Below, piece after piece: positions 1 through 64,000 of a DNA stretch of 64,000 nt. The notes beneath the pieces were generated by a model that worked only from the letters and a program-made list of their open reading frames with translations, made no database searches and was not told where the DNA came from. The DNA is taken from NCBI GenBank assembly GCA_019351975.1, contig JABBOG010000004.1, forward strand, positions 1 through 64,000, in the 5' to 3' direction. The position numbers and the translations under genes were made by a program. The stretch is from Acidobacteriota bacterium (GTDB taxonomy: Bacteria; Acidobacteriota; Terriglobia; Terriglobales; Acidobacteriaceae). How positions within the stretch are numbered: position 1 is the stretch's first letter; every line of letters starts with the position of its first letter.

Positions 1-852
1 CACAACCCCGAGTTCACCATGCTCGAGTTCTACCAGGCCTACGCCAACTACCACGACCTGATGGACCTCACCCAGGAACTCATCACCGTTGTCGCGCAAG
101 AAGTAAACGGCACCCCCCTCACCCACTTCAACGGCACCGCCATCGACCTAAGCCACTGGACCAAACTCTCCATGCGCGAAGCCATCATCAAATGGTGGCC
201 TCAACTTCTAGGAGAGAGCCCGACTCTTGAGACCTTCGTCAATATCCGGACGTTCTATGAGTGGCTCGATTCCAATCTAGCCAGTTGTTCAACATTGCCG
301 CATTCAGACATGACGCCTGAAGAGTTCTTCGCGGCCCGAGTTCGCGTGGCACTAACGCTTTATAGGGCAAGCCCAGCGGAAAACTCAATGGGAAAGCTAA
401 TAGCAACCATCTTCGAAGAAGTTGCAGAAGCAAAACTCATCCAACCCACCATCATCTACGACTTCCCCCTAGCCGTCTCCCCGCTCTCCAAAGTCAAGCC
501 CGACGAACCCGACTGGGTCGAGCGTTTCGAGTTCTACATCGGCGGCTTCGAAGTCGGCAACGCCTTCTCCGAGCTCAACGACCCCGACGACCAGCGCCGC
601 CGCTTCGAAGCCCAGCTCGAAGACCGCAAGCGCGGCGACGACGAAGCCATGGCCGAAGTGGACGAGGACTACGTCCGCGCCCTCGGCTACGGCCTCCCCC
701 CCACCGCCGGCGAAGGCATCGGCATCGACCGCCTCACCATGATCCTCACCGGCTCCCGCAGCATCCGCGACGTCATCCTCTTCCCCCTCATGCGCCCCCA
801 CGCCAAACCCGCCACCCCCGACGACGCCACCCCGCACCCTCCGTCATCCTGA
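1..852 (+). CDS. lysS: lysyl-tRNA synthetase, class II (C-terminal part; 5' end outside window)
   Basis: Charges tRNA-Lys with lysine in the cytoplasm. The frame is open from base 1. It begins in the conserved stretch after class II motif 2 ([17 protein letters not shown]), continues through [32 protein letters not shown] and GDDEAM, and ends with motif 3 ([13 protein letters not shown]) and [12 protein letters not shown]. All are typical of bacterial LysS. The missing 5' part would hold the anticodon-binding domain and motif 1. Between SMREAI and [12 protein letters not shown] there are 67 residues, against 33 in my recollection of E. coli LysS. That stretch (about 187-430) is clearly lower in GC than the rest of the gene, yet the frame stays open. 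The stop codon lies inside a REP-like sequence. Confidence 0.95.
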
Positions 853-880
853 GCGAAGCGATTGCGCCCCTCGCAATCGC
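841..880. repeat. REP-like intergenic fragment over the lysS stop
   Basis: Contains GTCATCCTGAGCGAAGCGA, a widespread short intergenic motif in Acidobacteriota, followed by a small inverted repeat (GATTGCG / CGCAATC). It overlaps the TGA of lysS. A related GAGCGAAGCGA core occurs just before bshA (about 26247-26258). Confidence 0.5.
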
Positions 881-1090
881 ACACACGCAGCTCCGCCTGA
901 AATCCTGTCAACCCCCCAAAAGCCTCCAAACCTCTCAAACACCGCAGAAACACTGGGCAAAATTTCGCCCCGCAACTTGGCATAACCACCCCACCCACAT
1001 CCCTATACTGGAGATGAAGGTCAAAAACCCGAGGCTGCAAGCCGGCACCGCCGCTTGCGGCCTCTTCCATTTAACCCCAAACCCAATCGT

Positions 1091-1196
1091 TTCAAGACTT
1101 TGCGCGTAACCCTCCTGTTTTCAATACTTTGAAATCACAACTCACCCCTAAACCACGCATATACAATCACTTACGCCAAAAAGTCCGGGGGGGGGG
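1091..1196. repeat. dispersed intergenic repeat ending in a G10 tract (copy A)
   Basis: The 853-1223 gap (about 370 bp) holds no convincing gene. Its distal part, from AAGACTTTGCGCGTAACC through CCTGTTTTCAATACTTTGAAA to a run of ten G at 1187-1196, matches in order a second block at 26111-26228 upstream of bshA. Both copies sit a short distance 5' of a plus-strand gene. A regulatory role or a non-autonomous mobile origin are both possible. The remaining bases (881-1090) show nothing recognisable. Confidence 0.6.
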
Positions 1197-1223
1197 TAGC
1201 GCAACGACACACAAGGAAAACGC

Positions 1224-1826
1224 ATGCCAACCACATACTGCCGTCACATCCGGCCCAGCGGTCGCCGCTGCCTGTCACCCGCCCTCCGCTCAGGCCCCTT
1301 CTGCTACTACCACCAGACCATCAGCGCTCGCCACCGCTCCGTCCAACCCCCCAACGACGGCACCACGAACATCAACTACGCAGACGCCCGTCTCACCGCC
1401 GACACCTTCAAGCGTGAACCCCTGCTCGCCGACTACTACTCGCAGAGCCGCAGCCCCATCGAATTCGACTTCCCCGTCCTCGAAGACAACGAATCCGTGC
1501 AGCTCTCCGTCTCCATGGTCGTCTCCGCTCTCGGCCAGAACCGGCTCGATCCGCAACGCGCACGCGTCATGCTCTACGCCCTCCAACTCGCCAGCTCCAA
1601 CGCACGCCAGATCACCTATCGCGATCAAACCCACACCGTAACCGAAACCCACCCCGGCCCCTACGGCAGCATCCTGTCCCCCGACGAAGATCCACCCGAA
1701 ATCCTCGAAACCAAAAAATTCTCCAACGCCATCCTCAACCTCTGCCTCGGCGACGCCGAAGACGACAACAACGAAGACCACCATGAAGATGATAACGAAA
1801 GTGCCGACCACTACGACCAGGACTAA
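1224..1826 (+). CDS. small Cys/His-motif protein with acidic tail, function unknown
   Basis: A 200-residue protein. ATG 1224 is preceded by AAGGA at 1211-1216. The N-terminus carries a zinc-knuckle-like pattern, Cys6, His8, Cys16, Cys27 and His30 (CRH...GRRC...PFCYYH). A helical middle (about 80-130) follows. The last 25 residues are almost all Asp, Glu, Asn and His. I recall proteins with the same CRHI-x-P-SGRRC start as frequent, uncharacterised genes in Acidobacteriota; this is memory, not a search. No catalytic motif is visible. The zinc-binding reading is inferred from residue spacing only. The gene lies directly downstream of the G-tract repeat and is isolated between lysS and the minus-strand mpl block. 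The antisense frame over 1290-1811 was judged a shadow. Confidence 0.7.
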   Translation: MPTTYCRHIRPSGRRCLSPALRSGPFCYYHQTISARHRSVQPPNDGTTNINYADARLTADTFKREPLLADYYSQSRSPIEFDFPVLEDNESVQLSVSMVVSALGQNRLDPQRARVMLYALQLASSNARQITYRDQTHTVTETHPGPYGSILSPDEDPPEILETKKFSNAILNLCLGDAEDDNNEDHHEDDNESADHYDQD

Positions 1827-1871
1827 AGCCGAGCATCCGTCAGCAGAGCCTCAACCTTGCCCCCTTTTTTG

Positions 1872-1896
1872 TCTGTCATTCCCGTAGGGAATCTGC
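1872..1896. repeat. 25-bp dispersed palindromic repeat (copy 1)
   Basis: The core is ATTCCC-GTA-GGGAAT, a perfect 6-bp inverted repeat with a 3-nt loop, flanked by TCTGTC and CTGC. The identical 25 bases occur in inverted orientation at 40194-40218. Here it lies between two converging genes and could form a hairpin in either transcript. Confidence 0.7.
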
Positions 1897-1914
1897 GTCT
1901 CCACCCCAGCCGCA

Positions 1915-3333
1915 CTACACCGCTCCACCCAGAGCCTTCGGCAGCTTCTCATAGATATTCCCAAATCCCCCATTCGACAGAATCGCCACCACATCGCCCG
2001 CACGCATCTTCGGCGCGGCCTCCGCCACAATCGCATCCGCATCCGCACACAACAGTGCTGAAACTCCACGCTCCCGCAGCGCCTTCAGCACCCGCTCCGG
2101 CTCCAGCCGTTCCGCCGCCGGTATCGCCTCACTCTTAAACACCGCCGCCAGCACCACCCGGTCCGCCAGCGCCAGTGACGCCACCAGCTCCCGCTCGAAC
2201 ACATTCCTTCGCAGCGTATTCGACCGCGGCTCCAGCACCGCCCACAGCCGCCGCCCCGGATACGAAGCCTTTAAAGCCCGCAGCGTCTCCCGTATCGCCG
2301 TCGGGTGGTGCGCAAAGTCGTCAATGATCGTCACCCCACCCACCTCCGCGCGAACCTCCAGCCGCCGCCGCACGCTCTTGAACGTCGCCAGCGCCTCTAC
2401 AATCGCACTCGCCGGCACCCCCTGCCCAGCCGCAAGCGCCGCCGCAGCCGTCGCATTCAACGCATTGTGCTCACCCGCCATCGGCAGCGTAAGTCGTGCA
2501 AATGCTTCACCATCCCGTAGCATCCTCCAGCTCGTCGTACTGCCTCGCTGCTCCAGTTCCGTCACACGCCAGTGTGACTCCGCTGCGAACCCATACCGCT
2601 CCACCCCGCAAAAAGCCTTCGCGCAACACTCCGTCACATTCTCACTGCCATCGAACGCCACCAGCCGCCCACGCTTCGGAATCAGGTTGACCATCCGCTT
2701 GAACGCCGTCTTCACAGCCGTCAGATCCGCATAAATATCCGCATGATCGAACTCCACATGCGTCAAAATCGCCGCATCCGGAAAGTAGTGCAGAAACTTC
2801 GGCCCCTTATCAAAGAACGCCGTATCGTACTCATCGCCCTCCAGAATGAATGACATCGAAGCCTCGTCCACGCGAAAGCTCGTTCCAAAGTTTTCCGCGA
2901 CGCCACCAATCAGAAATGACGGCGCAAACCGCGCATCTTCCCTTCCGGCCACCTCATAGATCCACGCCAACATGCTCGTCGTCGTGGTCTTTCCGTGCGT
3001 TCCGCAAACGATCAACCGCTCACGTCCTTCAAGAAACGCATCGTGAATCAGCGCTGCCATCGACGTCATCGCCATCCGCTCATCCAGCACCCGCTCCAGC
3101 TCAGGATTCCCCCGCGAGATCGCATTGCCCACCACCACCAGATCCGGCCGCGGCGTCAGATTCTCCGCACTGAACGGTTCCATGATTGCTATACCCATTC
3201 CCCGCAACTGGTCACTCATCGGCGGATACGCCGCCGTATCCGATCCCGTGACGCGATGCCCCTGCGCCCGCAGCATTCCCGCCAGCGACGCCATCGCCGT
3301 ACCGCAGATTCCAATCAGGTGTATGTGCTTCAC
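1915..3333 (-). CDS. mpl: UDP-N-acetylmuramate:L-alanyl-gamma-D-glutamyl-meso-diaminopimelate ligase
   Basis: A Mur-ligase family enzyme of peptidoglycan recycling. It joins recovered Ala-Glu-DAP tripeptide to UDP-MurNAc using ATP in the cytoplasm. The 472-residue product starts with KHIHLIGICGTAMASLAGML (nucleotide-fold glycines). It has the Mur P-loop GTHGKTTTT at about 111-119, EGDEYDTAFFD, THVEFDHADIY and the C-terminal DDFAHHPTAIRETL, which is the Mpl signature. The GTG at 3333 is chosen because homology begins there and a purine-rich SD (AAGGGGAG) lies just upstream. A longer open frame to 3501 only adds non-conserved residues. The gene follows ldcA by 26 bp. The ldcA product supplies the recycling substrate, so the pair makes functional sense. 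Confidence 0.95.
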   Translation of the reverse strand: MKHIHLIGICGTAMASLAGMLRAQGHRVTGSDTAAYPPMSDQLRGMGIAIMEPFSAENLTPRPDLVVVGNAISRGNPELERVLDERMAMTSMAALIHDAFLEGRERLIVCGTHGKTTTTSMLAWIYEVAGREDARFAPSFLIGGVAENFGTSFRVDEASMSFILEGDEYDTAFFDKGPKFLHYFPDAAILTHVEFDHADIYADLTAVKTAFKRMVNLIPKRGRLVAFDGSENVTECCAKAFCGVERYGFAAESHWRVTELEQRGSTTSWRMLRDGEAFARLTLPMAGEHNALNATAAAALAAGQGVPASAIVEALATFKSVRRRLEVRAEVGGVTIIDDFAHHPTAIRETLRALKASYPGRRLWAVLEPRSNTLRRNVFERELVASLALADRVVLAAVFKSEAIPAAERLEPERVLKALRERGVSALLCADADAIVAEAAPKMRAGDVVAILSNGGFGNIYEKLPKALGGAV

Positions 3334-3359
3334 TGGCTCCCCTTCACTCCGTCCATCCG

Positions 3360-4289
3360 TCACAGCATCACTTCGCTCAATGCTGCGTCGTCCATGCATA
3401 CCCGCACGCCCAGCGGTACAGATCGGTTTTGTCGATCTACATGCCCCGATCGCAAGCCGATCGCAATCGGCCCCGCAAATCCGCTCAACGCATGCAGGCA
3501 CGCCGACTCCAGCAGCGGAACATCATCCTCCCTGACATTGGCCGTCGTGTCCCCAAACACGATGCCGCGCACGTTCTCCAGCATACCCGCAAACCTCAAG
3601 TGCTGCAGCATTCTGTCCCACTGGTACGGCTTGGTGTTTATGTCTTCGAGAAACAGAATCGCAGGCTCCTCCACCCTCAACGCATAGCGTGTTCCGAGCC
3701 CCTCCGCCACCATTGAAAGACAGCCTCCGAGCAGCCTTCCCTCCGCGCGCCCTCCTCGCAAGACACGCAGCCCGTCCTCCTCCCCAACGCTCCACGGACC
3801 TTCCCCTTGCACCGCAGCCCGCCACGTCCGCTCATCCGTGCCATTCTCATTCGCCCAGTCCGCCGCGACCATCGGCGCATAATACGTCGTCAACCCGCAC
3901 TCATTCCACAGCCACGCATGCAATGACGTGTGGTCGCTATAACCAACAAAAACCTTAGGATTCTCATGCACCACCCGCGCATCCAGCATCGGCAACAGCT
4001 CCGCAGACCCCCACCCCCCGCGCGTACACACGATTCCCTCAATCGTCGGATCGGCGAAGGCCGCGAGCAAATCCCCAGCGCGCTCCGCTGCCCGTCCCGC
4101 ATAGTACAGTGGCCCTCGGTCCAGCGCGTGAGGCATCACCACCACCTCATATCCAAACGCCTCCAGCCGTCTTCGCCCCGCCTCCACCATCTCAGCCTTC
4201 GCCGCAGACGCAGGCGAGACGATCGCAACGCGGCTCCCCGCCCGCAACCTCGGCCTGCTCGCGCCCCTGCCCCCTCCGTCAATCAACAT
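3360..4289 (-). CDS. ldcA: muramoyltetrapeptide (LD-)carboxypeptidase, peptidase S66 family
   Basis: Removes the terminal D-Ala from the recycled muropeptide tetrapeptide, producing the tripeptide used by Mpl. The product has 309 residues from ATG 4289; a GTG at 4298 is an alternative. It shows the S66 layout: AGSRVAIVSPAS near the N-terminus, the nucleophile motif TRGGWGSAELL (Ser at about 96), the acidic residue in ILFLEDIN, and the histidine in SGHVDRQNRSVPLG. There is no signal peptide, in line with a cytoplasmic recycling enzyme. The start overlaps the end of dapF by about 10 bp (about 20 from the GTG), so the genes are probably translationally coupled. Confidence 0.9.
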   Translation of the reverse strand: MLIDGGGRGASRPRLRAGSRVAIVSPASAAKAEMVEAGRRRLEAFGYEVVVMPHALDRGPLYYAGRAAERAGDLLAAFADPTIEGIVCTRGGWGSAELLPMLDARVVHENPKVFVGYSDHTSLHAWLWNECGLTTYYAPMVAADWANENGTDERTWRAAVQGEGPWSVGEEDGLRVLRGGRAEGRLLGGCLSMVAEGLGTRYALRVEEPAILFLEDINTKPYQWDRMLQHLRFAGMLENVRGIVFGDTTANVREDDVPLLESACLHALSGFAGPIAIGLRSGHVDRQNRSVPLGVRVCMDDAALSEVML

Positions 4290-5088
4290 CCACCTCACCC
4301 GTACAGATGATCTCCGCAGGCCCCGTCAGCATCATCTCCGCCGCTGCGTCAGGCCAAACCACGCGCTGGCTTCCACCCTCCGCCATTGCCACCAGCGCCC
4401 GCTCTGCGCCACGCAGCGTCATCGCCGCAGCCGCCGAAGCGCAGGTTCCCGTTCCGCTTGACGTCGTCGGCCCGCATCCACGCTCATAGATGCGGAACGC
4501 AATCCTGTCCTCCGCTGCAACATGCACAAACTCCACATTCGTCCCGTACCGAAACAGCGGATGCACCGCGATCTTCGCTCCAAGCTCCTGCCAGGCCATC
4601 CCATGAATCGTAAAATCCTCACCCGTAAAGATCACGAAGTGTGGATTCCCAACATTCACCATCGCCCCCTCAATCGGCGACGCGATCCCCTCCACCTCAA
4701 TCGTTCGCTGCATCACACGAGGAACGCCCATCCCACTCTCCACAGTCCACGCAGCGCCATCCCGGCCAACCACGCGACACCGTCGCACTCCTCCATGCGT
4801 CCCCAGCGCCACGTCTTCGATGCCCTCACTCGCCGCAAGCCACGCCGCCACGCATCGCGTTCCATTGCCGCTTAACTCCGCCTCGCTTCCATCCGCATTG
4901 AACAACCGCAGAAAAAAGCTGCCATCCGCGCGACGCTCGACAAACTCAATCCCGTCGGCACCAATGCCGGTATTGCGATGGCACAGCCTGCGCGCCAAAG
5001 CCGCATGCTTTTTCGCTACCGCGCCCTCCTCAAGGATCAGAAAATCATTGCCACACGCGTGCGCCTTCACAAAGCCGATCCGGCTCAT
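4279..5088 (-). CDS. dapF: diaminopimelate epimerase family protein with both catalytic Cys replaced by Ser
   Basis: The 269-residue protein aligns over its full length with DapF, the PLP-independent epimerase that interconverts LL- and meso-diaminopimelate. It keeps ACGNDF (11-16), FNADGSEAELSGNGTRC (63-79), GNPH (147-150) and YERGCGPTTSSGTGTC (201-216). In characterised DapF the two acid/base residues are Cys73 and Cys217. Here both aligned positions are serine, Ser73 (codon AGC at 4870-4872) and Ser211 (AGC at 4456-4458). Binding-pocket residues around them are otherwise well kept. The gene overlaps metB-like by 4 bp (ATGA) and ldcA at the other end, within a peptidoglycan block. It could be a slow epimerase, a non-epimerising relative or a binding protein. 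The symbol denotes family membership only. Confidence 0.85.
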   Translation of the reverse strand: MSRIGFVKAHACGNDFLILEEGAVAKKHAALARRLCHRNTGIGADGIEFVERRADGSFFLRLFNADGSEAELSGNGTRCVAAWLAASEGIEDVALGTHGGVRRCRVVGRDGAAWTVESGMGVPRVMQRTIEVEGIASPIEGAMVNVGNPHFVIFTGEDFTIHGMAWQELGAKIAVHPLFRYGTNVEFVHVAAEDRIAFRIYERGCGPTTSSGTGTCASAAAAMTLRGAERALVAMAEGGSQRVVWPDAAAEMMLTGPAEIICTGEVDVD

Positions 5089-6284
5089 ACTGCTCCAGCC
5101 TCCACTACGCTCACGTTGCTACTTGCATCTTCCGTAGCGTCCATCGCCTGCTCCAAATCAGCAACAATGTCATCAACATCTTCAATCCCCACCGATATCC
5201 GCATCAGCCCGTCCGTGATCCCCAACCGTGCCCGTCCCTCAGCACCTACCGCTGCGTGCGTCATCGTAGCCGGATGACAGATCAGCGTCTCCACGCCGCC
5301 CAGCGACTCCGCCAGATAGCACAGCTTCAACCGCATCGCAAACCGGTTCGCTGCTTCCAGCGATCCAAGCTCAAACGAGATCATCGAACCAAACCCGCGT
5401 TGCTGCCGCTTCGCCAACGCATGCTGTGGATGCGACTCCAACCCCGGATAAAAAACCTTTGCAGCACCCAGCTTGCCTGCGAGAAACTCCGCAACCACGC
5501 GGCCGTTCGCATCATGCTGCTCCATACGCACCGCCAGCGTCTTCACGCCGCGCAGCAGCAAGTAGCTCTCAAACGGCGACAAAATCCCGCCCGTACACTT
5601 CTGCACATAGCGGAATGTCTCCGCCTGCTCCGGTTTGGTGCATATCAGCACACCGCCCAGCCCATCCGAGTGGCCATTCAAAAACTTCGTCGTCGAGTGC
5701 ATCACGATATCCGCACCCAGCTCAATGGGCCGCTGCAGATACGGCGAGAGAAACGTATTGTCTACGCTTAGTTCAACACCCTTCGCATGGCACACATCCG
5801 CAATCGCGCGGATATCACTCACCGACATCATCGGGTTCGTCGGCGTTTCGATATGCACCAGCTTCGTCTCCGGCCGGATCGCCGCACGCACCGCCTCCAC
5901 ATCCGTCGTGTCAACGTACGTAAACGTCAGCCCATAGTTCACCAGAACCTTATCGAAGAGCCGCCCCGTCCCACCGTACACATTGTCCGAGCACACCACA
6001 TGGTCGCCGCTCTTCATCATCGTGCACAGCGCAGTGATCGCCGCCATCCCTGAAGCAAAACAATGAGCAGAGGTCCCACCCTCCAGCGAGCACAGGCTCT
6101 CCTCCAGCGCATCGCGCGTCGGATTCGTCAGCCGCGCATATTCATGTCCCTTGTTCTTCCCAATCGCCTCTTGTCTATACGTCGAGGTCAGGTAAATCGG
6201 CACATTCACTGCACCGGTAAGTGGATCAGGCTGCTGTCCATCATGGATAGCCCGTGTGGCAAAACCTTGCTTCGCATTCGACAT
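5085..6284 (-). CDS. metB: cystathionine gamma-synthase / gamma-lyase type PLP enzyme
   Basis: A Cys/Met metabolism PLP-dependent enzyme of 399 residues, the usual length. Visible are GFATRAIHDGQQPDP at the N-terminus, YARLTNPTRDALE, FASGMAAI, the DNVYGGT loop, ETPTNP and the PLP-binding lysine in HSTTKFLNGHSD. The C-terminal half has SLGGVETLICHPATMTHA and RISVGIEDVDDIV. These motifs fit both MetB (O-succinyl or O-acetylhomoserine plus cysteine) and the reverse transsulfuration lyase. The sequence alone does not decide between them, so the symbol is provisional. It is the first gene of the tightly overlapping block running to mpl; the biochemical link to cell-wall recycling is not obvious. 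Confidence 0.85.
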   Translation of the reverse strand: MSNAKQGFATRAIHDGQQPDPLTGAVNVPIYLTSTYRQEAIGKNKGHEYARLTNPTRDALEESLCSLEGGTSAHCFASGMAAITALCTMMKSGDHVVCSDNVYGGTGRLFDKVLVNYGLTFTYVDTTDVEAVRAAIRPETKLVHIETPTNPMMSVSDIRAIADVCHAKGVELSVDNTFLSPYLQRPIELGADIVMHSTTKFLNGHSDGLGGVLICTKPEQAETFRYVQKCTGGILSPFESYLLLRGVKTLAVRMEQHDANGRVVAEFLAGKLGAAKVFYPGLESHPQHALAKRQQRGFGSMISFELGSLEAANRFAMRLKLCYLAESLGGVETLICHPATMTHAAVGAEGRARLGITDGLMRISVGIEDVDDIVADLEQAMDATEDASSNVSVVEAGAV

Positions 6285-6360
6285 ATCCCTATCCTAGCGA
6301 ACTCCGCGCAAAACAACACGCGCGAAGAGCATCTCCCTCCGAGCATGCAGCTTTGAGCAA

Positions 6361-9300
6361 TTAAGCTTGCGGTTTTGGAGTAAACAGCACGAACTTCGCT
6401 GAACTCTCAAGCCATTGCTGCACAAGTCGTTCGCCCAGCCTGCTATGCGCCAGCGCAACATGCTCCTCGATCAGCCTGCGCAAACCCGCCTGTTGCTCCG
6501 GCGTCGTCTCCGCGAACGTCTGCGCGTCCAGAAACTCCGCGTGATAGCGTTCCTCGGAGATCAGCGTCTGCTCTTGATCGAACACCCAAGCCAAACCACC
6601 CGTCATTCCCGCGCCGAAGTTGATACCGATCTCTCCAAGGATCGCCACCATTCCGCCCGTCATATACTCGCACGCATGGTCGCCGACCCCTTCAACAACC
6701 GCCGTCACACCTGAGTTCCTTACAGCGAACCTCTCACCAGCGCGCCCCGCCGCAAACAGCCTCCCGGACGTCGCTCCGTACAGTGCCACATTCCCCAGCA
6801 GCACATGCTCGTCACTACGCTCCGCTGCCCTTCCCACTGCGCGCAGAATCAGGTCCGCTCCGGACAGCCCTTTGCCCACGAAATCATTCGCCTGCCCGTT
6901 TAGAATCAGCTTCATTCCCTCGCCCGCAAAGGCTCCAAACGACTGCCCCGCAGTCCCGTCCATCTCGAACGTAACATCGGCCTCGTCCAACTCTCCCTTG
7001 GCCCGGCGCACAGCAAGTTCGCCAGACAGCCGCGCCCCAACCGAACGATGCTCATTGCATATTCCGCTCTTTACCTTGAACGGCCGTCCCGTCGCAACAG
7101 CATCCAGCGCGGGTTCCGTCCACGCATCATCCAGAGGATGATCGACTCCCGGCCGGCGATTCGCTTCCCCCATCCAACGCTTGGGTCCATCACCAACCAT
7201 CGCCAGCATTGGTGTCAAATCGAGATTCCCATCAAAGCGCACCTGCTCCAAAAGGTCCGCCCTCCCAATCGCCGCTTCCAGACTCGGCAGCCCATACCTT
7301 GCAAGCAGCTTGCGCACATCCGCAGCCACCTGACCAAAATACGTTACGACGTGCTCCGGCTTGCCGCGGAACTTCGCCCGCAGTTCAGGCCGCTGCGTCG
7401 CTATCCCCGTCGGGCAGGTATTCAAGTGGCATTGCCGCGCCATATCGCAGCCCAACGCCACCAGCACCGCCGTTCCAAAAGCATACTCATCCGCTCCCAG
7501 CAACGCCGCAATCAACACATCGCGCGCCGTAGTAATGCCGCCGTCGGTGCGCAGTCGCACACGCTCCCGCATCCCTGAAGCGCGCAACTGCTGCTGCGCT
7601 TCAGCAAGTCCCAACTCCCACGGATTACCCGCATACTTGATGCTCGACAGCGCTGCAGCTCCCGTTCCTCCTGCATTTCCCGCAATCACAATGAAGTCCG
7701 CATACGCCTTCGCAACGCCTGCCGCCACTGTGCCCACGCCGCATCCCGAAACCAGCTTCACACCGATGGCGGCACGCGGATTCACGCGCTTCAGGTCGTA
7801 GATCAACTGGGCTAAATCTTCAATCGAGTAAATGTCATGATGCGGCGGCGGCGAGATCAGCGCAACCCCCGGCTGCGCATGACGCAGCCGCGCAATCAAC
7901 CCCGAAACCTTATGCCCTGGCAGTTGTCCGCCCTCGCCCGGCTTCGCTCCCTGCGCAACCTTGATCTCGATCTCTTCCGCATGCGCCAGATACTCCGCCG
8001 TAACCCCGAAACGCCCCGACGCAATTTGCTTGATCTTGTTATTCAACGAGTTCCGTACGGCTGGAGCAGATACCAACTCCGCAACCGCCGTCGCACCGCC
8101 CTCTCGGGACATCGCCACTCTCGTCCCCGAGTCATCGCCTGCGCTGCGGCCGCCGTTCGGGCTCACAGGCGCGTAGACGACCGGATCCTCCCCGCCCTCA
8201 CCCGTGTTTGAGCGCGCACCCAGCGAGTTCATCGCCTGCGTGATGGTCTGGTGAGCCTCCGGGCTCAGTGATCCCAGCGACATCGCGCTCGACACAAATC
8301 GCGTGTAGATGCTCTCCTGCGCCTCAACATCTTCCACTGACAGCTCTGGCCCAGCGGCGCGAACATCGAGCAGATCCCGCAATGTCGTAGGTTCGCCAGC
8401 GTCCATATGCCGCGTGAAGATTGCAAATGCTGACGTCGAATCCGCACTCGCCCCCACTCCACGCGCACTTCCAACCACCGTCTGCAGCGCCTTCACCGCA
8501 GGTGGCTGCCACATGTGAGGCTCCGCGATATCCGACTTCCGAAACCGCACCCAGCCAAAGTCCGGAAGATCGCTCGCCGTGTCGCCCAGCCACGTAAGCC
8601 GCAGTCTCCGGTCCAACTCCGCAAATCCAATCCCGGACAGCGGCGCAGGCGTATGCGTGAAGCACCGATCCACAACACTCGCGTGCAGGCCCAGAACATC
8701 GAACAGGTGCGCCCCACGGTAGCTGTCCACCACCGAGATACCCATCTTCGACATGACCTTCGCGAGTCCCGCGTCCAGCGACTTCAACATCATCGTCTGG
8801 CCGTCCACGCCCTCCGGCTGCAGCGACCGCGCCGTCTCGAGCGCCAACCATGGGCACACCGCTCCAGCTCCGTACCCGATCAGGATCGCCGCGTGATGAA
8901 TGTCCCTGCAGTCGCCCGCCTCCACCGCAAGTCCGCACAGTGTGCGCAATCCAGCCGCAACCAGCGCCTGATGCACCGCTCCCGTAGCCATCGCCATCGG
9001 TATCGGCAACGCATCAGCACCGGCTCCACGATCCGTGATTAGAAGCAACCGAACGCCACCCCGCACCATCGCTACGGCCTGTCCGCACACCTCATCCAGG
9101 GCCTGCTCCAGGGTCAGCGATGGAGAAAAGATGCACGGCAACTCTTCAAGCCGCAGCACGTCGCAATGTGGGTATTCCCCCGCACGCAGCGCCGCCACCT
9201 GCCCTAAAGACAGAAACGGCGAATGGAGCGAGATGCCAGGCAGCGGCTCATTCTTCTCCAGAATGTGCGCCCACGGCCCCAGTCGCGTATCCATCGATAC

Positions 9301-10905
9301 CACGATCGCTTCACGCAGCGGATCAATCGCGGGATTCGTCACCTGCGCAAACCTCTGGCGAAAGAACGAGTACAGCGGTCGCGGCGCACGCGCCAGGAAC
9401 GCCAACGGCGTATCGTCCCCCATCGACCACACTGCGTCCTTTCCGCTGGCCGCCATCGGCTGCAGAATCATCTTCACATCTTCTTTGGTGTATCCAAATC
9501 CGCCCTGCTGTGCCTCAAGCCCGTCGAAACTCTCCTCAATTCGCACCGGAACCAGCGGCGTCTCTTCCACCAGCGACGCATATGTGGCCTTTGCGTCGAA
9601 AGCGTCCAGCATCTCATCATTGTGATAAATCTTGTGTTCCTGGGTATCCACGCCGATCATCTGTCCAGGTCCCAACCGCCCACTCTCGATCACCGTCTCC
9701 GGATCGAGATCGACCAACCCCGCCTCGCTTCCCGCTACCACAATGCCATCGCTCGTTATCGCATAGCGGCACGGGCGCAAACCGTTGCGGTCCAGCGCTG
9801 CGCCCACAACGATCCCATCGCTGTAAGCAATCGCCGCAGGACCATCCCAAGGTTCACAGCAGCCCGCGTGATACTCCAGAAACGGACTCGGCCGGCTCAC
9901 CATCGCCGGGGGCAGCAGCATCCGCACAGCCTCAGAGATCGTCCGGCCATTCTGACTCAGTAACTCCACCGTCTCGTCCAGGCTCGTCGAATCCGTCCCA
10001 TCCTTTGTGAGCACGGGCTTGCATTCCACCGGTAGCGTCGAATCTCTCGCCGCCATCCTTGAGCGATTGCCCCAAACCGTGTTGATCTCCCCGTTATGCC
10101 CTAGCGTCCTTCCCGGCTGCGCACGATGCCACGCGGGCAGCGTATTCGTCGCGTAGCGTTGATGAAACACCGCAAAGTGCGTGACATACTCCGGCGACGC
10201 AAGGTCAGGGTAAAACGCTGGCAGCAAACGTCCAAGACACATCGCCTTGTACACCAGCGTCCTTGTAGAAAGCGAGCAGATATACCCTGTAACTTCCCCC
10301 AGTTCTACGGCTCGCTCAAACTGTTTGCGTGCCAGATACAAGCGACGTTCCATCGGATCTGAATCCTGCGCTCCCTTATCCGTCACCAGCACTTGCCGTA
10401 TCACCGGCATCGTACTCAGAGCAATTGCGCCCAAAACCCCAATCTCGGTTGGAACATCACGCCAACCAATCACTCGTAGTTCCTGCGACGCAAGACAGCT
10501 CTCCAGCACCTCTTCACCGCGCGTCTCCAGCTTCGGCCAGAAAACCATCCCAACACCAAGGCTTTCCTCCTCACTTAGCTGCACCCCTGCAGCATCCAGC
10601 AGCAGCCTGCGCGGCACCGCCGTCATCAACCCAATTCCATCGCTGCTCGCGCCATCGGCTGCAACCGCACCGCGGTGCTCAAGCCTCGCCAGCGCCGTCA
10701 ATGCATCCTGCAATATCTTATGAGTCGTCTTTCCCAGGGCTGACGCCACAAATCCCACTCCGCAGGAATCATGGTCAAAGCGCTCATCCACTAAAGATGC
10801 ATTCCTACTTTCGGACACGGCATGCCCTATCGGCGAACAGTTCCACCCTGCATCGCTGCCTACATACCCGGTCGCCTCTACGCCATCCAGAACTTTCAAC
10901 TGCAT
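6361..10905 (-). CDS. gltB: glutamate synthase large subunit
   Basis: GOGAT transfers the amide of glutamine to 2-oxoglutarate to make two glutamates. The 1514-residue product has an N-terminal class II glutaminase domain whose nucleophile should be Cys48 (FDHDSCGVGF) after removal of a 47-residue propeptide. It is followed by the central domain, the FMN-binding synthase domain (GGEDPVVY, EIKVAQGAKPGEGGQLPG) and the cluster motif CDMARQCHLNTC. The C-terminal GXGXG beta-helix contains TAGQSFGAF. No small subunit (gltD) is adjacent or elsewhere in the window, so the electron donor (NADPH via a remote GltD, or ferredoxin) is open. It is transcribed divergently from argR, sharing a 186-bp region with candidate ARG boxes. 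Confidence 0.95.
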   Translation of the reverse strand: MQLKVLDGVEATGYVGSDAGWNCSPIGHAVSESRNASLVDERFDHDSCGVGFVASALGKTTHKILQDALTALARLEHRGAVAADGASSDGIGLMTAVPRRLLLDAAGVQLSEEESLGVGMVFWPKLETRGEEVLESCLASQELRVIGWRDVPTEIGVLGAIALSTMPVIRQVLVTDKGAQDSDPMERRLYLARKQFERAVELGEVTGYICSLSTRTLVYKAMCLGRLLPAFYPDLASPEYVTHFAVFHQRYATNTLPAWHRAQPGRTLGHNGEINTVWGNRSRMAARDSTLPVECKPVLTKDGTDSTSLDETVELLSQNGRTISEAVRMLLPPAMVSRPSPFLEYHAGCCEPWDGPAAIAYSDGIVVGAALDRNGLRPCRYAITSDGIVVAGSEAGLVDLDPETVIESGRLGPGQMIGVDTQEHKIYHNDEMLDAFDAKATYASLVEETPLVPVRIEESFDGLEAQQGGFGYTKEDVKMILQPMAASGKDAVWSMGDDTPLAFLARAPRPLYSFFRQRFAQVTNPAIDPLREAIVVSMDTRLGPWAHILEKNEPLPGISLHSPFLSLGQVAALRAGEYPHCDVLRLEELPCIFSPSLTLEQALDEVCGQAVAMVRGGVRLLLITDRGAGADALPIPMAMATGAVHQALVAAGLRTLCGLAVEAGDCRDIHHAAILIGYGAGAVCPWLALETARSLQPEGVDGQTMMLKSLDAGLAKVMSKMGISVVDSYRGAHLFDVLGLHASVVDRCFTHTPAPLSGIGFAELDRRLRLTWLGDTASDLPDFGWVRFRKSDIAEPHMWQPPAVKALQTVVGSARGVGASADSTSAFAIFTRHMDAGEPTTLRDLLDVRAAGPELSVEDVEAQESIYTRFVSSAMSLGSLSPEAHQTITQAMNSLGARSNTGEGGEDPVVYAPVSPNGGRSAGDDSGTRVAMSREGGATAVAELVSAPAVRNSLNNKIKQIASGRFGVTAEYLAHAEEIEIKVAQGAKPGEGGQLPGHKVSGLIARLRHAQPGVALISPPPHHDIYSIEDLAQLIYDLKRVNPRAAIGVKLVSGCGVGTVAAGVAKAYADFIVIAGNAGGTGAAALSSIKYAGNPWELGLAEAQQQLRASGMRERVRLRTDGGITTARDVLIAALLGADEYAFGTAVLVALGCDMARQCHLNTCPTGIATQRPELRAKFRGKPEHVVTYFGQVAADVRKLLARYGLPSLEAAIGRADLLEQVRFDGNLDLTPMLAMVGDGPKRWMGEANRRPGVDHPLDDAWTEPALDAVATGRPFKVKSGICNEHRSVGARLSGELAVRRAKGELDEADVTFEMDGTAGQSFGAFAGEGMKLILNGQANDFVGKGLSGADLILRAVGRAAERSDEHVLLGNVALYGATSGRLFAAGRAGERFAVRNSGVTAVVEGVGDHACEYMTGGMVAILGEIGINFGAGMTGGLAWVFDQEQTLISEERYHAEFLDAQTFAETTPEQQAGLRRLIEEHVALAHSRLGERLVQQWLESSAKFVLFTPKPQA

Positions 10906-11015
10906 AAGTTAATATACTTCCGTTCCTGTACCCAGCCGTCGACACATACTTCTTCGGTCTGTAGCCTGACATTGTGCCGAGAAGCACGTTTGATCCTGCG
11001 CAGTTAGCTCGGTTG

Positions 11016-11048
11016 TGTATATTTATACATGAATCATGTATTTTTATG
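11016..11048. promoter_or_regulatory. two adjacent candidate ARG boxes (ArgR operator)
   Basis: TGTATATTTATACA (11016-11029) is an inverted repeat with 6-bp arms and a 2-bp spacer. CATGTATTTTTATG (11035-11048) is a near-palindrome. Their centres lie 19 bp apart. AT-rich paired palindromes just upstream of argR are the classical arrangement of ARG boxes, where ArgR with arginine represses its own operon. The position between divergent gltB and argR would also allow control of gltB. Operator identity is inferred. Confidence 0.6.
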
Positions 11049-11091
11049 CGACACTATTACTAAGCATCCCGGAGAGCTTCACCTCAACGCA

Positions 11092-11529
11092 ATGAAAACC
11101 CATCGGCACAGCGCGATACGAGAGCTCCTGGTAAAGACCACAGTCACCAACCAGGATGAGCTCCGCCTCATCCTCGCCAGTCGTGGCATCCACGTCACGC
11201 AGGCCACCCTTTCACGCGATATCCGCGAACTAAAGCTGATGAAAGGACCTTCGGGTTACGCCCTGCCAACACTCGACGAAGAAAACGACCTTCCCAACAT
11301 AGCCGGCGTGCTTCAGGATTTTGCTCTTGAAGTGCGCCAGGCCCAAAATTTGCTGGTCGTCCTCACCATCATGGGCGGTGCGCAGCCCGTCGCCGCCAGC
11401 ATAGACTCTGCCGCCTGGAGTGACGTCGTCGGCACCATCGCCGGAGACAACACCGTCCTCATCATCTGTCCAGACGCCGCAATGGCAACAGCAGTCAATC
11501 AGCGACTCGAGGCCTACATCGGTGAATAA
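11092..11529 (+). CDS. argR: arginine repressor
   Basis: A 145-residue ArgR, the normal size. The N-terminal winged helix-turn-helix reads HSAIRELLVKTTVTNQDEL and VTQATLSRDIRELKLMK, whose second part is the ArgR/AhrC DNA-recognition signature. The C-terminal hexamerisation and arginine-binding domain ends with GTIAGDNTVLIICPDA. ATG 11092 is chosen because homology starts there; the frame is open to 11029 but those residues run through the second ARG box. It heads the arg cluster and overlaps argC by 8 bp, so it likely autoregulates argCBDFG through the boxes at 11016-11048. Confidence 0.93.
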   Translation: MKTHRHSAIRELLVKTTVTNQDELRLILASRGIHVTQATLSRDIRELKLMKGPSGYALPTLDEENDLPNIAGVLQDFALEVRQAQNLLVVLTIMGGAQPVAASIDSAAWSDVVGTIAGDNTVLIICPDAAMATAVNQRLEAYIGE

Positions 11530-12592
11530 CTACAGCCCTTTGCGCACTGCCATCGCTGGCGTGAGCGGGTACGCTGGCGGAGAGCTCGTGCGCCTTCTGC
11601 TGCGTCATCCACGCCTCACCGACACGCCTCCCATTCTTCTCGGGCGCCCTCAAGACACAGACGCTCTTCCAATCTCGCTAACCAGCCTTCATCCGCAGCT
11701 CACAGGTCTACCTAATGCCGACAACTTAGAGCTTTCAAGCTTCAACTGGAAGCAGCTGCAGCGTGACGCGGTGGACATCCTCTTCCTCGCCACACCCCAC
11801 GAGCAGTCCCGCGAGTGGGTACCTCTCGCTCTCGCCCACGGCATTCGGGTTATCGATCTCAGTGGCGCATGGCGCTTGCATAACCCACACCACCGCGCCG
11901 TGTATCAACTGCACGACGCCGATCCATTTCGAGCGTCGCAACTGCAAGCGGAGGCCGTCTACGGTTCACCAGAGATTCACGCTCCCGCCATCGCCAAAGC
12001 AAGGCTGATAGCCAACCCGGGTTGCTACGCAACCTCGATCATCCTTGCGCTGGCTCCGCTCCTGCGCGCCAATCTTCTAAACCTCGAATGTGGCATCGTT
12101 TGCGACGCTAAATCCGGCGTCAGCGGGGCTGGTAAGACGCCATCACCAACCACCCACTTCATGCACGCCGCCGATAACCTATCCGCCTATGCCATATTCG
12201 GACATCGGCACACCGGCGAACTGCTCGAGCAGCTCAATCTCACTACTGATCAAATCCAGTTCACACCGCATCTCCTGCCTATCCCCAGAGGCATTCTCTC
12301 CACCATGTACATGCGCCTTAACCAGCCTCAGACCGCAGCAGCAATCCAGTCCGTCTTCGATGAGTTCTTCGCTGATGCACCTCTGGTTCGTGTTCGCCGC
12401 TCTCCACAACTGCCGCAGATCCAGTACGTTGTTCGCACAAATTTTTGCGACCTTGGCTTCCAACTCTCCACAGATGGTCGTCGGCTCGTTGTCATTTCTG
12501 TAATTGACAATCTATTGAAGGGCGCAGCCTCGCAGGCGGTGCAAAATATGAATCTTATGGCAGGCTGGCATCAGGCGGAAGGACTCCTATGA
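11522..12592 (+). CDS. argC: N-acetyl-gamma-glutamyl-phosphate reductase
   Basis: Third step of arginine synthesis: NADPH reduction of N-acetylglutamyl phosphate to the semialdehyde. The product has 356 residues with the Rossmann start AIAGVSGYAGGELVRLLLRHP, SGAWRL, and the active-site cysteine in NPGCYATS. The signature SGVSGAGKTP and HRHTGE follow. The GTG at 11522 is chosen because it precedes the Rossmann motif and overlaps the argR stop by 8 bp; no ATG lies in a suitable place. It overlaps argB by 4 bp (ATGA). Confidence 0.93.
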   Translation: MNNYSPLRTAIAGVSGYAGGELVRLLLRHPRLTDTPPILLGRPQDTDALPISLTSLHPQLTGLPNADNLELSSFNWKQLQRDAVDILFLATPHEQSREWVPLALAHGIRVIDLSGAWRLHNPHHRAVYQLHDADPFRASQLQAEAVYGSPEIHAPAIAKARLIANPGCYATSIILALAPLLRANLLNLECGIVCDAKSGVSGAGKTPSPTTHFMHAADNLSAYAIFGHRHTGELLEQLNLTTDQIQFTPHLLPIPRGILSTMYMRLNQPQTAAAIQSVFDEFFADAPLVRVRRSPQLPQIQYVVRTNFCDLGFQLSTDGRRLVVISVIDNLLKGAASQAVQNMNLMAGWHQAEGLL

Positions 12593-13371
12593 AATTCGTT
12601 GTCAAACTCGGAGGCGCCGCGCTTGAAAACGCTGAGCTCCTCCATCGCTGCGCAGCATCTATCACCCTGCTTGCGCGCGACGGCCACAAAGTGGCTTTGG
12701 TTCACGGAGGCGGTGTCCAACTGACGCGTCTGCTCGCGCAGATGGGCAAAAAGAGCGAGTTCGTCTCTGGTCTGCGCATCACCGACGCCGAGACGCGCGA
12801 CGCCGCTCTTATGGTGCTCGGCGGCCGCGTGAACAAGTCTCTCGTCGCCGCTCTCGACCAATGCGGCCAAGCGGCCATGGGCCTGACCGGTGGCGACGGT
12901 CACGTCTTTCGCGCACGCAAGAAAAAGACGAACCCCGACCTCGGTTACGTCGGCGAAATCGCCGCAACCGACCCCAAGTGGCTCGACGCCATCTGGACCA
13001 TGGGTGCGGTTCCCGTCATCTCCTCTATTGCCCTCGGCTTCGATGGCGAATACTACAACATCAACGCAGATGAGATGGCCTCAGCTTGCGCCATCGCTAC
13101 CAATGCCGACGCTCTTGTCTTCCTCACCGACGTTCCGGGCGTCAAGGCCGCAGACGGTAGCGTCATGCGATGGCTCTCGCTCAAGCAGATCCCAGCGCTT
13201 GAGCAGAATGCTATCGTCTCCGGCGGCATGCTTCCCAAGCTTGCTGCCTGTAGAGACGCTCTCATGCACGGCGTCAAGCGTGTTCGCATCCTTCCCGCAT
13301 CCTCGGCGTCGGTCCTCCCCGATTTACTCAACACGCGTGTCAACGATGGAACAGAGGTAATGGTCGCATGA
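12589..13371 (+). CDS. argB: acetylglutamate kinase
   Basis: Phosphorylates N-acetylglutamate with ATP (second step of arginine synthesis). It has 260 residues, the size of the compact bacterial form. The amino-acid kinase fold is visible in KFVVKLGGAALE, ALVHGGGVQLTRLL, TDAETRDAALMVLGGRVNK, YNINADEMASACA and the ATP-site stretch LVFLTDVPGV. VSGGMLPKLAAC closes the catalytic part. The long N-terminal helix of arginine-inhibited hexameric forms appears to be absent, as in the E. coli type, so feedback control may act elsewhere. ATGA overlaps link it to argC and argD on both sides. Confidence 0.93.
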   Translation: MKFVVKLGGAALENAELLHRCAASITLLARDGHKVALVHGGGVQLTRLLAQMGKKSEFVSGLRITDAETRDAALMVLGGRVNKSLVAALDQCGQAAMGLTGGDGHVFRARKKKTNPDLGYVGEIAATDPKWLDAIWTMGAVPVISSIALGFDGEYYNINADEMASACAIATNADALVFLTDVPGVKAADGSVMRWLSLKQIPALEQNAIVSGGMLPKLAACRDALMHGVKRVRILPASSASVLPDLLNTRVNDGTEVMVA

Positions 13372-14645
13372 CGTCCACTCCAACACTCGGCCTGCACGAT
13401 CTACAAGCCGCTGAAGCGAAGCTCCTTGTCCAAACCTATGAGCGCTATCCCCTGCTCTTCGTCTCCGGCAGCGGCGTACACTTGCGCGACGCACACGGCA
13501 CCGAATACCTCGATCTGCTTAGCGGAATTGGCGTCTGCGCCCTCGGCTATAACCATCCGTCCATCACGCGCGCCATCGCCGAACAAGCGCCCCTGCTGCT
13601 CCACACCTCCAACCTCTTCTTCCATCGCGGCACTGCGGAACTCGCCGCACGCCTCACGGAGATCACCGGCATGGACCGCGTCTTCCTCTGCAACAGCGGC
13701 ACGGAAGCATGGGAGGCAGCGCTCAAGCTCGCACGTGCCCACGCCGGACTCCTCCGCGCCGAGGGCAAGGCCATCGGCACCAGATTTCTCGCGCTTGAAC
13801 ACAGCTTCCACGGGCGCACCATGGGATCAGTCGCAACAACCCACAAAGCAAAGTACCGCGAACCTTTCGCTCCTGTCATGCCCGATGTGCACTTCGTTCC
13901 GTTCAACGATGTCGAGGCCCTGCGCGCTGCATTCTCCTCTGATGTCTGCGCCATCGCCATCGAACCTATCCAGGGTGAAGGCGGCATCAACTCCGTCTCG
14001 CAGGCGTTCCTGATGGCCGCACGCGAACTCTGCGACTCTACTGGAGCTCTGCTCATCCTCGACGAGATCCAAAGCGGCATGGGTCGCACCGGCAAGTGGT
14101 GCGCCTATCAGCACAGCAACGTCCTGCCCGACATCACCACGCTCGCAAAGCCCATGGCCGGGGGCATCCCCATCGGCGCTATGCTCTGTACCGACGATGC
14201 CGCGCGCGCATTCACTCCGGGCATGCATGGCACAACCTTCGGCGGCAACCCGCTCGCCTGCGCCGTCGCCCTCGCAGTCATCGACGAGATCATACAGTCT
14301 AACCTGCTCGAGCACGTCATCTCCACCGGCGAATACTTCCGCGCAGAGCTTCGTCGCCTCCAGTCGAAATATCCTGCCATCGTTGACGTACGCGGTCTCG
14401 GTCTCATGATCGGCGTCGAACTCGCATCCGAAGATCTGGCAAAGTCTGTCCTGTCAGGCATGATGGAACGTCACATTCTCATCAATCGCACGCATGAAAC
14501 CGTGCTCCGATTCCTCCCGCCCTTTCTTCTCGCGCCCGGGCATGTCGATCATGCAGTCCTCGCGCTCGATCAACTCCTTGCCCTGCAAAAGCAGCTTGAA
14601 CCATCGCACAGCACCACGCTGACTGGAGCATCAAAACTTGGATAA
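13368..14645 (+). CDS. argD: acetylornithine aminotransferase
   Basis: A class III PLP aminotransferase converting N-acetylglutamate semialdehyde to N-acetylornithine. The product has 425 residues. Seen are YLDLLSGIGVCALGYNHP, FLCNSGTEAWEAALKLAR, HSFHGRTMGS, AIEPIQGEGG, LILDEIQSGMGRTG and the PLP lysine in TLAKPMAGGIPIGAM, then GTTFGGNPLACAVAL. These are standard ArgD features. The order argC-argB-argD supports ArgD over other ornithine-type aminotransferases. The start overlaps argB by 4 bp. Confidence 0.92.
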   Translation: MTSTPTLGLHDLQAAEAKLLVQTYERYPLLFVSGSGVHLRDAHGTEYLDLLSGIGVCALGYNHPSITRAIAEQAPLLLHTSNLFFHRGTAELAARLTEITGMDRVFLCNSGTEAWEAALKLARAHAGLLRAEGKAIGTRFLALEHSFHGRTMGSVATTHKAKYREPFAPVMPDVHFVPFNDVEALRAAFSSDVCAIAIEPIQGEGGINSVSQAFLMAARELCDSTGALLILDEIQSGMGRTGKWCAYQHSNVLPDITTLAKPMAGGIPIGAMLCTDDAARAFTPGMHGTTFGGNPLACAVALAVIDEIIQSNLLEHVISTGEYFRAELRRLQSKYPAIVDVRGLGLMIGVELASEDLAKSVLSGMMERHILINRTHETVLRFLPPFLLAPGHVDHAVLALDQLLALQKQLEPSHSTTLTGASKLG

Positions 14646-14658
14646 CAAAACATTCGTC

Positions 14659-15717
14659 ATGAACTCACCCAAAGGCACGCATCCAACTACCTCCCTCGGC
14701 ATCCAGTCCGACACCATGTTTCACGAAACCGCCAAGGGTCTCGCCGGAAAAGATCTCTGCTCCATCGCCGACCTCTCCGTAACCGAAATGGCTGCTCTCA
14801 TGGAACTCGCGCACGCCGTAAAAGCGCAGCCCGAAGATTTCCGCAACGCCCTTGACGCCAAACAAATGGTTCTCATCTTCGAGAAGGACTCCCTGCGCAC
14901 CCGCCTTACCTTCGAGACCGCCATGAACACCCTCGGCGGCAACGCGCTCTTCGTCGACCAGACCAGCTCACCACTTGGAGAACGTGAATCCATTCCCGAC
15001 GTCGCTCGCAATCTCGAGCGCTGGATGAGCATCATTGTCCTCCGCACCTACTCGCACGAAACCATCACCGAGATGGCCGCGAACTCCAAAGTCCCCGTCA
15101 TTAATGCGCTCTCCGACCTCGAGCACCCCTGCCAGGCCATCGCCGACTTCATGACCCTCGAAGAGCGCTTCGGTTCCCTGGAAGGACTCAAATTCACCTA
15201 CGTCGGGGACGGCAATAACGTCTGCCACTCGCTGATGCTCACCGCCGCGCTCCTCGGCGTCCATTGCACCATCGCCACGCCCAAAAGCTTTGAGCCTAAG
15301 CTGTCCGTTGTTCACAAAGCAATCGAACTTGCCGAACATACTGGCGGATCTCTTACCCTCACCCATGACCCCCTCAAAGCCGCAACCGACGCCGACGCCA
15401 TCTACACCGACGTCTGCACCAGCATGGGCCAGGAGCACGAAGCCGCCCGCCGCGCCCCCATCTTCAAACCCTTCCAGGTTAACGAAGCACTCATGAGCAG
15501 TGCTCAGGACTCCGCCGTCTTCATGCACTGCCTCCCAGCGCACCGCGGCGCCGAAGTCACCGACGCCGTCCTCGATGGCCCACAGTCTGTCGTCTTTGAT
15601 CAGGCCGAAAATCGCATGCACGCACAAAAAGCCATCACCCTCATGCTGCTCGGCGGTGCCAAACGCATCTCCGGCAGTCGTAACCGCAACAGCTTACACT
15701 CTCGATCCAAGCGCTGA
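14659..15717 (+). CDS. argF: ornithine carbamoyltransferase
   Basis: Makes citrulline from ornithine and carbamoyl phosphate; the carAB genes that make carbamoyl phosphate lie at 54.9-59.3 kb. The product is 352 residues from ATG 14659. The carbamoyl-phosphate loop is FEKDSLRTRLTFE (the usual STRTR appears as DSLRTR), followed by HPCQAIADF, YVGDGNNVCHS, the ornithine-side TDVCTSMGQE and MHCLPAHRG. Conserved homology starts only near KDLCSIADLS, so ATG 14716 or an upstream TTG 14638 overlapping argD are also possible starts. None has a strong SD. The SMG loop favours ornithine over acetyl- or succinylornithine as substrate. Confidence 0.88.
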   Translation: MNSPKGTHPTTSLGIQSDTMFHETAKGLAGKDLCSIADLSVTEMAALMELAHAVKAQPEDFRNALDAKQMVLIFEKDSLRTRLTFETAMNTLGGNALFVDQTSSPLGERESIPDVARNLERWMSIIVLRTYSHETITEMAANSKVPVINALSDLEHPCQAIADFMTLEERFGSLEGLKFTYVGDGNNVCHSLMLTAALLGVHCTIATPKSFEPKLSVVHKAIELAEHTGGSLTLTHDPLKAATDADAIYTDVCTSMGQEHEAARRAPIFKPFQVNEALMSSAQDSAVFMHCLPAHRGAEVTDAVLDGPQSVVFDQAENRMHAQKAITLMLLGGAKRISGSRNRNSLHSRSKR

Positions 15718-17181
<1,464 letters not shown>

Positions 17182-17218
17182 CATTTATTTAAAGCGCCAG
17201 AGGCGCGTCACATAACAG

Positions 17219-17237
17219 CCCAGGCCGAAGGCCTGGG
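17219..17237 (+). repeat. REP palindrome, left of RAYT
   Basis: CCCAGGCC-GAA-GGCCTGGG, a perfect 8-bp stem with a 3-nt loop, preceded by CATAACAG. It is the inverted copy of the 17837-17855 palindrome, with flanks included. Confidence 0.75.
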
Positions 17238-17335
17238 TTAGGTGCCCCCAAAACCCCGAGGGCTGTAAGCCCGACACAAAATCCCGACCCGACACATACA
17301 CTCTCGGCCCGACACACACCCGGCTCAACACAAAC

Positions 17336-17782
17336 TCAATCCCACACATATCGTTCATCCAACGCCACATGATACTTCTCACAAAATCCGCGCATCTCGT
17401 CTTGGAAACTTCGCTTGGCATGATGCTGCCTTTGCCCGTCGATGTACTGCATCAACGCGCCCAGGTCTGCGGGTCCAACGGAGAACAATCCATACCCACT
17501 CTGCCACGCAAATTTGGCAACGCCCTGCTGCTTCATCCAAACGGACGACGCCGTCTTGATCTCCGACACAACCTTCGCCGAGGTACGCGTGGAAGCAAGC
17601 CGCAGTGCCAGATGCACATGCTCCTGAACGCCACTAACCCGAAAGCATTCGCAATCGAGCTTCCGAGCCGTACCCGCCAGATACGCATGAAGTGCCGGAC
17701 CAATCTCCTCGGAGATCAGAGGCATTCTTTGTTTAGTGCTGAAGACAATATGGACGAGATTCAAGCTCAGCGTCTGCGCCAT
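17336..17782 (-). CDS. REP-associated tyrosine transposase (RAYT), IS200-like HUH family
   Basis: A 148-residue single-domain Y1 transposase-like protein. It has the HUH metal-binding motif HVH at 55-57 (GVQEHVHLAL) and the candidate catalytic tyrosine Tyr113 in MQYIDGQRQHH. FAWQSGYGLFSV is typical of the TnpA_REP group. Such proteins nick single-stranded REP hairpins and are thought to spread REPs. They are usually single-copy and domesticated. ATG 17780-17782 is preceded on the minus strand by GAGGGA. The gene is antisense to the arg operon and bracketed by inverted REPs, which are its likely substrates. Both key motifs are intact, so the protein may be active. Confidence 0.88.
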   Translation of the reverse strand: MAQTLSLNLVHIVFSTKQRMPLISEEIGPALHAYLAGTARKLDCECFRVSGVQEHVHLALRLASTRTSAKVVSEIKTASSVWMKQQGVAKFAWQSGYGLFSVGPADLGALMQYIDGQRQHHAKRSFQDEMRGFCEKYHVALDERYVWD

Positions 17783-17836
17783 AGTTCCCTCGATGTGTCG
17801 GGCTTGCAGCCCTCAACTCTTTGTACACCACCCGTA

Positions 17837-17855
17837 CCCAGGCCTTCGGCCTGGG
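17837..17855 (-). repeat. REP palindrome, right of RAYT (inverted)
   Basis: CCCAGGCC-TTC-GGCCTGGG followed by CTGTTATG. This is the reverse complement of the left REP and its flank, giving an inverted pair around the transposase gene. Confidence 0.75.
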
Positions 17856-17987
17856 CTGTTATGCCCCCGGGCCTACGGCCCTCAAACCAACACCCAAGAA
17901 ATAGCGACCCGGCCAACGAATATCACGAACCCAAAGATTTAAACCATAGCCACCACATCAAGGGTCGAAGACCCGCCAATATAACAG

Positions 17988-18006
17988 CCTAGGCCGAAGG
18001 CCTAGG
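17988..18006 (+). repeat. variant REP palindrome
   Basis: CCTAGGCC-GAA-GGCCTAGG, differing from the left REP by one compensated base pair. It is preceded by ATAACAG as in the left copy. The compensatory change suggests selection on the hairpin, or an independent REP lineage. Confidence 0.7.
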
Positions 18007-18094
18007 TACAACGCAAACCAATCAGCAAAGGTCTGTCAGCCCGGCACAAGAACCACCACCGCAGCATCCGGGCTTTAGCCCCTGAGGTAGAAAG

Positions 18095-18427
18095 ATGATC
18101 GGATCGACCGGCGCTCTCATAATCGCACTTATGAATTTAGCCGTTGGTTGCGTCATCGGATTACTTGTGTCTGGATTGATTCTCCGCAAACGTCTAACTT
18201 TTCTGCGCGGCTTAGGTATCTCTCTAGTTTCTTCCGTTGCATTCCTATCCGGAATCGCTTGGCTCAACTGCAATTCCTTTCAAAACGGCGTATGCGTCGA
18301 TGCTTCATCTAGCAATCTTCACAACCAACTCGTAGCCCACACAATGCTTTCTGCATCGCTCCTCGCGGTCATTGTTTCTTTGCTACTGTCACTCTGCTTA
18401 CGCGCCCTCGCACAAGGTAAACACTAA
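18095..18427 (+). CDS. small membrane protein of unknown function, coupled to argH
   Basis: A 110-residue protein with three likely membrane helices: about 5-30 (GALIIALMNLAVGCVIGLLV), 38-58 (LGISLVSSVAFLSGIAWL) and 82-105 (MLSASLLAVIVSLLLSLCL). I do not recognise the family. ATG 18095 has GAGG seven bases upstream. Its TAA shares one base with the argH ATG (TAATG), so argH translation probably depends on it. It is visibly less GC-rich than the arg genes and sits just after the REP array, which suggests it arrived with, or after, that insertion. A role in arginine synthesis is not implied. Confidence 0.7.
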   Translation: MIGSTGALIIALMNLAVGCVIGLLVSGLILRKRLTFLRGLGISLVSSVAFLSGIAWLNCNSFQNGVCVDASSSNLHNQLVAHTMLSASLLAVIVSLLLSLCLRALAQGKH

Positions 18428-19920
18428 TGTCTAACCAACCCACCAAAATGTGGTCCGGCCGCTTCCGCGAGCCCCTCGACCGCACCTTCGAGCAGTGGCA
18501 GCGCAGCTTCCCCTTCGACTGGCGTCTCCTCCCACAAGAAGTAGCCGCCAGCAAGGCCCACGCGCAGACCATCGCCGCCGCCGGCATCCTCACGCCCGAC
18601 GAGCTCGCCAAGACCCTCGAAGGCCTCACGCAGGTCGCCCAGCGCCCGCTCAACTGGGCGCACCGCATCTCCGCTACCTCCGGCGAGCCCGACTACGAGA
18701 CCTCCAACCAGCAGATCGAAGCCGCAATCGTCGCCTCCGCCCCACAGGCCGAAGACATCCACCACTACGTCGAGCTCGAACTCACCCGCGAGATCGGCGC
18801 GCTCGCCCTCAAGCTCCACACCGGCCGCAGCCGCAACGAACAGATCGCCACCGACATGCGCCTCTTCGTCCGCGACTCCATCGACCTCACCCTCTCTGGC
18901 CTCCATCGCTGGCTCTCCGCCCTCCTCACCCTCGCCGAATCCGCCGGCGACGCCGTCATGCCCAGCTACACCCACCTCCAGCGCGCCGAGCCCGTCCTCA
19001 TCGCCCACTGGCTCCTCGCCTACGTCAGCATGATCGAGCGCGACCTCTCCCGCTTCATCGGCGCCCGCACCCGCATGAACTTCTGCCCCCTCGGCTCCGG
19101 GGCCGTCGCCGGCGCAACCCTCGCACTCGACCGCACCATCGCCGCGCGCGCCCTCGCTTTCACCGCACCCACACCTAACAGCATGGACGCCACCTCCGAC
19201 CGCGACTTCATGCTCGACTTCGCACAGGCCGCTAGCACCCTCGGCCTGCACATCTCGCGCTTTGCCGAAGAGATCACCCTCTACGCCACAGCCGAGTTCG
19301 GCTTCGTCGATCTCCCTGAAGCCTTCTCCACCGGCAGCTCCGCCATGCCGCAGAAGAAGAACCCCGACCTCACCGAGCTCGCACGCGGAAAATCCGCCCG
19401 TCTCCTCGGCTCCGCGACCGCTCTCGCGACCCTGATCAAAGGCCTTCCGCTCGCCTACAACAAAGACCTTCAGGAAGGCCAGGAGCAGATCTTCGACATC
19501 GCCGACACCCTCGCCGGCCTGCTCTCCGTCCTCCCCAACTTCACCCGCGCCCTCAAGTTCCGCTTCGACCCCATGCAAACCGCAGCAACCACCGGCTACC
19601 TCAACGCTATGGCCGCCGCCACGTATCTCTCCAACAAAGGTCTGCCCTTCCGCAAGGCGCACGAGGTCATCGGCAACGCTGTCCGCCTCGGCCTCGAACG
19701 CAACCTCGAACTCAACGCCCTTCCTCTCGCCGATCTCCAGCAACTCAGCGACTACTTCGCCCAAGACTTCTTCGACGCCATCAGCCTCCGTTCCACCCTC
19801 GACTGCCACAACGTCATCGGAGGCACCGCAGCTCACCGCGTCGCAGAGGCCCTCGCACAAGCCAAAGACCGCATCGCACACCTCTCCATTCCCTCAACAG
19901 CCGAGCACCCCGATGCCTAA
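18427..19920 (+). CDS. argH: argininosuccinate lyase
   Basis: Splits argininosuccinate into arginine and fumarate, the last step of the pathway. The 497-residue protein belongs to the fumarase/aspartase superfamily: MWSGRFREPLD at the N-terminus, LHTGRSRNEQIATDMRLF, SYTHLQRAEP, the catalytic-loop signature GSSAMPQKKNPD, and AYNKDLQEGQEQIFD. It is somewhat longer than the E. coli enzyme. It is separated from argG by the RAYT/REP segment. It overlaps the following acetyltransferase by 8 bp, recalling the fused ArgH(A) proteins of some bacteria. Confidence 0.95.
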   Translation: MSNQPTKMWSGRFREPLDRTFEQWQRSFPFDWRLLPQEVAASKAHAQTIAAAGILTPDELAKTLEGLTQVAQRPLNWAHRISATSGEPDYETSNQQIEAAIVASAPQAEDIHHYVELELTREIGALALKLHTGRSRNEQIATDMRLFVRDSIDLTLSGLHRWLSALLTLAESAGDAVMPSYTHLQRAEPVLIAHWLLAYVSMIERDLSRFIGARTRMNFCPLGSGAVAGATLALDRTIAARALAFTAPTPNSMDATSDRDFMLDFAQAASTLGLHISRFAEEITLYATAEFGFVDLPEAFSTGSSAMPQKKNPDLTELARGKSARLLGSATALATLIKGLPLAYNKDLQEGQEQIFDIADTLAGLLSVLPNFTRALKFRFDPMQTAATTGYLNAMAAATYLSNKGLPFRKAHEVIGNAVRLGLERNLELNALPLADLQQLSDYFAQDFFDAISLRSTLDCHNVIGGTAAHRVAEALAQAKDRIAHLSIPSTAEHPDA

Positions 19921-20497
19921 CGAAATCCGCACCCGCAGCGCCCACCTCCAGGATGCCCGCAACGTCTTCGACCTCGTCAACTCCCTCTCCAGCGACGGCA
20001 CCCTTCTCCGCCGCTCCTACGCCGAAATCTGCGAAAACATCCGCGACTTCACCGTCGCCCAGACCGCCAACGGCGACTTTCTCGGCTGCGGTGCCCTCCA
20101 CCTCTACGGCCCGCACCTCGCCGAAGTCCGTTCCATCGTCGTCAAGCCCGAAGCCAAGGGATGCGGCGCCGGCGGTCTTCTCCTCCAGGCCCTGCTCGCA
20201 GAAGCCGAGCAGCACGCCGTCATCTCCGTCTGCCTCTTCACCCGCATCCCCGACTTCTTCCACCACTTCGGCTTCCGCACCGCAGAGCGCGACGCCATGC
20301 CCGACAAGATCTACAAAGACTGCCAGACCTGCCCCCGCCTCTATGCCTGCGACGAAGTCGCCATGGTCCGAGGTCCGCTTCCCAGCATCGCCCTCCTCGG
20401 CCCAACAAAGCTTCGACGGCCCGAGCTTGAAAGCAATACCTCCGCGGACCCTCAACTGGTCCAGATTCAAGCTGTCCTGTCGACCGCTGGCCGCTAG
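19913..20497 (+). CDS. argA: GNAT-family N-acetylglutamate synthase (short ArgA type)
   Basis: A 194-residue GNAT acetyltransferase. It has IRTRSAHLQDARNVFDLVN at the N-terminus, FLGCGALHLYGPHLAEVRSI, and the acetyl-CoA loop region VKPEAKGCGAGGLLLQALL. FTRIPDFFHHFGFRTAERDAM follows, then a CQTCPRLYACDE segment. This pattern matches the acetyltransferase domain of ArgA and of ArgH(A) fusions, and lacks the amino-acid kinase domain of E. coli ArgA. The 8-bp overlap with argH supports synthesis of N-acetylglutamate for arginine production. The extended tail after about 160 is not conserved in what I recall. Neither argJ nor argE lies in the window. Confidence 0.8.
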   Translation: MPNEIRTRSAHLQDARNVFDLVNSLSSDGTLLRRSYAEICENIRDFTVAQTANGDFLGCGALHLYGPHLAEVRSIVVKPEAKGCGAGGLLLQALLAEAEQHAVISVCLFTRIPDFFHHFGFRTAERDAMPDKIYKDCQTCPRLYACDEVAMVRGPLPSIALLGPTKLRRPELESNTSADPQLVQIQAVLSTAGR

Positions 20498-20498
20498 C

Positions 20499-20571
20499 GT
20501 CAGATGGCCCATACGCCTCACGTCTCATCCGCCAGACCGCGTTCTCTTGGTGCCCCGCTCACTCATCTGAC
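20499..20571 (+). promoter_or_regulatory. inverted repeat in the leader of the S1 gene
   Basis: GTCAGATG (20499-20506) and CATCTGAC (20564-20571) are perfect 8-base complements bracketing nearly the whole 91-bp gap before the S1 gene. The second arm ends five bases before the SD (AGGAGG, 20577-20582). Pairing could shape the ribosome entry site. Autogenous control of rpsA translation is known in E. coli; its presence here is inference. Confidence 0.45.
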
Positions 20572-20588
20572 ACAATAGGAGGCATACT

Positions 20589-22301
20589 ATGACGCGCGAT
20601 ACCCTCATCCCCGTATCCAATGAAGCAGCAGATCCTTCAGATCCCTCCACAGAATCTTTCAGCGAAATGCTCGCCGAGTTCGAACAGACTCACTCCCACA
20701 AGGGTGACGCCGGTACAAAGCAGCTCGAAGGCTCCGTCATCTCGCTCGATGCAGAATCTGTCTACGTCGATATCGGCTATAAAACCGAGGGCATCCTCCC
20801 GCGCACCGCCTTCCCCAACGGCGCAGCCTCCATCGAGCCCGGCCAGAAGCTGCCCGTCTCCGTAAAGGGTCGCAACGCCGAAGGCTACTACGAGCTCTCT
20901 CTCATCCGCATCGAGCAGCCGAAGGACTGGCACTCCCTGGAGCAGGCGTTCGCACAAAAGGCAGCCATCCCCGGCACCGTCACCGCCGTCGTCAAAGGTG
21001 GCCTCACCGTCGACGTCGGCGTCCGCGCTTTCATGCCATCATCCCGCAGCGGGGTTCGCGATGCCGCCGAAGTCGAGAAGCTCGTCGGCCAGGACATCAC
21101 CTGCCGCATCATCAAGCTCGACACCACCACCGAAGACATCGTCGTCGATCGCCGCGTCATCCTCGAGGAGCAGGCAGCGCTGGCGCAGCATGGCCGCCTC
21201 GCCGAACTTCACGCCGGCGACATCGTCTCCGGTACGGTACGCAGCCTCACCACCTATGGCGCCTTCGTCGATCTCGGCGGCACCGAAGGCCTCCTGCACA
21301 TCGGCGACATCGCCTGGAGCCGCGTCAATGCACCTGAAGACGTGCTCTCCATCGGCCAGCCACTCGAACTCAAAATCCTCTCCGTCGACACCGATACCAA
21401 GCGCCTGTCGCTCGGCCTCAAGCAACTGCAGCCAGAACCCTGGGAGACCGCTCCAGACCGCTTCACCACAGGCCAGCGCATCACCGGCACCGTTACCCGT
21501 CTCATGGACTTCGGTGCCTTCGTCGAGCTGGAACCAGGCATTGAGGGTCTCATCCATGTCTCCGAGATGTCATGGGTAAAAAAAGTCCACAAGCCCAGCG
21601 ACATCCTCAAGCCCGGCGATCGCGTCGAGGCCGTCGTCCTCTCCATCAGTCCCACCGAACGCCGCATTGCTCTCGGCCTGAAACAGACCCTCGGCGACCC
21701 TTGGGCCGACGTCTCCACCAAATTCCCCGTCGGTTCTTCCGTCGAAGGCACCGTCGTCCGCATGATGAAGTTCGGTGCGTTCGTGCAAATCGCAGAAGGC
21801 GTCGATGGCCTGGTCCACATCAGCGAGATCGTCGCCGACCGTCATCTACATCACCCTCAGGATGTCCTCCGCGTAGGCGAGTCCGTTAAAGCAAAAGTCC
21901 TCGCAATCGACACAGAGAAGCGCCAACTGCGCCTCAGTATGAAGCAACTCGCACCCACCAGCCTTGCTGAATACCTTGAAGAACATAGCGAAGGAGACAT
22001 TGTCTCCGGTCGCGTCGTGGACCTGACATCGGACGCTGGAAGCATTGAACTCGGTGAGGGCATACGCGCACTCTGTCCAATCACGACTTCCACGCAAACT
22101 GCGCCCAAATCCACCGCCACACCGGCATTGGATCTGTCCTCTCTGACCTCCATGTTGAATGCTCGCTGGAAGGGCAACACTCCCTCGACAACGAAAACTC
22201 CGGAACCTCTCAGTGTCGGCCAGGTGCGCAGCTTCAAGCTCGTCAAGCTCGATCGCGATGCCCAGGCCATACAAGTCGAACTAGAGCAACGTAGCCATTA
22301 G
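20589..22301 (+). CDS. rpsA: 30S ribosomal protein S1
   Basis: A 570-residue protein made of about six S1 RNA-binding (OB-fold) repeats, the length and repeat number of ribosomal S1. Repeats start near 47 (LEGSVISLDAESVYVDIG), 131 (IPGTVTAVVKGGLTVDVG), 215 (GDIVSGTVRSLTTYGAFVDL), 300 (ITGTVTRLMDFGAFVEL), 387 (VEGTVVRMMKFGAFVQI) and 473 (GDIVSGRVVDL, degenerate). S1 helps structured or weak-SD mRNAs onto the ribosome. The start has a perfect AGGAGG SD. The first 45 residues are acidic and poorly conserved. A second, S1-like stress protein cannot be excluded, but repeat count and length favour rpsA. Confidence 0.85.
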   Translation: MTRDTLIPVSNEAADPSDPSTESFSEMLAEFEQTHSHKGDAGTKQLEGSVISLDAESVYVDIGYKTEGILPRTAFPNGAASIEPGQKLPVSVKGRNAEGYYELSLIRIEQPKDWHSLEQAFAQKAAIPGTVTAVVKGGLTVDVGVRAFMPSSRSGVRDAAEVEKLVGQDITCRIIKLDTTTEDIVVDRRVILEEQAALAQHGRLAELHAGDIVSGTVRSLTTYGAFVDLGGTEGLLHIGDIAWSRVNAPEDVLSIGQPLELKILSVDTDTKRLSLGLKQLQPEPWETAPDRFTTGQRITGTVTRLMDFGAFVELEPGIEGLIHVSEMSWVKKVHKPSDILKPGDRVEAVVLSISPTERRIALGLKQTLGDPWADVSTKFPVGSSVEGTVVRMMKFGAFVQIAEGVDGLVHISEIVADRHLHHPQDVLRVGESVKAKVLAIDTEKRQLRLSMKQLAPTSLAEYLEEHSEGDIVSGRVVDLTSDAGSIELGEGIRALCPITTSTQTAPKSTATPALDLSSLTSMLNARWKGNTPSTTKTPEPLSVGQVRSFKLVKLDRDAQAIQVELEQRSH

Positions 22302-22322
22302 CGTTTAGCGTATACCGAAACA

Positions 22323-22384
22323 TTGTCATCTCGACCGGAGCCAAACGGCTTCATCGTTTGGCGCAGTGGAGAGACCTGCAGCTT
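22323..22384. repeat. intergenic repeat with hairpin between converging rpsA and tex
   Basis: The motifs TCATCTCGACCGGAG and CAGTGGAGAGACCTGCAG are of a kind I recall as frequent between genes of Acidobacteriota. They enclose a perfect 8-bp stem, GCCAAACG (22340-22347) / CGTTTGGC (22355-22362), with a 7-nt loop. Sitting between convergent genes it may end transcription from either side, although no T-run follows. Nothing else is seen in 22302-22506. Confidence 0.5.
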
Positions 22385-22506
22385 CTCCGTGGAACGCAAC
22401 TACTTCACCCTTAGCGAATCTGCTCTGGCTGGCGCAGGCGTCCCTGCGCCAACTCGCCGAAACGCTCGCAGCAAGCTGCATCCGTCCCTCACCGCGCCCA
22501 AATCAC

Positions 22507-24807
22507 CTACCGCACCTTCCACCGCGTCGACAGCACCGCCAGCTTCTCCTCCACGCTCTGCGGCGCAGCAATCCGCGTCGTCACGCGCCCGCCAGCAGGC
22601 CGAGGCTGCGCCTTCTCCTTCGGTCGCCCTTGCACGTTACCTCCCGCCACCGCCGTCATCAACGCCTTCATCGACAGCGCAATTCTCTTCGTTACGAGAT
22701 CGGCACTCAGAACCTTCACCTTCACAATCTGCCCTGCTTTCACAGCCTCATTCGGGTCTTTGATGTACCGGTTCGATAGCTCCGAGATATGCACCAGTCC
22801 GTCCTGATGCACGCCAATATCAACGAACGCGCCGAACTTCGTCACATTCGTCACCACGCCCTCAAGCACCATCTCTGGCTGCACATCTGCGAACTCACGA
22901 ACGCCCTCATGGAACACTGGCGCGACGAACGTCTCACGCGGATCGCGTCCCGGTTTGCGCAGTTCTTCAAGAATGTCGTTGAACGTAAACACACCGGCCG
23001 AAAACTTCGACCGGTCAATGCCATCAAGCAGTTGAGGTCGCTCGATGATCTGCTCCACAGGAGTTCCCAACGCGCCTGCGATCTGCTCCACCAATGCATA
23101 ACTCTCCGGATGCACCGCCGTTGCATCCAGCGGCTGCGACCCACCCCGAATCCGCAGAAATCCCGCCGCCTGCTCGAACGTCTTCGCTCCGACCCCCGCA
23201 ACTTCTTTCAGTTGCGCGCGCGATGTAAAGCGTCCATTCTCATCCCTGAACTGAACAATCTTCAACGCAGTTCGCTCCGTGATCCCCGCTACATAACGCA
23301 GCAGCGTCCACGAAGACGTATTCAAATCAACGCCAACTTTATTCACGCAGCTCTCAATCGTCGCCTCCAGCGATTGCTGCAACTGTCGTTGATCTACATC
23401 GTGCTGATATTGCCCCACTCCAATCGACTTTGGATCAACCTTCACAAGCTCCGACAGCGGATCCTGCAATCGTCGCGCAATCGAAATCGCGCCCCGCACC
23501 GTAAGATCCAGATCAGGAAACTCCTGCCGTGCCACATCCGACGCTGAATAAATACTCGCTCCCGACTCCGAAACCATTACCTTGAAAATATCCGTCAGAT
23601 GGTGCTCGCTCAGAAAATCCCTGACAAACGCATCCGTCTCACGCGACGCCGTTCCATTGCCAATCGCAATAGCGCGCACGCGGTACTGCTGCACCAACTT
23701 CACCATCGTCTGGTTCGCCTTCGCCGTCTGCCCCGTATGTGGGTAGATCACATCATGCGCCAGAAATTTGCCCGTCTCATCGACCACCGCAACCTTGCAT
23801 CCCGTCCGCAGACCTGGATCGATGCCCAGCACAGATATAGGTCCAGCCGGCGGTGCCAGCAGCAGGTTATTGAGGTTGTCGCGGAACACCTGGATCGCGT
23901 CCAAATCCGACCGCTTCTTCAGCTCCATCCTGAGCTCCGTCTGGATGCTCGACGACAGCAACCGGCTCCACGAATCATCGACCGCCAGCTCCAGCTGCGT
24001 CGTCCAATCTCCTTCGCGTCGCATCACGTACCGCTGCGCAATCCCAATCGCGCGCGCCGCATCCACCTCAATCACGAAATAGAGGACCGTCTCCGCCTCG
24101 CCTCGTCGAATCGCCAGCATCCTGTGCGACGGAATCGCCTTCACCGGCTCGCGATACTCGTAATACATCTTGAACTTTTCCTGCGGGTCCGCTGCATCCA
24201 CAATGCGGCGACTCACAACCACACCCTCGTCATGCATCAACTGCCGCAGCGCCTTCCGAACCTCTGCCGTCTCTGCGATCCGTTCCGCAACAATATGGCG
24301 CGCTCCCTCCAGCGCCTCACCAACGCTCTTTACCTCCTTCGCCTCATCCACAAACGTCGCTGCAAACTCCGCGAGCGTATACGCCGCTCTCTCCTGCGCC
24401 CACAGATACTCCGCCAGCGGCTCCAGTCCTCGCTCCTTCGCAATCGTCGCCTTCGTGCGCCGCTTCGGACGATACGGCAGATACAGGTCTTCCAGCTCAC
24501 CCTTTTCCATCGTCGCTTCGATCCGTCCGCGCAGCTCGTCCGTAAGCTTTCCCTGCTCCGCAATCGACGCCAGAATCGTCTCACGCCGCGCGCCAAGATC
24601 GCGAAAGTACGCCAGCTTCTCCTCAATGTCGCGGATCTTTACCTCATCCAGTGCACCGGTCGCCTCCTTGCGATACCGCGCGATAAAAGGCACCGTGCCG
24701 CCCTCATCCAGCAGCGAAATCGTCGCCGCAAGCGAGTGGATAGAAACACTTAATGTCCGTGCAATATGAAGAAGAATCTCTGGAGAAAGTACCCTTGGTT
24801 GGTTCAT
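22507..24807 (-). CDS. tex: Tex-family RNA-binding transcription accessory protein
   Basis: A 766-residue protein with the complete Tex architecture. An N-terminal helical region (LDEGGTVPFIARYRKEATGALDE) leads into the YqgF/RNase H-like domain (VLGIDPGLRTGCKVAVVDETG, IAIGNGTASRETD). Helix-hairpin-helix domains follow (LRYVAGITERTALKIVQFRDENG, VAGVGAKTFEQAAGFLRI). A C-terminal S1 domain (VVTNVTKFGAFVDIGVHQDG) precedes a basic tail. Tex is a relative of eukaryotic Spt6, binds nucleic acid and affects transcription and stress tolerance. It converges on rpsA. Confidence 0.95.
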   Translation of the reverse strand: MNQPRVLSPEILLHIARTLSVSIHSLAATISLLDEGGTVPFIARYRKEATGALDEVKIRDIEEKLAYFRDLGARRETILASIAEQGKLTDELRGRIEATMEKGELEDLYLPYRPKRRTKATIAKERGLEPLAEYLWAQERAAYTLAEFAATFVDEAKEVKSVGEALEGARHIVAERIAETAEVRKALRQLMHDEGVVVSRRIVDAADPQEKFKMYYEYREPVKAIPSHRMLAIRRGEAETVLYFVIEVDAARAIGIAQRYVMRREGDWTTQLELAVDDSWSRLLSSSIQTELRMELKKRSDLDAIQVFRDNLNNLLLAPPAGPISVLGIDPGLRTGCKVAVVDETGKFLAHDVIYPHTGQTAKANQTMVKLVQQYRVRAIAIGNGTASRETDAFVRDFLSEHHLTDIFKVMVSESGASIYSASDVARQEFPDLDLTVRGAISIARRLQDPLSELVKVDPKSIGVGQYQHDVDQRQLQQSLEATIESCVNKVGVDLNTSSWTLLRYVAGITERTALKIVQFRDENGRFTSRAQLKEVAGVGAKTFEQAAGFLRIRGGSQPLDATAVHPESYALVEQIAGALGTPVEQIIERPQLLDGIDRSKFSAGVFTFNDILEELRKPGRDPRETFVAPVFHEGVREFADVQPEMVLEGVVTNVTKFGAFVDIGVHQDGLVHISELSNRYIKDPNEAVKAGQIVKVKVLSADLVTKRIALSMKALMTAVAGGNVQGRPKEKAQPRPAGGRVTTRIAAPQSVEEKLAVLSTRWKVR

Positions 24808-25030
24808 GAGCTTTACCTATCCTAGCCGCTGCGCTGTAGGAAAACCGCGTTGCGAAGTCCATGACTGTGCGCAAAACATCTGCACAATGTAACGTGCCCC
24901 GGCCCTAGCCAGACCACAAAAGTATCCTTTATCCCTCATGGCCAGCACGTATCTGTCATCGGATATTTATCATTCTCAAATAAAACATAGACTTCCCCCT
25001 TGCGCCGCTCCAAAGTGCTCTACTAACCCC

Positions 25031-25903
25031 ATGCTCCCTCGCCTGATCGTCAACGCCGACGACTTCGGTCTCACCCCCGGAATCAATCGCGCCATCGCCG
25101 AACTCCACACCCTCGGTGCCCTCACCTCCGCCACCCTCATGGCCAACGGCCCCGCCTTCACCGACGCCGTCCGCACCGCCCTCGCCCATCCCACCCTCGC
25201 CATCGGTTGCCACATCGTCCTCACCGACGGCACACCCCTCTCCCCGCCCCACACCATCCCAACCCTGCTCGCGCCCGATGGCATCCACCTCCGCCCCTCG
25301 CTCGCCGACTTCTTCCTCTCCGCCTCGCGCGGCAAAATCTCATCCTCCGACATCACCCGCGAAGCCCACGCCCAGATCGCCCGCCTCCAGCAACACGGCA
25401 TCCACCCCTCTCACATCGACACCCACAAGCACACCCACATCCTCCCCCAAATCGCACGCCCCCTCCTCGCCGTCGCCGAAAGCACCGGTATCCGCGCTAT
25501 CCGTAATCCCTTCGAGCCTGCCTGGTGCCCCATCCCCAACGCCACCCCCTATCTCCGCCGCCTTCAGCTTCGCCTCCTCCACCAACTGCACTCCCGCTTC
25601 CTCACGCTCCCCCAAATCTGCTCCCGAGCCATCCTCACCACCGACGGAACCCTCGGCGTCGCCGCCACCGGAAGCCTCGACAGCACTGCTCTCCGCAGCA
25701 TCCTCGCCCACATCCCCAGCGGCACATGGGAGCTCGTCTGCCATCCCGGCTACAACGACCCCGACCTCGCCGCCATCCCCACACGCCTCCGCTCCTCCCG
25801 CGACATCGAGCGCATCGCCCTCCTAGAAGCCCTATCAAACCCATCAACAGTTTCTCCGAACCCTCGCCCCTTCCAGAGCATCAACTACAAAGACCTTCTC
25901 TAG
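25031..25903 (+). CDS. ChbG/YdjC-family carbohydrate deacetylase, HpnK-like
   Basis: A 290-residue YdjC-fold protein. The metal-site motif is LIVNADDFGLTPGIN. NGPAFTDAV, CHIVLTDGTPL and HIDTHKHTHILP provide further aspartate and histidine ligands. This family removes acetyl groups from N-acetylated sugars. The PPHTIPTLLAPDG segment and overall form resemble the hopanoid-associated subgroup HpnK, and hopanoid genes lie 15 kb downstream; the subgroup assignment is tentative. ATG 25031 is chosen because the conserved beta-strand begins there; the frame upstream to 24938 adds unconserved residues. The gene is strongly C-biased at third positions. It precedes bshA, but BshB deacetylases belong to a different fold, so a bacillithiol role is not supported. 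Confidence 0.75.
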   Translation: MLPRLIVNADDFGLTPGINRAIAELHTLGALTSATLMANGPAFTDAVRTALAHPTLAIGCHIVLTDGTPLSPPHTIPTLLAPDGIHLRPSLADFFLSASRGKISSSDITREAHAQIARLQQHGIHPSHIDTHKHTHILPQIARPLLAVAESTGIRAIRNPFEPAWCPIPNATPYLRRLQLRLLHQLHSRFLTLPQICSRAILTTDGTLGVAATGSLDSTALRSILAHIPSGTWELVCHPGYNDPDLAAIPTRLRSSRDIERIALLEALSNPSTVSPNPRPFQSINYKDLL

Positions 25904-26110
25904 AGGGCGACCGACAAGGCAGCGTCCTCCAAAACGTTGTCAATACCCGAACCACCGCAAGAACCACATAGCAAACAACTTACACGTGGCACATATACCC
26001 TGCGCGATCCTCTACACTGGTAACACACCTAAAAGACCCGCAATGCGCAAGATCGCCCCACAATGAATAAGCCACCCGCCAGCAAGGAATGTATCGACGT
26101 AAGCTCTGCC

Positions 26111-26228
26111 TTTTGAAGACTTTACCCGTAAGCTCCCTGTTTTGAATACTTTGAAAGCAAGTTTCACCCGTATCCCGCTGATAAACAAGCAGTTACACCC
26201 AGAAAGTGAAACTTGGGGGAGGGGGGGG
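26111..26228. repeat. dispersed intergenic repeat ending in a G tract (copy B)
   Basis: The 359-bp gap 25904-26262 contains no gene. From about 26111 it repeats, with divergence, the block at 1091-1196: AAGACTTT, then CCTGTTTTGAATACTTTGAAA, then CACCC segments and a terminal GGGGGAGGGGGGGGG run (26214-26228). A GAGCGAAGCGA REP core follows before the bshA start. The first 200 bp of the gap show nothing recognisable. Confidence 0.6.
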
Positions 26229-26262
26229 TATCTCCGCCACCTCAGGATGAGCGAAGCGACCT

Positions 26263-27432
26263 ATGAAGATCGGTATCACGTGCTATCCCACCTACGGAGG
26301 CTCCGGAGTTGTAGCCACTGAGCTCGGCATTGAGCTCGCTGCGCGTGGCCACGAGATCCACTTCATTACGTACTCCCCGCCCTTCCGTCTCACCGGCCGC
26401 GAGGCGAACATTCGCTACCACGAAGTCCCCGTCTCCAACTATCCCCTCTTCGAGTATCCGCCGTACGACCTCGCGCTGGCCACTCGCATGGCCGAAGTCG
26501 CCGAATTTCACAATCTCGATCTCCTCCACGTCCACTACGCGATCCCACACTCTGTCAGCGCCCTTCTCGCCCGCCAGATGCTCGCCGCGCGCGGTCGCCA
26601 TCTCCCCTTCATCACTACCCTGCACGGTACCGACATCACCCTCGTCGGCCTCGACCGCTCCTATCTCCCCATCACGCGCTTTGGCATCGACGAATCCGAC
26701 GGCGTTAGCGCCATCTCCTCCTTTCTCCGCGATCAGACCCGCGAAAACCTCGGCATCACCCGTGACATTGAAGTCATCCGCAACTTTGTCAACTGCGACT
26801 TCTACCAACGCGATCCTATCCTCGTTGCCCAGCAACGCCCACGCTTCGCCGGACCCGACGAGCGTCTCCTGGTTCACCTCTCCAACTTTCGACCCGTCAA
26901 GCGCGTCCTCGACGTCATCCATGTCTTCGCCCGCGTCTCCAAGGCCCTTCCCGCACGCCTCCTCCTCATTGGCGACGGTCCGGATCGCTCCGCCGCCGAG
27001 TTCCTCGCCATGCGCCTCGGCATCGCCGACCGCGTCGAGTTCGTCGGCAAACAAGAGAACGTCAACGAACTTCTCGGCCTCGCCGACTTTATGATTATGC
27101 CCAGCGAGATGGAATCCTTCGGCCTCGCCGCTCTCGAAGCCATGGCTTGCTGCGTCCCTGCTGTCGCAACACGTGTAGGCGGCGTCCCCGAACTCATCAA
27201 TTCCGGCACCAATGGCCTCCTATACGATATCGGCGACGTTGACGGCATGGCCGAGGGCGCCATCTCCGTCCTCAGCAAACCTGCGCTGCTCGAATCCATG
27301 TCCAAAGCCGCACGCCGCACTGCCCAGGACCACTTCTGCGCCTCCCGCATCATCCCCCTCTACGAGCGATATTACGAACGCATCATCTCCGCCCCACCCC
27401 GCTCGGCCAAAGTACACCCCCACCTCTGTTAA
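26263..27432 (+). CDS. bshA: N-acetyl-alpha-D-glucosaminyl L-malate synthase (bacillithiol synthesis)
   Basis: A GT4-family glycosyltransferase that joins GlcNAc from UDP-GlcNAc to L-malate, the first step of bacillithiol synthesis. The 389-residue protein begins at once with KIGITCYPTYGGSGVVATELG and has EIHFITYSPPFRL, LHVHYAIPHSVSALLARQM and FITTLHGTDITLVG. GVSAISSFLRDQT, HLSNFRPVKRVLDVI and the GT4 EX7E region MPSEMESFGLAALEAMAC follow. These are the specific landmarks of BshA rather than of general GT4 enzymes. bshB and bshC are not in the window. The gene follows the dispersed G-tract repeat and is probably monocistronic. Confidence 0.93.
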   Translation: MKIGITCYPTYGGSGVVATELGIELAARGHEIHFITYSPPFRLTGREANIRYHEVPVSNYPLFEYPPYDLALATRMAEVAEFHNLDLLHVHYAIPHSVSALLARQMLAARGRHLPFITTLHGTDITLVGLDRSYLPITRFGIDESDGVSAISSFLRDQTRENLGITRDIEVIRNFVNCDFYQRDPILVAQQRPRFAGPDERLLVHLSNFRPVKRVLDVIHVFARVSKALPARLLLIGDGPDRSAAEFLAMRLGIADRVEFVGKQENVNELLGLADFMIMPSEMESFGLAALEAMACCVPAVATRVGGVPELINSGTNGLLYDIGDVDGMAEGAISVLSKPALLESMSKAARRTAQDHFCASRIIPLYERYYERIISAPPRSAKVHPHLC

Positions 27433-27529
27433 CCGTCAGGGTGCGCTGCGCTCTAATCTTCCCCATCCTCTAAATCCGCGCCCTATCCTCAATGCAGGTG
27501 CATCTGCGCCTTTTCGGGAGACGCCCACA

Positions 27530-28462
27530 ATGAAGACCAGATTCCAACTCACTTTTGCAACCGCAGTCCTGCTGCTTCTGCCAGCCACACACTCCATCGC
27601 TCAAACCACTGGCACATCGCATCCTGAAGATCTCGACGACACCCAGCCAACGGTGCCCGTCGACAACACGCACTATGTTCCCCCCACGCATGCATCCGAC
27701 GCTCCTGCGCTCACCGTGCAGCCACCAGTTTTCGCAGACGAACAGACCTCGGGAGATGCATCGCCCGCCCCGACACTCTCCAGACGCAACGCCACACCAG
27801 CCGCATCTCCAGTTCAGACTGCAGCGCTTGCCTCCGGTGATCCGACACTCGCCGTCACCAGCGACATCAACAGCGGCATCGTGACCAGCGTTCCCACCGG
27901 TCCCAATGAGCTTCCCATTGGCACGCTGCTCAAAGCCCGTCTTCAACAGCCAATTTCCACACTGACCACCGCTGAAGGTACGCGCTTTACTGCCGTCCTC
28001 TCGAACGATGTAACGCGTCATGGCGTGACGCTGATTCCTGCCGGCAGCCTCATCTACGGACACATCGCTCGCATTCACGGCGGTCGCCGCATCGGCGGGC
28101 CGTCCGTTATCCGCCTTCACCCTGACAGCGTCAGCCTTCCTGATGGCAGCACCTACAAGTTGGACGCTGACGTCAACGACATCGATGACTACCAGGCTTC
28201 CCACGTCAACGATGAGGGCACCATCGTCGGCAGCAATCATCCAGCCGTTACCGCTGGCGCTGTCGGCCTCACCACCACCGGAACCGTCGTCGCCGGTGCC
28301 ATGATCGGCGGCCCCGTGGGTGCACTCGTCGGGCTTGGCGTCGGAGCCGGAGCATCAACAGTGTTGTGGCTTAAGCAGGATCGGCAACAACAGTTACCCG
28401 CTGGCACGCAAATCGTCTTCGCCCTCGGCGACTCCCTTCAACTTAGCCCCTCAGCTCACTAA
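27530..28462 (+). CDS. secreted protein with glycine-zipper and VirB10/TrbI-like region, function unknown
   Basis: A 310-residue exported protein. The signal peptide is MKTRFQLTFATAVLLLLPATHSIAQ, with likely cleavage after SIA or AQ. Residues 30-110 are low-complexity and rich in Pro, Thr, Ala and Ser. The conserved part starts at about 125 (ELPIGTLLKARLQQPISTL) and runs through SNDVTRHGVTLIPAGSLIYGHI to SLPDGSTYKLDADV, resembling the beta-barrel of VirB10/TrbI proteins. A glycine-zipper stretch (VGLTTTGTVVAGAMIGGPVG) suggests membrane insertion or oligomerisation. ATG 27530 is chosen for the signal peptide and a GGGAG nine bases upstream; the frame is open far upstream but unconserved. No other secretion genes are adjacent, so a conjugation role is not supported. 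Confidence 0.72.
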   Translation: MKTRFQLTFATAVLLLLPATHSIAQTTGTSHPEDLDDTQPTVPVDNTHYVPPTHASDAPALTVQPPVFADEQTSGDASPAPTLSRRNATPAASPVQTAALASGDPTLAVTSDINSGIVTSVPTGPNELPIGTLLKARLQQPISTLTTAEGTRFTAVLSNDVTRHGVTLIPAGSLIYGHIARIHGGRRIGGPSVIRLHPDSVSLPDGSTYKLDADVNDIDDYQASHVNDEGTIVGSNHPAVTAGAVGLTTTGTVVAGAMIGGPVGALVGLGVGAGASTVLWLKQDRQQQLPAGTQIVFALGDSLQLSPSAH

Positions 28463-28477
28463 AACTCCATCCGCACA

Positions 28478-28514
28478 AAAGGCCCTCGATCTCATCGAGG
28501 GCCTTTGTTCTTTT
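28478..28514. terminator. bidirectional rho-independent terminator
   Basis: A perfect 13-bp stem, AAAGGCCCTCGAT (28478-28490) and its complement (28494-28506), with a CTC loop and a T-rich tail (GTTCTTTT). A matching A-rich side faces the minus-strand kinase gene. It lies between the converging genes ending at 28462 and 28531 and should serve both. Confidence 0.9.
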
Positions 28515-28530
28515 GCTCAAGCATCGTCCT

Positions 28531-31005
28531 CTAGCCCATCACCTGCGACAGCAATCGCTTCCAGTTCTTCTGGTTTCGCTTAAAGCTCTTCTTCAGGTCC
28601 TCAAGAATCCGCTGGAAATCCTGGTTCTCCAGCATTCCGCGCCATGCCGGATTTTTGCCGAACCACGGATAGTTTTCATTTCCCAGGTAAATCGCCCGCC
28701 GAAGCCAATGCAGGGCCTCTGATGAGTCGCCCTCTACCGCGAAGTATGTCGCCAGCCGGTATGCCATCTCGCTGTCAGCCTCCGCCGCCGCCAAAGTCTC
28801 TTCCAAAATAAACTCCGCCGCACGGTTCCTGTCGCCCAACTGCACATAGCACATTGCAATCGTCGGGAACACGATCCGCAGCGTCGAATCGTCCCTTGTC
28901 ACCTGCTCAAGCGTTTCAATCGCCTTCGTCAACTCGCCTTGGCGCATCTGTTGATATCCCTTGGATATCCGCAGCAGAGGCTGCCTCGGCTCCAGCGTCA
29001 AACCTTTCTCGATCTCGTCCCCAGCAAGTTCCAGCTGATTCTGATACTGATACACACGCGCCCGGTGGTTATAAATCATGGCCGCATTCGACGGATTTAA
29101 GCGCAGCGATGTGTTGAACTGGTCCAACGCCTCTTCATATAACCCATCAATGCGCAGGGTCAATCCCGCAACCAGATGCACGTTCCAATCATTCGCAGCC
29201 TGCTGTAGTAGCCGCTCGATGCCATGCCGTGCACTCTCTTTTTCACCGCGGCTCAACAACATATACACGCGATAAAGATTCGCCTCTACCGATCCCTGAT
29301 CCCGCTCCAGTGCCTGATCGAAAGCCCTTCGAGCTTCGAGCACGTGCATCTGTCCACCCAGTCCATGCCGCGCATACTGTAGATGAGTAATCCCTAGCCC
29401 GGACCATCCCGGAGCATACTTCGGATCGCGTTTGACCACACCCTCAAACAACTCACGCGCTCGGTCAAGCTCGTCTCTGCTACCCGTTCTCGACATGAAG
29501 GAAGAGAGCAACGCCCGCGCCTGTAGATACTCCTCCGACACATCCTCGCCCAGCGATACCACGCTCGCTGGCCCGGGATTCCGAACCGTCAACCCGCCAA
29601 ATCCATGCAACTCACCGAAGACCTCGTCGCAGATCTCCGTCTGTACAGCGATTAGATCGAAGCTTCCTACGCTGATCGCGCCTCCGGTCCGCACGCTCTG
29701 TCCGCCAATATCAAGCAACTGCCAGTTCAGATCGAAGCCTTTCTCTGACCGAAGAAAGCTGCCCGCCAGCACAAAGTCGACCATTAACTTGCGGCCTATA
29801 CTCAACGGATCAAGCTGGCGCGTTGGAATATCCATCAGCGCGCTCGATGGTCGTACCACCAGCGACGGGACTTTTGCCAGCCTCGCCGCCAGTGCGTCCG
29901 CCAGTGCAAACCCATAGAAGTGCGTCGAATCGCTCGATCCCAGATTCACAAAAGGCAGCACCACAATATTTGGCCCCTTGGTCTGTGTCGTGGTTGTACT
30001 GTCGCGAAAACGCTCCGCGAGCATGGAGAGAATTCCTGTTGTTCGCTTCTCCTGCTCTGGCGTCTCCATGTCCAGACGCTGCTGTGCTGGCATATAAATC
30101 GCTCCCTCGCCTGGCATCAACATGGTGTCGAGTTGCAGCGACTTTACGATCGTCTTCAGACCTTCGCGCACCTCCGCAGCCGACGCATATCGCTCCGCAG
30201 GTTGCTTCTCAAGACACCGAAGAATCACGCTCTCCAACTCTATTGGCAGATCAGGCACGATAGCCCGCAGCGAAGGCGGTGCCGCATACTGAATTGCCCG
30301 AATACTTTGTAGGTCCTGCGCATCCGGCCGGTGAAAGGGATGGCGACCACTGACCATCTCATACAGCACCAACCCCAGCGCAAAGATGTCGCTCTGAACA
30401 CTGCTTTGGCCCGTCACAAACTGCTCCGGAGCCATATACGCGATCGTTCCCCCGCGTGCCGTGTAGGTCTCCCCAACCATAGCCGGCGCGACTGGCTGCG
30501 ATGTCAGCGACGGATCGAAGTCGATGTTCCCGCGCTTCAACTGCCGCGCCAAACCAAAGTCAAGAATCTTGATCAGGCCGCCGTCCGTAAGCATTACGTT
30601 CGCCGGCTTTAGGTCCCGATGGAAAATGCCAAGATTATGCGCTGCGGACAGTCCATCCGCTATCTGCATGCCGCTGGAGAGCACCAACTGCGCATTCGCC
30701 GGACCCTCCGCAATTACTTTGTCCAGACTCTTTCCCGGAATATACTGCATGACGATATACGCTTCGTCTTCGGCTTCACCGACCTCATAGATTGCGCAGA
30801 CATTCGGATGGTCGATGGCCGACGCCAGCCGCGCCTCGCGCAGTTGCGTCGCACGAACCTGTTCCGGTGTCTGTAACCCACGCTTCAACAGTTTCAGCAC
30901 AACAGGTCGCTGCAGCAGCGTGTCATTCGCTAGAAACACAACACCGCTGCCACCCGAACCGATCTTGCGGAGAAACTCGTACTGCTTGATAACGCGGCGT
31001 GCCAT
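28531..31005 (-). CDS. serine/threonine protein kinase with C-terminal TPR repeats
   Basis: An 824-residue regulatory kinase. The N-terminal Hanks-type domain (about 8-275) has the glycine loop IGSGGSGVVF, catalytic HRDLKPANVM, DFGLA, an activation loop ending GTIAYMAPEQ, and DIFALGLVLYEMVSG. The middle (about 345-450, IVVLPFVNLGSSDST) resembles the TolB-N-like domain often found between kinase and TPRs in acidobacterial and adenylate-cyclase proteins. From about 490 to 810 there are TPR-like repeats (LSRGEKESARHGIERLLQQA, GELTKAIETLEQVTRDD). No transmembrane helix is evident, so it is probably cytoplasmic, unlike PknB-type sensors. All catalytic residues are present. The target is unknown. 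It converges on the 27530-28462 gene with a shared terminator. Confidence 0.9.
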   Translation of the reverse strand: MARRVIKQYEFLRKIGSGGSGVVFLANDTLLQRPVVLKLLKRGLQTPEQVRATQLREARLASAIDHPNVCAIYEVGEAEDEAYIVMQYIPGKSLDKVIAEGPANAQLVLSSGMQIADGLSAAHNLGIFHRDLKPANVMLTDGGLIKILDFGLARQLKRGNIDFDPSLTSQPVAPAMVGETYTARGGTIAYMAPEQFVTGQSSVQSDIFALGLVLYEMVSGRHPFHRPDAQDLQSIRAIQYAAPPSLRAIVPDLPIELESVILRCLEKQPAERYASAAEVREGLKTIVKSLQLDTMLMPGEGAIYMPAQQRLDMETPEQEKRTTGILSMLAERFRDSTTTTQTKGPNIVVLPFVNLGSSDSTHFYGFALADALAARLAKVPSLVVRPSSALMDIPTRQLDPLSIGRKLMVDFVLAGSFLRSEKGFDLNWQLLDIGGQSVRTGGAISVGSFDLIAVQTEICDEVFGELHGFGGLTVRNPGPASVVSLGEDVSEEYLQARALLSSFMSRTGSRDELDRARELFEGVVKRDPKYAPGWSGLGITHLQYARHGLGGQMHVLEARRAFDQALERDQGSVEANLYRVYMLLSRGEKESARHGIERLLQQAANDWNVHLVAGLTLRIDGLYEEALDQFNTSLRLNPSNAAMIYNHRARVYQYQNQLELAGDEIEKGLTLEPRQPLLRISKGYQQMRQGELTKAIETLEQVTRDDSTLRIVFPTIAMCYVQLGDRNRAAEFILEETLAAAEADSEMAYRLATYFAVEGDSSEALHWLRRAIYLGNENYPWFGKNPAWRGMLENQDFQRILEDLKKSFKRNQKNWKRLLSQVMG

Positions 31006-31077
31006 GAGGCCATTATCTCAGCAGTCCTGAAATCCTCTGTGAACAAGCCAGCGAAAAGACCTTCGCGAGTCCTGTTC

Positions 31078-33216
31078 TCACCCCTCTCCATGCGTTGTGC
31101 GCCCCTCTGACAGAACGCCGACGAGCGCTTCACAACTGACCACAGGCGGCAGGCATACACTCCCCCGACACACCAGGGCCATGCTTCCCTCCGCTTGCGG
31201 AAGATATTGAAGCGTCGCAGCCAGGGCGGGCGGCAGAGCAGCATTGTCCGGTTGCAACTGCTCCCTCCGCAGCCGAATGACACTCTTGTTGACCGCGAAT
31301 CGATGCATCGCCGTCATCGACAACTCCTCTGCAAGGGCATCCTCACCAATCACACACACCAGTGACGATGACTCAATGGCTCGCCGCAGGGCCAGTCCAT
31401 AACTCGCCGCATACAGTCCAAAGTGCTCGACAATGCCCGCAAACGTCTCCAGCGTCTCTTGGGCTCGCGTCTCGTAACTGCTTGATTCTCCACTTTCATC
31501 CGTCAGCGCCGCCAGCCGCAGCAACACTGTAGCCGCCACCGCGTTTCCGGCGGGCGTAGGCGAGTCCTGCAATGGCTTGCGGCGTGTGCTCAACGCGCCC
31601 AGTGCGTCTGCACGAGATTCAGTATCGAAAAAGCCGCCACCTGTCACATCGTAGAAGCGGCTCACCATCGCGTCTGCAATCTCTTTGGCTGACCTGAAGT
31701 AGCGCATGTCGCTGCTGGCCTCCCACGCATCCAGCGCAGCATTGGCAATGAACGCATAATCGTCGAGCGTACCCATCACTATTTCCGCCGATGTACCCTC
31801 TCCGTACGCTACAACGTGCCCTAGTCCTGTCTTTTCATCCCAGCCAGACGTCAGTACTCGATCCAACGACTTCAGAGCGAACGCTACAGGCTCCTTCAAT
31901 CCGAGGCCGCGTCCGGCAGCGAGGTATGCCGCGATACACATACCGTTCCAGCCGGTGTACACGGTCCTGTCTATGTATGGCGTCTTGCGCTGCAAGCGTG
32001 CTGCATACAGCTTATTCTTTGCCGCTTGCAGCAACTCGATGTTCACGTGCGCCGTACGCGTCGGCGTGTGCAGCACGTTCTTCTGCGGATTGTGGTGCAT
32101 ATCGCCGACGGCGCGAAGATTGTAGTACGCTGCAGCGGCTTCAAACTCTTCATTGGAAAGAACTGCGGCAGCTTCGTCACGGGTCCAGGTGAAATAATCG
32201 CCATCATCGTCGAGCGAGTCGTCGGCGTCCTGCGATGCGTAAAAGCCGCCCAGATCGCGGTCGCTCAGCCACTCATCCATCCACCGCAGAATATCCTTTG
32301 CCACTTCCGCAAACCGCGGTTCTACAAAGGTTTGGAAGGCATGTGTATAGTTCTTGAGCAGTTCGCTGTTGTCATAGGCCATCTTCTCGAAGTGCGGCAC
32401 GATCCAGCGTTCGTCCACGGAGTAGCGGTGAAAGCCGCCTGCCAGCTGGTCGTAGATACCCCCTGAAGCCATCTTTTCGAGCGTGACTTTCGCTACGTGT
32501 GCGGCGCGGTCGGCTTGCTCACCGCCGCGGCCTGCTGCATCAACGAGGAGGTCTAAAGCCCCTGGATGCGGGAACTTAGGCTGTGACCCGAAGCCGCCGT
32601 TGCGCTCGTCGAACTGCTTGAGGATGGAGTCGATCATCTTCGCAAGGAGTGGTGGGCCGGGGTTTCCGGCGCGTCCGGAGAAGCTCTCGTTGTGCTCGAT
32701 GGCTTGCATGACGCTGCCTGCGGACTCTTCCACTTCGTCGCGGCGGCTGGAGAAGGCGTCCGCCATCGTGAGCAGGACGCGCTGGAAGCTGGGGCGGCCG
32801 TAGCGTTCGTCCGGGGGGAAGTAAGTGCCTCCAAAATAAGGCTTTCCGTCCGGCGTGAGGAACGCTGTCAAGGGCCATCCACCCTGTCCGCTGATGGCGG
32901 AGACAGCGGCCTGGTAGCGTGTGTCGACGTCGGGGCGCTCGTCCCGATCGACCTTTACGGGGATGAAGTTGTCGTTGATGATCTGCGCAGTGACTTTGTT
33001 TTCATAGCTTTCGCGATCCATGACGTGGCACCAGTGGCACCAGACGGCTCCGATATCGAGGAGAATAGGCTTGTTTTCGCGCCTGGCTTTGGCGAAAGCC
33101 TCCGTACCCCATTCATTCCATTGGATCGGCTGGTGCTGCGCGGAACGTAGATAGGCCGAGGCGGCGCGGCTCAGGGCGTTCAGGTTTGCGTAGGAGGTTT
33201 CGTTGGATTCGCTCAT
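31078..33216 (-). CDS. YyaL/SSP411-type thioredoxin-domain protein (DUF255)
   Basis: A protein of about 712 residues with an N-terminal thioredoxin-like domain (HQPIQWNEWGTEAFAKA, LLDIGAVWCHWCHVMDRESY) carrying a WCHWC motif. GQGGWPLTAFLTPDG and YFGGTYFPPDERYG follow. The remainder is a large alpha/alpha-barrel, as in glycan epimerases or glucosidases: GSQPKFPHPGALDLL, ASGGIYDQLAGGFHRYSVDE, PHFEKMAYDNSELL, WNGMCIAAYLAA. The family is widespread, and a disulfide or sugar-related role is assumed but unproved. ATG 33216 is chosen; a GTG at 33237 adds seven residues and neither has a clear SD. The strand-composition switch of the window falls inside this gene. Confidence 0.88.
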   Translation of the reverse strand: MSESNETSYANLNALSRAASAYLRSAQHQPIQWNEWGTEAFAKARRENKPILLDIGAVWCHWCHVMDRESYENKVTAQIINDNFIPVKVDRDERPDVDTRYQAAVSAISGQGGWPLTAFLTPDGKPYFGGTYFPPDERYGRPSFQRVLLTMADAFSSRRDEVEESAGSVMQAIEHNESFSGRAGNPGPPLLAKMIDSILKQFDERNGGFGSQPKFPHPGALDLLVDAAGRGGEQADRAAHVAKVTLEKMASGGIYDQLAGGFHRYSVDERWIVPHFEKMAYDNSELLKNYTHAFQTFVEPRFAEVAKDILRWMDEWLSDRDLGGFYASQDADDSLDDDGDYFTWTRDEAAAVLSNEEFEAAAAYYNLRAVGDMHHNPQKNVLHTPTRTAHVNIELLQAAKNKLYAARLQRKTPYIDRTVYTGWNGMCIAAYLAAGRGLGLKEPVAFALKSLDRVLTSGWDEKTGLGHVVAYGEGTSAEIVMGTLDDYAFIANAALDAWEASSDMRYFRSAKEIADAMVSRFYDVTGGGFFDTESRADALGALSTRRKPLQDSPTPAGNAVAATVLLRLAALTDESGESSSYETRAQETLETFAGIVEHFGLYAASYGLALRRAIESSSLVCVIGEDALAEELSMTAMHRFAVNKSVIRLRREQLQPDNAALPPALAATLQYLPQAEGSMALVCRGSVCLPPVVSCEALVGVLSEGRTTHGEG
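31900..32640. other. strand-composition (GC-skew) switch zone
   Basis: Left of this zone the plus strand has more C than G in genes of both orientations. Right of it there is more G than C, again in both. Hand counts per 60 bases: 16261-16320 (plus gene) C29/G11; 24421-24480 (minus gene) C24/G15; 31801-31860 C22/G11; 32641-32700 C15/G25; 37801-37860 (plus gene) C13/G25; 47221-47280 (minus gene) C14/G25. The sign change matches that at a replication origin. An inversion breakpoint gives the same picture. Confidence 0.7.
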
Positions 33217-33379
33217 CGCTACTAGTCTACCGCTCACCGGCCAGGGCGCGGTTTCGGCGAAAGTTGGGTGTATTGATGTGCATGTATGTCCGTGTTCGTG
33301 CGCTTCTCGACGGAGTTAGTGGAATCAACGATGAGTTACGCTCCGTTCGGACCCCGCCTCTTCGTGGAGCGCGCCGACA

Positions 33380-34489
33380 TCAGAGCTGTGAGGGAGGATC
33401 CAGCTTGAGCACAATCTTCATCGAGTCGGGAACGGGATGCGACGCAAGGTGGATGGCTTCGGCGGCGCTGTCGAGGGTGAAGCGGTGCGAGATGAGCCTG
33501 GTGAGATCGAGCTTGCCTGAACGGTAGCCGTCGAAGACGAGGTCGATGCCCTCCTGCTGAATCGCGGCCGACGAGGAGTAGGAGCCCATGAGCGTCTTCT
33601 CGTCCATGCAGACGGCGGCGGGATCGAAGGCGGCGGTGCCGTGCTGGGTGCTGGCGAAGAGCATGACGCGGCCGCCGGGACGGATGGCCTGCATGGCTGT
33701 CGCGATCAGCGCGTCAGCGGCGACGGCGACGAGGGCCACATCGGCACCGCGGCCTTCTGTCGCAGCTTTGGCGGCGGCGACGACATCGGCTCTTGCGTCG
33801 ATGGGGTGATGCAGACCGTACTGCGCGGCGATGGCGTGGCGCTCGGGGTACATGTCACTGGTGAGGACGGTTGCGCCTGTCTGCGCGGCGAGGGCGGCGA
33901 GGAGGATGCCAATGCTTCCCTGTCCGATGACGAGGACGGTGTCGTCGGGCGCGAGGTTGAGAAGGCGGATGGCTTTGAACGTAGTGTTTACCGGCTCGAT
34001 GAAGGCCGCCTGCTCGAAGGGGATGTCGTCAGGGATGTGAATGAGGCCGGCGGGGGTGATGCCGTCGCCGACGATCCAGTCCATGACACGGATGTACTGG
34101 GCGAAGCCGCCGCCGGAGGGTTCGCCGAGAGCTGCGGTGGTGCCGACGCGTTTGTAGGTCTCGCACTGTGCAAAGGTCTGCTTGCGGCAGTAGAAGCAGT
34201 GGCCGCAGGGAACGTGGTGGAAGGCCATGACGCGGTCGCCGACGGCAAAGCCGCGCACCGTTTCACCGACAGCCGCGATGGTGCCGGCCATCTCGTGACC
34301 GAAGACGCGCGGTGCGGTGTGGGAGCCGGTGTGGATCTTCTTGAGGTCGGTGCCGCAGATACCACAGGTGTCGATGCGGAGGAGGACTTCGCCGGGGCCG
34401 ATCGTTGGTACGGAAACGGTTTCGGTGCGGACGTCGTCGATGTCGCGATAGACAGCTGCTTGCATGGTTGGCGGAATGGTGTTTGGCAT
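33380..34489 (-). CDS. zinc-dependent medium-chain alcohol/polyol dehydrogenase
   Basis: A 369-residue MDR-family NAD(P)-dependent dehydrogenase. The catalytic zinc ligands are in CGICGTDLKK and GHEMAGTI. The structural zinc site has four Cys in CGHCFYCRKQTFAQC. FIEPVNTTFKAIRLL and the Rossmann motif VLVIGQGSIGILLA follow. The layout is closest to sorbitol, threonine and galactitol-type dehydrogenases; the substrate cannot be read from sequence. It is transcribed divergently from the GMC oxidoreductase across 270 bp, which makes shared regulation and a common sugar or polyol substrate plausible. Confidence 0.85.
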   Translation of the reverse strand: MPNTIPPTMQAAVYRDIDDVRTETVSVPTIGPGEVLLRIDTCGICGTDLKKIHTGSHTAPRVFGHEMAGTIAAVGETVRGFAVGDRVMAFHHVPCGHCFYCRKQTFAQCETYKRVGTTAALGEPSGGGFAQYIRVMDWIVGDGITPAGLIHIPDDIPFEQAAFIEPVNTTFKAIRLLNLAPDDTVLVIGQGSIGILLAALAAQTGATVLTSDMYPERHAIAAQYGLHHPIDARADVVAAAKAATEGRGADVALVAVAADALIATAMQAIRPGGRVMLFASTQHGTAAFDPAAVCMDEKTLMGSYSSSAAIQQEGIDLVFDGYRSGKLDLTRLISHRFTLDSAAEAIHLASHPVPDSMKIVLKLDPPSQL

Positions 34490-34623
34490 GTCGCGTCTAG
34501 ACTACCGGAAAATGAGGATGAATAAGGATGAATGAACGATAAGGAAGAGTCGGGTGTGGTGTATGGATCAAGGCAGGTATCTTCGATTGGGATCTCGACG
34601 ATTTGACGTGATTTGCAATCAAG

Positions 34624-34656
34624 CGGGTCCTCCGCCTGCGGCGAAGGATGACACCC
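34624..34656. repeat. REP-like palindrome in the divergent ADH/GMC region
   Basis: An imperfect hairpin with arms TCCTCCGCC and GGCGAAGGA (one mismatch) and a short loop, followed by TGACACCCG. It resembles acidobacterial intergenic REP fragments. The rest of 34490-34759 is moderately AT-rich with a short direct repeat (AAGGATGAAT-like, near 34512-34535). No clear promoter was identified. Confidence 0.45.
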
Positions 34657-34759
34657 GTTCCTGTTTGCGTCCTGCACTGCGAGTTATCGCATGAGTTATG
34701 GCGAACGATTGCGTGTATGGGGTGCTGTTTCGATGGAGGGGTTTTGCATCTTACGGAGC

Positions 34760-36454
34760 ATGGCTAATCCGTACGACGCGATCATCATTGGTTCCGGAGC
34801 TGGTGGAGGAACTTTGGCGCTGCACCTGGCGCGGGCTGGTAAACGCATTTTGATTCTGGAGCGCGGGCCGTTTCTGCCGCAGGAGAAGTTGAACTGGAGC
34901 ACGTCGGCTGTGTTTCTGGACAACCGCTATCACACCAAGGAGACGTGGCACGATAAGGACGGTAAGCCCCTGCATCCGCAGCAGGCCTACTACGTTGGTG
35001 GCCAGACGAAGGTGTACGGCGCGGCGATGTTCCGGATGCGCGCGGAAGACTTCGGGGTGGTGCATCAGGAGGGCGGGATTTCGCCTGCGTGGCCGATCAG
35101 CTATGCCGACATGGAGCCCTACTATACGCGCGCGGAGGAGTTGTTCCATGTGCACGGCGACCTGGGAACAGCGCCTGCGGTTGCCGGTGGCTATGGCAGC
35201 TCGTTCGATCCTACGGAGCCGTTTCACTCGAAGAAGTATCCGTATCCGGCGCTGGCCAATGAGCCGCGTATGGCGGCGATTGAGGAGGACGTGCGTAAGC
35301 TCGGCGTGAACACGTTTCCGATTCCGCTGGGGCTGAAGCGTAATGCGGAGGATACCGTGGCATCGAAGTGCATACGGTGCGACACGTGCGATGGATATCC
35401 GTGCCTGGTGCATGCGAAGTCGGATGCGGACATCAACTGCATCCGCGAGATTATGCACCTGCCGAATGTGACGCTGATGACGAACGCGCGCGTGCTGCGG
35501 CTGCTGACGAATGCGACGGGAACGGCGGTGACCGCGGTTGAGGTGCAGCATACGGACTCGACTGCGGTGGCGCAGTATGAGGGCGAGATTGTGGCGGTGT
35601 GCGCGGGTGCGGTGAACTCGGCGGTGATCCTGCTGCAGTCTGCGAATGACAAGCACCCGACGGGGCTGGCGAATGGGTCGGACCAGGTGGGGCGGAATTT
35701 TATGTATCACCAGGCGGATGCGCTGCTGGCGATCTCAACGATCGACAACTATGACAGCTATACGAAGACGTGGGGAACGAACGATTACTACCTGCGCGAT
35801 ACGGACCCTGAGTACCCGTGGCCGCTGGGCCAGGTGCAGCCGGTGGGGAGTTTTCATCACGAGATGATGAAGGGGGATGCGCCGCCGCTGACACCGGGAT
35901 TCATTCTGGAAGGCATGAAGAAGCACGCTGTGCCATGGTGGCTGACCACCGAAGACCTGCCTGATCCGGAGAACCGGGTGACGCTGCGCAATGCGACGCC
36001 GAGCAGCCATACGAGCCTGCAACCAGGAACGCCGGGAGCACATCCGGATTCGGCGATTTCACCGCCGAACGAGACGGAGACGGTGAGCGAGGCGCAGCCG
36101 GGGCACATCAAGCTGTCGTACACGCCGAACAATACGAAAAGCTTTGAACGGCTGAAGGACCGCTGGGTGGACGTGTTGAAGAAAGCGGGACACGCGGAGA
36201 CGTCGATTCCCTTCCACGCGTACTTCAAGAAGCGGATACCGCTGGAGGGTGTTGGACACCAGAATGGGACGGTGAGGTTCGGGCCCGATCCGGCGACGTC
36301 TGTGCTGGATGTGCACTGCAAGGCGCATCAGCTGGATAATTTGTATGTGGTGGATGCAAGCTTTTTTGTGTCGGCGAGCGCGGTGAACCCGTCGCTGACG
36401 ATTATTGCGAATGCGATACGTGTGGCGGATCACCTGCTGGAACGGATGGGTTGA
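34760..36454 (+). CDS. GMC-family FAD-dependent oxidoreductase
   Basis: A glucose-methanol-choline type flavoprotein of 564 residues. The FAD-binding motif is at the start (YDAIIIGSGAGGGTLALHLA, then ILILERGPFLPQE). YYVGGQTKVYGAAMFR, a Cys-rich CIRCDTCDGYPC segment (about 200-215), VAVCAGAVNSAVILL and the C-terminal NLYVVDASFFVSASAVNPSLT with the GMC Asn-Pro are all visible. The Cys-rich segment and domain order are shared with fungal-type alcohol oxidase relatives and membrane-bound sugar dehydrogenases. No signal peptide or small subunit is seen. The start is uncertain: ATG 34760 precedes the FAD strand, and an open frame reaches 34691. The 3' end overlaps hpnG, on the other strand, by 53 bp. 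Confidence 0.85.
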   Translation: MANPYDAIIIGSGAGGGTLALHLARAGKRILILERGPFLPQEKLNWSTSAVFLDNRYHTKETWHDKDGKPLHPQQAYYVGGQTKVYGAAMFRMRAEDFGVVHQEGGISPAWPISYADMEPYYTRAEELFHVHGDLGTAPAVAGGYGSSFDPTEPFHSKKYPYPALANEPRMAAIEEDVRKLGVNTFPIPLGLKRNAEDTVASKCIRCDTCDGYPCLVHAKSDADINCIREIMHLPNVTLMTNARVLRLLTNATGTAVTAVEVQHTDSTAVAQYEGEIVAVCAGAVNSAVILLQSANDKHPTGLANGSDQVGRNFMYHQADALLAISTIDNYDSYTKTWGTNDYYLRDTDPEYPWPLGQVQPVGSFHHEMMKGDAPPLTPGFILEGMKKHAVPWWLTTEDLPDPENRVTLRNATPSSHTSLQPGTPGAHPDSAISPPNETETVSEAQPGHIKLSYTPNNTKSFERLKDRWVDVLKKAGHAETSIPFHAYFKKRIPLEGVGHQNGTVRFGPDPATSVLDVHCKAHQLDNLYVVDASFFVSASAVNPSLTIIANAIRVADHLLERMG

Positions 36455-37127
36455 CGGCGGCCCGCAGCGCCTGATCGAGCGCCGCAAGCGCACGCGCGCT
36501 GTTGCGTCCGAGATGGATGGTCTTACGCCAATCAGCCGGCCTGAGCGCGGTGTGGAGCGCGAACGCGGCCGTGCGGAAGGTGCCATGCTTGCCCTCAAAT
36601 TCACTGAGCGAGGCGAGCTCGAAGTCGTGCGCGTCGGAGACGGCTTTGATGGCGCGGAAGGCGACGTTGTGGGCGGCGGCGAGGCGCGCTACGGTGGCGG
36701 CTTCCATGTCTACGAGGGACGCGTTGTAGGTGGCGGCGAGGCGCGATTTTTCTTGGATGCTGGCGATAGCGGCGGCGGTGGCGAGGGTGATTGTGGCTGC
36801 GGGGTTTGGGGAGGCGGTGGTGAAGCGCTCGCCGGTGCGCGCGTCGATGACGAGGGTGGCTTCGGCGGCAGAGCCGGGGGTGAGGGCGGGCGTGCAGCTT
36901 CCAGCGAGGCCAGCGGAGATGAGTGTGGTGATGCTGCCGGCGGCGAGGGCGGCCTGCACGGCAATGGCGGCGCGTGCGGCTCCCATGCCTGCGGTGACGA
37001 CGATGGCGCTGGGCAGGCGATGGAGATGGACGCCGGAGCGGAGGAGCGCGGGATCGGGCGGTGTGCCGCGGATGAGCGCGGCAACTTCGCGGGGCAATGC
37101 GGCGATGATGGCGGTGGTGGGTTGCAC
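36402..37127 (-). CDS. hpnG: hopanoid-associated nucleoside phosphorylase
   Basis: A 241-residue protein of the PNP/UDP phosphorylase superfamily. An N-terminal IIAALPREVAALIRG supplies the first conserved Glu. GMGAARAAIAVQAAL, AGLAGSC, the ribose-site SLVDMEAATVARLAA and the catalytic aspartate in IKAVSDAHDFE follow. In hopanoid producers HpnG removes adenine from adenosylhopane, the product of HpnH. hpnH, shc and hpnA lie only 3-9 kb away on the same strand, which supports this over MTA/SAH nucleosidase. The two functions share the fold, so subfamily is inferred mainly from context. Its last codons overlap the GMC oxidoreductase gene antisense. Confidence 0.72.
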   Translation of the reverse strand: MQPTTAIIAALPREVAALIRGTPPDPALLRSGVHLHRLPSAIVVTAGMGAARAAIAVQAALAAGSITTLISAGLAGSCTPALTPGSAAEATLVIDARTGERFTTASPNPAATITLATAAAIASIQEKSRLAATYNASLVDMEAATVARLAAAHNVAFRAIKAVSDAHDFELASLSEFEGKHGTFRTAAFALHTALRPADWRKTIHLGRNSARALAALDQALRAAVNPSVPAGDPPHVSHSQ

Positions 37128-37243
37128 AGTGTCAGATCATGATACGGCGGCGTGTGGTTGAAGTTGACAGAGGCCGGGGTGAGGATGGATAGTTAGGCTT
37201 GCACAATCGTTTGCGCATGCTTTGCTGATGCACATTGGACGAG

Positions 37244-38872
37244 ATGAAGATTTTAGGTGCGGCCTGTGCCGCCGCTGGGGGCGTTTCTATGAGATGTACG
37301 CTGGGCTGGGTAGCCGCTGCTGTGCTGGCGATTTCACCATTGTCGGGGATGAGGGCGGCCGCGCAAGCTGCGGAGCGGGTAAGCGTGGACGCGCAGGCCG
37401 CGACGACACCGTTTCCCCACTTCTGGGAACAGATGTTTGGGTCGGGGAGGGCGATCCTGGCGCTGCGTGCGGACTATCGCAGCGATATGCAGACGGTGAA
37501 GGATGCAACGGATTTCAAGGCGGTGCGGGCTCATGGGATTCTGGACCGCGGTGTGGGGATGTACGATCCCGACCGGCAGACGAAGAATCCGGGACTGGCG
37601 GCGCAGGCGGCGAACGATGCGTCGGTCTATAACTTTTTTTATGTGGACGAGATCTATGACGGGCTGCTGGCGGAGCATGTACGGCCGTATGTGGAGCTGA
37701 GTTTTATGCCGCCGAAGATGGCGGCAGACCCTAATGAGACGCAGACGTTCTGGTATCACCCGGTGGTGTCGCCGCCGAAGGATATGGCGACGTGGGATGC
37801 GATGATCAAGGCGTTGGCGGCGCACCTGGTACAGCGGTACGGGATCGATGAGGTGGCGACGTGGAAGTTTGAGGTATGGAACGAGCCGAACCTGGACTTC
37901 TGGGGTGGGAAGCCGAAGCAGGCGTCGTACTTTGAGCTGTACGACCATACGGCGAGGGATTTGAAGTCGGTGTCGGTGCGGCTGCAGGTGGGTGGGCCTT
38001 CGACGGCGCAGGCGGCGTGGGTAACGCCGTTTCTGGAGCATACGCATGCCGCACATGTGCCGGTAGATTTTGTGTCAACGCACGTGTATGGCAACGATAC
38101 GGCACCGAATGTGCTGCATACGAATGAGAATGTGCCGCGCGAGCTGATGGTGTACCGAGCGGTAAAGATGGTGCATGACGAGATTGCGAGGTCGGCGACT
38201 CCGAAGCTGCCGCTGATTTTGTCGGAGTACAACGCGAGCTATGCGAATGAGCCGAATGTGACGGACTCGGTATTTATGGGGCCGTGGCTGGCAAATACGA
38301 TTCGGCTGTGCGATGGCATGACGGAGGCGATGTCGCTTTGGACGTTCTCGGACGTGTTTGAGGAGCAGGGGGTGGTGCGGACGCCGTTCTACGGCGGGTT
38401 TGGCTTGGTGGCAGCGGAGGGGATACCGAAGCCTGCGCTGAATGCGTTCCGGATGCTGCACAAGCTGGGCGATGCGCGGATTGCGGTGAATTCGGAGTCG
38501 GCGCTGGCGACGAAGACGAGCGATGGAGGGCTGGCGATTGCGCTGTGGGACTATGCTCCGCCGACGGGAGATGGAGCGACGTACACGATGCCGAAGGTGC
38601 CTGCAGGACCGGCGAAGACGTTTGATCTGGAGTTGAAGCATGTGACGCCAGATGCGAGCGTGGAGGTGCTGCGGGTGGATCCGGACCATGGGAATGTGCT
38701 GAAGCTGTATGACGCGATGGGGCGGCCGCCGGGAGACATGATGCCGGACCAGGTGGCTAGGCTGCGGGCTGCGGGAGCGATGGATCCGCCGGAACGGATG
38801 AAGCTGCAGGATGGAAGGCTGACGCTTACGGTGCCGGCGCATGGGTTGGCGGTCGTGCTGGTGGGGAGATAG
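37244..38872 (+). CDS. secreted glycoside hydrolase, GH39 (beta-xylosidase-like)
   Basis: A retaining (beta/alpha)8-barrel glycosidase of about 540 residues. The acid/base glutamate is in WKFEVWNEPNLDFW and the nucleophile in LILSEYNASYAN, the paired motifs of GH39. STHVYGND and SLWTFSDVFEEQG are also clan GH-A landmarks. A C-terminal beta-domain (about 430-540) follows. The signal peptide is clear from MRCTLGWVAAAVLAISPLSG to AAAQA. Translation may start at ATG 37244 or, more compactly, at ATG 37289. Two bases after its stop begins the glucoamylase-like gene, so both are probably one operon for periplasmic or extracellular polysaccharide use. The true substrate is not determined by sequence. 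Confidence 0.85.
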   Translation: MKILGAACAAAGGVSMRCTLGWVAAAVLAISPLSGMRAAAQAAERVSVDAQAATTPFPHFWEQMFGSGRAILALRADYRSDMQTVKDATDFKAVRAHGILDRGVGMYDPDRQTKNPGLAAQAANDASVYNFFYVDEIYDGLLAEHVRPYVELSFMPPKMAADPNETQTFWYHPVVSPPKDMATWDAMIKALAAHLVQRYGIDEVATWKFEVWNEPNLDFWGGKPKQASYFELYDHTARDLKSVSVRLQVGGPSTAQAAWVTPFLEHTHAAHVPVDFVSTHVYGNDTAPNVLHTNENVPRELMVYRAVKMVHDEIARSATPKLPLILSEYNASYANEPNVTDSVFMGPWLANTIRLCDGMTEAMSLWTFSDVFEEQGVVRTPFYGGFGLVAAEGIPKPALNAFRMLHKLGDARIAVNSESALATKTSDGGLAIALWDYAPPTGDGATYTMPKVPAGPAKTFDLELKHVTPDASVEVLRVDPDHGNVLKLYDAMGRPPGDMMPDQVARLRAAGAMDPPERMKLQDGRLTLTVPAHGLAVVLVGR

Positions 38873-38874
38873 GG

Positions 38875-40173
38875 ATGCGGCGGCGAGAGTGTCTGAGGCT
38901 GATGGCGGGAGCGGTGCTGCTGCCGGGTTTGAGGGCGTTTGAGGGGTTCGCGGAAGGGCCGCTGGATGCGACGCTAAGCAAGGCGGATGAGGCATTTCTG
39001 GAGGAGATGGAACGGGCTGGGTGCCTGTACTTTGTGGAGCAGGCCAGCCCGGCGAATGGGCAGGTGCTGGACCGGGCGGCGGCGTTCCCGACGGATGGCA
39101 AGCGCGACGGGCGCGTGATGGCGAGCATCGCGGCTACCGGGTTTGGGCTGACGGCGTTATGTATCTCGGAGCGGCGAGGGTTCCAGACGCGGGCGATGGT
39201 GCTGGATCGCGTGCGGCGGACGCTGCGGTATCACCTGGAGGTGCTGCGGCAGGACCACGGCTTTTTGTATCACTTCAACGATATCGAGACGGGGCTGCCG
39301 TATCGGAATACCGAAGTGTCGCCGATTGATACGTCGTTGTTTCTGTGCGGTGTATTGACGGCGCGAGCGCACTTTCATGAGGACGCGGAGATTGTGGGGC
39401 TCGCGACGAAGCTGTACGAGCGCGTGGACTGGCCGTGGATGCTGAATGGCGGAACGACGTTTGCGATGGGCGTGCGAGACGGGAAGTTTATCGACGCACG
39501 CTGGAACCACTTTTGCGAGTTGATGATGCTGTACCTGCTGGCGATGGGGTCGCCGACGCACCCGATTCCGGCGTCGAGTTGGGAGGCGTGGACCCGGCCG
39601 GTGACGAAGTATGCCGGCTTCACGTTTATCGGTGGGGGCGATCCGATCTTTGTGCACCAGTACAGCCATGCGTGGTATGACTTTCGGAAGAAGCGGGATC
39701 AGTATGCGGATTACTTTACGAACTCGGTGATTGCGACGAAGGCGCATGAGGCGTTTTGCTTGTCACTGGGAAAGCCGTATTCGGTGGATTATTGGGGGAT
39801 CAGCGCGTCGGATTCACAGCATGGGTATGTGGCGTGGGGAGGGCCGGGAAAGGGGCCGCGAGGGTTTGGCGGGATCGACGGATCGGTGGTGCCGAATGCC
39901 ACGGCAGGGTCACTTCCCTTCCTTCCGGCGGCTTGTATGCGGGTGCAGCGGTCGCTGAAGGAGAAGTACGGGGAGGAGGCGTGGGGACGGTATGGGTTCT
40001 GCGACGCGTTTCATCCGCAGGTGGGATGGTATGACCCGGATGTGCTGGGGATCGACCTGGGGATCAGCGTGGTGATGGCAGAGAACCTGCGGTCGGGGTT
40101 TGTGTGGGAGACGTTTGGGCGGAACACTGAGGTGGGCGTGGCGATGAAGAGGGCGGGGTTTCACGCGACGTAG
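38875..40173 (+). CDS. exported glucoamylase-like (PF10091-type) protein
   Basis: A 432-residue protein starting with a twin-arginine-like leader (MRRRECLRLMAGAVLLPGLRAF), so possibly Tat-exported. The body is an alpha/alpha-toroid of the glycoamylase-like family: GQVLDRAAAFPTDGKRDGRVMASIAATGFGL, FNDIETGLPYRNTEVSPIDTSLFL, FGGGDPIFVHQ-like IGGGDPIFVHQYSHAWYDF, YWGISASDSQHGYVAWGGP, and PDVLGIDLGISVVMAENLRSGFVWE at the end. Related enzymes act on beta-1,2- or beta-1,3-linked glucans. Activity here is not certain. It starts two bases after the GH39 stop. The frame stays open past its TAG through the tandem repeat at 40231-40320 to a second TAG at 40342. Confidence 0.8.
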   Translation: MRRRECLRLMAGAVLLPGLRAFEGFAEGPLDATLSKADEAFLEEMERAGCLYFVEQASPANGQVLDRAAAFPTDGKRDGRVMASIAATGFGLTALCISERRGFQTRAMVLDRVRRTLRYHLEVLRQDHGFLYHFNDIETGLPYRNTEVSPIDTSLFLCGVLTARAHFHEDAEIVGLATKLYERVDWPWMLNGGTTFAMGVRDGKFIDARWNHFCELMMLYLLAMGSPTHPIPASSWEAWTRPVTKYAGFTFIGGGDPIFVHQYSHAWYDFRKKRDQYADYFTNSVIATKAHEAFCLSLGKPYSVDYWGISASDSQHGYVAWGGPGKGPRGFGGIDGSVVPNATAGSLPFLPAACMRVQRSLKEKYGEEAWGRYGFCDAFHPQVGWYDPDVLGIDLGISVVMAENLRSGFVWETFGRNTEVGVAMKRAGFHAT

Positions 40174-40193
40174 AGTACGGTCGCATGGGAGAA

Positions 40194-40218
40194 GCAGATT
40201 CCCTACGGGAATGACAGA
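40194..40218. repeat. 25-bp dispersed palindromic repeat (copy 2, inverted)
   Basis: The exact reverse complement of 1872-1896, with ATTCCC-TAC-GGGAAT at its core. It is immediately followed by a purine-rich run and the 18-bp tandem array. Confidence 0.7.
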
Positions 40219-40230
40219 AAGAAAAGCAAG

Positions 40231-40320
40231 AACAACGGCAACGGCAAGAACAACGGCAACGGCAAAAACAACGGCAACGGCAAAAACAACGGCAACGGCA
40301 AAAACAACGGCAACGGCAAC
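40231..40320. repeat. five tandem copies of an 18-bp unit
   Basis: The unit AACAACGGCAACGGCAAA occurs five times head to tail (40231, 40249, 40267, 40285, 40303). Copy 1 ends in G and copy 5 in C; the others are identical. Being a multiple of three, it reads as Asn-Asn-Gly-Asn-Gly-Lys in the frame of the preceding gene. No spacers separate the units. Confidence 0.9.
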
Positions 40321-40353
40321 GGCAAAAGCGGCGACAGAGGATAGTGCGCGCGG

Positions 40354-41367
40354 TTAGCAGCCGTGGCAGCGGATGCTGGCTTTGGGGGTGTAGCCGTTTT
40401 TGACGAACCAGGCGCAGGCGGAGCGGAGGGCGGGATCGACGCTGAGGACGCGGTGGCCGAGATCGCGTTCGGCTTTGGCGGAGCTGGCGAACATCATCTT
40501 GCGACCCATACGGACGGCTTCTACGGTGGCGCGTGGCTCTTTGCCGCGTAGTTTGCCGGTAATGGTTTCGTCGAACAAGGCGAAGGCCATGGCGACGGCG
40601 TGCGGAACTTTGAGTTTGGGCGAGGGCAGGCCGGAGATGGTGGAGAGGCGGTCGAGGATCTGCTTGAGGGTGAGGTTTTCGCCGCCAAGGATGTAGCGCT
40701 CGCCGGGGGTGCCGCGTTCGAGGGCGACGAGGTGCATGCGGGCGATCTGTTCGACATCGACGAGGTTGAGGCCGGTGTCGACGTAGGCGGGAAAGTTGCG
40801 GTTAAGGAAGTCGACGACGATGCGGCCGGTGGGTGTGGGTTTGGTGTCGAGCGCGCCGATGGGGGTGGTGGGATTGAGGAGGATGACGTGCTGGCCGGCG
40901 CGGGCGGCGGTGAGGGCGACCTGCTCGGCGAGCCACTTGGAACGCTTGTAGTGGCCGATCATGTCGGCTTCGGCGACGGGGGTGCGCTCGTCGACGATGG
41001 TGCCGTCAGTCTTGAATCCCATGGTGGCGACGCTGCTGGTGTAGACGACGCGTGGGATTCCAGCCGCGCGCGCGAGGCGAAGGAGGGTGCGGGTGCCTTC
41101 GACGTTGGCCTGATACATGGCGGCAGGGTCGGGCACCCAGAGGCGATAGTCGGCAGCGACGTGGATGAGGGCGTCGCAGCCGGAGAGAGCGGAGGCGAAG
41201 GCTTCGGGATCGCGCAGGTCGCCGGTGATGAGGTCGGCGCTGGGGGGGAGGTGGGTGGTGTTGGAGGTGGGGCGGGTGAGGAGGCGAAGGTCGGCTCCCT
41301 GCGCGGCGGCGAGATGGGCTACATGCGCGCCGACGAAGCCGGTCGCTCCGGTGAGGAAGAGGCGCAT
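40354..41367 (-). CDS. hpnA: hopanoid-associated sugar epimerase (NAD-dependent epimerase/dehydratase)
   Basis: An extended short-chain dehydrogenase of 337 residues. The Rossmann motif is FLTGATGFVGAHVA. Strand 4 is ALIHVAADYRLWVPDP, a stretch characteristic of HpnA. The catalytic pair is YxxxK in GHYKRSKWLAEQ with Ser in YTSSVATMG. LNPTTPIGALDTKPTPTG and GERYILGGENLTL follow. HpnA proteins are clustered with hopanoid synthesis but their exact substrate is unsettled. The gene is last in the minus-strand run shc-hpnH-unknown-hpnA, four bases after the 152-aa gene. Confidence 0.9.
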   Translation of the reverse strand: MRLFLTGATGFVGAHVAHLAAAQGADLRLLTRPTSNTTHLPPSADLITGDLRDPEAFASALSGCDALIHVAADYRLWVPDPAAMYQANVEGTRTLLRLARAAGIPRVVYTSSVATMGFKTDGTIVDERTPVAEADMIGHYKRSKWLAEQVALTAARAGQHVILLNPTTPIGALDTKPTPTGRIVVDFLNRNFPAYVDTGLNLVDVEQIARMHLVALERGTPGERYILGGENLTLKQILDRLSTISGLPSPKLKVPHAVAMAFALFDETITGKLRGKEPRATVEAVRMGRKMMFASSAKAERDLGHRVLSVDPALRSACAWFVKNGYTPKASIRCHGC

Positions 41368-41371
41368 GCGG

Positions 41372-41830
41372 CTAGTCTAGCGCTTCGGGTTCGATCTGGA
41401 TGTTGGTTTCTCCGGCGGCCTTCTTTTCCCAGTATTTTTTGATCCAGGCTTCGAAGGTTTTGCCGGCGGCGGTGTCGCGTCCGGTGAACTGGATGGCGGC
41501 GATGTCGGCGTAACTGACCATCTGGCGCTCAACCGGGACGCCAGGTTTCGGTGTCGGGATAATGCGGACGAGGGAGGCTTCGAGGGTGGGCTCACTGCGG
41601 CGATCGTAGAGGTAGCCTTCGATGGTGGAGCCATCTTTGCGCGTGATCGTGACGTCGCCGCGGTAATCGAAGGCTTTCTCGAGGGCTTCCCGGACTTCGG
41701 CATCTGTGGCGAGAGCCGGAATCCAGCCTTCGAGGTTCTCGCGCTCGCGGCCTTCGATGTGCTCGAGTTCGTCGGCGGATTGCTGCTGCAACTGCTGTAT
41801 CTTGAGGTGTTCCTGCTGAAGGGTCGCCAT
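41372..41830 (-). CDS. conserved protein of unknown function inside the hopanoid operon
   Basis: A 152-residue soluble protein without signal peptide or membrane helix. Residues 1-35 (LQQEHLKIQQLQQQSADELEHI) are strongly helical and probably coiled-coil. Residues 50-125 look like a small beta-barrel: FDYRGDVTITRKDGSTIEGY, LYDRRSEPTLEASLVRII and MVSYADIAAIQFTGRD. The pattern of a modifiable ligand plus a 'YADI..I.F.GRD' ending recalls Sm-like or RNA/ligand-binding barrels, but I cannot assign a family. It fits tightly between hpnH (2-bp gap) and hpnA (4-bp gap), so it is co-translated with hopanoid enzymes and is a candidate accessory factor. Confidence 0.8.
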   Translation of the reverse strand: MATLQQEHLKIQQLQQQSADELEHIEGRERENLEGWIPALATDAEVREALEKAFDYRGDVTITRKDGSTIEGYLYDRRSEPTLEASLVRIIPTPKPGVPVERQMVSYADIAAIQFTGRDTAAGKTFEAWIKKYWEKKAAGETNIQIEPEALD

Positions 41831-41832
41831 GT

Positions 41833-42990
41833 TCAGTCTCCTGCTACGTGGGTCATGTTCTCTTCGACGGAGGTGGTTACGACGACGGGTGTAGGCTTGG
41901 CTCCAATTTGAACAAGCTGGCCGCGGCTCTCAGGCTGCCATTCGTTGAGGAGTTTTTGCGCACCGGTGTCGGGATAGAGCGAGGGGAACATGTACTTTTT
42001 GGCGGTGACGTAGAAGCCCTTGAGGGAGCTGAAGTTGTAGTCCACAGCAGAGGCTTCGTGGCCGGAATGGACCATGCAGTTGGCACACTGGGGGTTGCCG
42101 CTCTTGGCACCGTACTTGCTCCATTCGACGGAGTCGAGGAGCTCCTGGAAGGTGTCGGCGTAACCGTCCTGCAGGAGGTAGCAGGGTTTTTGCCAACCGA
42201 AGATGGAGTAGGTGGGCATGCCCCAGGGGGTGCACTCGAAGTCGCGCTTGCCCATGAGGTACTCGGAGAAGAGAGGGTGGGTGTTGAACTCCCAGGACTT
42301 GTGGCGGTTGGAGAGAATGGCGCGGAAGAGGCGGCGCGATTTGGCTTTGCCGAGGAAGTGGTTCTGGTCGGGGGCCTTGTCGTAGGTGTAGCCGGGAGAG
42401 ACCATCATGGACTCGACCCCGGCTTCCATAAGCTGGTCGAAGTGGCGGCGGACGGAGTTGGGATCAGCGCCATCGAAGAGCGTGGTGTTGGTCGTGACGC
42501 GGAAGCCGGCTGCGACGGCCGCTCGCACTGCATCCATGGCAATGTCATAGCCTCCCTCGCGGCAGACGCCCATATCGTGATGCTCACGCTCGCCGTCAAC
42601 GTGAACGGAGAAGCTTAGATACTTTGAGGGCTTGAAGAGGTGAAGCTTTTCTTTGAGAAGGAGGGCGTTTGTGCACATGTAGACGTACTTCTTGCGCGCG
42701 ACGAGGCCAGCTACGATCTCAGGCATCTGGGGATGGAGCAGAGGTTCGCCGCCGGGGATGGAGACCATGGGCGTGCCGCACTCTTCGACGGCCTTGAAGC
42801 ACTGCTCGGGTGTGAGTTGGGCCTTGAGGATGTGCGCGGGATACTGGATTTTGCCGCAGCCAGCGCAGGCAAGGTTGCAGCGAAAGAGTGGCTCCAGCAT
42901 GAGTACCAGCGGGTAGCGCTTGCGGCCTGAGAGCTTCTGCTTCAGAACGTACGTGGCTACGGTGAACGCTTGAGAGATGGGTACGGCCAT
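41833..42990 (-). CDS. hpnH: radical SAM adenosyl-hopene transferase
   Basis: HpnH links the adenosyl group to diploptene, the first step toward side-chain-extended hopanoids. The 385-residue protein has the radical-SAM cluster motif CNLACAGCGK (CxxxCxxC, about 38-45). It starts with the HpnH-typical AVPISQAFTVATYVLKQKL and includes SIPGGEPLLHPQMPEIV, MCTNALLL, SVHVDGEREHHD, MMVSPGYTYDKAPDQ and a C-terminal CANCMVHSGHEASAV segment. Next to shc upstream and to hpnA downstream, the identification is firm. It needs S-adenosylmethionine and a reduced 4Fe-4S cluster. Confidence 0.95.
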   Translation of the reverse strand: MAVPISQAFTVATYVLKQKLSGRKRYPLVLMLEPLFRCNLACAGCGKIQYPAHILKAQLTPEQCFKAVEECGTPMVSIPGGEPLLHPQMPEIVAGLVARKKYVYMCTNALLLKEKLHLFKPSKYLSFSVHVDGEREHHDMGVCREGGYDIAMDAVRAAVAAGFRVTTNTTLFDGADPNSVRRHFDQLMEAGVESMMVSPGYTYDKAPDQNHFLGKAKSRRLFRAILSNRHKSWEFNTHPLFSEYLMGKRDFECTPWGMPTYSIFGWQKPCYLLQDGYADTFQELLDSVEWSKYGAKSGNPQCANCMVHSGHEASAVDYNFSSLKGFYVTAKKYMFPSLYPDTGAQKLLNEWQPESRGQLVQIGAKPTPVVVTTSVEENMTHVAGD

Positions 42991-43064
42991 AGTGAGAGAC
43001 TCCTTCTTGTCAAACTTTGATCGACTCGAAACAGCTTGCTAGTGATTCGATGTTGCCGACTGCA

Positions 43065-45083
<2,019 letters not shown>

Positions 45084-45150
45084 CGTCGGCAGATTGGTTT
45101 CAGAAATAGAGGCTTCGATTCTTCAGCGTTACGAAAGACGATACATGGGC

Positions 45151-46170
45151 CTAGAGCGTTGCGGAGGCGGCGGGCGCAGCGGCGATGGCTTGAACGATCT
45201 CGGGGGGCAGACCGAAACGGACGTTCTCGGGCATGACCTCTACTTCTTCGACCGAACCGTATCCTTTGCCCTGGAGGTACGCAACCACCTCCTGCACGAG
45301 GATCTCGGGCGCGGAGGCACCGGCGGTGATGGCAACGGTGGAGACGCCTTCAAGCCAATCGGGCTTGATGTCTTCGGCTTTATCGATGAGGTAGGAGTGG
45401 GTGCCGATGTTCTGGGAGACCTCGACGAGGCGGTTCGAGTTGGAGCTGTTGCGGGAGCCGACGACAAGGACGAGGTCAGCGCCGTGGGCGACATTTTTTA
45501 CGGCTGTCTGGCGATTTTCGGTGGCGTAGCAGATGTCCTGCGCATGGGGGCCGGCGATGTTCGGGAACTTTTTGCGGAGGGCCTCGATCATGTAGCGCGC
45601 CTCGTCGAGCGAGAGCGTGGTCTGGGTGAGGTAGGCGACCTTGTTGGGATCGGGAACGACAAGGGCCGCGACCTCTTCCACGGTGGAGACGACCTGCGTG
45701 ACGCTGGGAGCCTCGCCCTGGGTGCCTTCGACCTCTTCGTGGTCGCGGTGGCCGACGAGAACGAGCGAATAGCCTTGTTTCGCGAATTTGATGGCTTCGA
45801 TGTGGACTTTGGTGACGAGCGGGCAGGTGGCGTCGATGACCTTGAGGCCGCGCTCTTTGGCGCGCTCGCGTACAGCAGGCGAGACGCCGTGGGCAGAATA
45901 GATGACGCGTGCTCCGGCGGGAACTTCGTCGAGTTCATTGACGAAGATCGCGCCTTTTTGCGCGAGATCGTTGACGACGTAACTATTGTGGACGATCTCT
46001 TTACGTACGTAGATGGGAGCGCCGAAGGTATCGAGGGCGATCTGGACGATATCGATAGCTCGAACCACGCCAGCGCAGAAGCCGCGTGGCTTGAGAAGGA
46101 GGACGCGTTTCTCTGCGGCAGCGCTGCCGGACGGTTGAACGTTTGCGGGATCCAGAGTCAAAGTAGTCAC
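45151..46170 (-). CDS. ispH: 4-hydroxy-3-methylbut-2-enyl diphosphate reductase
   Basis: The last enzyme of the MEP isoprenoid pathway, making IPP and DMAPP with a 4Fe-4S cluster. The 339-residue protein has the three cluster cysteines in PRGFCAGVVRAI, IDATCPLVTKVH and DICYATENRQ. HNSYVVNDLAQKGAIFV, YSAHGVSP, HRDHEEVEGTQGE and the ligand-site SRNSSNSNRLVEV follow. The first 20 residues are unconserved. Co-orientation with shc suggests joint expression for hopanoid precursors. Confidence 0.95.
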   Translation of the reverse strand: MTTLTLDPANVQPSGSAAAEKRVLLLKPRGFCAGVVRAIDIVQIALDTFGAPIYVRKEIVHNSYVVNDLAQKGAIFVNELDEVPAGARVIYSAHGVSPAVRERAKERGLKVIDATCPLVTKVHIEAIKFAKQGYSLVLVGHRDHEEVEGTQGEAPSVTQVVSTVEEVAALVVPDPNKVAYLTQTTLSLDEARYMIEALRKKFPNIAGPHAQDICYATENRQTAVKNVAHGADLVLVVGSRNSSNSNRLVEVSQNIGTHSYLIDKAEDIKPDWLEGVSTVAITAGASAPEILVQEVVAYLQGKGYGSVEEVEVMPENVRFGLPPEIVQAIAAAPAASATL

Positions 46171-46200
46171 AATCCTAAGTATACCTTTTCATCACGCGTT

Positions 46201-46230
46201 GCGCCCTTTGGGACGAACCACAAAGGGTGC
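46201..46230. terminator. possible hairpin between the metallothionein-like gene and ispH
   Basis: GCGCCCTTTG (46201-46210) and CAAAGGGTGC (46221-46230) pair over ten bases with one G-U/A-C position and a 10-nt loop. No T-run follows on the minus strand, so termination or leader function is uncertain. Confidence 0.35.
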
Positions 46231-46302
46231 GACGGTGAACAGGTTCCTTCTGATTGGATGCTCGCGGATAGCGGGCGATGCGTTCAGGAAAAACGTTGCG
46301 GC

Positions 46303-46449
46303 TTAGACTCCGGTGCATCCTGGGTGCTTGCAGTCGCATTTGATGGAGGTTACGGACTTGCTATCCTCGCACATCTGTGAGCAATACTTTTTGTCACCGG
46401 GAACCATACAGGTACAGGACGTGTGGGCGCATTTCTTTGATTCAGACAT
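46303..46449 (-). CDS. small metallothionein-like Cys-rich protein
   Basis: A 48-residue protein read from ATG 46447-46449 to TAA 46303-46305. It has nine Cys and two His: MSESKKCAHTSCTC, then YCSQMCEDS, then IKCDCKHPGCTGV. The order Cys-x-His-x3-Cys-x-Cys ... Cys-x3-Cys ... Cys-x-Cys-x-His-x2-Cys is that of bacterial SmtA/BmtA-type metallothioneins, which bind Zn, Cd or Cu in a cluster. A clear SD (CGGAGGA) sits seven bases upstream. The gene is between recN and ispH on the same strand. Its short length explains why automatic gene calling may miss it. The function is inferred from the cysteine pattern only. Confidence 0.88.
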   Translation of the reverse strand: MSESKKCAHTSCTCMVPGDKKYCSQMCEDSKSVTSIKCDCKHPGCTGV

Positions 46450-46518
46450 GGTGGATCCTCCGTGCTTCGTTGAGGGGTAGGAGGACAGCGGAGGGATGAA
46501 GGTTGCCTACGCAGCGGT

Positions 46519-48210
46519 TTAGAGGCTTTGTTTGATCATTTGCTCGGCGTGTCGGAGGGATGTTTCGGTGAGGACGGCACCGGAGAGCATGCGGGCGATC
46601 TCTTCGACCCGCTCGGAGGGCTCCATGCGGCGGACGCCGGTCTGGGTGCGTCCGGAGCGCTCAGCCTTTTCGATGAGGAAGTGCTGGTCGGCGAAGGCGG
46701 CGATCTGAGGCAGGTGGGTGATGCAGATGACCTGCTGGGAGCGGGAGAGGGTTTTGAGCTTCTGTCCGACGGCTTCAGCGGCGCGGCCACCGATGCCGAT
46801 GTCGATCTCGTCGAAGACGAGGGTGCGCGGGAGGGCGGAGCGATGACGGCGAGCAGCGGCGGCGGCACCTTCTTCCACGGAGACTTTGAGGGCGAGCATG
46901 ACGCGGCTCATCTCGCCGCCGGAGGCGATCTCGGTGAGGGGCTTGAGTGGTTCGCCGGGGTTGGTGGCGATGCGGCACTCGACTTTATCCCAACCGAAGG
47001 CGGTCCAGGCGGCTGGATCTTCGTTGGGTGTGATGATGACTTCGAAGCGGGAGTGCATGGCGAGCTCGTTGATCTGGCGCTCGGCGAGCCTGGCTAATTT
47101 TTTGGCGGCGGCGGCGCGCTCGGCGGAGAGCTTGCGGGCGAGATTCGTGTACTTGGCGGCGGCAATGGAGAGATCTTTTTCCAGCTCGGCGAGACGTGCG
47201 TCGCGGTTTTCGAGCTCGGAGAGTTTGGCGGCGGCGTCGGCACCGAAGGCGATGACCTCGGCGAGGGTGGTGCCATATTTGCGCTTCAGGCGGTCGAGGG
47301 CGGCGAGGCGGTCTTCGATCTCGCCGAGGCGCTCTGGGGAAGCGGTGATGTGTCCGGCGAAGTCGCGGAGGGTGGTGGAGGCGTCTTCGACGGAGGCTTT
47401 GGCGGCGGCGAGCTGCTGCGCGGTTTCGAGGAATTGGTCGTCGAAGCGGGCAAGGTCTTCGACGTGTTTGAGGGCGCTGCCGAGGAGGGTTTCGGCGGAG
47501 ACTTCGGCTTCGTAGAGAAGATCCTGGGCGGCGGTGGCGGCGGTAAAGAGGCGTTCGGAGTTGGCGAGGACGCGCTTTTCGGTGTCGAGGCGGGCGTCTT
47601 CTTCGGCGTCGGCGATGGCCGCGGCGTCGATCTCGCGGGCCTGAAAGCTCCAGAGGTCGATGAGGCGGAGACGGTCCTGCTCGGCGCTGCGGAGCTCGTC
47701 GATGTGGCGGGCGAGGCCGCGGTAGTGATGGAAGGCGGCGGCAAGGTCATCGGTGGTGATGCTGGCGTAGCGGTCGAGCAGGAGACGCTGCTGAGCGGCG
47801 TCAAAGGCGGTGAGGGTTTCGGACTGGGCGTGGACGAGGGCGAGCTCGGGTGCAAGCTGGCGGAGAACGGCGACGGTGGCGGGCTGATTGTTGACGAAGA
47901 CGCGGCCTTTACCGGAGGTAGCGATCTCGCGGCGGAGGAGGATCTCGTCGCCTTCAGGGTCAATTCCGTTGGCTTCGAGGACCTCTTCGGCACCGGGGGT
48001 GGACTCGAAGACGCAGCCGAGGACGGCCCTTTCAGCGCCGAAGCGGACGACGTCGCTGGAGGCTTTGCCGCCGAGAAGGAGGGCCAGAGCGTCGATGAGG
48101 ATGGATTTTCCGGCACCGGTTTCGCCGGTCAAGAGGTTGAGGCCGGGGCCGAATCCGGCGACCGCATGGTCGATGACAGCGTAGTTCTCTGCGCGAAGCT
48201 CCAGCAGCAT
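46519..48210 (-). CDS. recN: DNA repair protein RecN
   Basis: An SMC-like ATPase acting early in double-strand-break repair. The 563-residue length is normal. The Walker A site is at the N-terminus (LNLLTGETGAGKSILIDALALLLG). A long coiled-coil middle (about 155-370, e.g. ELENRDARLAELEKDLSIAA) separates it from the signature EIASGGEMSRVMLALKV, Walker B LVFDEIDIGIGGRAAEAVG and the switch histidine in ICITHLPQIAAFAD. The gene is divergent from tolQ across 158 bp, in which no operator (e.g. a LexA box) was recognised. Confidence 0.95.
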   Translation of the reverse strand: MLLELRAENYAVIDHAVAGFGPGLNLLTGETGAGKSILIDALALLLGGKASSDVVRFGAERAVLGCVFESTPGAEEVLEANGIDPEGDEILLRREIATSGKGRVFVNNQPATVAVLRQLAPELALVHAQSETLTAFDAAQQRLLLDRYASITTDDLAAAFHHYRGLARHIDELRSAEQDRLRLIDLWSFQAREIDAAAIADAEEDARLDTEKRVLANSERLFTAATAAQDLLYEAEVSAETLLGSALKHVEDLARFDDQFLETAQQLAAAKASVEDASTTLRDFAGHITASPERLGEIEDRLAALDRLKRKYGTTLAEVIAFGADAAAKLSELENRDARLAELEKDLSIAAAKYTNLARKLSAERAAAAKKLARLAERQINELAMHSRFEVIITPNEDPAAWTAFGWDKVECRIATNPGEPLKPLTEIASGGEMSRVMLALKVSVEEGAAAAARRHRSALPRTLVFDEIDIGIGGRAAEAVGQKLKTLSRSQQVICITHLPQIAAFADQHFLIEKAERSGRTQTGVRRMEPSERVEEIARMLSGAVLTETSLRHAEQMIKQSL

Positions 48211-48368
48211 TCTCAGGTCTCGTTAGGGTGAGGATAGCAGGCGGCGAGGGAAAGACACAGGGCTGTTCCAAAAAAGGATGGGTGGATCGATTTGGAAACT
48301 GTGGTGCAGACGTATCCGGCTAGATTCCACTTGGACGGTGGAGCGCAGTTACACTGAAAGCGACGCCT

Positions 48369-49166
48369 ATGACACTGCCTGCTCTCGCTCTCTTCCTTCA
48401 AGATGTTGCTGCCGATACTCCTGTAGATCCTTCGATGGGCCCCGCGCCCACTGGACAGCACTCCGGTGCGCTGGTGGAGATGCTGCATAACAGCGGACCG
48501 ACGGCGCTGACGGTGCTTGGAATTCTGCTGATCATGAGTATTGTTTCGTGGGCTGTGATGATCTCGAAGTGGAGGTCGTTCAAGGCAGCGGAGGTGCAGA
48601 ACCGGCGGTTTTTGCGGGCGTTCCGGAAGTCGGGGCGGTTGAGCGAGATTGCGGCGGTGGCGGACCAGTTCAAGCCGAGTCCTTTGGTTGAAGTGTTTAA
48701 TGAGATCCATGATGAGTATCAGCGGCAGAGTGGAGGCCGCGGGACGCCACCGAATCCGCAGGGGCTGGAGCGCGCGGCGCAGACGGCTTCGAGCGAGGCG
48801 CTGACGATTATGGAGCGGCGCATGACGTGGCTGGCGACGATTGCGCAGGTGGGGCCGTTTGTGGGGCTGTTTGGAACGGTGATGGGCATCATCGATGCGT
48901 TCCATGGATTGGGAACGGCGGGCGCGGCGACGCTGCGTGCTGTGGCTCCGGGTATCTCGGAGGCATTGATTACGACAGCCGCGGGATTGATTGTGGCGGT
49001 GCCGGCGGTGATGGGCTACAACCAGTTGACGTCGCGGCTGCGGGAGTTTGGAGCGCGAATGGATGATTTTGGGCGCGAATTATTGAACGCGATTGAGAAT
49101 GCGGCGCTGTATCAGCCGGGCGCGACGAACAATCCTCCTGACGATACGCGGCGGAGGAACTCTTAG
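48369..49166 (+). CDS. tolQ: TolQ/ExbB-type proton channel protein
   Basis: Inner-membrane component of the Tol-Pal (or Ton) motor, which uses the proton gradient to act on the outer membrane. The 265-residue protein has a first helix at about 46-66 (ALTVLGILLIMSIVSWAVMI), a large cytoplasmic loop, and two helices in the conserved part (IAQVGPFVGLFGTVMGIIDAF and GISEALITTAAGLIVAVPAV). Glycine and threonine positions typical of TolQ/ExbB are present. It starts a six-gene plus-strand operon with tolR two bases after its stop. The presence of tolB, pal and cpoB makes the Tol assignment likely. Confidence 0.9.
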   Translation: MTLPALALFLQDVAADTPVDPSMGPAPTGQHSGALVEMLHNSGPTALTVLGILLIMSIVSWAVMISKWRSFKAAEVQNRRFLRAFRKSGRLSEIAAVADQFKPSPLVEVFNEIHDEYQRQSGGRGTPPNPQGLERAAQTASSEALTIMERRMTWLATIAQVGPFVGLFGTVMGIIDAFHGLGTAGAATLRAVAPGISEALITTAAGLIVAVPAVMGYNQLTSRLREFGARMDDFGRELLNAIENAALYQPGATNNPPDDTRRRNS

Positions 49167-49168
49167 AG

Positions 49169-49576
49169 ATGGCATTCAGCGTTCGGGGAAAGACACAGAC
49201 TGCGATGTCGGACATTAATATCACGCCGCTGGTGGACGTGGTGCTGGTGTTGCTGCTGATCTTTATGGTGACGGCGCCGGTGTTACAGAGCGGTGTGCAG
49301 GTGGCGGTGCCGCAGACGCGGCAGGTGAATCAGCTGACGGAGGAGCATCTGGTGGTGACCATCGATAAGGACCAGAATGTGTACCTTCAGGACAAGCCTG
49401 TGAATATTCATGATCTGGCGACGGTGCTGGCGGCGAATCCGAAGAACGAAAAGAAGGTCATTTACGTGCGCGCCGATCAGGCGGTGCCCTTTGGTGCGTT
49501 TGCTTCGGTGATGGATGCGGTGAAGCGGGCTGGCATCAGCAACATCAGCATTGTGACGCAGCCGATACAGAAGTAA
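49169..49576 (+). CDS. tolR: TolR/ExbD-type motor protein
   Basis: A 135-residue single-span protein with the essential membrane aspartate in the segment DINITPLVDVVLVLLLIFMV (Asp at about 23). A periplasmic domain follows (QLTEEHLVVTIDKDQNVYLQD, VIYVRADQAVPFGAFASVMD, ISIVTQPIQK). It forms the proton-conducting core with TolQ. It lies two bases after tolQ and 28 bp before the TolA/TonB-like gene. Confidence 0.9.
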   Translation: MAFSVRGKTQTAMSDINITPLVDVVLVLLLIFMVTAPVLQSGVQVAVPQTRQVNQLTEEHLVVTIDKDQNVYLQDKPVNIHDLATVLAANPKNEKKVIYVRADQAVPFGAFASVMDAVKRAGISNISIVTQPIQK

Positions 49577-49604
49577 TGCAGACAGATTTCGAGACAGCGC
49601 ACCT

Positions 49605-50390
49605 ATGAGTAGCTACGCCATGCGGCCCGACGACCAGGACGACAAGTTCGGAAGCGGTGTTGCGGGAGCGATTGGCCTGCATGTGGTGCTGGCGGGCGTC
49701 TTCGTTGCCGTAGCGATGTTCGCGCATACGTCGAGCGCGCACTGGGGCGAGAATGCGTCGTCAGTTGGGGCGATTCAGGCGTCGATGGTGTCGGCGATAC
49801 CGCTGCCGCAAAAGTTCAAGCCGGTGGAGAAGTCCGTGTTGGCGCCGGACCAGGCGAGTCCGGCACCTGTGCCTCCGCCCAAGGAGGCCGTCGCGCCGCC
49901 GCCGCGGCCAACAGATATTCTGATCAAGAACAAGAACCTGCCAAAGAAGGTTGGGCCGGTGGAGACGCCGGCACCACCGAAGCATCCGCAGCCAACGCCG
50001 CCGACGGCAAAGGCGCAGACGGGGCAGAGTGCGGATCAGTTGCCGCAGTCCACGACGCAGATGAAGAACGGGACGGCAACGGCGACGGTGCAGGACCGAA
50101 CGTTTGGCAATCGGTATGCGTATTATGTGCAGCAGGTGAGCCAGAAGGTGGCGCAGAACTGGTACACGTATGAGGTCGATCCGAAGACGTCGCAGGGCAA
50201 GCGAACGACGATTGTGTTTGACATTGAGCGCGATGGGTCGCCAGCAAATGTTCGGCTTTTGACGAGCAGCGGATCGCCCACGCTCGATACGTCCGCGATG
50301 CGGGCGCTGCAGCGCGTGGATGGGTTCGGTCCGTTGCCGGCGGGCAATCAGATCACGGTGGAGTATACGTTTGATTACAAGCAACAGTAG
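49605..50390 (+). CDS. TolA/TonB-like energy-transducing protein
   Basis: A 261-residue protein with a single membrane anchor at about 18-40 (VAGAIGLHVVLAGVFVAVAMF). A Pro-, Ala- and Lys-rich spanning region (about 75-145) follows. The C-terminal TonB-like domain includes YAYYVQQVSQKVAQNWYTY, TTIVFDIERDGSPANVRLL and TLDTSAMRALQRVDGFGPLP. In the Tol operon this protein should reach across the periplasm to contact TolB/Pal, the role of TolA. The C-terminal domain is closer to the generic TonB_C family, hence no symbol. It lies between tolR and tolB. Confidence 0.85.
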   Translation: MSSYAMRPDDQDDKFGSGVAGAIGLHVVLAGVFVAVAMFAHTSSAHWGENASSVGAIQASMVSAIPLPQKFKPVEKSVLAPDQASPAPVPPPKEAVAPPPRPTDILIKNKNLPKKVGPVETPAPPKHPQPTPPTAKAQTGQSADQLPQSTTQMKNGTATATVQDRTFGNRYAYYVQQVSQKVAQNWYTYEVDPKTSQGKRTTIVFDIERDGSPANVRLLTSSGSPTLDTSAMRALQRVDGFGPLPAGNQITVEYTFDYKQQ

Positions 50391-50479
50391 GTTTGGAGAT
50401 ACGAAGTGCACGGTGCGGCAGTCGAAGTGACAAAGGCGGCATGAACGGAACGGCAAAAGGAATGACGGAGAGAGATATC

Positions 50480-51850
50480 GTGAAGCGTTCAGAGAGAGTT
50501 GCGAAGGCGAAGCGTGTTGTGATGCGGATGTGTTTGCCGCTGCTGAGCCTGATGGTGGTAGTGGCGGGAACGGCTGCGCGTGCGCAGGACACGTTTCACC
50601 TGGAGACGAGTTCGGGTGCGCAGAGCATACGGCTGGCGGCGGCGAACTTCAAGTCGAATACGCCGGATGCGTTGCCGTTCAAGAACACGTTTGATGCGAC
50701 GCTGTTTGCCGATTTGTCGGCGGCGGGGATCTTCGACATGGTGTCGAAGTCGCTGATACCACAGGCTGCGCCGGGAACACCGGGGGAGATGAATCTGGCG
50801 CAGTGGTCGAGTGCACCGGCAAGCGCGGCGATGGTGGCGTTTGGCAATATCGGGGTGCAGAACGGGAATCTTGTAGCGAACGGATTTCTGGATGACGCGA
50901 AGAATACGCAGTATCCGCAGGTGTTTGCGAAACAGTATATGGGCCCGCCGAATGACGATGTGGCACGGCAGTTGGCGCACAAGTTCGCGGATGACATCAT
51001 CTTCAGGCTGGGCGGTGGTGTGCCGGGAATCGCCGAATCGAAGATCTACTACGTGAAACGCGTCGGCGGTGCGAAAGAGATATGGGGGATGGACTATGAC
51101 GGTGCGAACCAACATGCGATTACGCATCTGGGGCAGATCTCGATCTCGCCGCGAGTGTCACCGGACAACTCGCTGATCGCGTTTAGTTCGTTGGGTAACA
51201 ACGGCTTTCAGATCAAGATGTTTTCGCTGCTGCTGGGGAGACTGATCCACTTTTCGAATGTGGGAGGGACGAATCTATCGCCGGCGTGGGCTCCGAACGG
51301 GCAGGAGTTGGCGTTTTCTTCGTCGCGGACGGGTGATCCGGAGATATGGGTCTCTGATCCGCAGGGCGAGATGGCGCGGCGGATTACGAGCTACAAGGGA
51401 CCGGATGTTTCGCCGACGTGGAATCCGAAGACTGGATCTCAGATTGGATGGATCAGCGGGCGAACGGGGCTGCCGCAGTTGTACATTATGGACTCGGATG
51501 GATCGGGTGTGACTCGGATGACGGACGGCGGGTATGCGACGTCGCCGTCGTGGTCGCCGAATGGGCAGTTTATCGCGTTTGCGTGGAACAGAAAGTATGG
51601 TCCGGGAGCGCCGGGCGGGCAGGACATTTATGTGATGGAGATAGCGTCGAAGCGATGGATTCAGCTGACACACGATATTGGCCGCTGCGACTTCCCTTCC
51701 TGGTCTCCGGATGGGCGTCACATTGTGTTTGCGAACGCGCCGGACGGGATGGACAGCCACAACCGAATCATGACGATGCTGGCCGACGGCACGGGAAAAC
51801 GAGCACTGACCGGGCCTGGGACAGACATGCCCAATTGGAGCTGGAAGTAA
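50480..51850 (+). CDS. tolB: Tol-Pal system protein TolB
   Basis: A periplasmic beta-propeller that binds Pal and the TolA-like protein. The product has about 456 residues. A signal peptide (VVMRMCLPLLSLMVVVAGTAARA) precedes an N-terminal alpha/beta domain and repeated propeller blades with the TolB pattern: ISPRVSPDNSLIAFSS, LSPAWAPNGQELAFSSSRTG, SPSWSPNGQFIAFAW and DFPSWSPDGRHIVFA. GTG 50480 is preferred because of the close GGAGAGAG sequence; ATG starts at 50441 or 50462 and the longer frame to 50393 are possible. Confidence 0.9.
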   Translation: MKRSERVAKAKRVVMRMCLPLLSLMVVVAGTAARAQDTFHLETSSGAQSIRLAAANFKSNTPDALPFKNTFDATLFADLSAAGIFDMVSKSLIPQAAPGTPGEMNLAQWSSAPASAAMVAFGNIGVQNGNLVANGFLDDAKNTQYPQVFAKQYMGPPNDDVARQLAHKFADDIIFRLGGGVPGIAESKIYYVKRVGGAKEIWGMDYDGANQHAITHLGQISISPRVSPDNSLIAFSSLGNNGFQIKMFSLLLGRLIHFSNVGGTNLSPAWAPNGQELAFSSSRTGDPEIWVSDPQGEMARRITSYKGPDVSPTWNPKTGSQIGWISGRTGLPQLYIMDSDGSGVTRMTDGGYATSPSWSPNGQFIAFAWNRKYGPGAPGGQDIYVMEIASKRWIQLTHDIGRCDFPSWSPDGRHIVFANAPDGMDSHNRIMTMLADGTGKRALTGPGTDMPNWSWK

Positions 51851-51955
51851 CGAAAATAAATTTGGCCACAGAGTCTCGGGCTACGATACGATTATCGCAG
51901 CGATACCATAGGATTCAGTACAATGCTCGAAAGAGCCTATAAAGAGGAACTAAGA

Positions 51956-52711
51956 ATGTCTACTCGCACGTCGATTTGGAATAAAGCTGCTCTCGTAGCG
52001 ACCGTTGCCCTATTGGCGGCATCGGGATGCCACAAGAAACAGGCAGCACCGCCGCCCTCAGCCATGGCACCTGAGAACACAATGCCGCCACCGACGGCGT
52101 CGATTACGGCTGACCCGCCGGCGATCGATCTGGGCAAGTCGGTTGTGCTGAACTGGCGCACTTCGAATGCGACGAGCGTGAGCATTGATGGAATCGGCGA
52201 GGTGCCGGTGAATGGAACGCAGACGGTATCGCCGTCGAACTCGACCAACTTCCACCTGGTGGCGAAGAACGACGGCGGAACGACGGAGGCGAATGTGCGC
52301 GTTACAGTGCGCGTGCCTGAAGTCCCTGCAGCGCCGGCTGATAACGAGGGCGATATGGGGTCGGATGCGATGTTCCATGCGAAGGTGCAGGATATCTTCT
52401 TTGGATACGACAGCTACGATCTGACACCGCAGGCAGACGCTTCGATCACATCGGCGGCGGCATACTTGAATGCGCATCCGGCGATCAAGATCCTCATTGG
52501 CGGATATTGCGATGATCGCGGCTCTGCGGAGTACAACATTACGCTGGGCGAGAACCGAGCGAATGCTGCGAAGACAGCGCTGGTAAGTGCTGGTGTTGCC
52601 GGCAACCGCATCCGCGTGGTGAGCTACGGCAAGGAGAAGCAGTTCTGCACGGAAGAGACCGACAGCTGCTGGCAGCAGAACCGACGCGATCAGTTCTCGA
52701 TCGACCGCTAG
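51956..52711 (+). CDS. pal: peptidoglycan-associated lipoprotein Pal with an inserted Ig-like domain
   Basis: An outer-membrane lipoprotein of 251 residues. The lipobox is LLAASGC with the lipidated Cys at 25, after SIWNKAALVATVALLAAS. Residues about 55-120 form an extra beta-sandwich-like domain (ITADPPAIDLGKSVVLNWRT, NFHLVAKNDGGTTEANVRVT), which E. coli Pal lacks. The C-terminal OmpA-like peptidoglycan-binding domain has DIFFGYDSYDLTPQA, GGYCDDRGSAEYNITLGENR and RVVSYGKE. ATG 51956 is chosen because the signal peptide starts there and GAGGA lies a few bases upstream. A strong terminator follows. Confidence 0.92.
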   Translation: MSTRTSIWNKAALVATVALLAASGCHKKQAAPPPSAMAPENTMPPPTASITADPPAIDLGKSVVLNWRTSNATSVSIDGIGEVPVNGTQTVSPSNSTNFHLVAKNDGGTTEANVRVTVRVPEVPAAPADNEGDMGSDAMFHAKVQDIFFGYDSYDLTPQADASITSAAAYLNAHPAIKILIGGYCDDRGSAEYNITLGENRANAAKTALVSAGVAGNRIRVVSYGKEKQFCTEETDSCWQQNRRDQFSIDR

Positions 52712-52723
52712 CGAAACCTGTGA

Positions 52724-52776
52724 GGGCCGCGATATGCTTAACCGTCTGGCGGTAAGCGGCGCGGCCCTTATTTTTT
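52724..52776 (+). terminator. rho-independent terminator after pal
   Basis: GGGCCGCG (52724-52731) pairs with CGCGGCCC (52760-52767). A weaker inner stem (GCTTAACC / GGTAAGC) sits within, and TTATTTTTT follows directly. It lies between pal and cpoB, so cpoB may be transcribed at a lower level or from its own promoter. Confidence 0.85.
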
Positions 52777-52819
52777 GTGCAGCGCGAAGCTGCCTGTAGG
52801 TCTTCAGGAGTTAGAGTTT

Positions 52820-53824
52820 ATGCATACGTCACGCCCCATACGAATGGCTGCGATTTTGGTGTTGTTTGCTGGTCTTGCATGCGCACCAGCGCGAGCGGTC
52901 AACAAAGACATGATTCAACTGCAGACGCAGGTGCAGGAGTTGCAGGATGCGGTGGCGCGGCTTCAGCAGTCCAATGATGAACGGATGGGTGTGCTGAAGG
53001 ATCTGGTGCAGCAGACGTCCGACGCGATCAACAAGATGTCGATCACGGTGAATGGGCTGAAGCTGGGGATGCAAAATGAGCAGGATGCGGCGACGACGCG
53101 CGACCAGCAGCTTTCGGGCCAGATTCAGTCGCTCAACGATTCTGTGGATGAGTTGAAGGCGAGGATGGCGAAGATGGAGACGGCGCTGGGGAATATTCAG
53201 AACCAGCAGGCGTCAACGAACGCGGCGTTGTCGAATCTGCCGCAGGCGGGCGGAGGTATTCCTGCGGGAGTGCCTGCCGGTGCAGCGACTTCTCCTGCGC
53301 CCGCGACGGCAAATAGTGCACCTGTCGCTGCGGCTGATGCGCCCGCGACGGCTGCGCCTGCGGCGAATTCTCCCGCACCCGCGGGGACGGATTTGATGCC
53401 CGCGACGGCGGCCACACCGCAGGCTGCGCCGAGAGCAACGGCATCTGCCGGGGAGCTGTACCGGGGAGCGTATGGAGATTACATGTCGGCGAAGTATGCG
53501 CTGGCGGCCTCGGAGTTTGGAGACCTGATCAAGGCGTATCCGGATGACAATCTTTCGGGGAATGCGTACTTCTATCGGGGCGAGATTGACATGCGGTCGC
53601 AGAAGCCATCCGCTGCGATCAAGAACTATGACGCAGTGCTGGAGCGGTACCCGGACAACGCGAAGGTTCCCGCGGCGCACCTGCATAAAGCGTACGCGCT
53701 GCTGGACATGAAGCAGACGGCTGCCGGAGAGCGCGAGCTGCACGCCCTGATTGCACGCTTCCCGGTTTCACCGGAGGCGTCGCAGGCGCGAGCGAAGCTG
53801 AGCAGTCTGAACCGCGGACGGTAG
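52820..53824 (+). CDS. cpoB: CpoB/YbgF-type periplasmic TPR protein
   Basis: A 334-residue protein with a signal peptide (MAAILVLFAGLACAPARA). An N-terminal coiled coil at about 30-125 (LQTQVQELQDAVARLQQSND, NDSVDELKARMAKMETALG) is followed by a long Ala/Pro-rich linker (about 135-210). C-terminal TPRs (YRGAYGDYMSAKYALAASEF, YFYRGEIDMRSQKPSAAIKN, LLDMKQTAAGERELHALI) end with LSSLNRGR. This is the trimerising-plus-TPR plan of YbgF/CpoB, which coordinates Tol-Pal with cell-wall synthesis. The linker is longer than in E. coli. ATG 52820 is chosen for the signal peptide and an AGGAG nine bases upstream. Confidence 0.9.
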   Translation: MHTSRPIRMAAILVLFAGLACAPARAVNKDMIQLQTQVQELQDAVARLQQSNDERMGVLKDLVQQTSDAINKMSITVNGLKLGMQNEQDAATTRDQQLSGQIQSLNDSVDELKARMAKMETALGNIQNQQASTNAALSNLPQAGGGIPAGVPAGAATSPAPATANSAPVAAADAPATAAPAANSPAPAGTDLMPATAATPQAAPRATASAGELYRGAYGDYMSAKYALAASEFGDLIKAYPDDNLSGNAYFYRGEIDMRSQKPSAAIKNYDAVLERYPDNAKVPAAHLHKAYALLDMKQTAAGERELHALIARFPVSPEASQARAKLSSLNRGR

Positions 53825-53845
53825 TCGAAGAGTGTGCGCAGCGAG

Positions 53846-54898
53846 TTAGTTGCGCATGCTGTGCAAGGATTGCTCGATGACAGCCCTGGCCGGGGCGTCG
53901 AGTGGAAGCCTGGGCAGGCGTGGGCCACCGCCATAGTAGCCGTTGAGGTCGCAGCCGTACTTGATTCCGGCGATGCCCACATCTGCGAGCGCGGCGTCGG
54001 CTGCAATGAGGCGGTAGGCCTTCTCGGCTGCGAGCGCGGCGTCGCCATCCTTGAAGGCGGCGTAGGCTTCATGGCAGGCCTGAGGAGCGCATGCCGACAT
54101 GGCTGGCATGGCTCCGGCAACGCCAGCGGCCAGCAACTCCACCAGGTGCAGGGTGCTGCCTGCGGCCATGACCTGGAACCCGACAGTTTTGGCGCGAGTC
54201 TTGAGAGAGCTTGTCTGCGGAGGGATGGTAGCAGCCGGAAGTGTGGCCTTGGTGCCGCTGGTGAGAGAATCCGCATGAATGAGGCCGGAGGCGGGTGCTG
54301 CGGAGATATGCATGCGACGCGTGACGGGGGCGAAGACGGAGGTCACGGTGACGCTTCGTTGGACGTGCTGTGTCGAGGCGGCGATCACCTGAAAGCGATC
54401 GGGCGTGAGGGCCTCGTCGTAGAGACCGATGATGTTGGGATGGTGCGAGAGTTCTGCGATCTGCTCGATGGTGAGATGGCGCGCGGCGACAGAGTTGACG
54501 AGGACGACAGGCAGCGGCGAGCGGTCGGCGACGGCGAGGAAGTAGAGCAGACGTTCGGCTGGGGTGAGGTGCGAGGATGTCGGCGCGGACAGCAGCACAA
54601 CGTCAAAGTTGGCGGCTTCAGCGATGGCTGCGATGGCTAAAGCACCGCGCACGGACGGCCTTGATATTTCGGCAAGCAGCACCTTCTCCGGGGCGGCGGT
54701 TGCGGATATCGCGTGCAGGACATCGGCTGTCTCGGCGTCCGAGAGAGTGTCGGCCTCCGCGGCAGAGGTGAGGGCAACAAAAGCAGAGGCCGGGCCCAGC
54801 GAGTAGCGGGCGACGTTGTACTCCAGCTTGCGCAGGTAGAGGTCGCCGTCTCGGGTGAACGGGAGGGTGAGCGGTATGTGGATTCCGTCGATCAGCAT
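53846..54898 (-). CDS. DapA/NAL-superfamily protein lacking the Schiff-base lysine
   Basis: A TIM-barrel protein of about 350 residues, similar over its length to dihydrodipicolinate synthase and N-acetylneuraminate lyase (HIPLTLPFTRDGDLYLRKLE, SPLPVVLVNSVAARHLTIEQI, MAAGSTLHLVELLAAGVAGAM). The catalytic lysine position (GIKEAS in DapA) reads IIGLYDEALTPD, with Tyr encoded at 54419-54421. The GTTGE loop reads ALTSAAEAD, and the proton-relay Tyr (LYNVP) is Val (LVNSV). It is therefore unlikely to run classical aldolase chemistry. It begins 11 bp after carB (ATG 54898; TTG 54907 possible) and is probably co-transcribed with carAB. Confidence 0.85.
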   Translation of the reverse strand: MLIDGIHIPLTLPFTRDGDLYLRKLEYNVARYSLGPASAFVALTSAAEADTLSDAETADVLHAISATAAPEKVLLAEISRPSVRGALAIAAIAEAANFDVVLLSAPTSSHLTPAERLLYFLAVADRSPLPVVLVNSVAARHLTIEQIAELSHHPNIIGLYDEALTPDRFQVIAASTQHVQRSVTVTSVFAPVTRRMHISAAPASGLIHADSLTSGTKATLPAATIPPQTSSLKTRAKTVGFQVMAAGSTLHLVELLAAGVAGAMPAMSACAPQACHEAYAAFKDGDAALAAEKAYRLIAADAALADVGIAGIKYGCDLNGYYGGGPRLPRLPLDAPARAVIEQSLHSMRN

Positions 54899-54909
54899 TG
54901 GCTTCAAGT

Positions 54910-57900
54910 TTACTGCGGTGTGGTGTGTGCGAGAGCCCGCGCGGCGTGGAGTTCCTGGAGCGACTCGACGTGGTAGATGCCGCGCTGGAGGGCTTCGATG
55001 CCGTCGGCTGCAGCGCGGGTGGCGGCGAGGGTGGTAATGGTGGCGACGCGTGCGCTGACAGCGGCGCGGCGGATGGCGGCCTCGTCAAAGACGCTGACCT
55101 GGCCGCTGGGGGTGTTGACGATGAGCTGGATGCGGTCGCTCTTGATGAGATCGACGACGTTGGGTCGGCCTTCTTTGACGGCGAAGACGCGCTCCACCTG
55201 CATACCTGCGTCCTGGAGGATGTCGGCGGTACCGTGGGTGGCGACGAGTTTGAAGCCCATGTCCACAAAGCGGCGAGCGAGCGGAGCGACAACCTGCTTG
55301 TCGCGGGTGTTGACGCTGAAGAAGACGGTGCCGGAGGTTGGCAGATGCAGGCCAGCGGCGGTCTGAGCTTTGGCGAAGGCTTCGCCAAAGGTGCGCGCGA
55401 CGCCCATGACTTCGCCGGTGGAACGCATTTCAGGGCCGAGGACGGGATCGACGCCGAGGAACTTGCCCCAGGGGAAGACGGGCGACTTTACGAAGAAGTG
55501 TTCTCCCGTGCTGAGGTCCTTGCCGCTGGCGAGCTGCTCGGGAAGAAGGTTGCGGAGGGTGCGGCCGGTCATGAGGCGAGAGGCGATCTTCGCGAGTTGG
55601 ATACCGGTGGCCTTGGAGACATACGGGACGGTGCGCGAGGCGCGGGGATTGACTTCGATGACGAAGACGGTGCCGCGCTGGACGGCGAACTGCAGGTTGG
55701 CGAGGCCGATGACGTTGAGGCTCAGTACAAGCTTGCGGGTGTAGGTGCGGATGGTCTCAAGGACCTCGTCGGAGAGATCGACGGCGGGGAGGACGCAGGA
55801 GGAGTCGCCGGAGTGAACGCCGGCTTCTTCGATGTGCTGCATGATGCCTGCGATGATGACATCTTCGCCGTCGCAGAGTGCGTCGACGTCGACCTCTTGT
55901 GCGTCTTCGAGGAAGTGGTCGATGAGAACGGGGCGTTCCTGCGAGTATTCGATGGCGGTGGACATGTAGCGGATGATATCTGCGTCGTCGTAGGCGATGA
56001 CCATGGCGCGGCCACCGAGGACGTAGCTGGGGCGGACGAGGACGGGGTACTCGACGCGGCGGGCGCCGGCGAGGGCCTCATCGACGCTGGTTGCCATGGC
56101 GCCTTGCGGCTGCGGGATGCCGAGCTCGGTGATGAGTTTGCCGAAGCGCTTGCGGTCTTCGGCGAGATCGATGGACTCGGGCGAGGTGCCGATGATGGGG
56201 ACGCCAGCGGCTTTGAGCGGGAGCGAGAGGTTGAGGGGTGTCTGGCCGCCGAACTGCACGATCATGCCGATTTCGGCTCCGCCTGAGGCTTCGTGCTCGT
56301 AGACGGCGAGGACGTCTTCGAGGGTGAGGGGTTCGAAGTAGAGGCGGTCGCTGGTGTCGTAGTCGGTGGAGACGGTCTCGGGGTTGCAGTTGACCATGAT
56401 GGTCTCGAAGCCGTCTTCGCGGAGGGCGAAGGCGGCGTGGCAGCAGCAGTAATCGAACTCGATGCCCTGCCCGATGCGATTGGGTCCGGAGCCGAGGATG
56501 ATGACTTTTTTGTTTGGAGTGGGGGCCGCTTCGTCTTCTTCGTCGTAGCAGGAGTAGAGGTAGGGGGTGGAACTTTCAAACTCGGCGGCGCAGGTGTCGA
56601 CGAGCTTGTAGACGGGCTTGATACCGAGTTTCTTGCGCAGGGCGCGGACTTTCGCGGCACCGTCGGTGGTGATGCCGAAGGTGGCGGAGAGGCGTTCATC
56701 GCTGAGGCCCATGCGTTTGGCTGCGAGAAGCTCGTGCGCGTCGATGTGATCGATGCCGGCTGCGGCGACGAGCTTGAGCTCTTCGGAGATTTGCTTCATC
56801 TGGTGCAGGAACCAGGGGTCCATGCCGGTGTAGCGTGCGGCGTCGCGGACGCTCATGCCGGTGTCGAAGGCATAGCGCAAGTAGGCGAGGCGCTCGGGCG
56901 ATGGGGTGACGAGACGCTGCCGCAGGCGGCGTGGATCGATGTTGTCGTCAGTTCCCTTCTTGCCGGTTTCGAGGGAGCGGACGGCCTTCATGAGGGCTTC
57001 TTTGAAGGTGCGACCGATGGCCATGACCTCGCCGACGGACTTCATCTGCGGGCCGAGGGTTTCGTCGGAGCCTGGAAATTTTTCGAACTGCCACTTGGGG
57101 ATCTTGACGACGACGTAGTCGATGGTGGGCTCGAAGCAGGCGGGTGTGGCTTTGGTGATGTCGTTCTGCAGTTCATCGAGGGTGTAGCCGACGGCGAGGC
57201 GCGCGGCGATCTTGGCGATGGGAAATCCAGTAGCTTTGCTGGCGAGCGCGGAGCTGCGGGAGACGCGCGGGTTCATCTCGATGACGGTCATGCGGCCGTT
57301 TTGGGGATTGACGGCAAACTGAACATTGCTACCGCCGGTCTCGACGCCGATCTCGCGGATGACGGCGATGGCGGCGTCGCGCATGCGCTGGTACTCGCGA
57401 TCGGTGAGAGTTTGCGCGGGTGCGACGGTGATGGAGTCGCCGGTATGGACGCCCATGGCGTCGAAGTTTTCGATGGAGCAGATGATAACGACGTTGTCGT
57501 TGAGGTCGCGGACAACTTCGAGCTCGTATTCTTTCCAGCCGAGAACGCTCTCCTCGAGCAGGCACTCGTGGACCGGCGAGAGATCGAGGCCGCGGGAGAG
57601 GATCTCCATCAGCTCTTCGCGGTTGTACGCGATGCCGCCGCCGGAGCCGCCGAGGGTGAAGCTGGGGCGGATGACGACCGGAAAGCCCAGCTTGGCGGCG
57701 AACTCAAGGCCGTCGCGGATATTGTTGACGAGCATCGACTTCGGCATGTCGAGGCCAATCTTGTTCATCGCGTCTTTGAAGAGGAGACGGTCTTCGGCCT
57801 TCTTGATGGCTTCGAGCTTTGCGCCGATGAGTTCGACGTTGAATTTGTCGAGGATGCCGGCGTCGGAGAGATCGACGGCAAGGTTGAGGGCGGTCTGGCC

Positions 57901-58203
57901 GCCGACGGTGGGAAGAACGGCGAAGGAGCCGGTTGCGCCGGAGGATTGCAGCATCTCGACTTCAACGCGCAGGATCTCTTCGAGATAGGCAAGCGTGAGG
58001 GGTTCGACGTAGGTGCGGTCGGCAACCTCAGGGTCGGTCATGATGGAGGCCGGGTTGGAGTTGACGAGGACGACCTCATAGCCTTCGGCTTTGAGGGCTT
58101 TGCAGGCCTGGGTGCCGGAGTAATCGAACTCGGCGGACTGGCCGATGACGATGGGGCCGGAGCCGATGACGAGGATCTTTGCGATGTCGTGTCTACGTGG
58201 CAT
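54910..58203 (-). CDS. carB: carbamoyl phosphate synthase large subunit
   Basis: Makes carbamoyl phosphate from bicarbonate, ammonia and two ATP for arginine (via argF) and pyrimidines. The 1097-residue protein has two homologous ATP-grasp halves: [20 protein letters not shown] with [18 protein letters not shown], and [19 protein letters not shown] with [18 protein letters not shown]. Between them is the oligomerisation domain. A C-terminal MGS-like allosteric domain ([30 protein letters not shown]) ends the protein. The start overlaps the carA stop by one base (TAATG). Confidence 0.97.
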
Positions 58204-59336
58204 TACTTCTTGAACTCCTCCATCATGGTGCGGAAATCCTTGAATAGATAATGCGAGTCGTGCGGACCGGGGCTGGCTTCGGGGTGGTACTGCACGCTGA
58301 ACATGGGGTCGGATTTGTGTTTGAGGCCGGCGAGCGTGTCGTCGTTGAGGTTGGTGTGGGTGCGCTCTACGTCGGACGGAAGCGATGCGGGGTCGACATT
58401 GTAGTTGTGATTCTGAGCGGTGATTTCGACCCTTCCGGTGGCGAGATTTTTGATGGGGTGATTGCCGCCGTGGTGGCCGAATTTGAGCTTGTAGGTCTTG
58501 CCGCCAAGGGCGAGGCCAAAGATCTGGTGGCCGAGGCAGATGCCGAAGAGCGGCGTCTTTCCCTGTAGCTCGCGGACGTTGGCGACCGCGTAGTCGAGCG
58601 GCTCGGGATCGCCGGGGCCGTTGGAGAAGAAGACGCCGTCAGGCTGCAAGGCGAGGACATCGGCTGCGGTGGTCTTGGCAGGAACGACTGTGACGCGGCA
58701 GTTTTCGCGCGCGAGCATGCGAAGGATGTTCTGCTTGATGCCGAAGTCGTAAGCGACGACGTGGAGCTGATCGCTGGAGGTGGATGCAGAAGGCAGAAGC
58801 TTGTCGCCGGTCTCGTTGCGGGGCTCGGCGGCGTCCCAGGTGTAGGAGGTTTTGGTGGAGACGACGCTGGCGAGGTCGGTGCCATCCATTTTCTTGTGCG
58901 CGCGGGCCTTGGCGATGAGAGCCTGGGTATCGTCGACGGCGGTAGAGATGACGCCGCGCATGACGCCGTTGGCGCGGAGATGGCGAACGACGGCGCGGGT
59001 GTCGATCTCCGCGATGACGGGAACGCCGCTGCGTTCGAGGTACTCGTCGGTGACTTCGGTGGACCGCCAGTTGGAGCTGATGGGAGAGAACTCGCGAACG
59101 ACGAGACCTTCGATGTAGGGGCGGGAGGATTCAGCGTCGCTGGGGCTGGTGCCGTAGTTACCGATCTGAGGGTTGGTCAGTACGACGATCTGGCCGGCGT
59201 AGGATGGGTCGGTGAAGATCTCCTGATAGCCCGTGAGAGATGTGTTGAAGACTACTTCCCCGACGCGTTCTACGATGGCGCCGAAGGCTTTGCCGTGAAA
59301 CAGGCGCCCGTCTTCGAGGGCGAGAATTGCGCGCAT
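58203..59336 (-). CDS. carA: carbamoyl phosphate synthase small subunit (glutaminase)
   Basis: Supplies ammonia to CarB by hydrolysing glutamine. The 377-residue protein has the N-terminal CarA domain ([48 protein letters not shown]). The class I glutamine amidotransferase domain has the nucleophile in [16 protein letters not shown] and the His/Glu pair in [13 protein letters not shown]. The SD AGGGAGAGG lies directly before ATG 59336. In the 144-bp gap to the Rieske gene no PyrR- or arginine-type attenuator was recognised. Confidence 0.97.
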
Positions 59337-59480
59337 ACCCTCTCCCTTGCAGTGAGATTGATCATTCGCCTGAAGAAGGCCTATAGCGAGAGGATCACTT
59401 GATTCTATCAGCAGGCGCTGTAGAAAACCAGAATGGCGGACGGGCCTGCTTTATGGCTTACGTTGGCTGGCCTTTGTGGC

Positions 59481-59792
59481 TCAGGGTAGCTGGACGAGAA
59501 GGTCGTCACCTTCGATTTTGACGGAGAAGACGGTGACCTTGGATTTCTCCGGGGGACGCGCGATGCCGGTCGCGGTGTTGAAGGCCCATGAGTGCCACGG
59601 ACAGACGACATTGTCGTCTTCGAGCCAGCCGCCGCCTAGGGGACCGCCGCGATGCGGGCAGAGGTTATCGAGCGCGCTGAAGTGGCCGTTGACGTTGGCG
59701 AGGCAGATGGCGACGCCGTTGGCCTCGGCCTCGATGACTTCACCAGGTTTTGGGGCCTGGTGGGTTCCGCATAGCTTGACCCACTGTGTCAT
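59481..59792 (-). CDS. Rieske [2Fe-2S] ferredoxin-type protein
   Basis: A 103-residue soluble Rieske protein. Cluster ligands are Cys-His in NLCPHRGGPLG and VVCPWHSWAFNTATG. The small size and absence of a leader fit the ferredoxin components of dioxygenases or the NirD-like family, and not the bc1 Rieske subunit. No oxygenase or nitrite reductase large subunit is adjacent, so its redox partner is unknown. It has a strong SD (AGGAGG, about nine bases before ATG 59792) and is divergent from the hydrolase-like gene. Confidence 0.9.
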   Translation of the reverse strand: MTQWVKLCGTHQAPKPGEVIEAEANGVAICLANVNGHFSALDNLCPHRGGPLGGGWLEDDNVVCPWHSWAFNTATGIARPPEKSKVTVFSVKIEGDDLLVQLP

Positions 59793-59884
59793 GTTGATGA
59801 CCTCCTAATGTGAGCAGGGACGTTGAACTGATTCGACGATACATGGGCTGAGACATGAGATGCTGAAGAGGTTGAGAAAGAATC

Positions 59885-60757
59885 ATGACAAAGACGTCAA
59901 AACAAACGCACACGAAAGCAAAGAGACGACAAGCGGAGCGATACGATCCGCAACGAGGATCGAACCCGCCGGAGATGGTGGATCTGGTTGAGCCGATGTG
60001 GATTCTGAAGGCGCTGGGCGGTCTGCTCGGTGTGGCGCTGCTGTGCGCTTTTGCGACGCTGAGCGTGCTGTTCTGGCGCAGTCAGTGGCAGCTTGTGCTA
60101 CATCCGAGCCGCGTTGTGGCGAGCACTCCGGCGGCGCTGCATCTGCCGTTTGAGGAGGTTCACTTCGATGTGGATGAAAAGGGAGATCCGCAGATCGATG
60201 GGTGGTGGATTCCAGCGGAGACAGGCGCGCCGACGGCGTTGATGCTGCATGGTGCGGATGGGTCGATGGCAGATGCGATGTCTGCCGCGCAACTGCTGCA
60301 TGATGCGCACTTGAATGTGCTGCTGTTTGACTATCGGGGGTACGGCAAGAGCGGAGGAAAGCATCCGACGGAGGCCGGGATGAAGGCCGATGCGGATGCG
60401 GCACTGAACTATTTGACGAGCACGCGGCGTGTGCCGATAGCGTCGATTGTGGTGTATGGGATGGGCGCGGGAGGTGCATTGGCGGTGCATCTGGCGACAC
60501 AGTATCCACTGCTGCCCGGTGTGATTCTACAGTCGCCGGAGGGTGATTTTGCAGCGCGCGCAAAGCAGGACCCGCGATCAAGCCTGGTGCCGTTTTCACT
60601 GCTGTTTGATCAGGACTTTGCGCTGGAGGCACCGCTGCATCGGCTAAAGACGCCAGTACTGACGATTGCCGGGAGCGATGGCGTGGCGGCGTTGCATCAG
60701 GCGATTATGTCGTTTGTACATACGTATGTATCGACGCCAGGAGCAGCGAAACCGTAA
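59885..60757 (+). CDS. membrane-anchored alpha/beta-hydrolase-fold protein without nucleophile serine
   Basis: A 290-residue protein with a basic N-terminus, one membrane helix at about 40-64 (ILKALGGLLGVALLCAFATL) and an extracytoplasmic alpha/beta-hydrolase domain like the BEM46/ABHD13 group (ALMLHGADGSMADA, VLLFDYRGYGKSGGKHPTEAG). The nucleophile elbow, normally GxSxG, reads YGMGAGGALA: the Ser position (194) is Gly, codon GGC at 60464-60466. The acid and base positions (AGSDGVAALHQ and FVHTY) are only weakly kept. It is therefore probably not a classical hydrolase. It could be a binding or scaffold protein, or use other chemistry. It converges on the ABC transporter genes. Confidence 0.82.
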   Translation: MTKTSKQTHTKAKRRQAERYDPQRGSNPPEMVDLVEPMWILKALGGLLGVALLCAFATLSVLFWRSQWQLVLHPSRVVASTPAALHLPFEEVHFDVDEKGDPQIDGWWIPAETGAPTALMLHGADGSMADAMSAAQLLHDAHLNVLLFDYRGYGKSGGKHPTEAGMKADADAALNYLTSTRRVPIASIVVYGMGAGGALAVHLATQYPLLPGVILQSPEGDFAARAKQDPRSSLVPFSLLFDQDFALEAPLHRLKTPVLTIAGSDGVAALHQAIMSFVHTYVSTPGAAKP

Positions 60758-60762
60758 AGGAT

Positions 60763-61701
60763 CTACAGACCCCTGCTGGCGCGAAACTGGCGAACGACCG
60801 CGGCAACGTCGCGGTGCTGAGACTCGACGGCGAAGTTCATGGAGCGCATGTCGTCGGCGCTGACTTTTCCTGCGAGACGTTGCATGGCGACGCCGAGCTG
60901 CGGCCAGCGGCGGAGGGAGTCTTCGCGGATGAGAGGGACGGCGTCGTAGGGTGGGAAGTAGTGGCGGTCATCTTTGAGAGCGACAAAGTCGAGCGCGCGG
61001 ATGGCGCTGTCGGTGGAGTTACCAGCGACAATATCGACCTGATGGGCAGAGAGGGAGCGATAGAGCAGGCCGAGTTCCATGGTGCGCGGATCGTCGTTGA
61101 AGTGCAGGTTATAGGCGCTTGAGAGGCCGCGCAGGCCGTCGGGGCGTTCTGCAAACTCGTAACCGACACCGAGCCGCCAGTGCGGGGCGTAGGGGAGGAT
61201 GTCGGAGATGGTGGAAAGGCGGAGCTTGCGAGCGTCTGCGCCGCGGACGACCATGGCGAAGGTGTCCTCGAAGCCCAGACTTGGGCCGACAAAAATGTGA
61301 TACCGCTGGTTATAGAGACGGGTGATGGTGGCGTCAACCAGTGCGGGGGTGCGGGCGTCTGGCGGCGGCAGTGGCTGCTTGAGGATGGCCGTGAGCGCGG
61401 TGCCGGTGTACTCGACGTAGCCATCGATCCGGTCAGATAGCAGCGCCTGCTGGCAGATGTAGCTGCCTGCGAGCCAGAAACGCCGCTCAACGTGGCCGCC
61501 TCCAGAGGCTTCGATCTCTTGTGCGAGGAGTTCGCCGAGGATGACCTGCTCGGTGAAATTCTTCGCTCCGATGACGATGTGCGAGGAGCGAGGAGGGGCG
61601 CAGGCGATGAGCAGCAACAACGCCGTCGAAACCAGCAGATGCGGCACGCGGCGGGCAACACCATACGTCAATTGCCGCAGTGGTTTTAGGCGAGCCGACA
61701 C
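60763..61701 (-). CDS. glycine betaine/osmoprotectant-type ABC transporter substrate-binding lipoprotein
   Basis: A 312-residue OpuAC/OsmF-family binding protein. The lipobox is LLLLIACAPP (Cys about 34). IVIGAKNFTEQVILGELLAQ, GSYICQQALLSDRIDGYVEYTGTALTAIL and DILPYAPHWRLGVGYEFAERPDG match YehZ/OsmF-like proteins for choline, betaine or related ligands. The ligand cannot be assigned from sequence. The GTG start shares one base with the stop of the preceding unknown gene (TAGTG). It is the last gene of the transporter operon. Confidence 0.85.
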   Translation of the reverse strand: MSARLKPLRQLTYGVARRVPHLLVSTALLLLIACAPPRSSHIVIGAKNFTEQVILGELLAQEIEASGGGHVERRFWLAGSYICQQALLSDRIDGYVEYTGTALTAILKQPLPPPDARTPALVDATITRLYNQRYHIFVGPSLGFEDTFAMVVRGADARKLRLSTISDILPYAPHWRLGVGYEFAERPDGLRGLSSAYNLHFNDDPRTMELGLLYRSLSAHQVDIVAGNSTDSAIRALDFVALKDDRHYFPPYDAVPLIREDSLRRWPQLGVAMQRLAGKVSADDMRSMNFAVESQHRDVAAVVRQFRASRGL

Positions 61702-62087
61702 TACTCGCCCTGCCCGATCACGGAAAAGCTCCGCGTCGTGTTATCCGGCAGGAGGAACTCAAAGACTTGAAGCGATTCAAAGCTGGTCTTGTGCTCATCT
61801 TTGGTGAGCTTGGCCGCATAATCGCCCGGGTTGAGCAGGCCATTGCCATGCATGAAGGTTCTGGAGCTGGAGGTGAAGCCCTCCAGCTGGTAGTGCTTAC
61901 CGTCGATTACGGCGGTCAGGATTTCATAGATGCCGTTTACGGGATCGTACTGCGCGTAGGAGACGTGCACCTGGATGGTGTACTCCGCTGTATTGGGCTT
62001 CGCGGACGATGCAAATGCACGCGGCGTGAGGCTCAGTATGGATATCGACCCTACGGCACGGACGACGAGACTCCGAATCTTCGGCAT
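61701..62087 (-). CDS. secreted protein of unknown function inside the osmoprotectant ABC operon
   Basis: A 128-residue exported protein. The signal peptide MPKIRSLVVRAVGSISILSL ends at AFA-SS. The mature part is beta-rich and soluble (AEYTIQVHVSYAQYDPVNGI, YEILTAVIDGKHYQLEGFT, LNPGDYAAKLTKDEHKTSFE, QVFEFLLPDNTTRSFSVIGQ). I do not recognise the family. An upstream ATG at 62123 is possible but adds a poor leader; GGGGTG upstream favours 62087. It sits between the permease (52 bp) and the binding protein (one-base overlap), so it is co-translated with them. Confidence 0.72.
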   Translation of the reverse strand: MPKIRSLVVRAVGSISILSLTPRAFASSAKPNTAEYTIQVHVSYAQYDPVNGIYEILTAVIDGKHYQLEGFTSSSRTFMHGNGLLNPGDYAAKLTKDEHKTSFESLQVFEFLLPDNTTRSFSVIGQGE

Positions 62088-62139
62088 GGTTAAGAACACC
62101 CCGTTTCTCGTGTTGGACGGCATAGGAACGCTATCATCT

Positions 62140-62769
62140 TCAGTGCCGTATCACCAGACGCTTCTCCGCCAGGCCAAGCAAACCGTCGGCGCTGAGAGCA
62201 AGGAGTGCGGCGGGGATGGCGCCGGCAAGGACCAGGGCGTTATCGACGCTGGCTACGCCGCGGAAGATGAGTTCTCCTAAGCCGCCTGCACCAATCGCTG
62301 CGGCGATGGTCGCGATACCGATGCAGGTGACAGTCGCGGTGCGCAGGCCGGCGAGGATGACGCTGGCGGCGATGGGAAGTTCGACCTTGGTGAGACGCTG
62401 CCATGAGGTCATGCCGAGAGCTTCGGCGACGTCGAGGAGAGCGGCGTCGACGCTGCGGACGCCTGCGTAGGTGTTGCGCAGGATGGGAAGGAGTGCGTAG
62501 GCAGTCAGAGCGACGATGGCGAGGCGCGCGGCGCGGTCGCCCAGGAAGGGGACGGGTAAAAGCAGGCCGAAGAGCGCGAGGCTGGGGATGGTCTGCAGGA
62601 TGTTAGCGACGCCGATGACGGGGCGCGCGAGCGACTCATAGCGGGTGAGGAGGATGCCGAGCGGAAGGGCGATGGCGATGGCGAAGAACATGGCGCTGGC
62701 GGTGAGCCAGATGTGCTCGAAGGTGAGACGAGCGATTTGAGCGCCGTATTCGTGGAGGAACTGAATCAT
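62140..62769 (-). CDS. osmoprotectant-type ABC transporter permease
   Basis: A 209-residue inner-membrane permease with five or six helices (TASAMFFAIAIALPLGILLT, LALFGLLLPVPFL, LAIVALTAYALLPILRNTYAG, TVTCIGIATIAAAIGAGGLG). The EAA-type coupling loop is EALGMTSWQRLTKVELPIA. It resembles OpuBB/YehW-type permeases. The ATG overlaps the ATPase stop (ATGA). Only one permease gene is present, so it would act as a homodimer. Confidence 0.88.
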   Translation of the reverse strand: MIQFLHEYGAQIARLTFEHIWLTASAMFFAIAIALPLGILLTRYESLARPVIGVANILQTIPSLALFGLLLPVPFLGDRAARLAIVALTAYALLPILRNTYAGVRSVDAALLDVAEALGMTSWQRLTKVELPIAASVILAGLRTATVTCIGIATIAAAIGAGGLGELIFRGVASVDNALVLAGAIPAALLALSADGLLGLAEKRLVIRH

Positions 62770-63524
62770 GAAGCGGGCTCGCGGTGAGTGGCGGCAACGT
62801 AGGCGCGGACGGCTTCGTTGGACGAGGTGAGAACTTGTGTGGCGGGCAGGTCGGCGACGATGCGGCCGGCCTCGAGCAAGATGACGCGATCGGCGAGGTA
62901 GAGCGCTTCGTCGAGGTCGTGGGTGACGATGAGCGTCGTTTTGCGGACGTGTTGGAGGAGGTCACGGAGCATGGTCTGCATTTCGGCTCGCGTGAGGGGG
63001 TCGAGTGCACCGAAAGGCTCGTCCATAAGGAGAATGCCTGGATCGCTGGCGAGGGCGCGGGCGAGTCCGACGCGTTGACGCTGGCCGCCGCTGAGCTGCC
63101 AAGGGTAGCGTGAAGCAAGGTCTTCGGATAAGCCGACGAGCGCAAGCATCTCTGCGGCTTTGGTGACGATTTCGCGTTGTGGCCGGTGGGTGAGTTCAAG
63201 CGACATGCCGATGTTGCGGGCGACGGTCATGTGCGGAAAGAGGCCGGTGTCTTGAATGACGTAGCCGATGCTGCGGCGAAGGGAGGTGGTAGCGGCTGCG
63301 GCAATATCGTGGTCAGCAATACGAACGCTGCCGCTGGTGGGGCGGACGAGTGTATTGACGGTGCGCAGGAGCGTGGTTTTACCAGAACCGCTGCGACCGA
63401 GGAGCGCCGTGGTGGTGTCAGGGGCGATGCGGAGGGAGATGTCGAAGAGGATCTGGCGTGCGGGCTGTTGCCTGGATGGCTCCGTAGAAAAGTTCACGTT
63501 TGCGAACTCGACTGCATGAGCCAT
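62766..63524 (-). CDS. osmoprotectant-type ABC transporter ATP-binding protein
   Basis: A 252-residue ABC ATPase. Walker A is LLGRSGSGKTTLLRTVN, the Q-loop follows in YVIQDTGLFPHMTVARNIGM, the signature is WQLSGGQRQRVGLARALA, Walker B LLMDEPFGALDPLTRAEM and the switch His is in VTHDLDEAL. It is similar to OpuBA/ProV but without the C-terminal CBS regulatory domains of ProV/OpuCA. First gene of the ABC operon, 29 bp after the kinase-like gene. Confidence 0.92.
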   Translation of the reverse strand: MAHAVEFANVNFSTEPSRQQPARQILFDISLRIAPDTTTALLGRSGSGKTTLLRTVNTLVRPTSGSVRIADHDIAAAATTSLRRSIGYVIQDTGLFPHMTVARNIGMSLELTHRPQREIVTKAAEMLALVGLSEDLASRYPWQLSGGQRQRVGLARALASDPGILLMDEPFGALDPLTRAEMQTMLRDLLQHVRKTTLIVTHDLDEALYLADRVILLEAGRIVADLPATQVLTSSNEAVRAYVAATHREPAS

Positions 63525-63553
63525 CCAGTGGTATGTCCTTTATGAGACCGCCG

Positions 63554-64000
63554 TTATCCTTCGATCTCTGAATCGGATGAGGCTTCGGGCGCTGCCTCTG
63601 TTTGAGGTGCAACTTCGCCTGCAGCTGTAGGAACCGCTCCCTTGACGCGAACGACGGTGATTTTGTCGAAACCCTCCTTGAAGGCTGGAGGGCGAAGACG
63701 TTCGGCCATCTTGTGCATTACCTCATCGGTGACCTGGCGATCTCGCTTGCTATTGCGGTCGAGGCAGACAGCGAGAGGAACATCGAAGAAGACGGCCTGA
63801 ACCTCATAGCCAAAGCTCTTCGCCATTTTGATCCACTGGCGACGCTCGTGCGGGCTGAGGTTCGTGGCGTCGACGTAGTTCCACGGCATCTTCGCAATGA
63901 GACGTGCACGAAGAAGGCTGCGGAGCGTACTGAAGACGAGCCCCTGATAGCGCTGCTCGGTGATGTCATCGAAGAGGATATTCCGGAGCATGTCGCTGGA
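63554..64000 (-). CDS. ATP-binding kinase-like protein (AAA_33 / polynucleotide kinase type), partial
   Basis: The C-terminal 148 codons of a protein whose start lies beyond the window. SSDMLRNILFDD and VDATNLSPHERRQWIKMAKS match the second half of P-loop kinases of the AAA_33/Pnkp-N kind; the Walker A motif is expected just outside. FDVPLAVCLDRNSKRDRQV supplies the conserved arginines. It ends with an Ala/Pro/Glu-rich tail. Such proteins phosphorylate nucleic-acid ends or small molecules; the substrate is unknown. It is co-directional with the ABC transporter. Confidence 0.8.
   Translation of the reverse strand, partial: SSDMLRNILFDDITEQRYQGLVFSTLRSLLRARLIAKMPWNYVDATNLSPHERRQWIKMAKSFGYEVQAVFFDVPLAVCLDRNSKRDRQVTDEVMHKMAERLRPPAFKEGFDKITVVRVKGAVPTAAGEVAPQTEAAPEASSDSEIEG

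Follow-up and report, generated by a model that had tools for sequence, protein, structure and literature searches.

A DapF variant with serine at both catalytic positions in Acidobacteriota

The DAP epimerase DapF is a textbook example of an enzyme that relies on two cysteines. It is also a drug target, and covalent inhibitors bind its thiols. The locus analyzed here raises the question of what a DapF does when serine occupies both of its catalytic positions. It lies in the window, by which we mean the whole stretch of 64,000 nucleotides of an acidobacterial contig that was analyzed. The genes around it are tightly packed on the minus strand in the order PLP enzyme, dapF, ldcA-like gene and mpl:

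5085..6284, minus strand: PLP enzyme of the cystathionine gamma-synthase/lyase kind (many NCBIfam matches, the best 25 listed all below their cut-offs)
4279..5088, minus strand: dapF, Ser/Ser variant, 269 aa, ATG start (TIGR00652, PF01678, phmmer alignments)
4870..4872, minus strand: Ser73 codon AGC, aligned with Cys73 of E. coli DapF (coordinates calculated from the ORF start at 5088)
4456..4458, minus strand: Ser211 codon AGC, in the Cys217 column of E. coli DapF (position by arithmetic)
3360..4298, minus strand: ldcA-like LD-carboxypeptidase (Peptidase_S66), GTG ORF, start provisional (PF02016, PF17676; NF008424 at 118 bits, below the cut-off of 378)
1915..3501, minus strand: mpl, murein tripeptide (meso-DAP) ligase, start provisional (TIGR01081 at 422.5 bits, cut-off 388.7)

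The ORF of the PLP enzyme ends 4 bases inside the start of dapF, and the ldcA-like ORF, taken from its GTG, overlaps the 3′ end of dapF. Elsewhere in the window, the ORF at positions 19–852 starts less than 20 bases from the contig start and probably represents a cut gene; we take its C-terminal end to resemble lysyl-tRNA synthetase.

Catalytic columns and gene neighborhood

The protein encoded by dapF in the window is a full-length DapF according to TIGR00652 (205.3 bits; cut-off 114.65) and matches PF01678 in two stretches (139.4 bits). This was the only Pfam family listed at an E-value of 0.001, the models of the proline racemase superfamily being unmatched, and the bifunctional DapF/glutamate racemase model NF038284 reached 80.9 bits for a cut-off of 350. 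The nearest named protein belongs to Bryocella elongata (75% identity). We take the window to come from the Acidobacteriaceae (Acidobacteriota). The phmmer match to the O-ureidoserine racemase 7vdy_A (E-value 1e-30) was weaker than those to several DapFs.

The phmmer alignments to solved DapFs and the alignment to E. coli DapF place Ser73 and Ser211 in the columns of Cys73 and Cys217, the canonical catalytic pair. The preliminary description of this DNA had reported that both catalytic cysteines are replaced by serine, each with an AGC codon, in the motifs NADGSEAELSGNGTRC and GPTTSSGTGTC. These motifs and codons are present, and the columns bear out the replacement and rule out misalignment as its cause. 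Because its pair is Ser/Ser, we filed the protein as a variant rather than as an ordinary member of the family. The nearby Cys79 and Cys216, which had been considered as the possible true catalytic residues, align instead with E. coli positions 79 and 222, at both of which E. coli DapF has a cysteine in addition to its catalytic pair. A sequencing error at 4456 or 4870 is ruled out by the presence of serine at both sites in 97 of the 149 sampled genomes of the phylum, and alternative decoding by the use of both TCN and AGC codons.

The order dapF, ldcA-like gene and mpl was repeated in six named Acidobacteriaceae, but these two neighbors were not found in 20 other Ser/Ser neighborhoods. The link to ldcA and mpl is therefore a habit of the family and not a trait of Ser/Ser DapF. 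In five of these 20 (f20, f28, f37, f50 and f61), an M20 peptidase was found near dapF, and the one representative that was scanned scored 110 bits against the DapE-ArgE subfamily, below the cut-off of 217.6. In one genome (G218), a Ser/Ser dapF lies ~3.6 kb from lysA.

Distribution and origins in the phylum

TIGR00652 matched 280 of the 297 genomes of the phylum. We determined the catalytic pair of DapF in 149 genomes, with one locus per genome, in a non-random sample drawn from the best TIGR00652 matches, the best matches to the window protein, low-scoring matches and representatives of families chosen by hand. This sample yielded 97 Ser/Ser proteins (including 31 that belong to the same family as the window), 47 Cys/Cys, 4 Cys/Ser, no Ser/Cys and 1 fragment; E. 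coli DapF was added to the alignment as a 48th Cys/Cys protein. Ser/Ser was found in 33 and Cys/Cys in 28 of the 62 families sampled, with both pairs in three families (f27, f28 and f42). The variant is thus no local oddity, and these families mostly present other neighborhoods, which speaks against the earlier proposal of a different enzyme recruited to the cell-wall block of mpl and ldcA. Nearly all Ser/Ser genomes (92 of 97) had a single TIGR00652 match, and the other five had two or three (G065, G205, G220, G252 and G162).

The Cys/Ser pair was observed in four families of the phylum (f8, f19, f41 and f74) and in two plasmid genes. Outside of the phylum, the comparison covered E. coli and nine plasmid-borne genes, and these ten comprised eight Cys/Cys and two Cys/Ser. 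The latter two, on plasmids of Burkholderia stagnalis (L247) and Sphingomonas morindae (L250), are diverged DapF-like genes with GSGSC in the place of GTGxC, and the gene of S. morindae is annotated as dapF. Our search of viral contigs returned no relative. A scan of genome contigs gave 80 named loci, all of them Ser/Ser, including Terriglobus roseus, Bryocella elongata, Granulicella rosea, Edaphobacter modestus and Acidipila rosea; the search pattern contained SGNG, so that these loci do not constitute a tally. In the excerpts of the open-licence PMC literature that were available, we found no description of a naturally occurring Ser/Ser DapF and nothing usable on the peptidoglycan composition of Acidobacteriaceae.

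Several further observations concern individual lineages. Several genomes of family f23 (e.g., G027 and G097) presented only weak partial DapF matches (best E-values of about 1e-14 to 1e-28), and other genomes of this family carry a Ser/Ser DapF as well. Two contigs filed under Rhodanobacteraceae (L164) and Verrucomicrobia (L179) encode DapFs that are 73% and 66% identical to the window protein, and probably represent mislabelled or contaminated assemblies. In family f28, a Cys/Cys dapF adjoins lysA in two genomes (G196:C363 and G274:C105) and other genomes carry a Ser/Ser dapF; a replacement by gene transfer is possible.

We further analyzed the serine codons of the 97 Ser/Ser genes. The first site is encoded by TCC (40), TCG (23), TCA (12), TCT (11) and AGC (11), i.e., 86 TCN codons, and the second site by TCG (38), TCC (36), TCA (13), TCT (8) and AGC (2), i.e., 95 TCN codons. 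TCN and AGC codons cannot be interchanged by a single base change. Both kinds are used without a one-base path between them, which indicates that serine itself was held while the codon family moved. Both serines were also invariant in the window protein and 40 relatives, although the SGNG pattern had been used to find these relatives, which partly builds in the invariance of the first serine.

The phylogenetic tree was built with a quick method on 135 of 243 sequences, after removing the two catalytic columns and leaving out near-copies and two fragments. The Ser/Ser proteins fell into one main group of 72 of the 79 Ser/Ser rows (support 97), a pair of rows from f3 and f30 located inside the Cys/Cys group of the phylum (support 100) and five rows from f23 and f66 located near the DapFs of E. 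coli and plasmids (support 99). An AU test on 64 rows rejected a single clade of all Ser/Ser proteins (P = 0.0103) and left acceptable a clade joining the main group to the f23/f66 group (P = 0.464), and the origins that are sure therefore number two and not three. Within what one short alignment can show, at least two origins of Ser/Ser DapF are supported. Since Cys/Ser pairs were observed and Ser/Cys pairs nowhere, the second cysteine was possibly lost first.

The main Ser/Ser clade (72 rows) was completely split from the Cys/Cys proteins (50 rows) at columns 73 and 217 only. No compensating residue common to the Ser/Ser groups stood out in the comparison of columns; the change from Arg/Lys to Ala at position 82 marks the main clade only. 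A compensating cysteine was rejected as a candidate, since no cysteine column is shared by the whole main clade and confined to it.

Binding pocket and meso-DAP pathway

All the residues that hold DAP in E. coli DapF (N11, N64, N75, N157, N190, E208, R209 and S/T219, the last as Thr) are kept in the window protein, including the contacts to both ends of DAP. The equivalent of H159 is also kept and that of E213 is Pro. The preliminary statement that the rest of the family pattern is intact thus stands for these contacts and for the histidine, and falls at E213. Across the 97 Ser/Ser proteins, the contacts are nearly invariant: N11, N64, N190 and E208 in all 97, N75 and R209 in 96 and N157 in 95. 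At the position of H159, described as essential for epimerases (excerpts of PMC5885031), 65 Ser/Ser proteins including that of the window carry His and 32 do not. Replacing the matching DAP-contact residues with Ala in C. glutamicum DapF led to near-total loss of activity (excerpts of PMC5296763; residue numbers matched in this analysis).

The AlphaFold model of the window protein (pLDDT 94.6; pTM 0.91) presents the two pseudo-symmetric domains of the DapF fold. Its helices span residues 74–88 and 212–226, which places Ser73 and Ser211 each just before a predicted helix N-terminus. Both serines are thus predicted to cap the central helices as the catalytic cysteines do, which sit just ahead of helix starts (excerpts of PMC12039745 and PMC11602996). 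The best fold-search matches were a cyanobacterial DAP epimerase with inhibitor (9mro_A; Z = 34.3 over 256 residues), Arabidopsis DapF (Z = 33.9) and the O-ureidoserine racemase (Z = 33.8); the solved DapFs ranged from Z = 28 to 34, and one chain of an RppH complex scored Z = 25. These near-equal scores indicate that the substrate cannot be read from the fold alone.

Another gene supplying meso-DAP had been suggested as a possible explanation. The genome of the window (95.1% complete) encodes one PF01678 ORF and no second DapF, so that no hidden copy with cysteines was found, and it gave no match to DAP dehydrogenase (TIGR01921), the enzyme of a possible bypass. Yet LysA (473.6 bits; cut-off 297.9), DapB (141.8 bits; cut-off 122) two MurE (492.6 and 461.7 bits; cut-off 257.3) and the Mpl of the window are present, both MurE with the DNPR motif, presumably the mark of a DAP-adding MurE; the suggestion is thus not borne out in this genome. 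Both MurE genes are full-length (G000:C126:3965-5371 and G000:C58:36994-38430) with other Mur-ligase matches near each, and the second could belong either to a second cell-division/wall cluster or to a foreign contig in the assembly.

DAP dehydrogenase gave at most weak partial matches below the cut-off in the other Ser/Ser genomes; the two genomes of the phylum (out of 297) with a match above the cut-off, G085 and G196, are both Cys/Cys. On the route to LL-DAP, no match to DapL (TIGR03540) above the cut-off was found in 41 genomes. The substrate of LysA is meso-DAP, and LysA was found above the cut-off in at least 75 of the 97 Ser/Ser genomes and at least 15 of the 47 Cys/Cys genomes, which are raw counts across related genomes. 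They were obtained from 150 of the 153 genomes above the cut-off, so that up to three more genomes are possible, including among the 22 Ser/Ser genomes for which LysA was unlisted.

Known enzymes and candidate explanations

The window protein resembles the canonical DapFs of E. coli, H. influenzae, C. glutamicum, Anabaena and Arabidopsis in its family model, fold and DAP contacts, and in being encoded by a single gene alongside a DAP pathway that is otherwise present. It differs from them by its Ser/Ser pair, where they are Cys/Cys, and by the Pro at the E213 equivalent. A partial precedent for a Ser/Ser epimerase, on one face, is the 4-hydroxyproline 2-epimerase B9JQV3 of the proline racemase superfamily, in which 1,1-proton transfer still runs with a Ser93/Cys236 pair (excerpts of PMC4113996), although this enzyme retains one cysteine and belongs to another family with another substrate. 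The trans-3-hydroxyproline dehydratase B9K4G4 shares a DapF-like fold without a cysteine pair, but its Ser/Thr pair dehydrates, with a non-catalytic Thr on the other face (same excerpts). The Asp/Glu racemases EcL-DER and MMP0739 are cofactor-independent enzymes that have naturally lost one thiol and carry a Cys/Thr pair, but have another fold, and a one-way reaction is reported for EcL-DER; the PLP-dependent serine racemase also has a Ser base (excerpts of PMC8142540). Engineered forms with serine at one site are known for H. influenzae DapF (C73S and C217S; 2q9h and 2q9j, both matched in the fold search) and for HisR (C67S/C209S). These are single laboratory mutants, whereas the natural protein of the window carries both serines and has had time to adapt.

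The mutants are an argument for a Ser/Ser protein devoid of epimerase activity, with meso-DAP made by an unrecognized and unrelated enzyme. Nearly all activity was lost in the Cys-to-Ala mutants of C. glutamicum DapF (excerpts of PMC5296763), it was greatly reduced in the single Cys-to-Ser mutants of HisR (excerpts of PMC11602996), and Cys-to-Ser mutants of such enzymes are made to hinder catalysis (excerpts of PMC12039745). In addition, the alternatives covered by our search were PF01678, TIGR00652, TIGR01921, PF01177 and PF00842 only. A dead enzyme, however, is not expected to keep its DAP contacts and both serines through a change of codon. Few other racemases are available: the window's genome has a single gene of the Asp/Glu-racemase family, expected to be MurI, and two partial alanine racemase matches that form complementary halves on two contigs and are probably one split gene. 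The Asp/Glu-racemase family is absent from 7 of 30 Ser/Ser genomes (G293, G269, G134, G125, G132, G095 and G253), and the alanine racemase C-domain is present in 28 of the 30. A lost activity therefore seems unlikely to us. Candidate sources of D-glutamate in those seven genomes would be a D-amino acid transaminase or a DapF acting on two substrates.

An isomerase or dehydratase acting on another substrate, like the histidine and O-ureidoserine racemases or the Ser/Thr hydroxyproline dehydratase, would agree with the Pro at the E213 equivalent, with the fold being as close to the O-ureidoserine racemase as to DAP epimerases and with the case of B9K4G4; HisR was itself once predicted to be a DapF (excerpts of PMC11602996). 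We nevertheless consider it improbable, given that the protein retains its contacts to both ends of DAP, that it scores above the cut-off of TIGR00652, a DapF equivalog model, and that the genome has no other DapF. Complexes of E. coli RppH with DapF have been solved (6d13 and 6vck, from entry titles), which raises the idea of a non-catalytic partner, e.g., of a nudix hydrolase. This would leave the pathway without its epimerase, and conservation extends to the pocket and not only to a surface, making such a role very doubtful. An epimerase that needs a helper, i.e., PLP or some other cofactor, a metal, or a different residue serving as the base, is equally hard to credit. The DapF of C. trachomatis acts as a glutamate racemase with PLP, but this activity still needs both cysteines (excerpts of PMC5885031). 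The gene upstream of dapF in the window does encode a PLP enzyme, but it was not seen as a common neighbor of dapF in the 26 other neighborhoods compared, and the main Ser/Ser clade has no specific and universal cysteine column.

The conservation of the protein and the context of its pathway point to a working epimerase. With serines in the catalytic columns and at predicted helix-cap positions, DAP contacts that are kept and no other recognized source of meso-DAP, the best reading is that the gene of the window probably encodes a Ser/Ser DAP epimerase converting LL-DAP to meso-DAP for lysine and peptidoglycan, and we hold this view with some reserve. Several observations count against it: the related cysteine mutants are near dead or greatly reduced, the Ser/Thr relative without cysteine is a dehydratase, H159 is not His in about a third of the Ser/Ser proteins, LysA is unlisted in part of their genomes and the window's own genome is incomplete. 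The preliminary view that serine at both positions has a bearing on chemistry was right, and a slower epimerase that is still the cell's only one is possible. Given how common the pair is among relatives, a working redesign is probable rather than a broken gene.

In such an epimerase, Ser73 and Ser211 would act as the two acid/bases of a 1,1-proton transfer, as in Cys/Cys DapF. One seryl oxygen, activated by the helix N-terminus and a closed, dry pocket, would take the alpha proton, and the other seryl hydroxyl would return a proton from the opposite face. Cys/Cys DapF is inactivated by a disulfide under H2O2 (excerpts of PMC5296763), and the benefit of serine might be, as a guess, a pair unable to form this bond under oxidation.

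These results confirm the preliminary observation and widen it from a single gene to a conserved and recurrent Ser/Ser form of DapF. It may be that much of the phylum makes meso-DAP with a cofactor-independent two-base Ser/Ser epimerase that lacks a cysteine base, evolved at least twice from Cys/Cys DapF, possibly by way of Cys/Ser forms, and is free of the disulfide switch and of thiol-directed inhibitors; we regard this wider proposal as evenly balanced between right and wrong. If the Ser/Ser proteins are inactive, a widespread unknown route to meso-DAP would exist in these bacteria. If they are active, they would provide dozens of diverged natural proteins to test, which could be compared with Cys/Cys relatives from the same phylum, and if their pair runs the same reaction, it would be wrong to hold as a rule that a pair of thiols is required for this chemistry.
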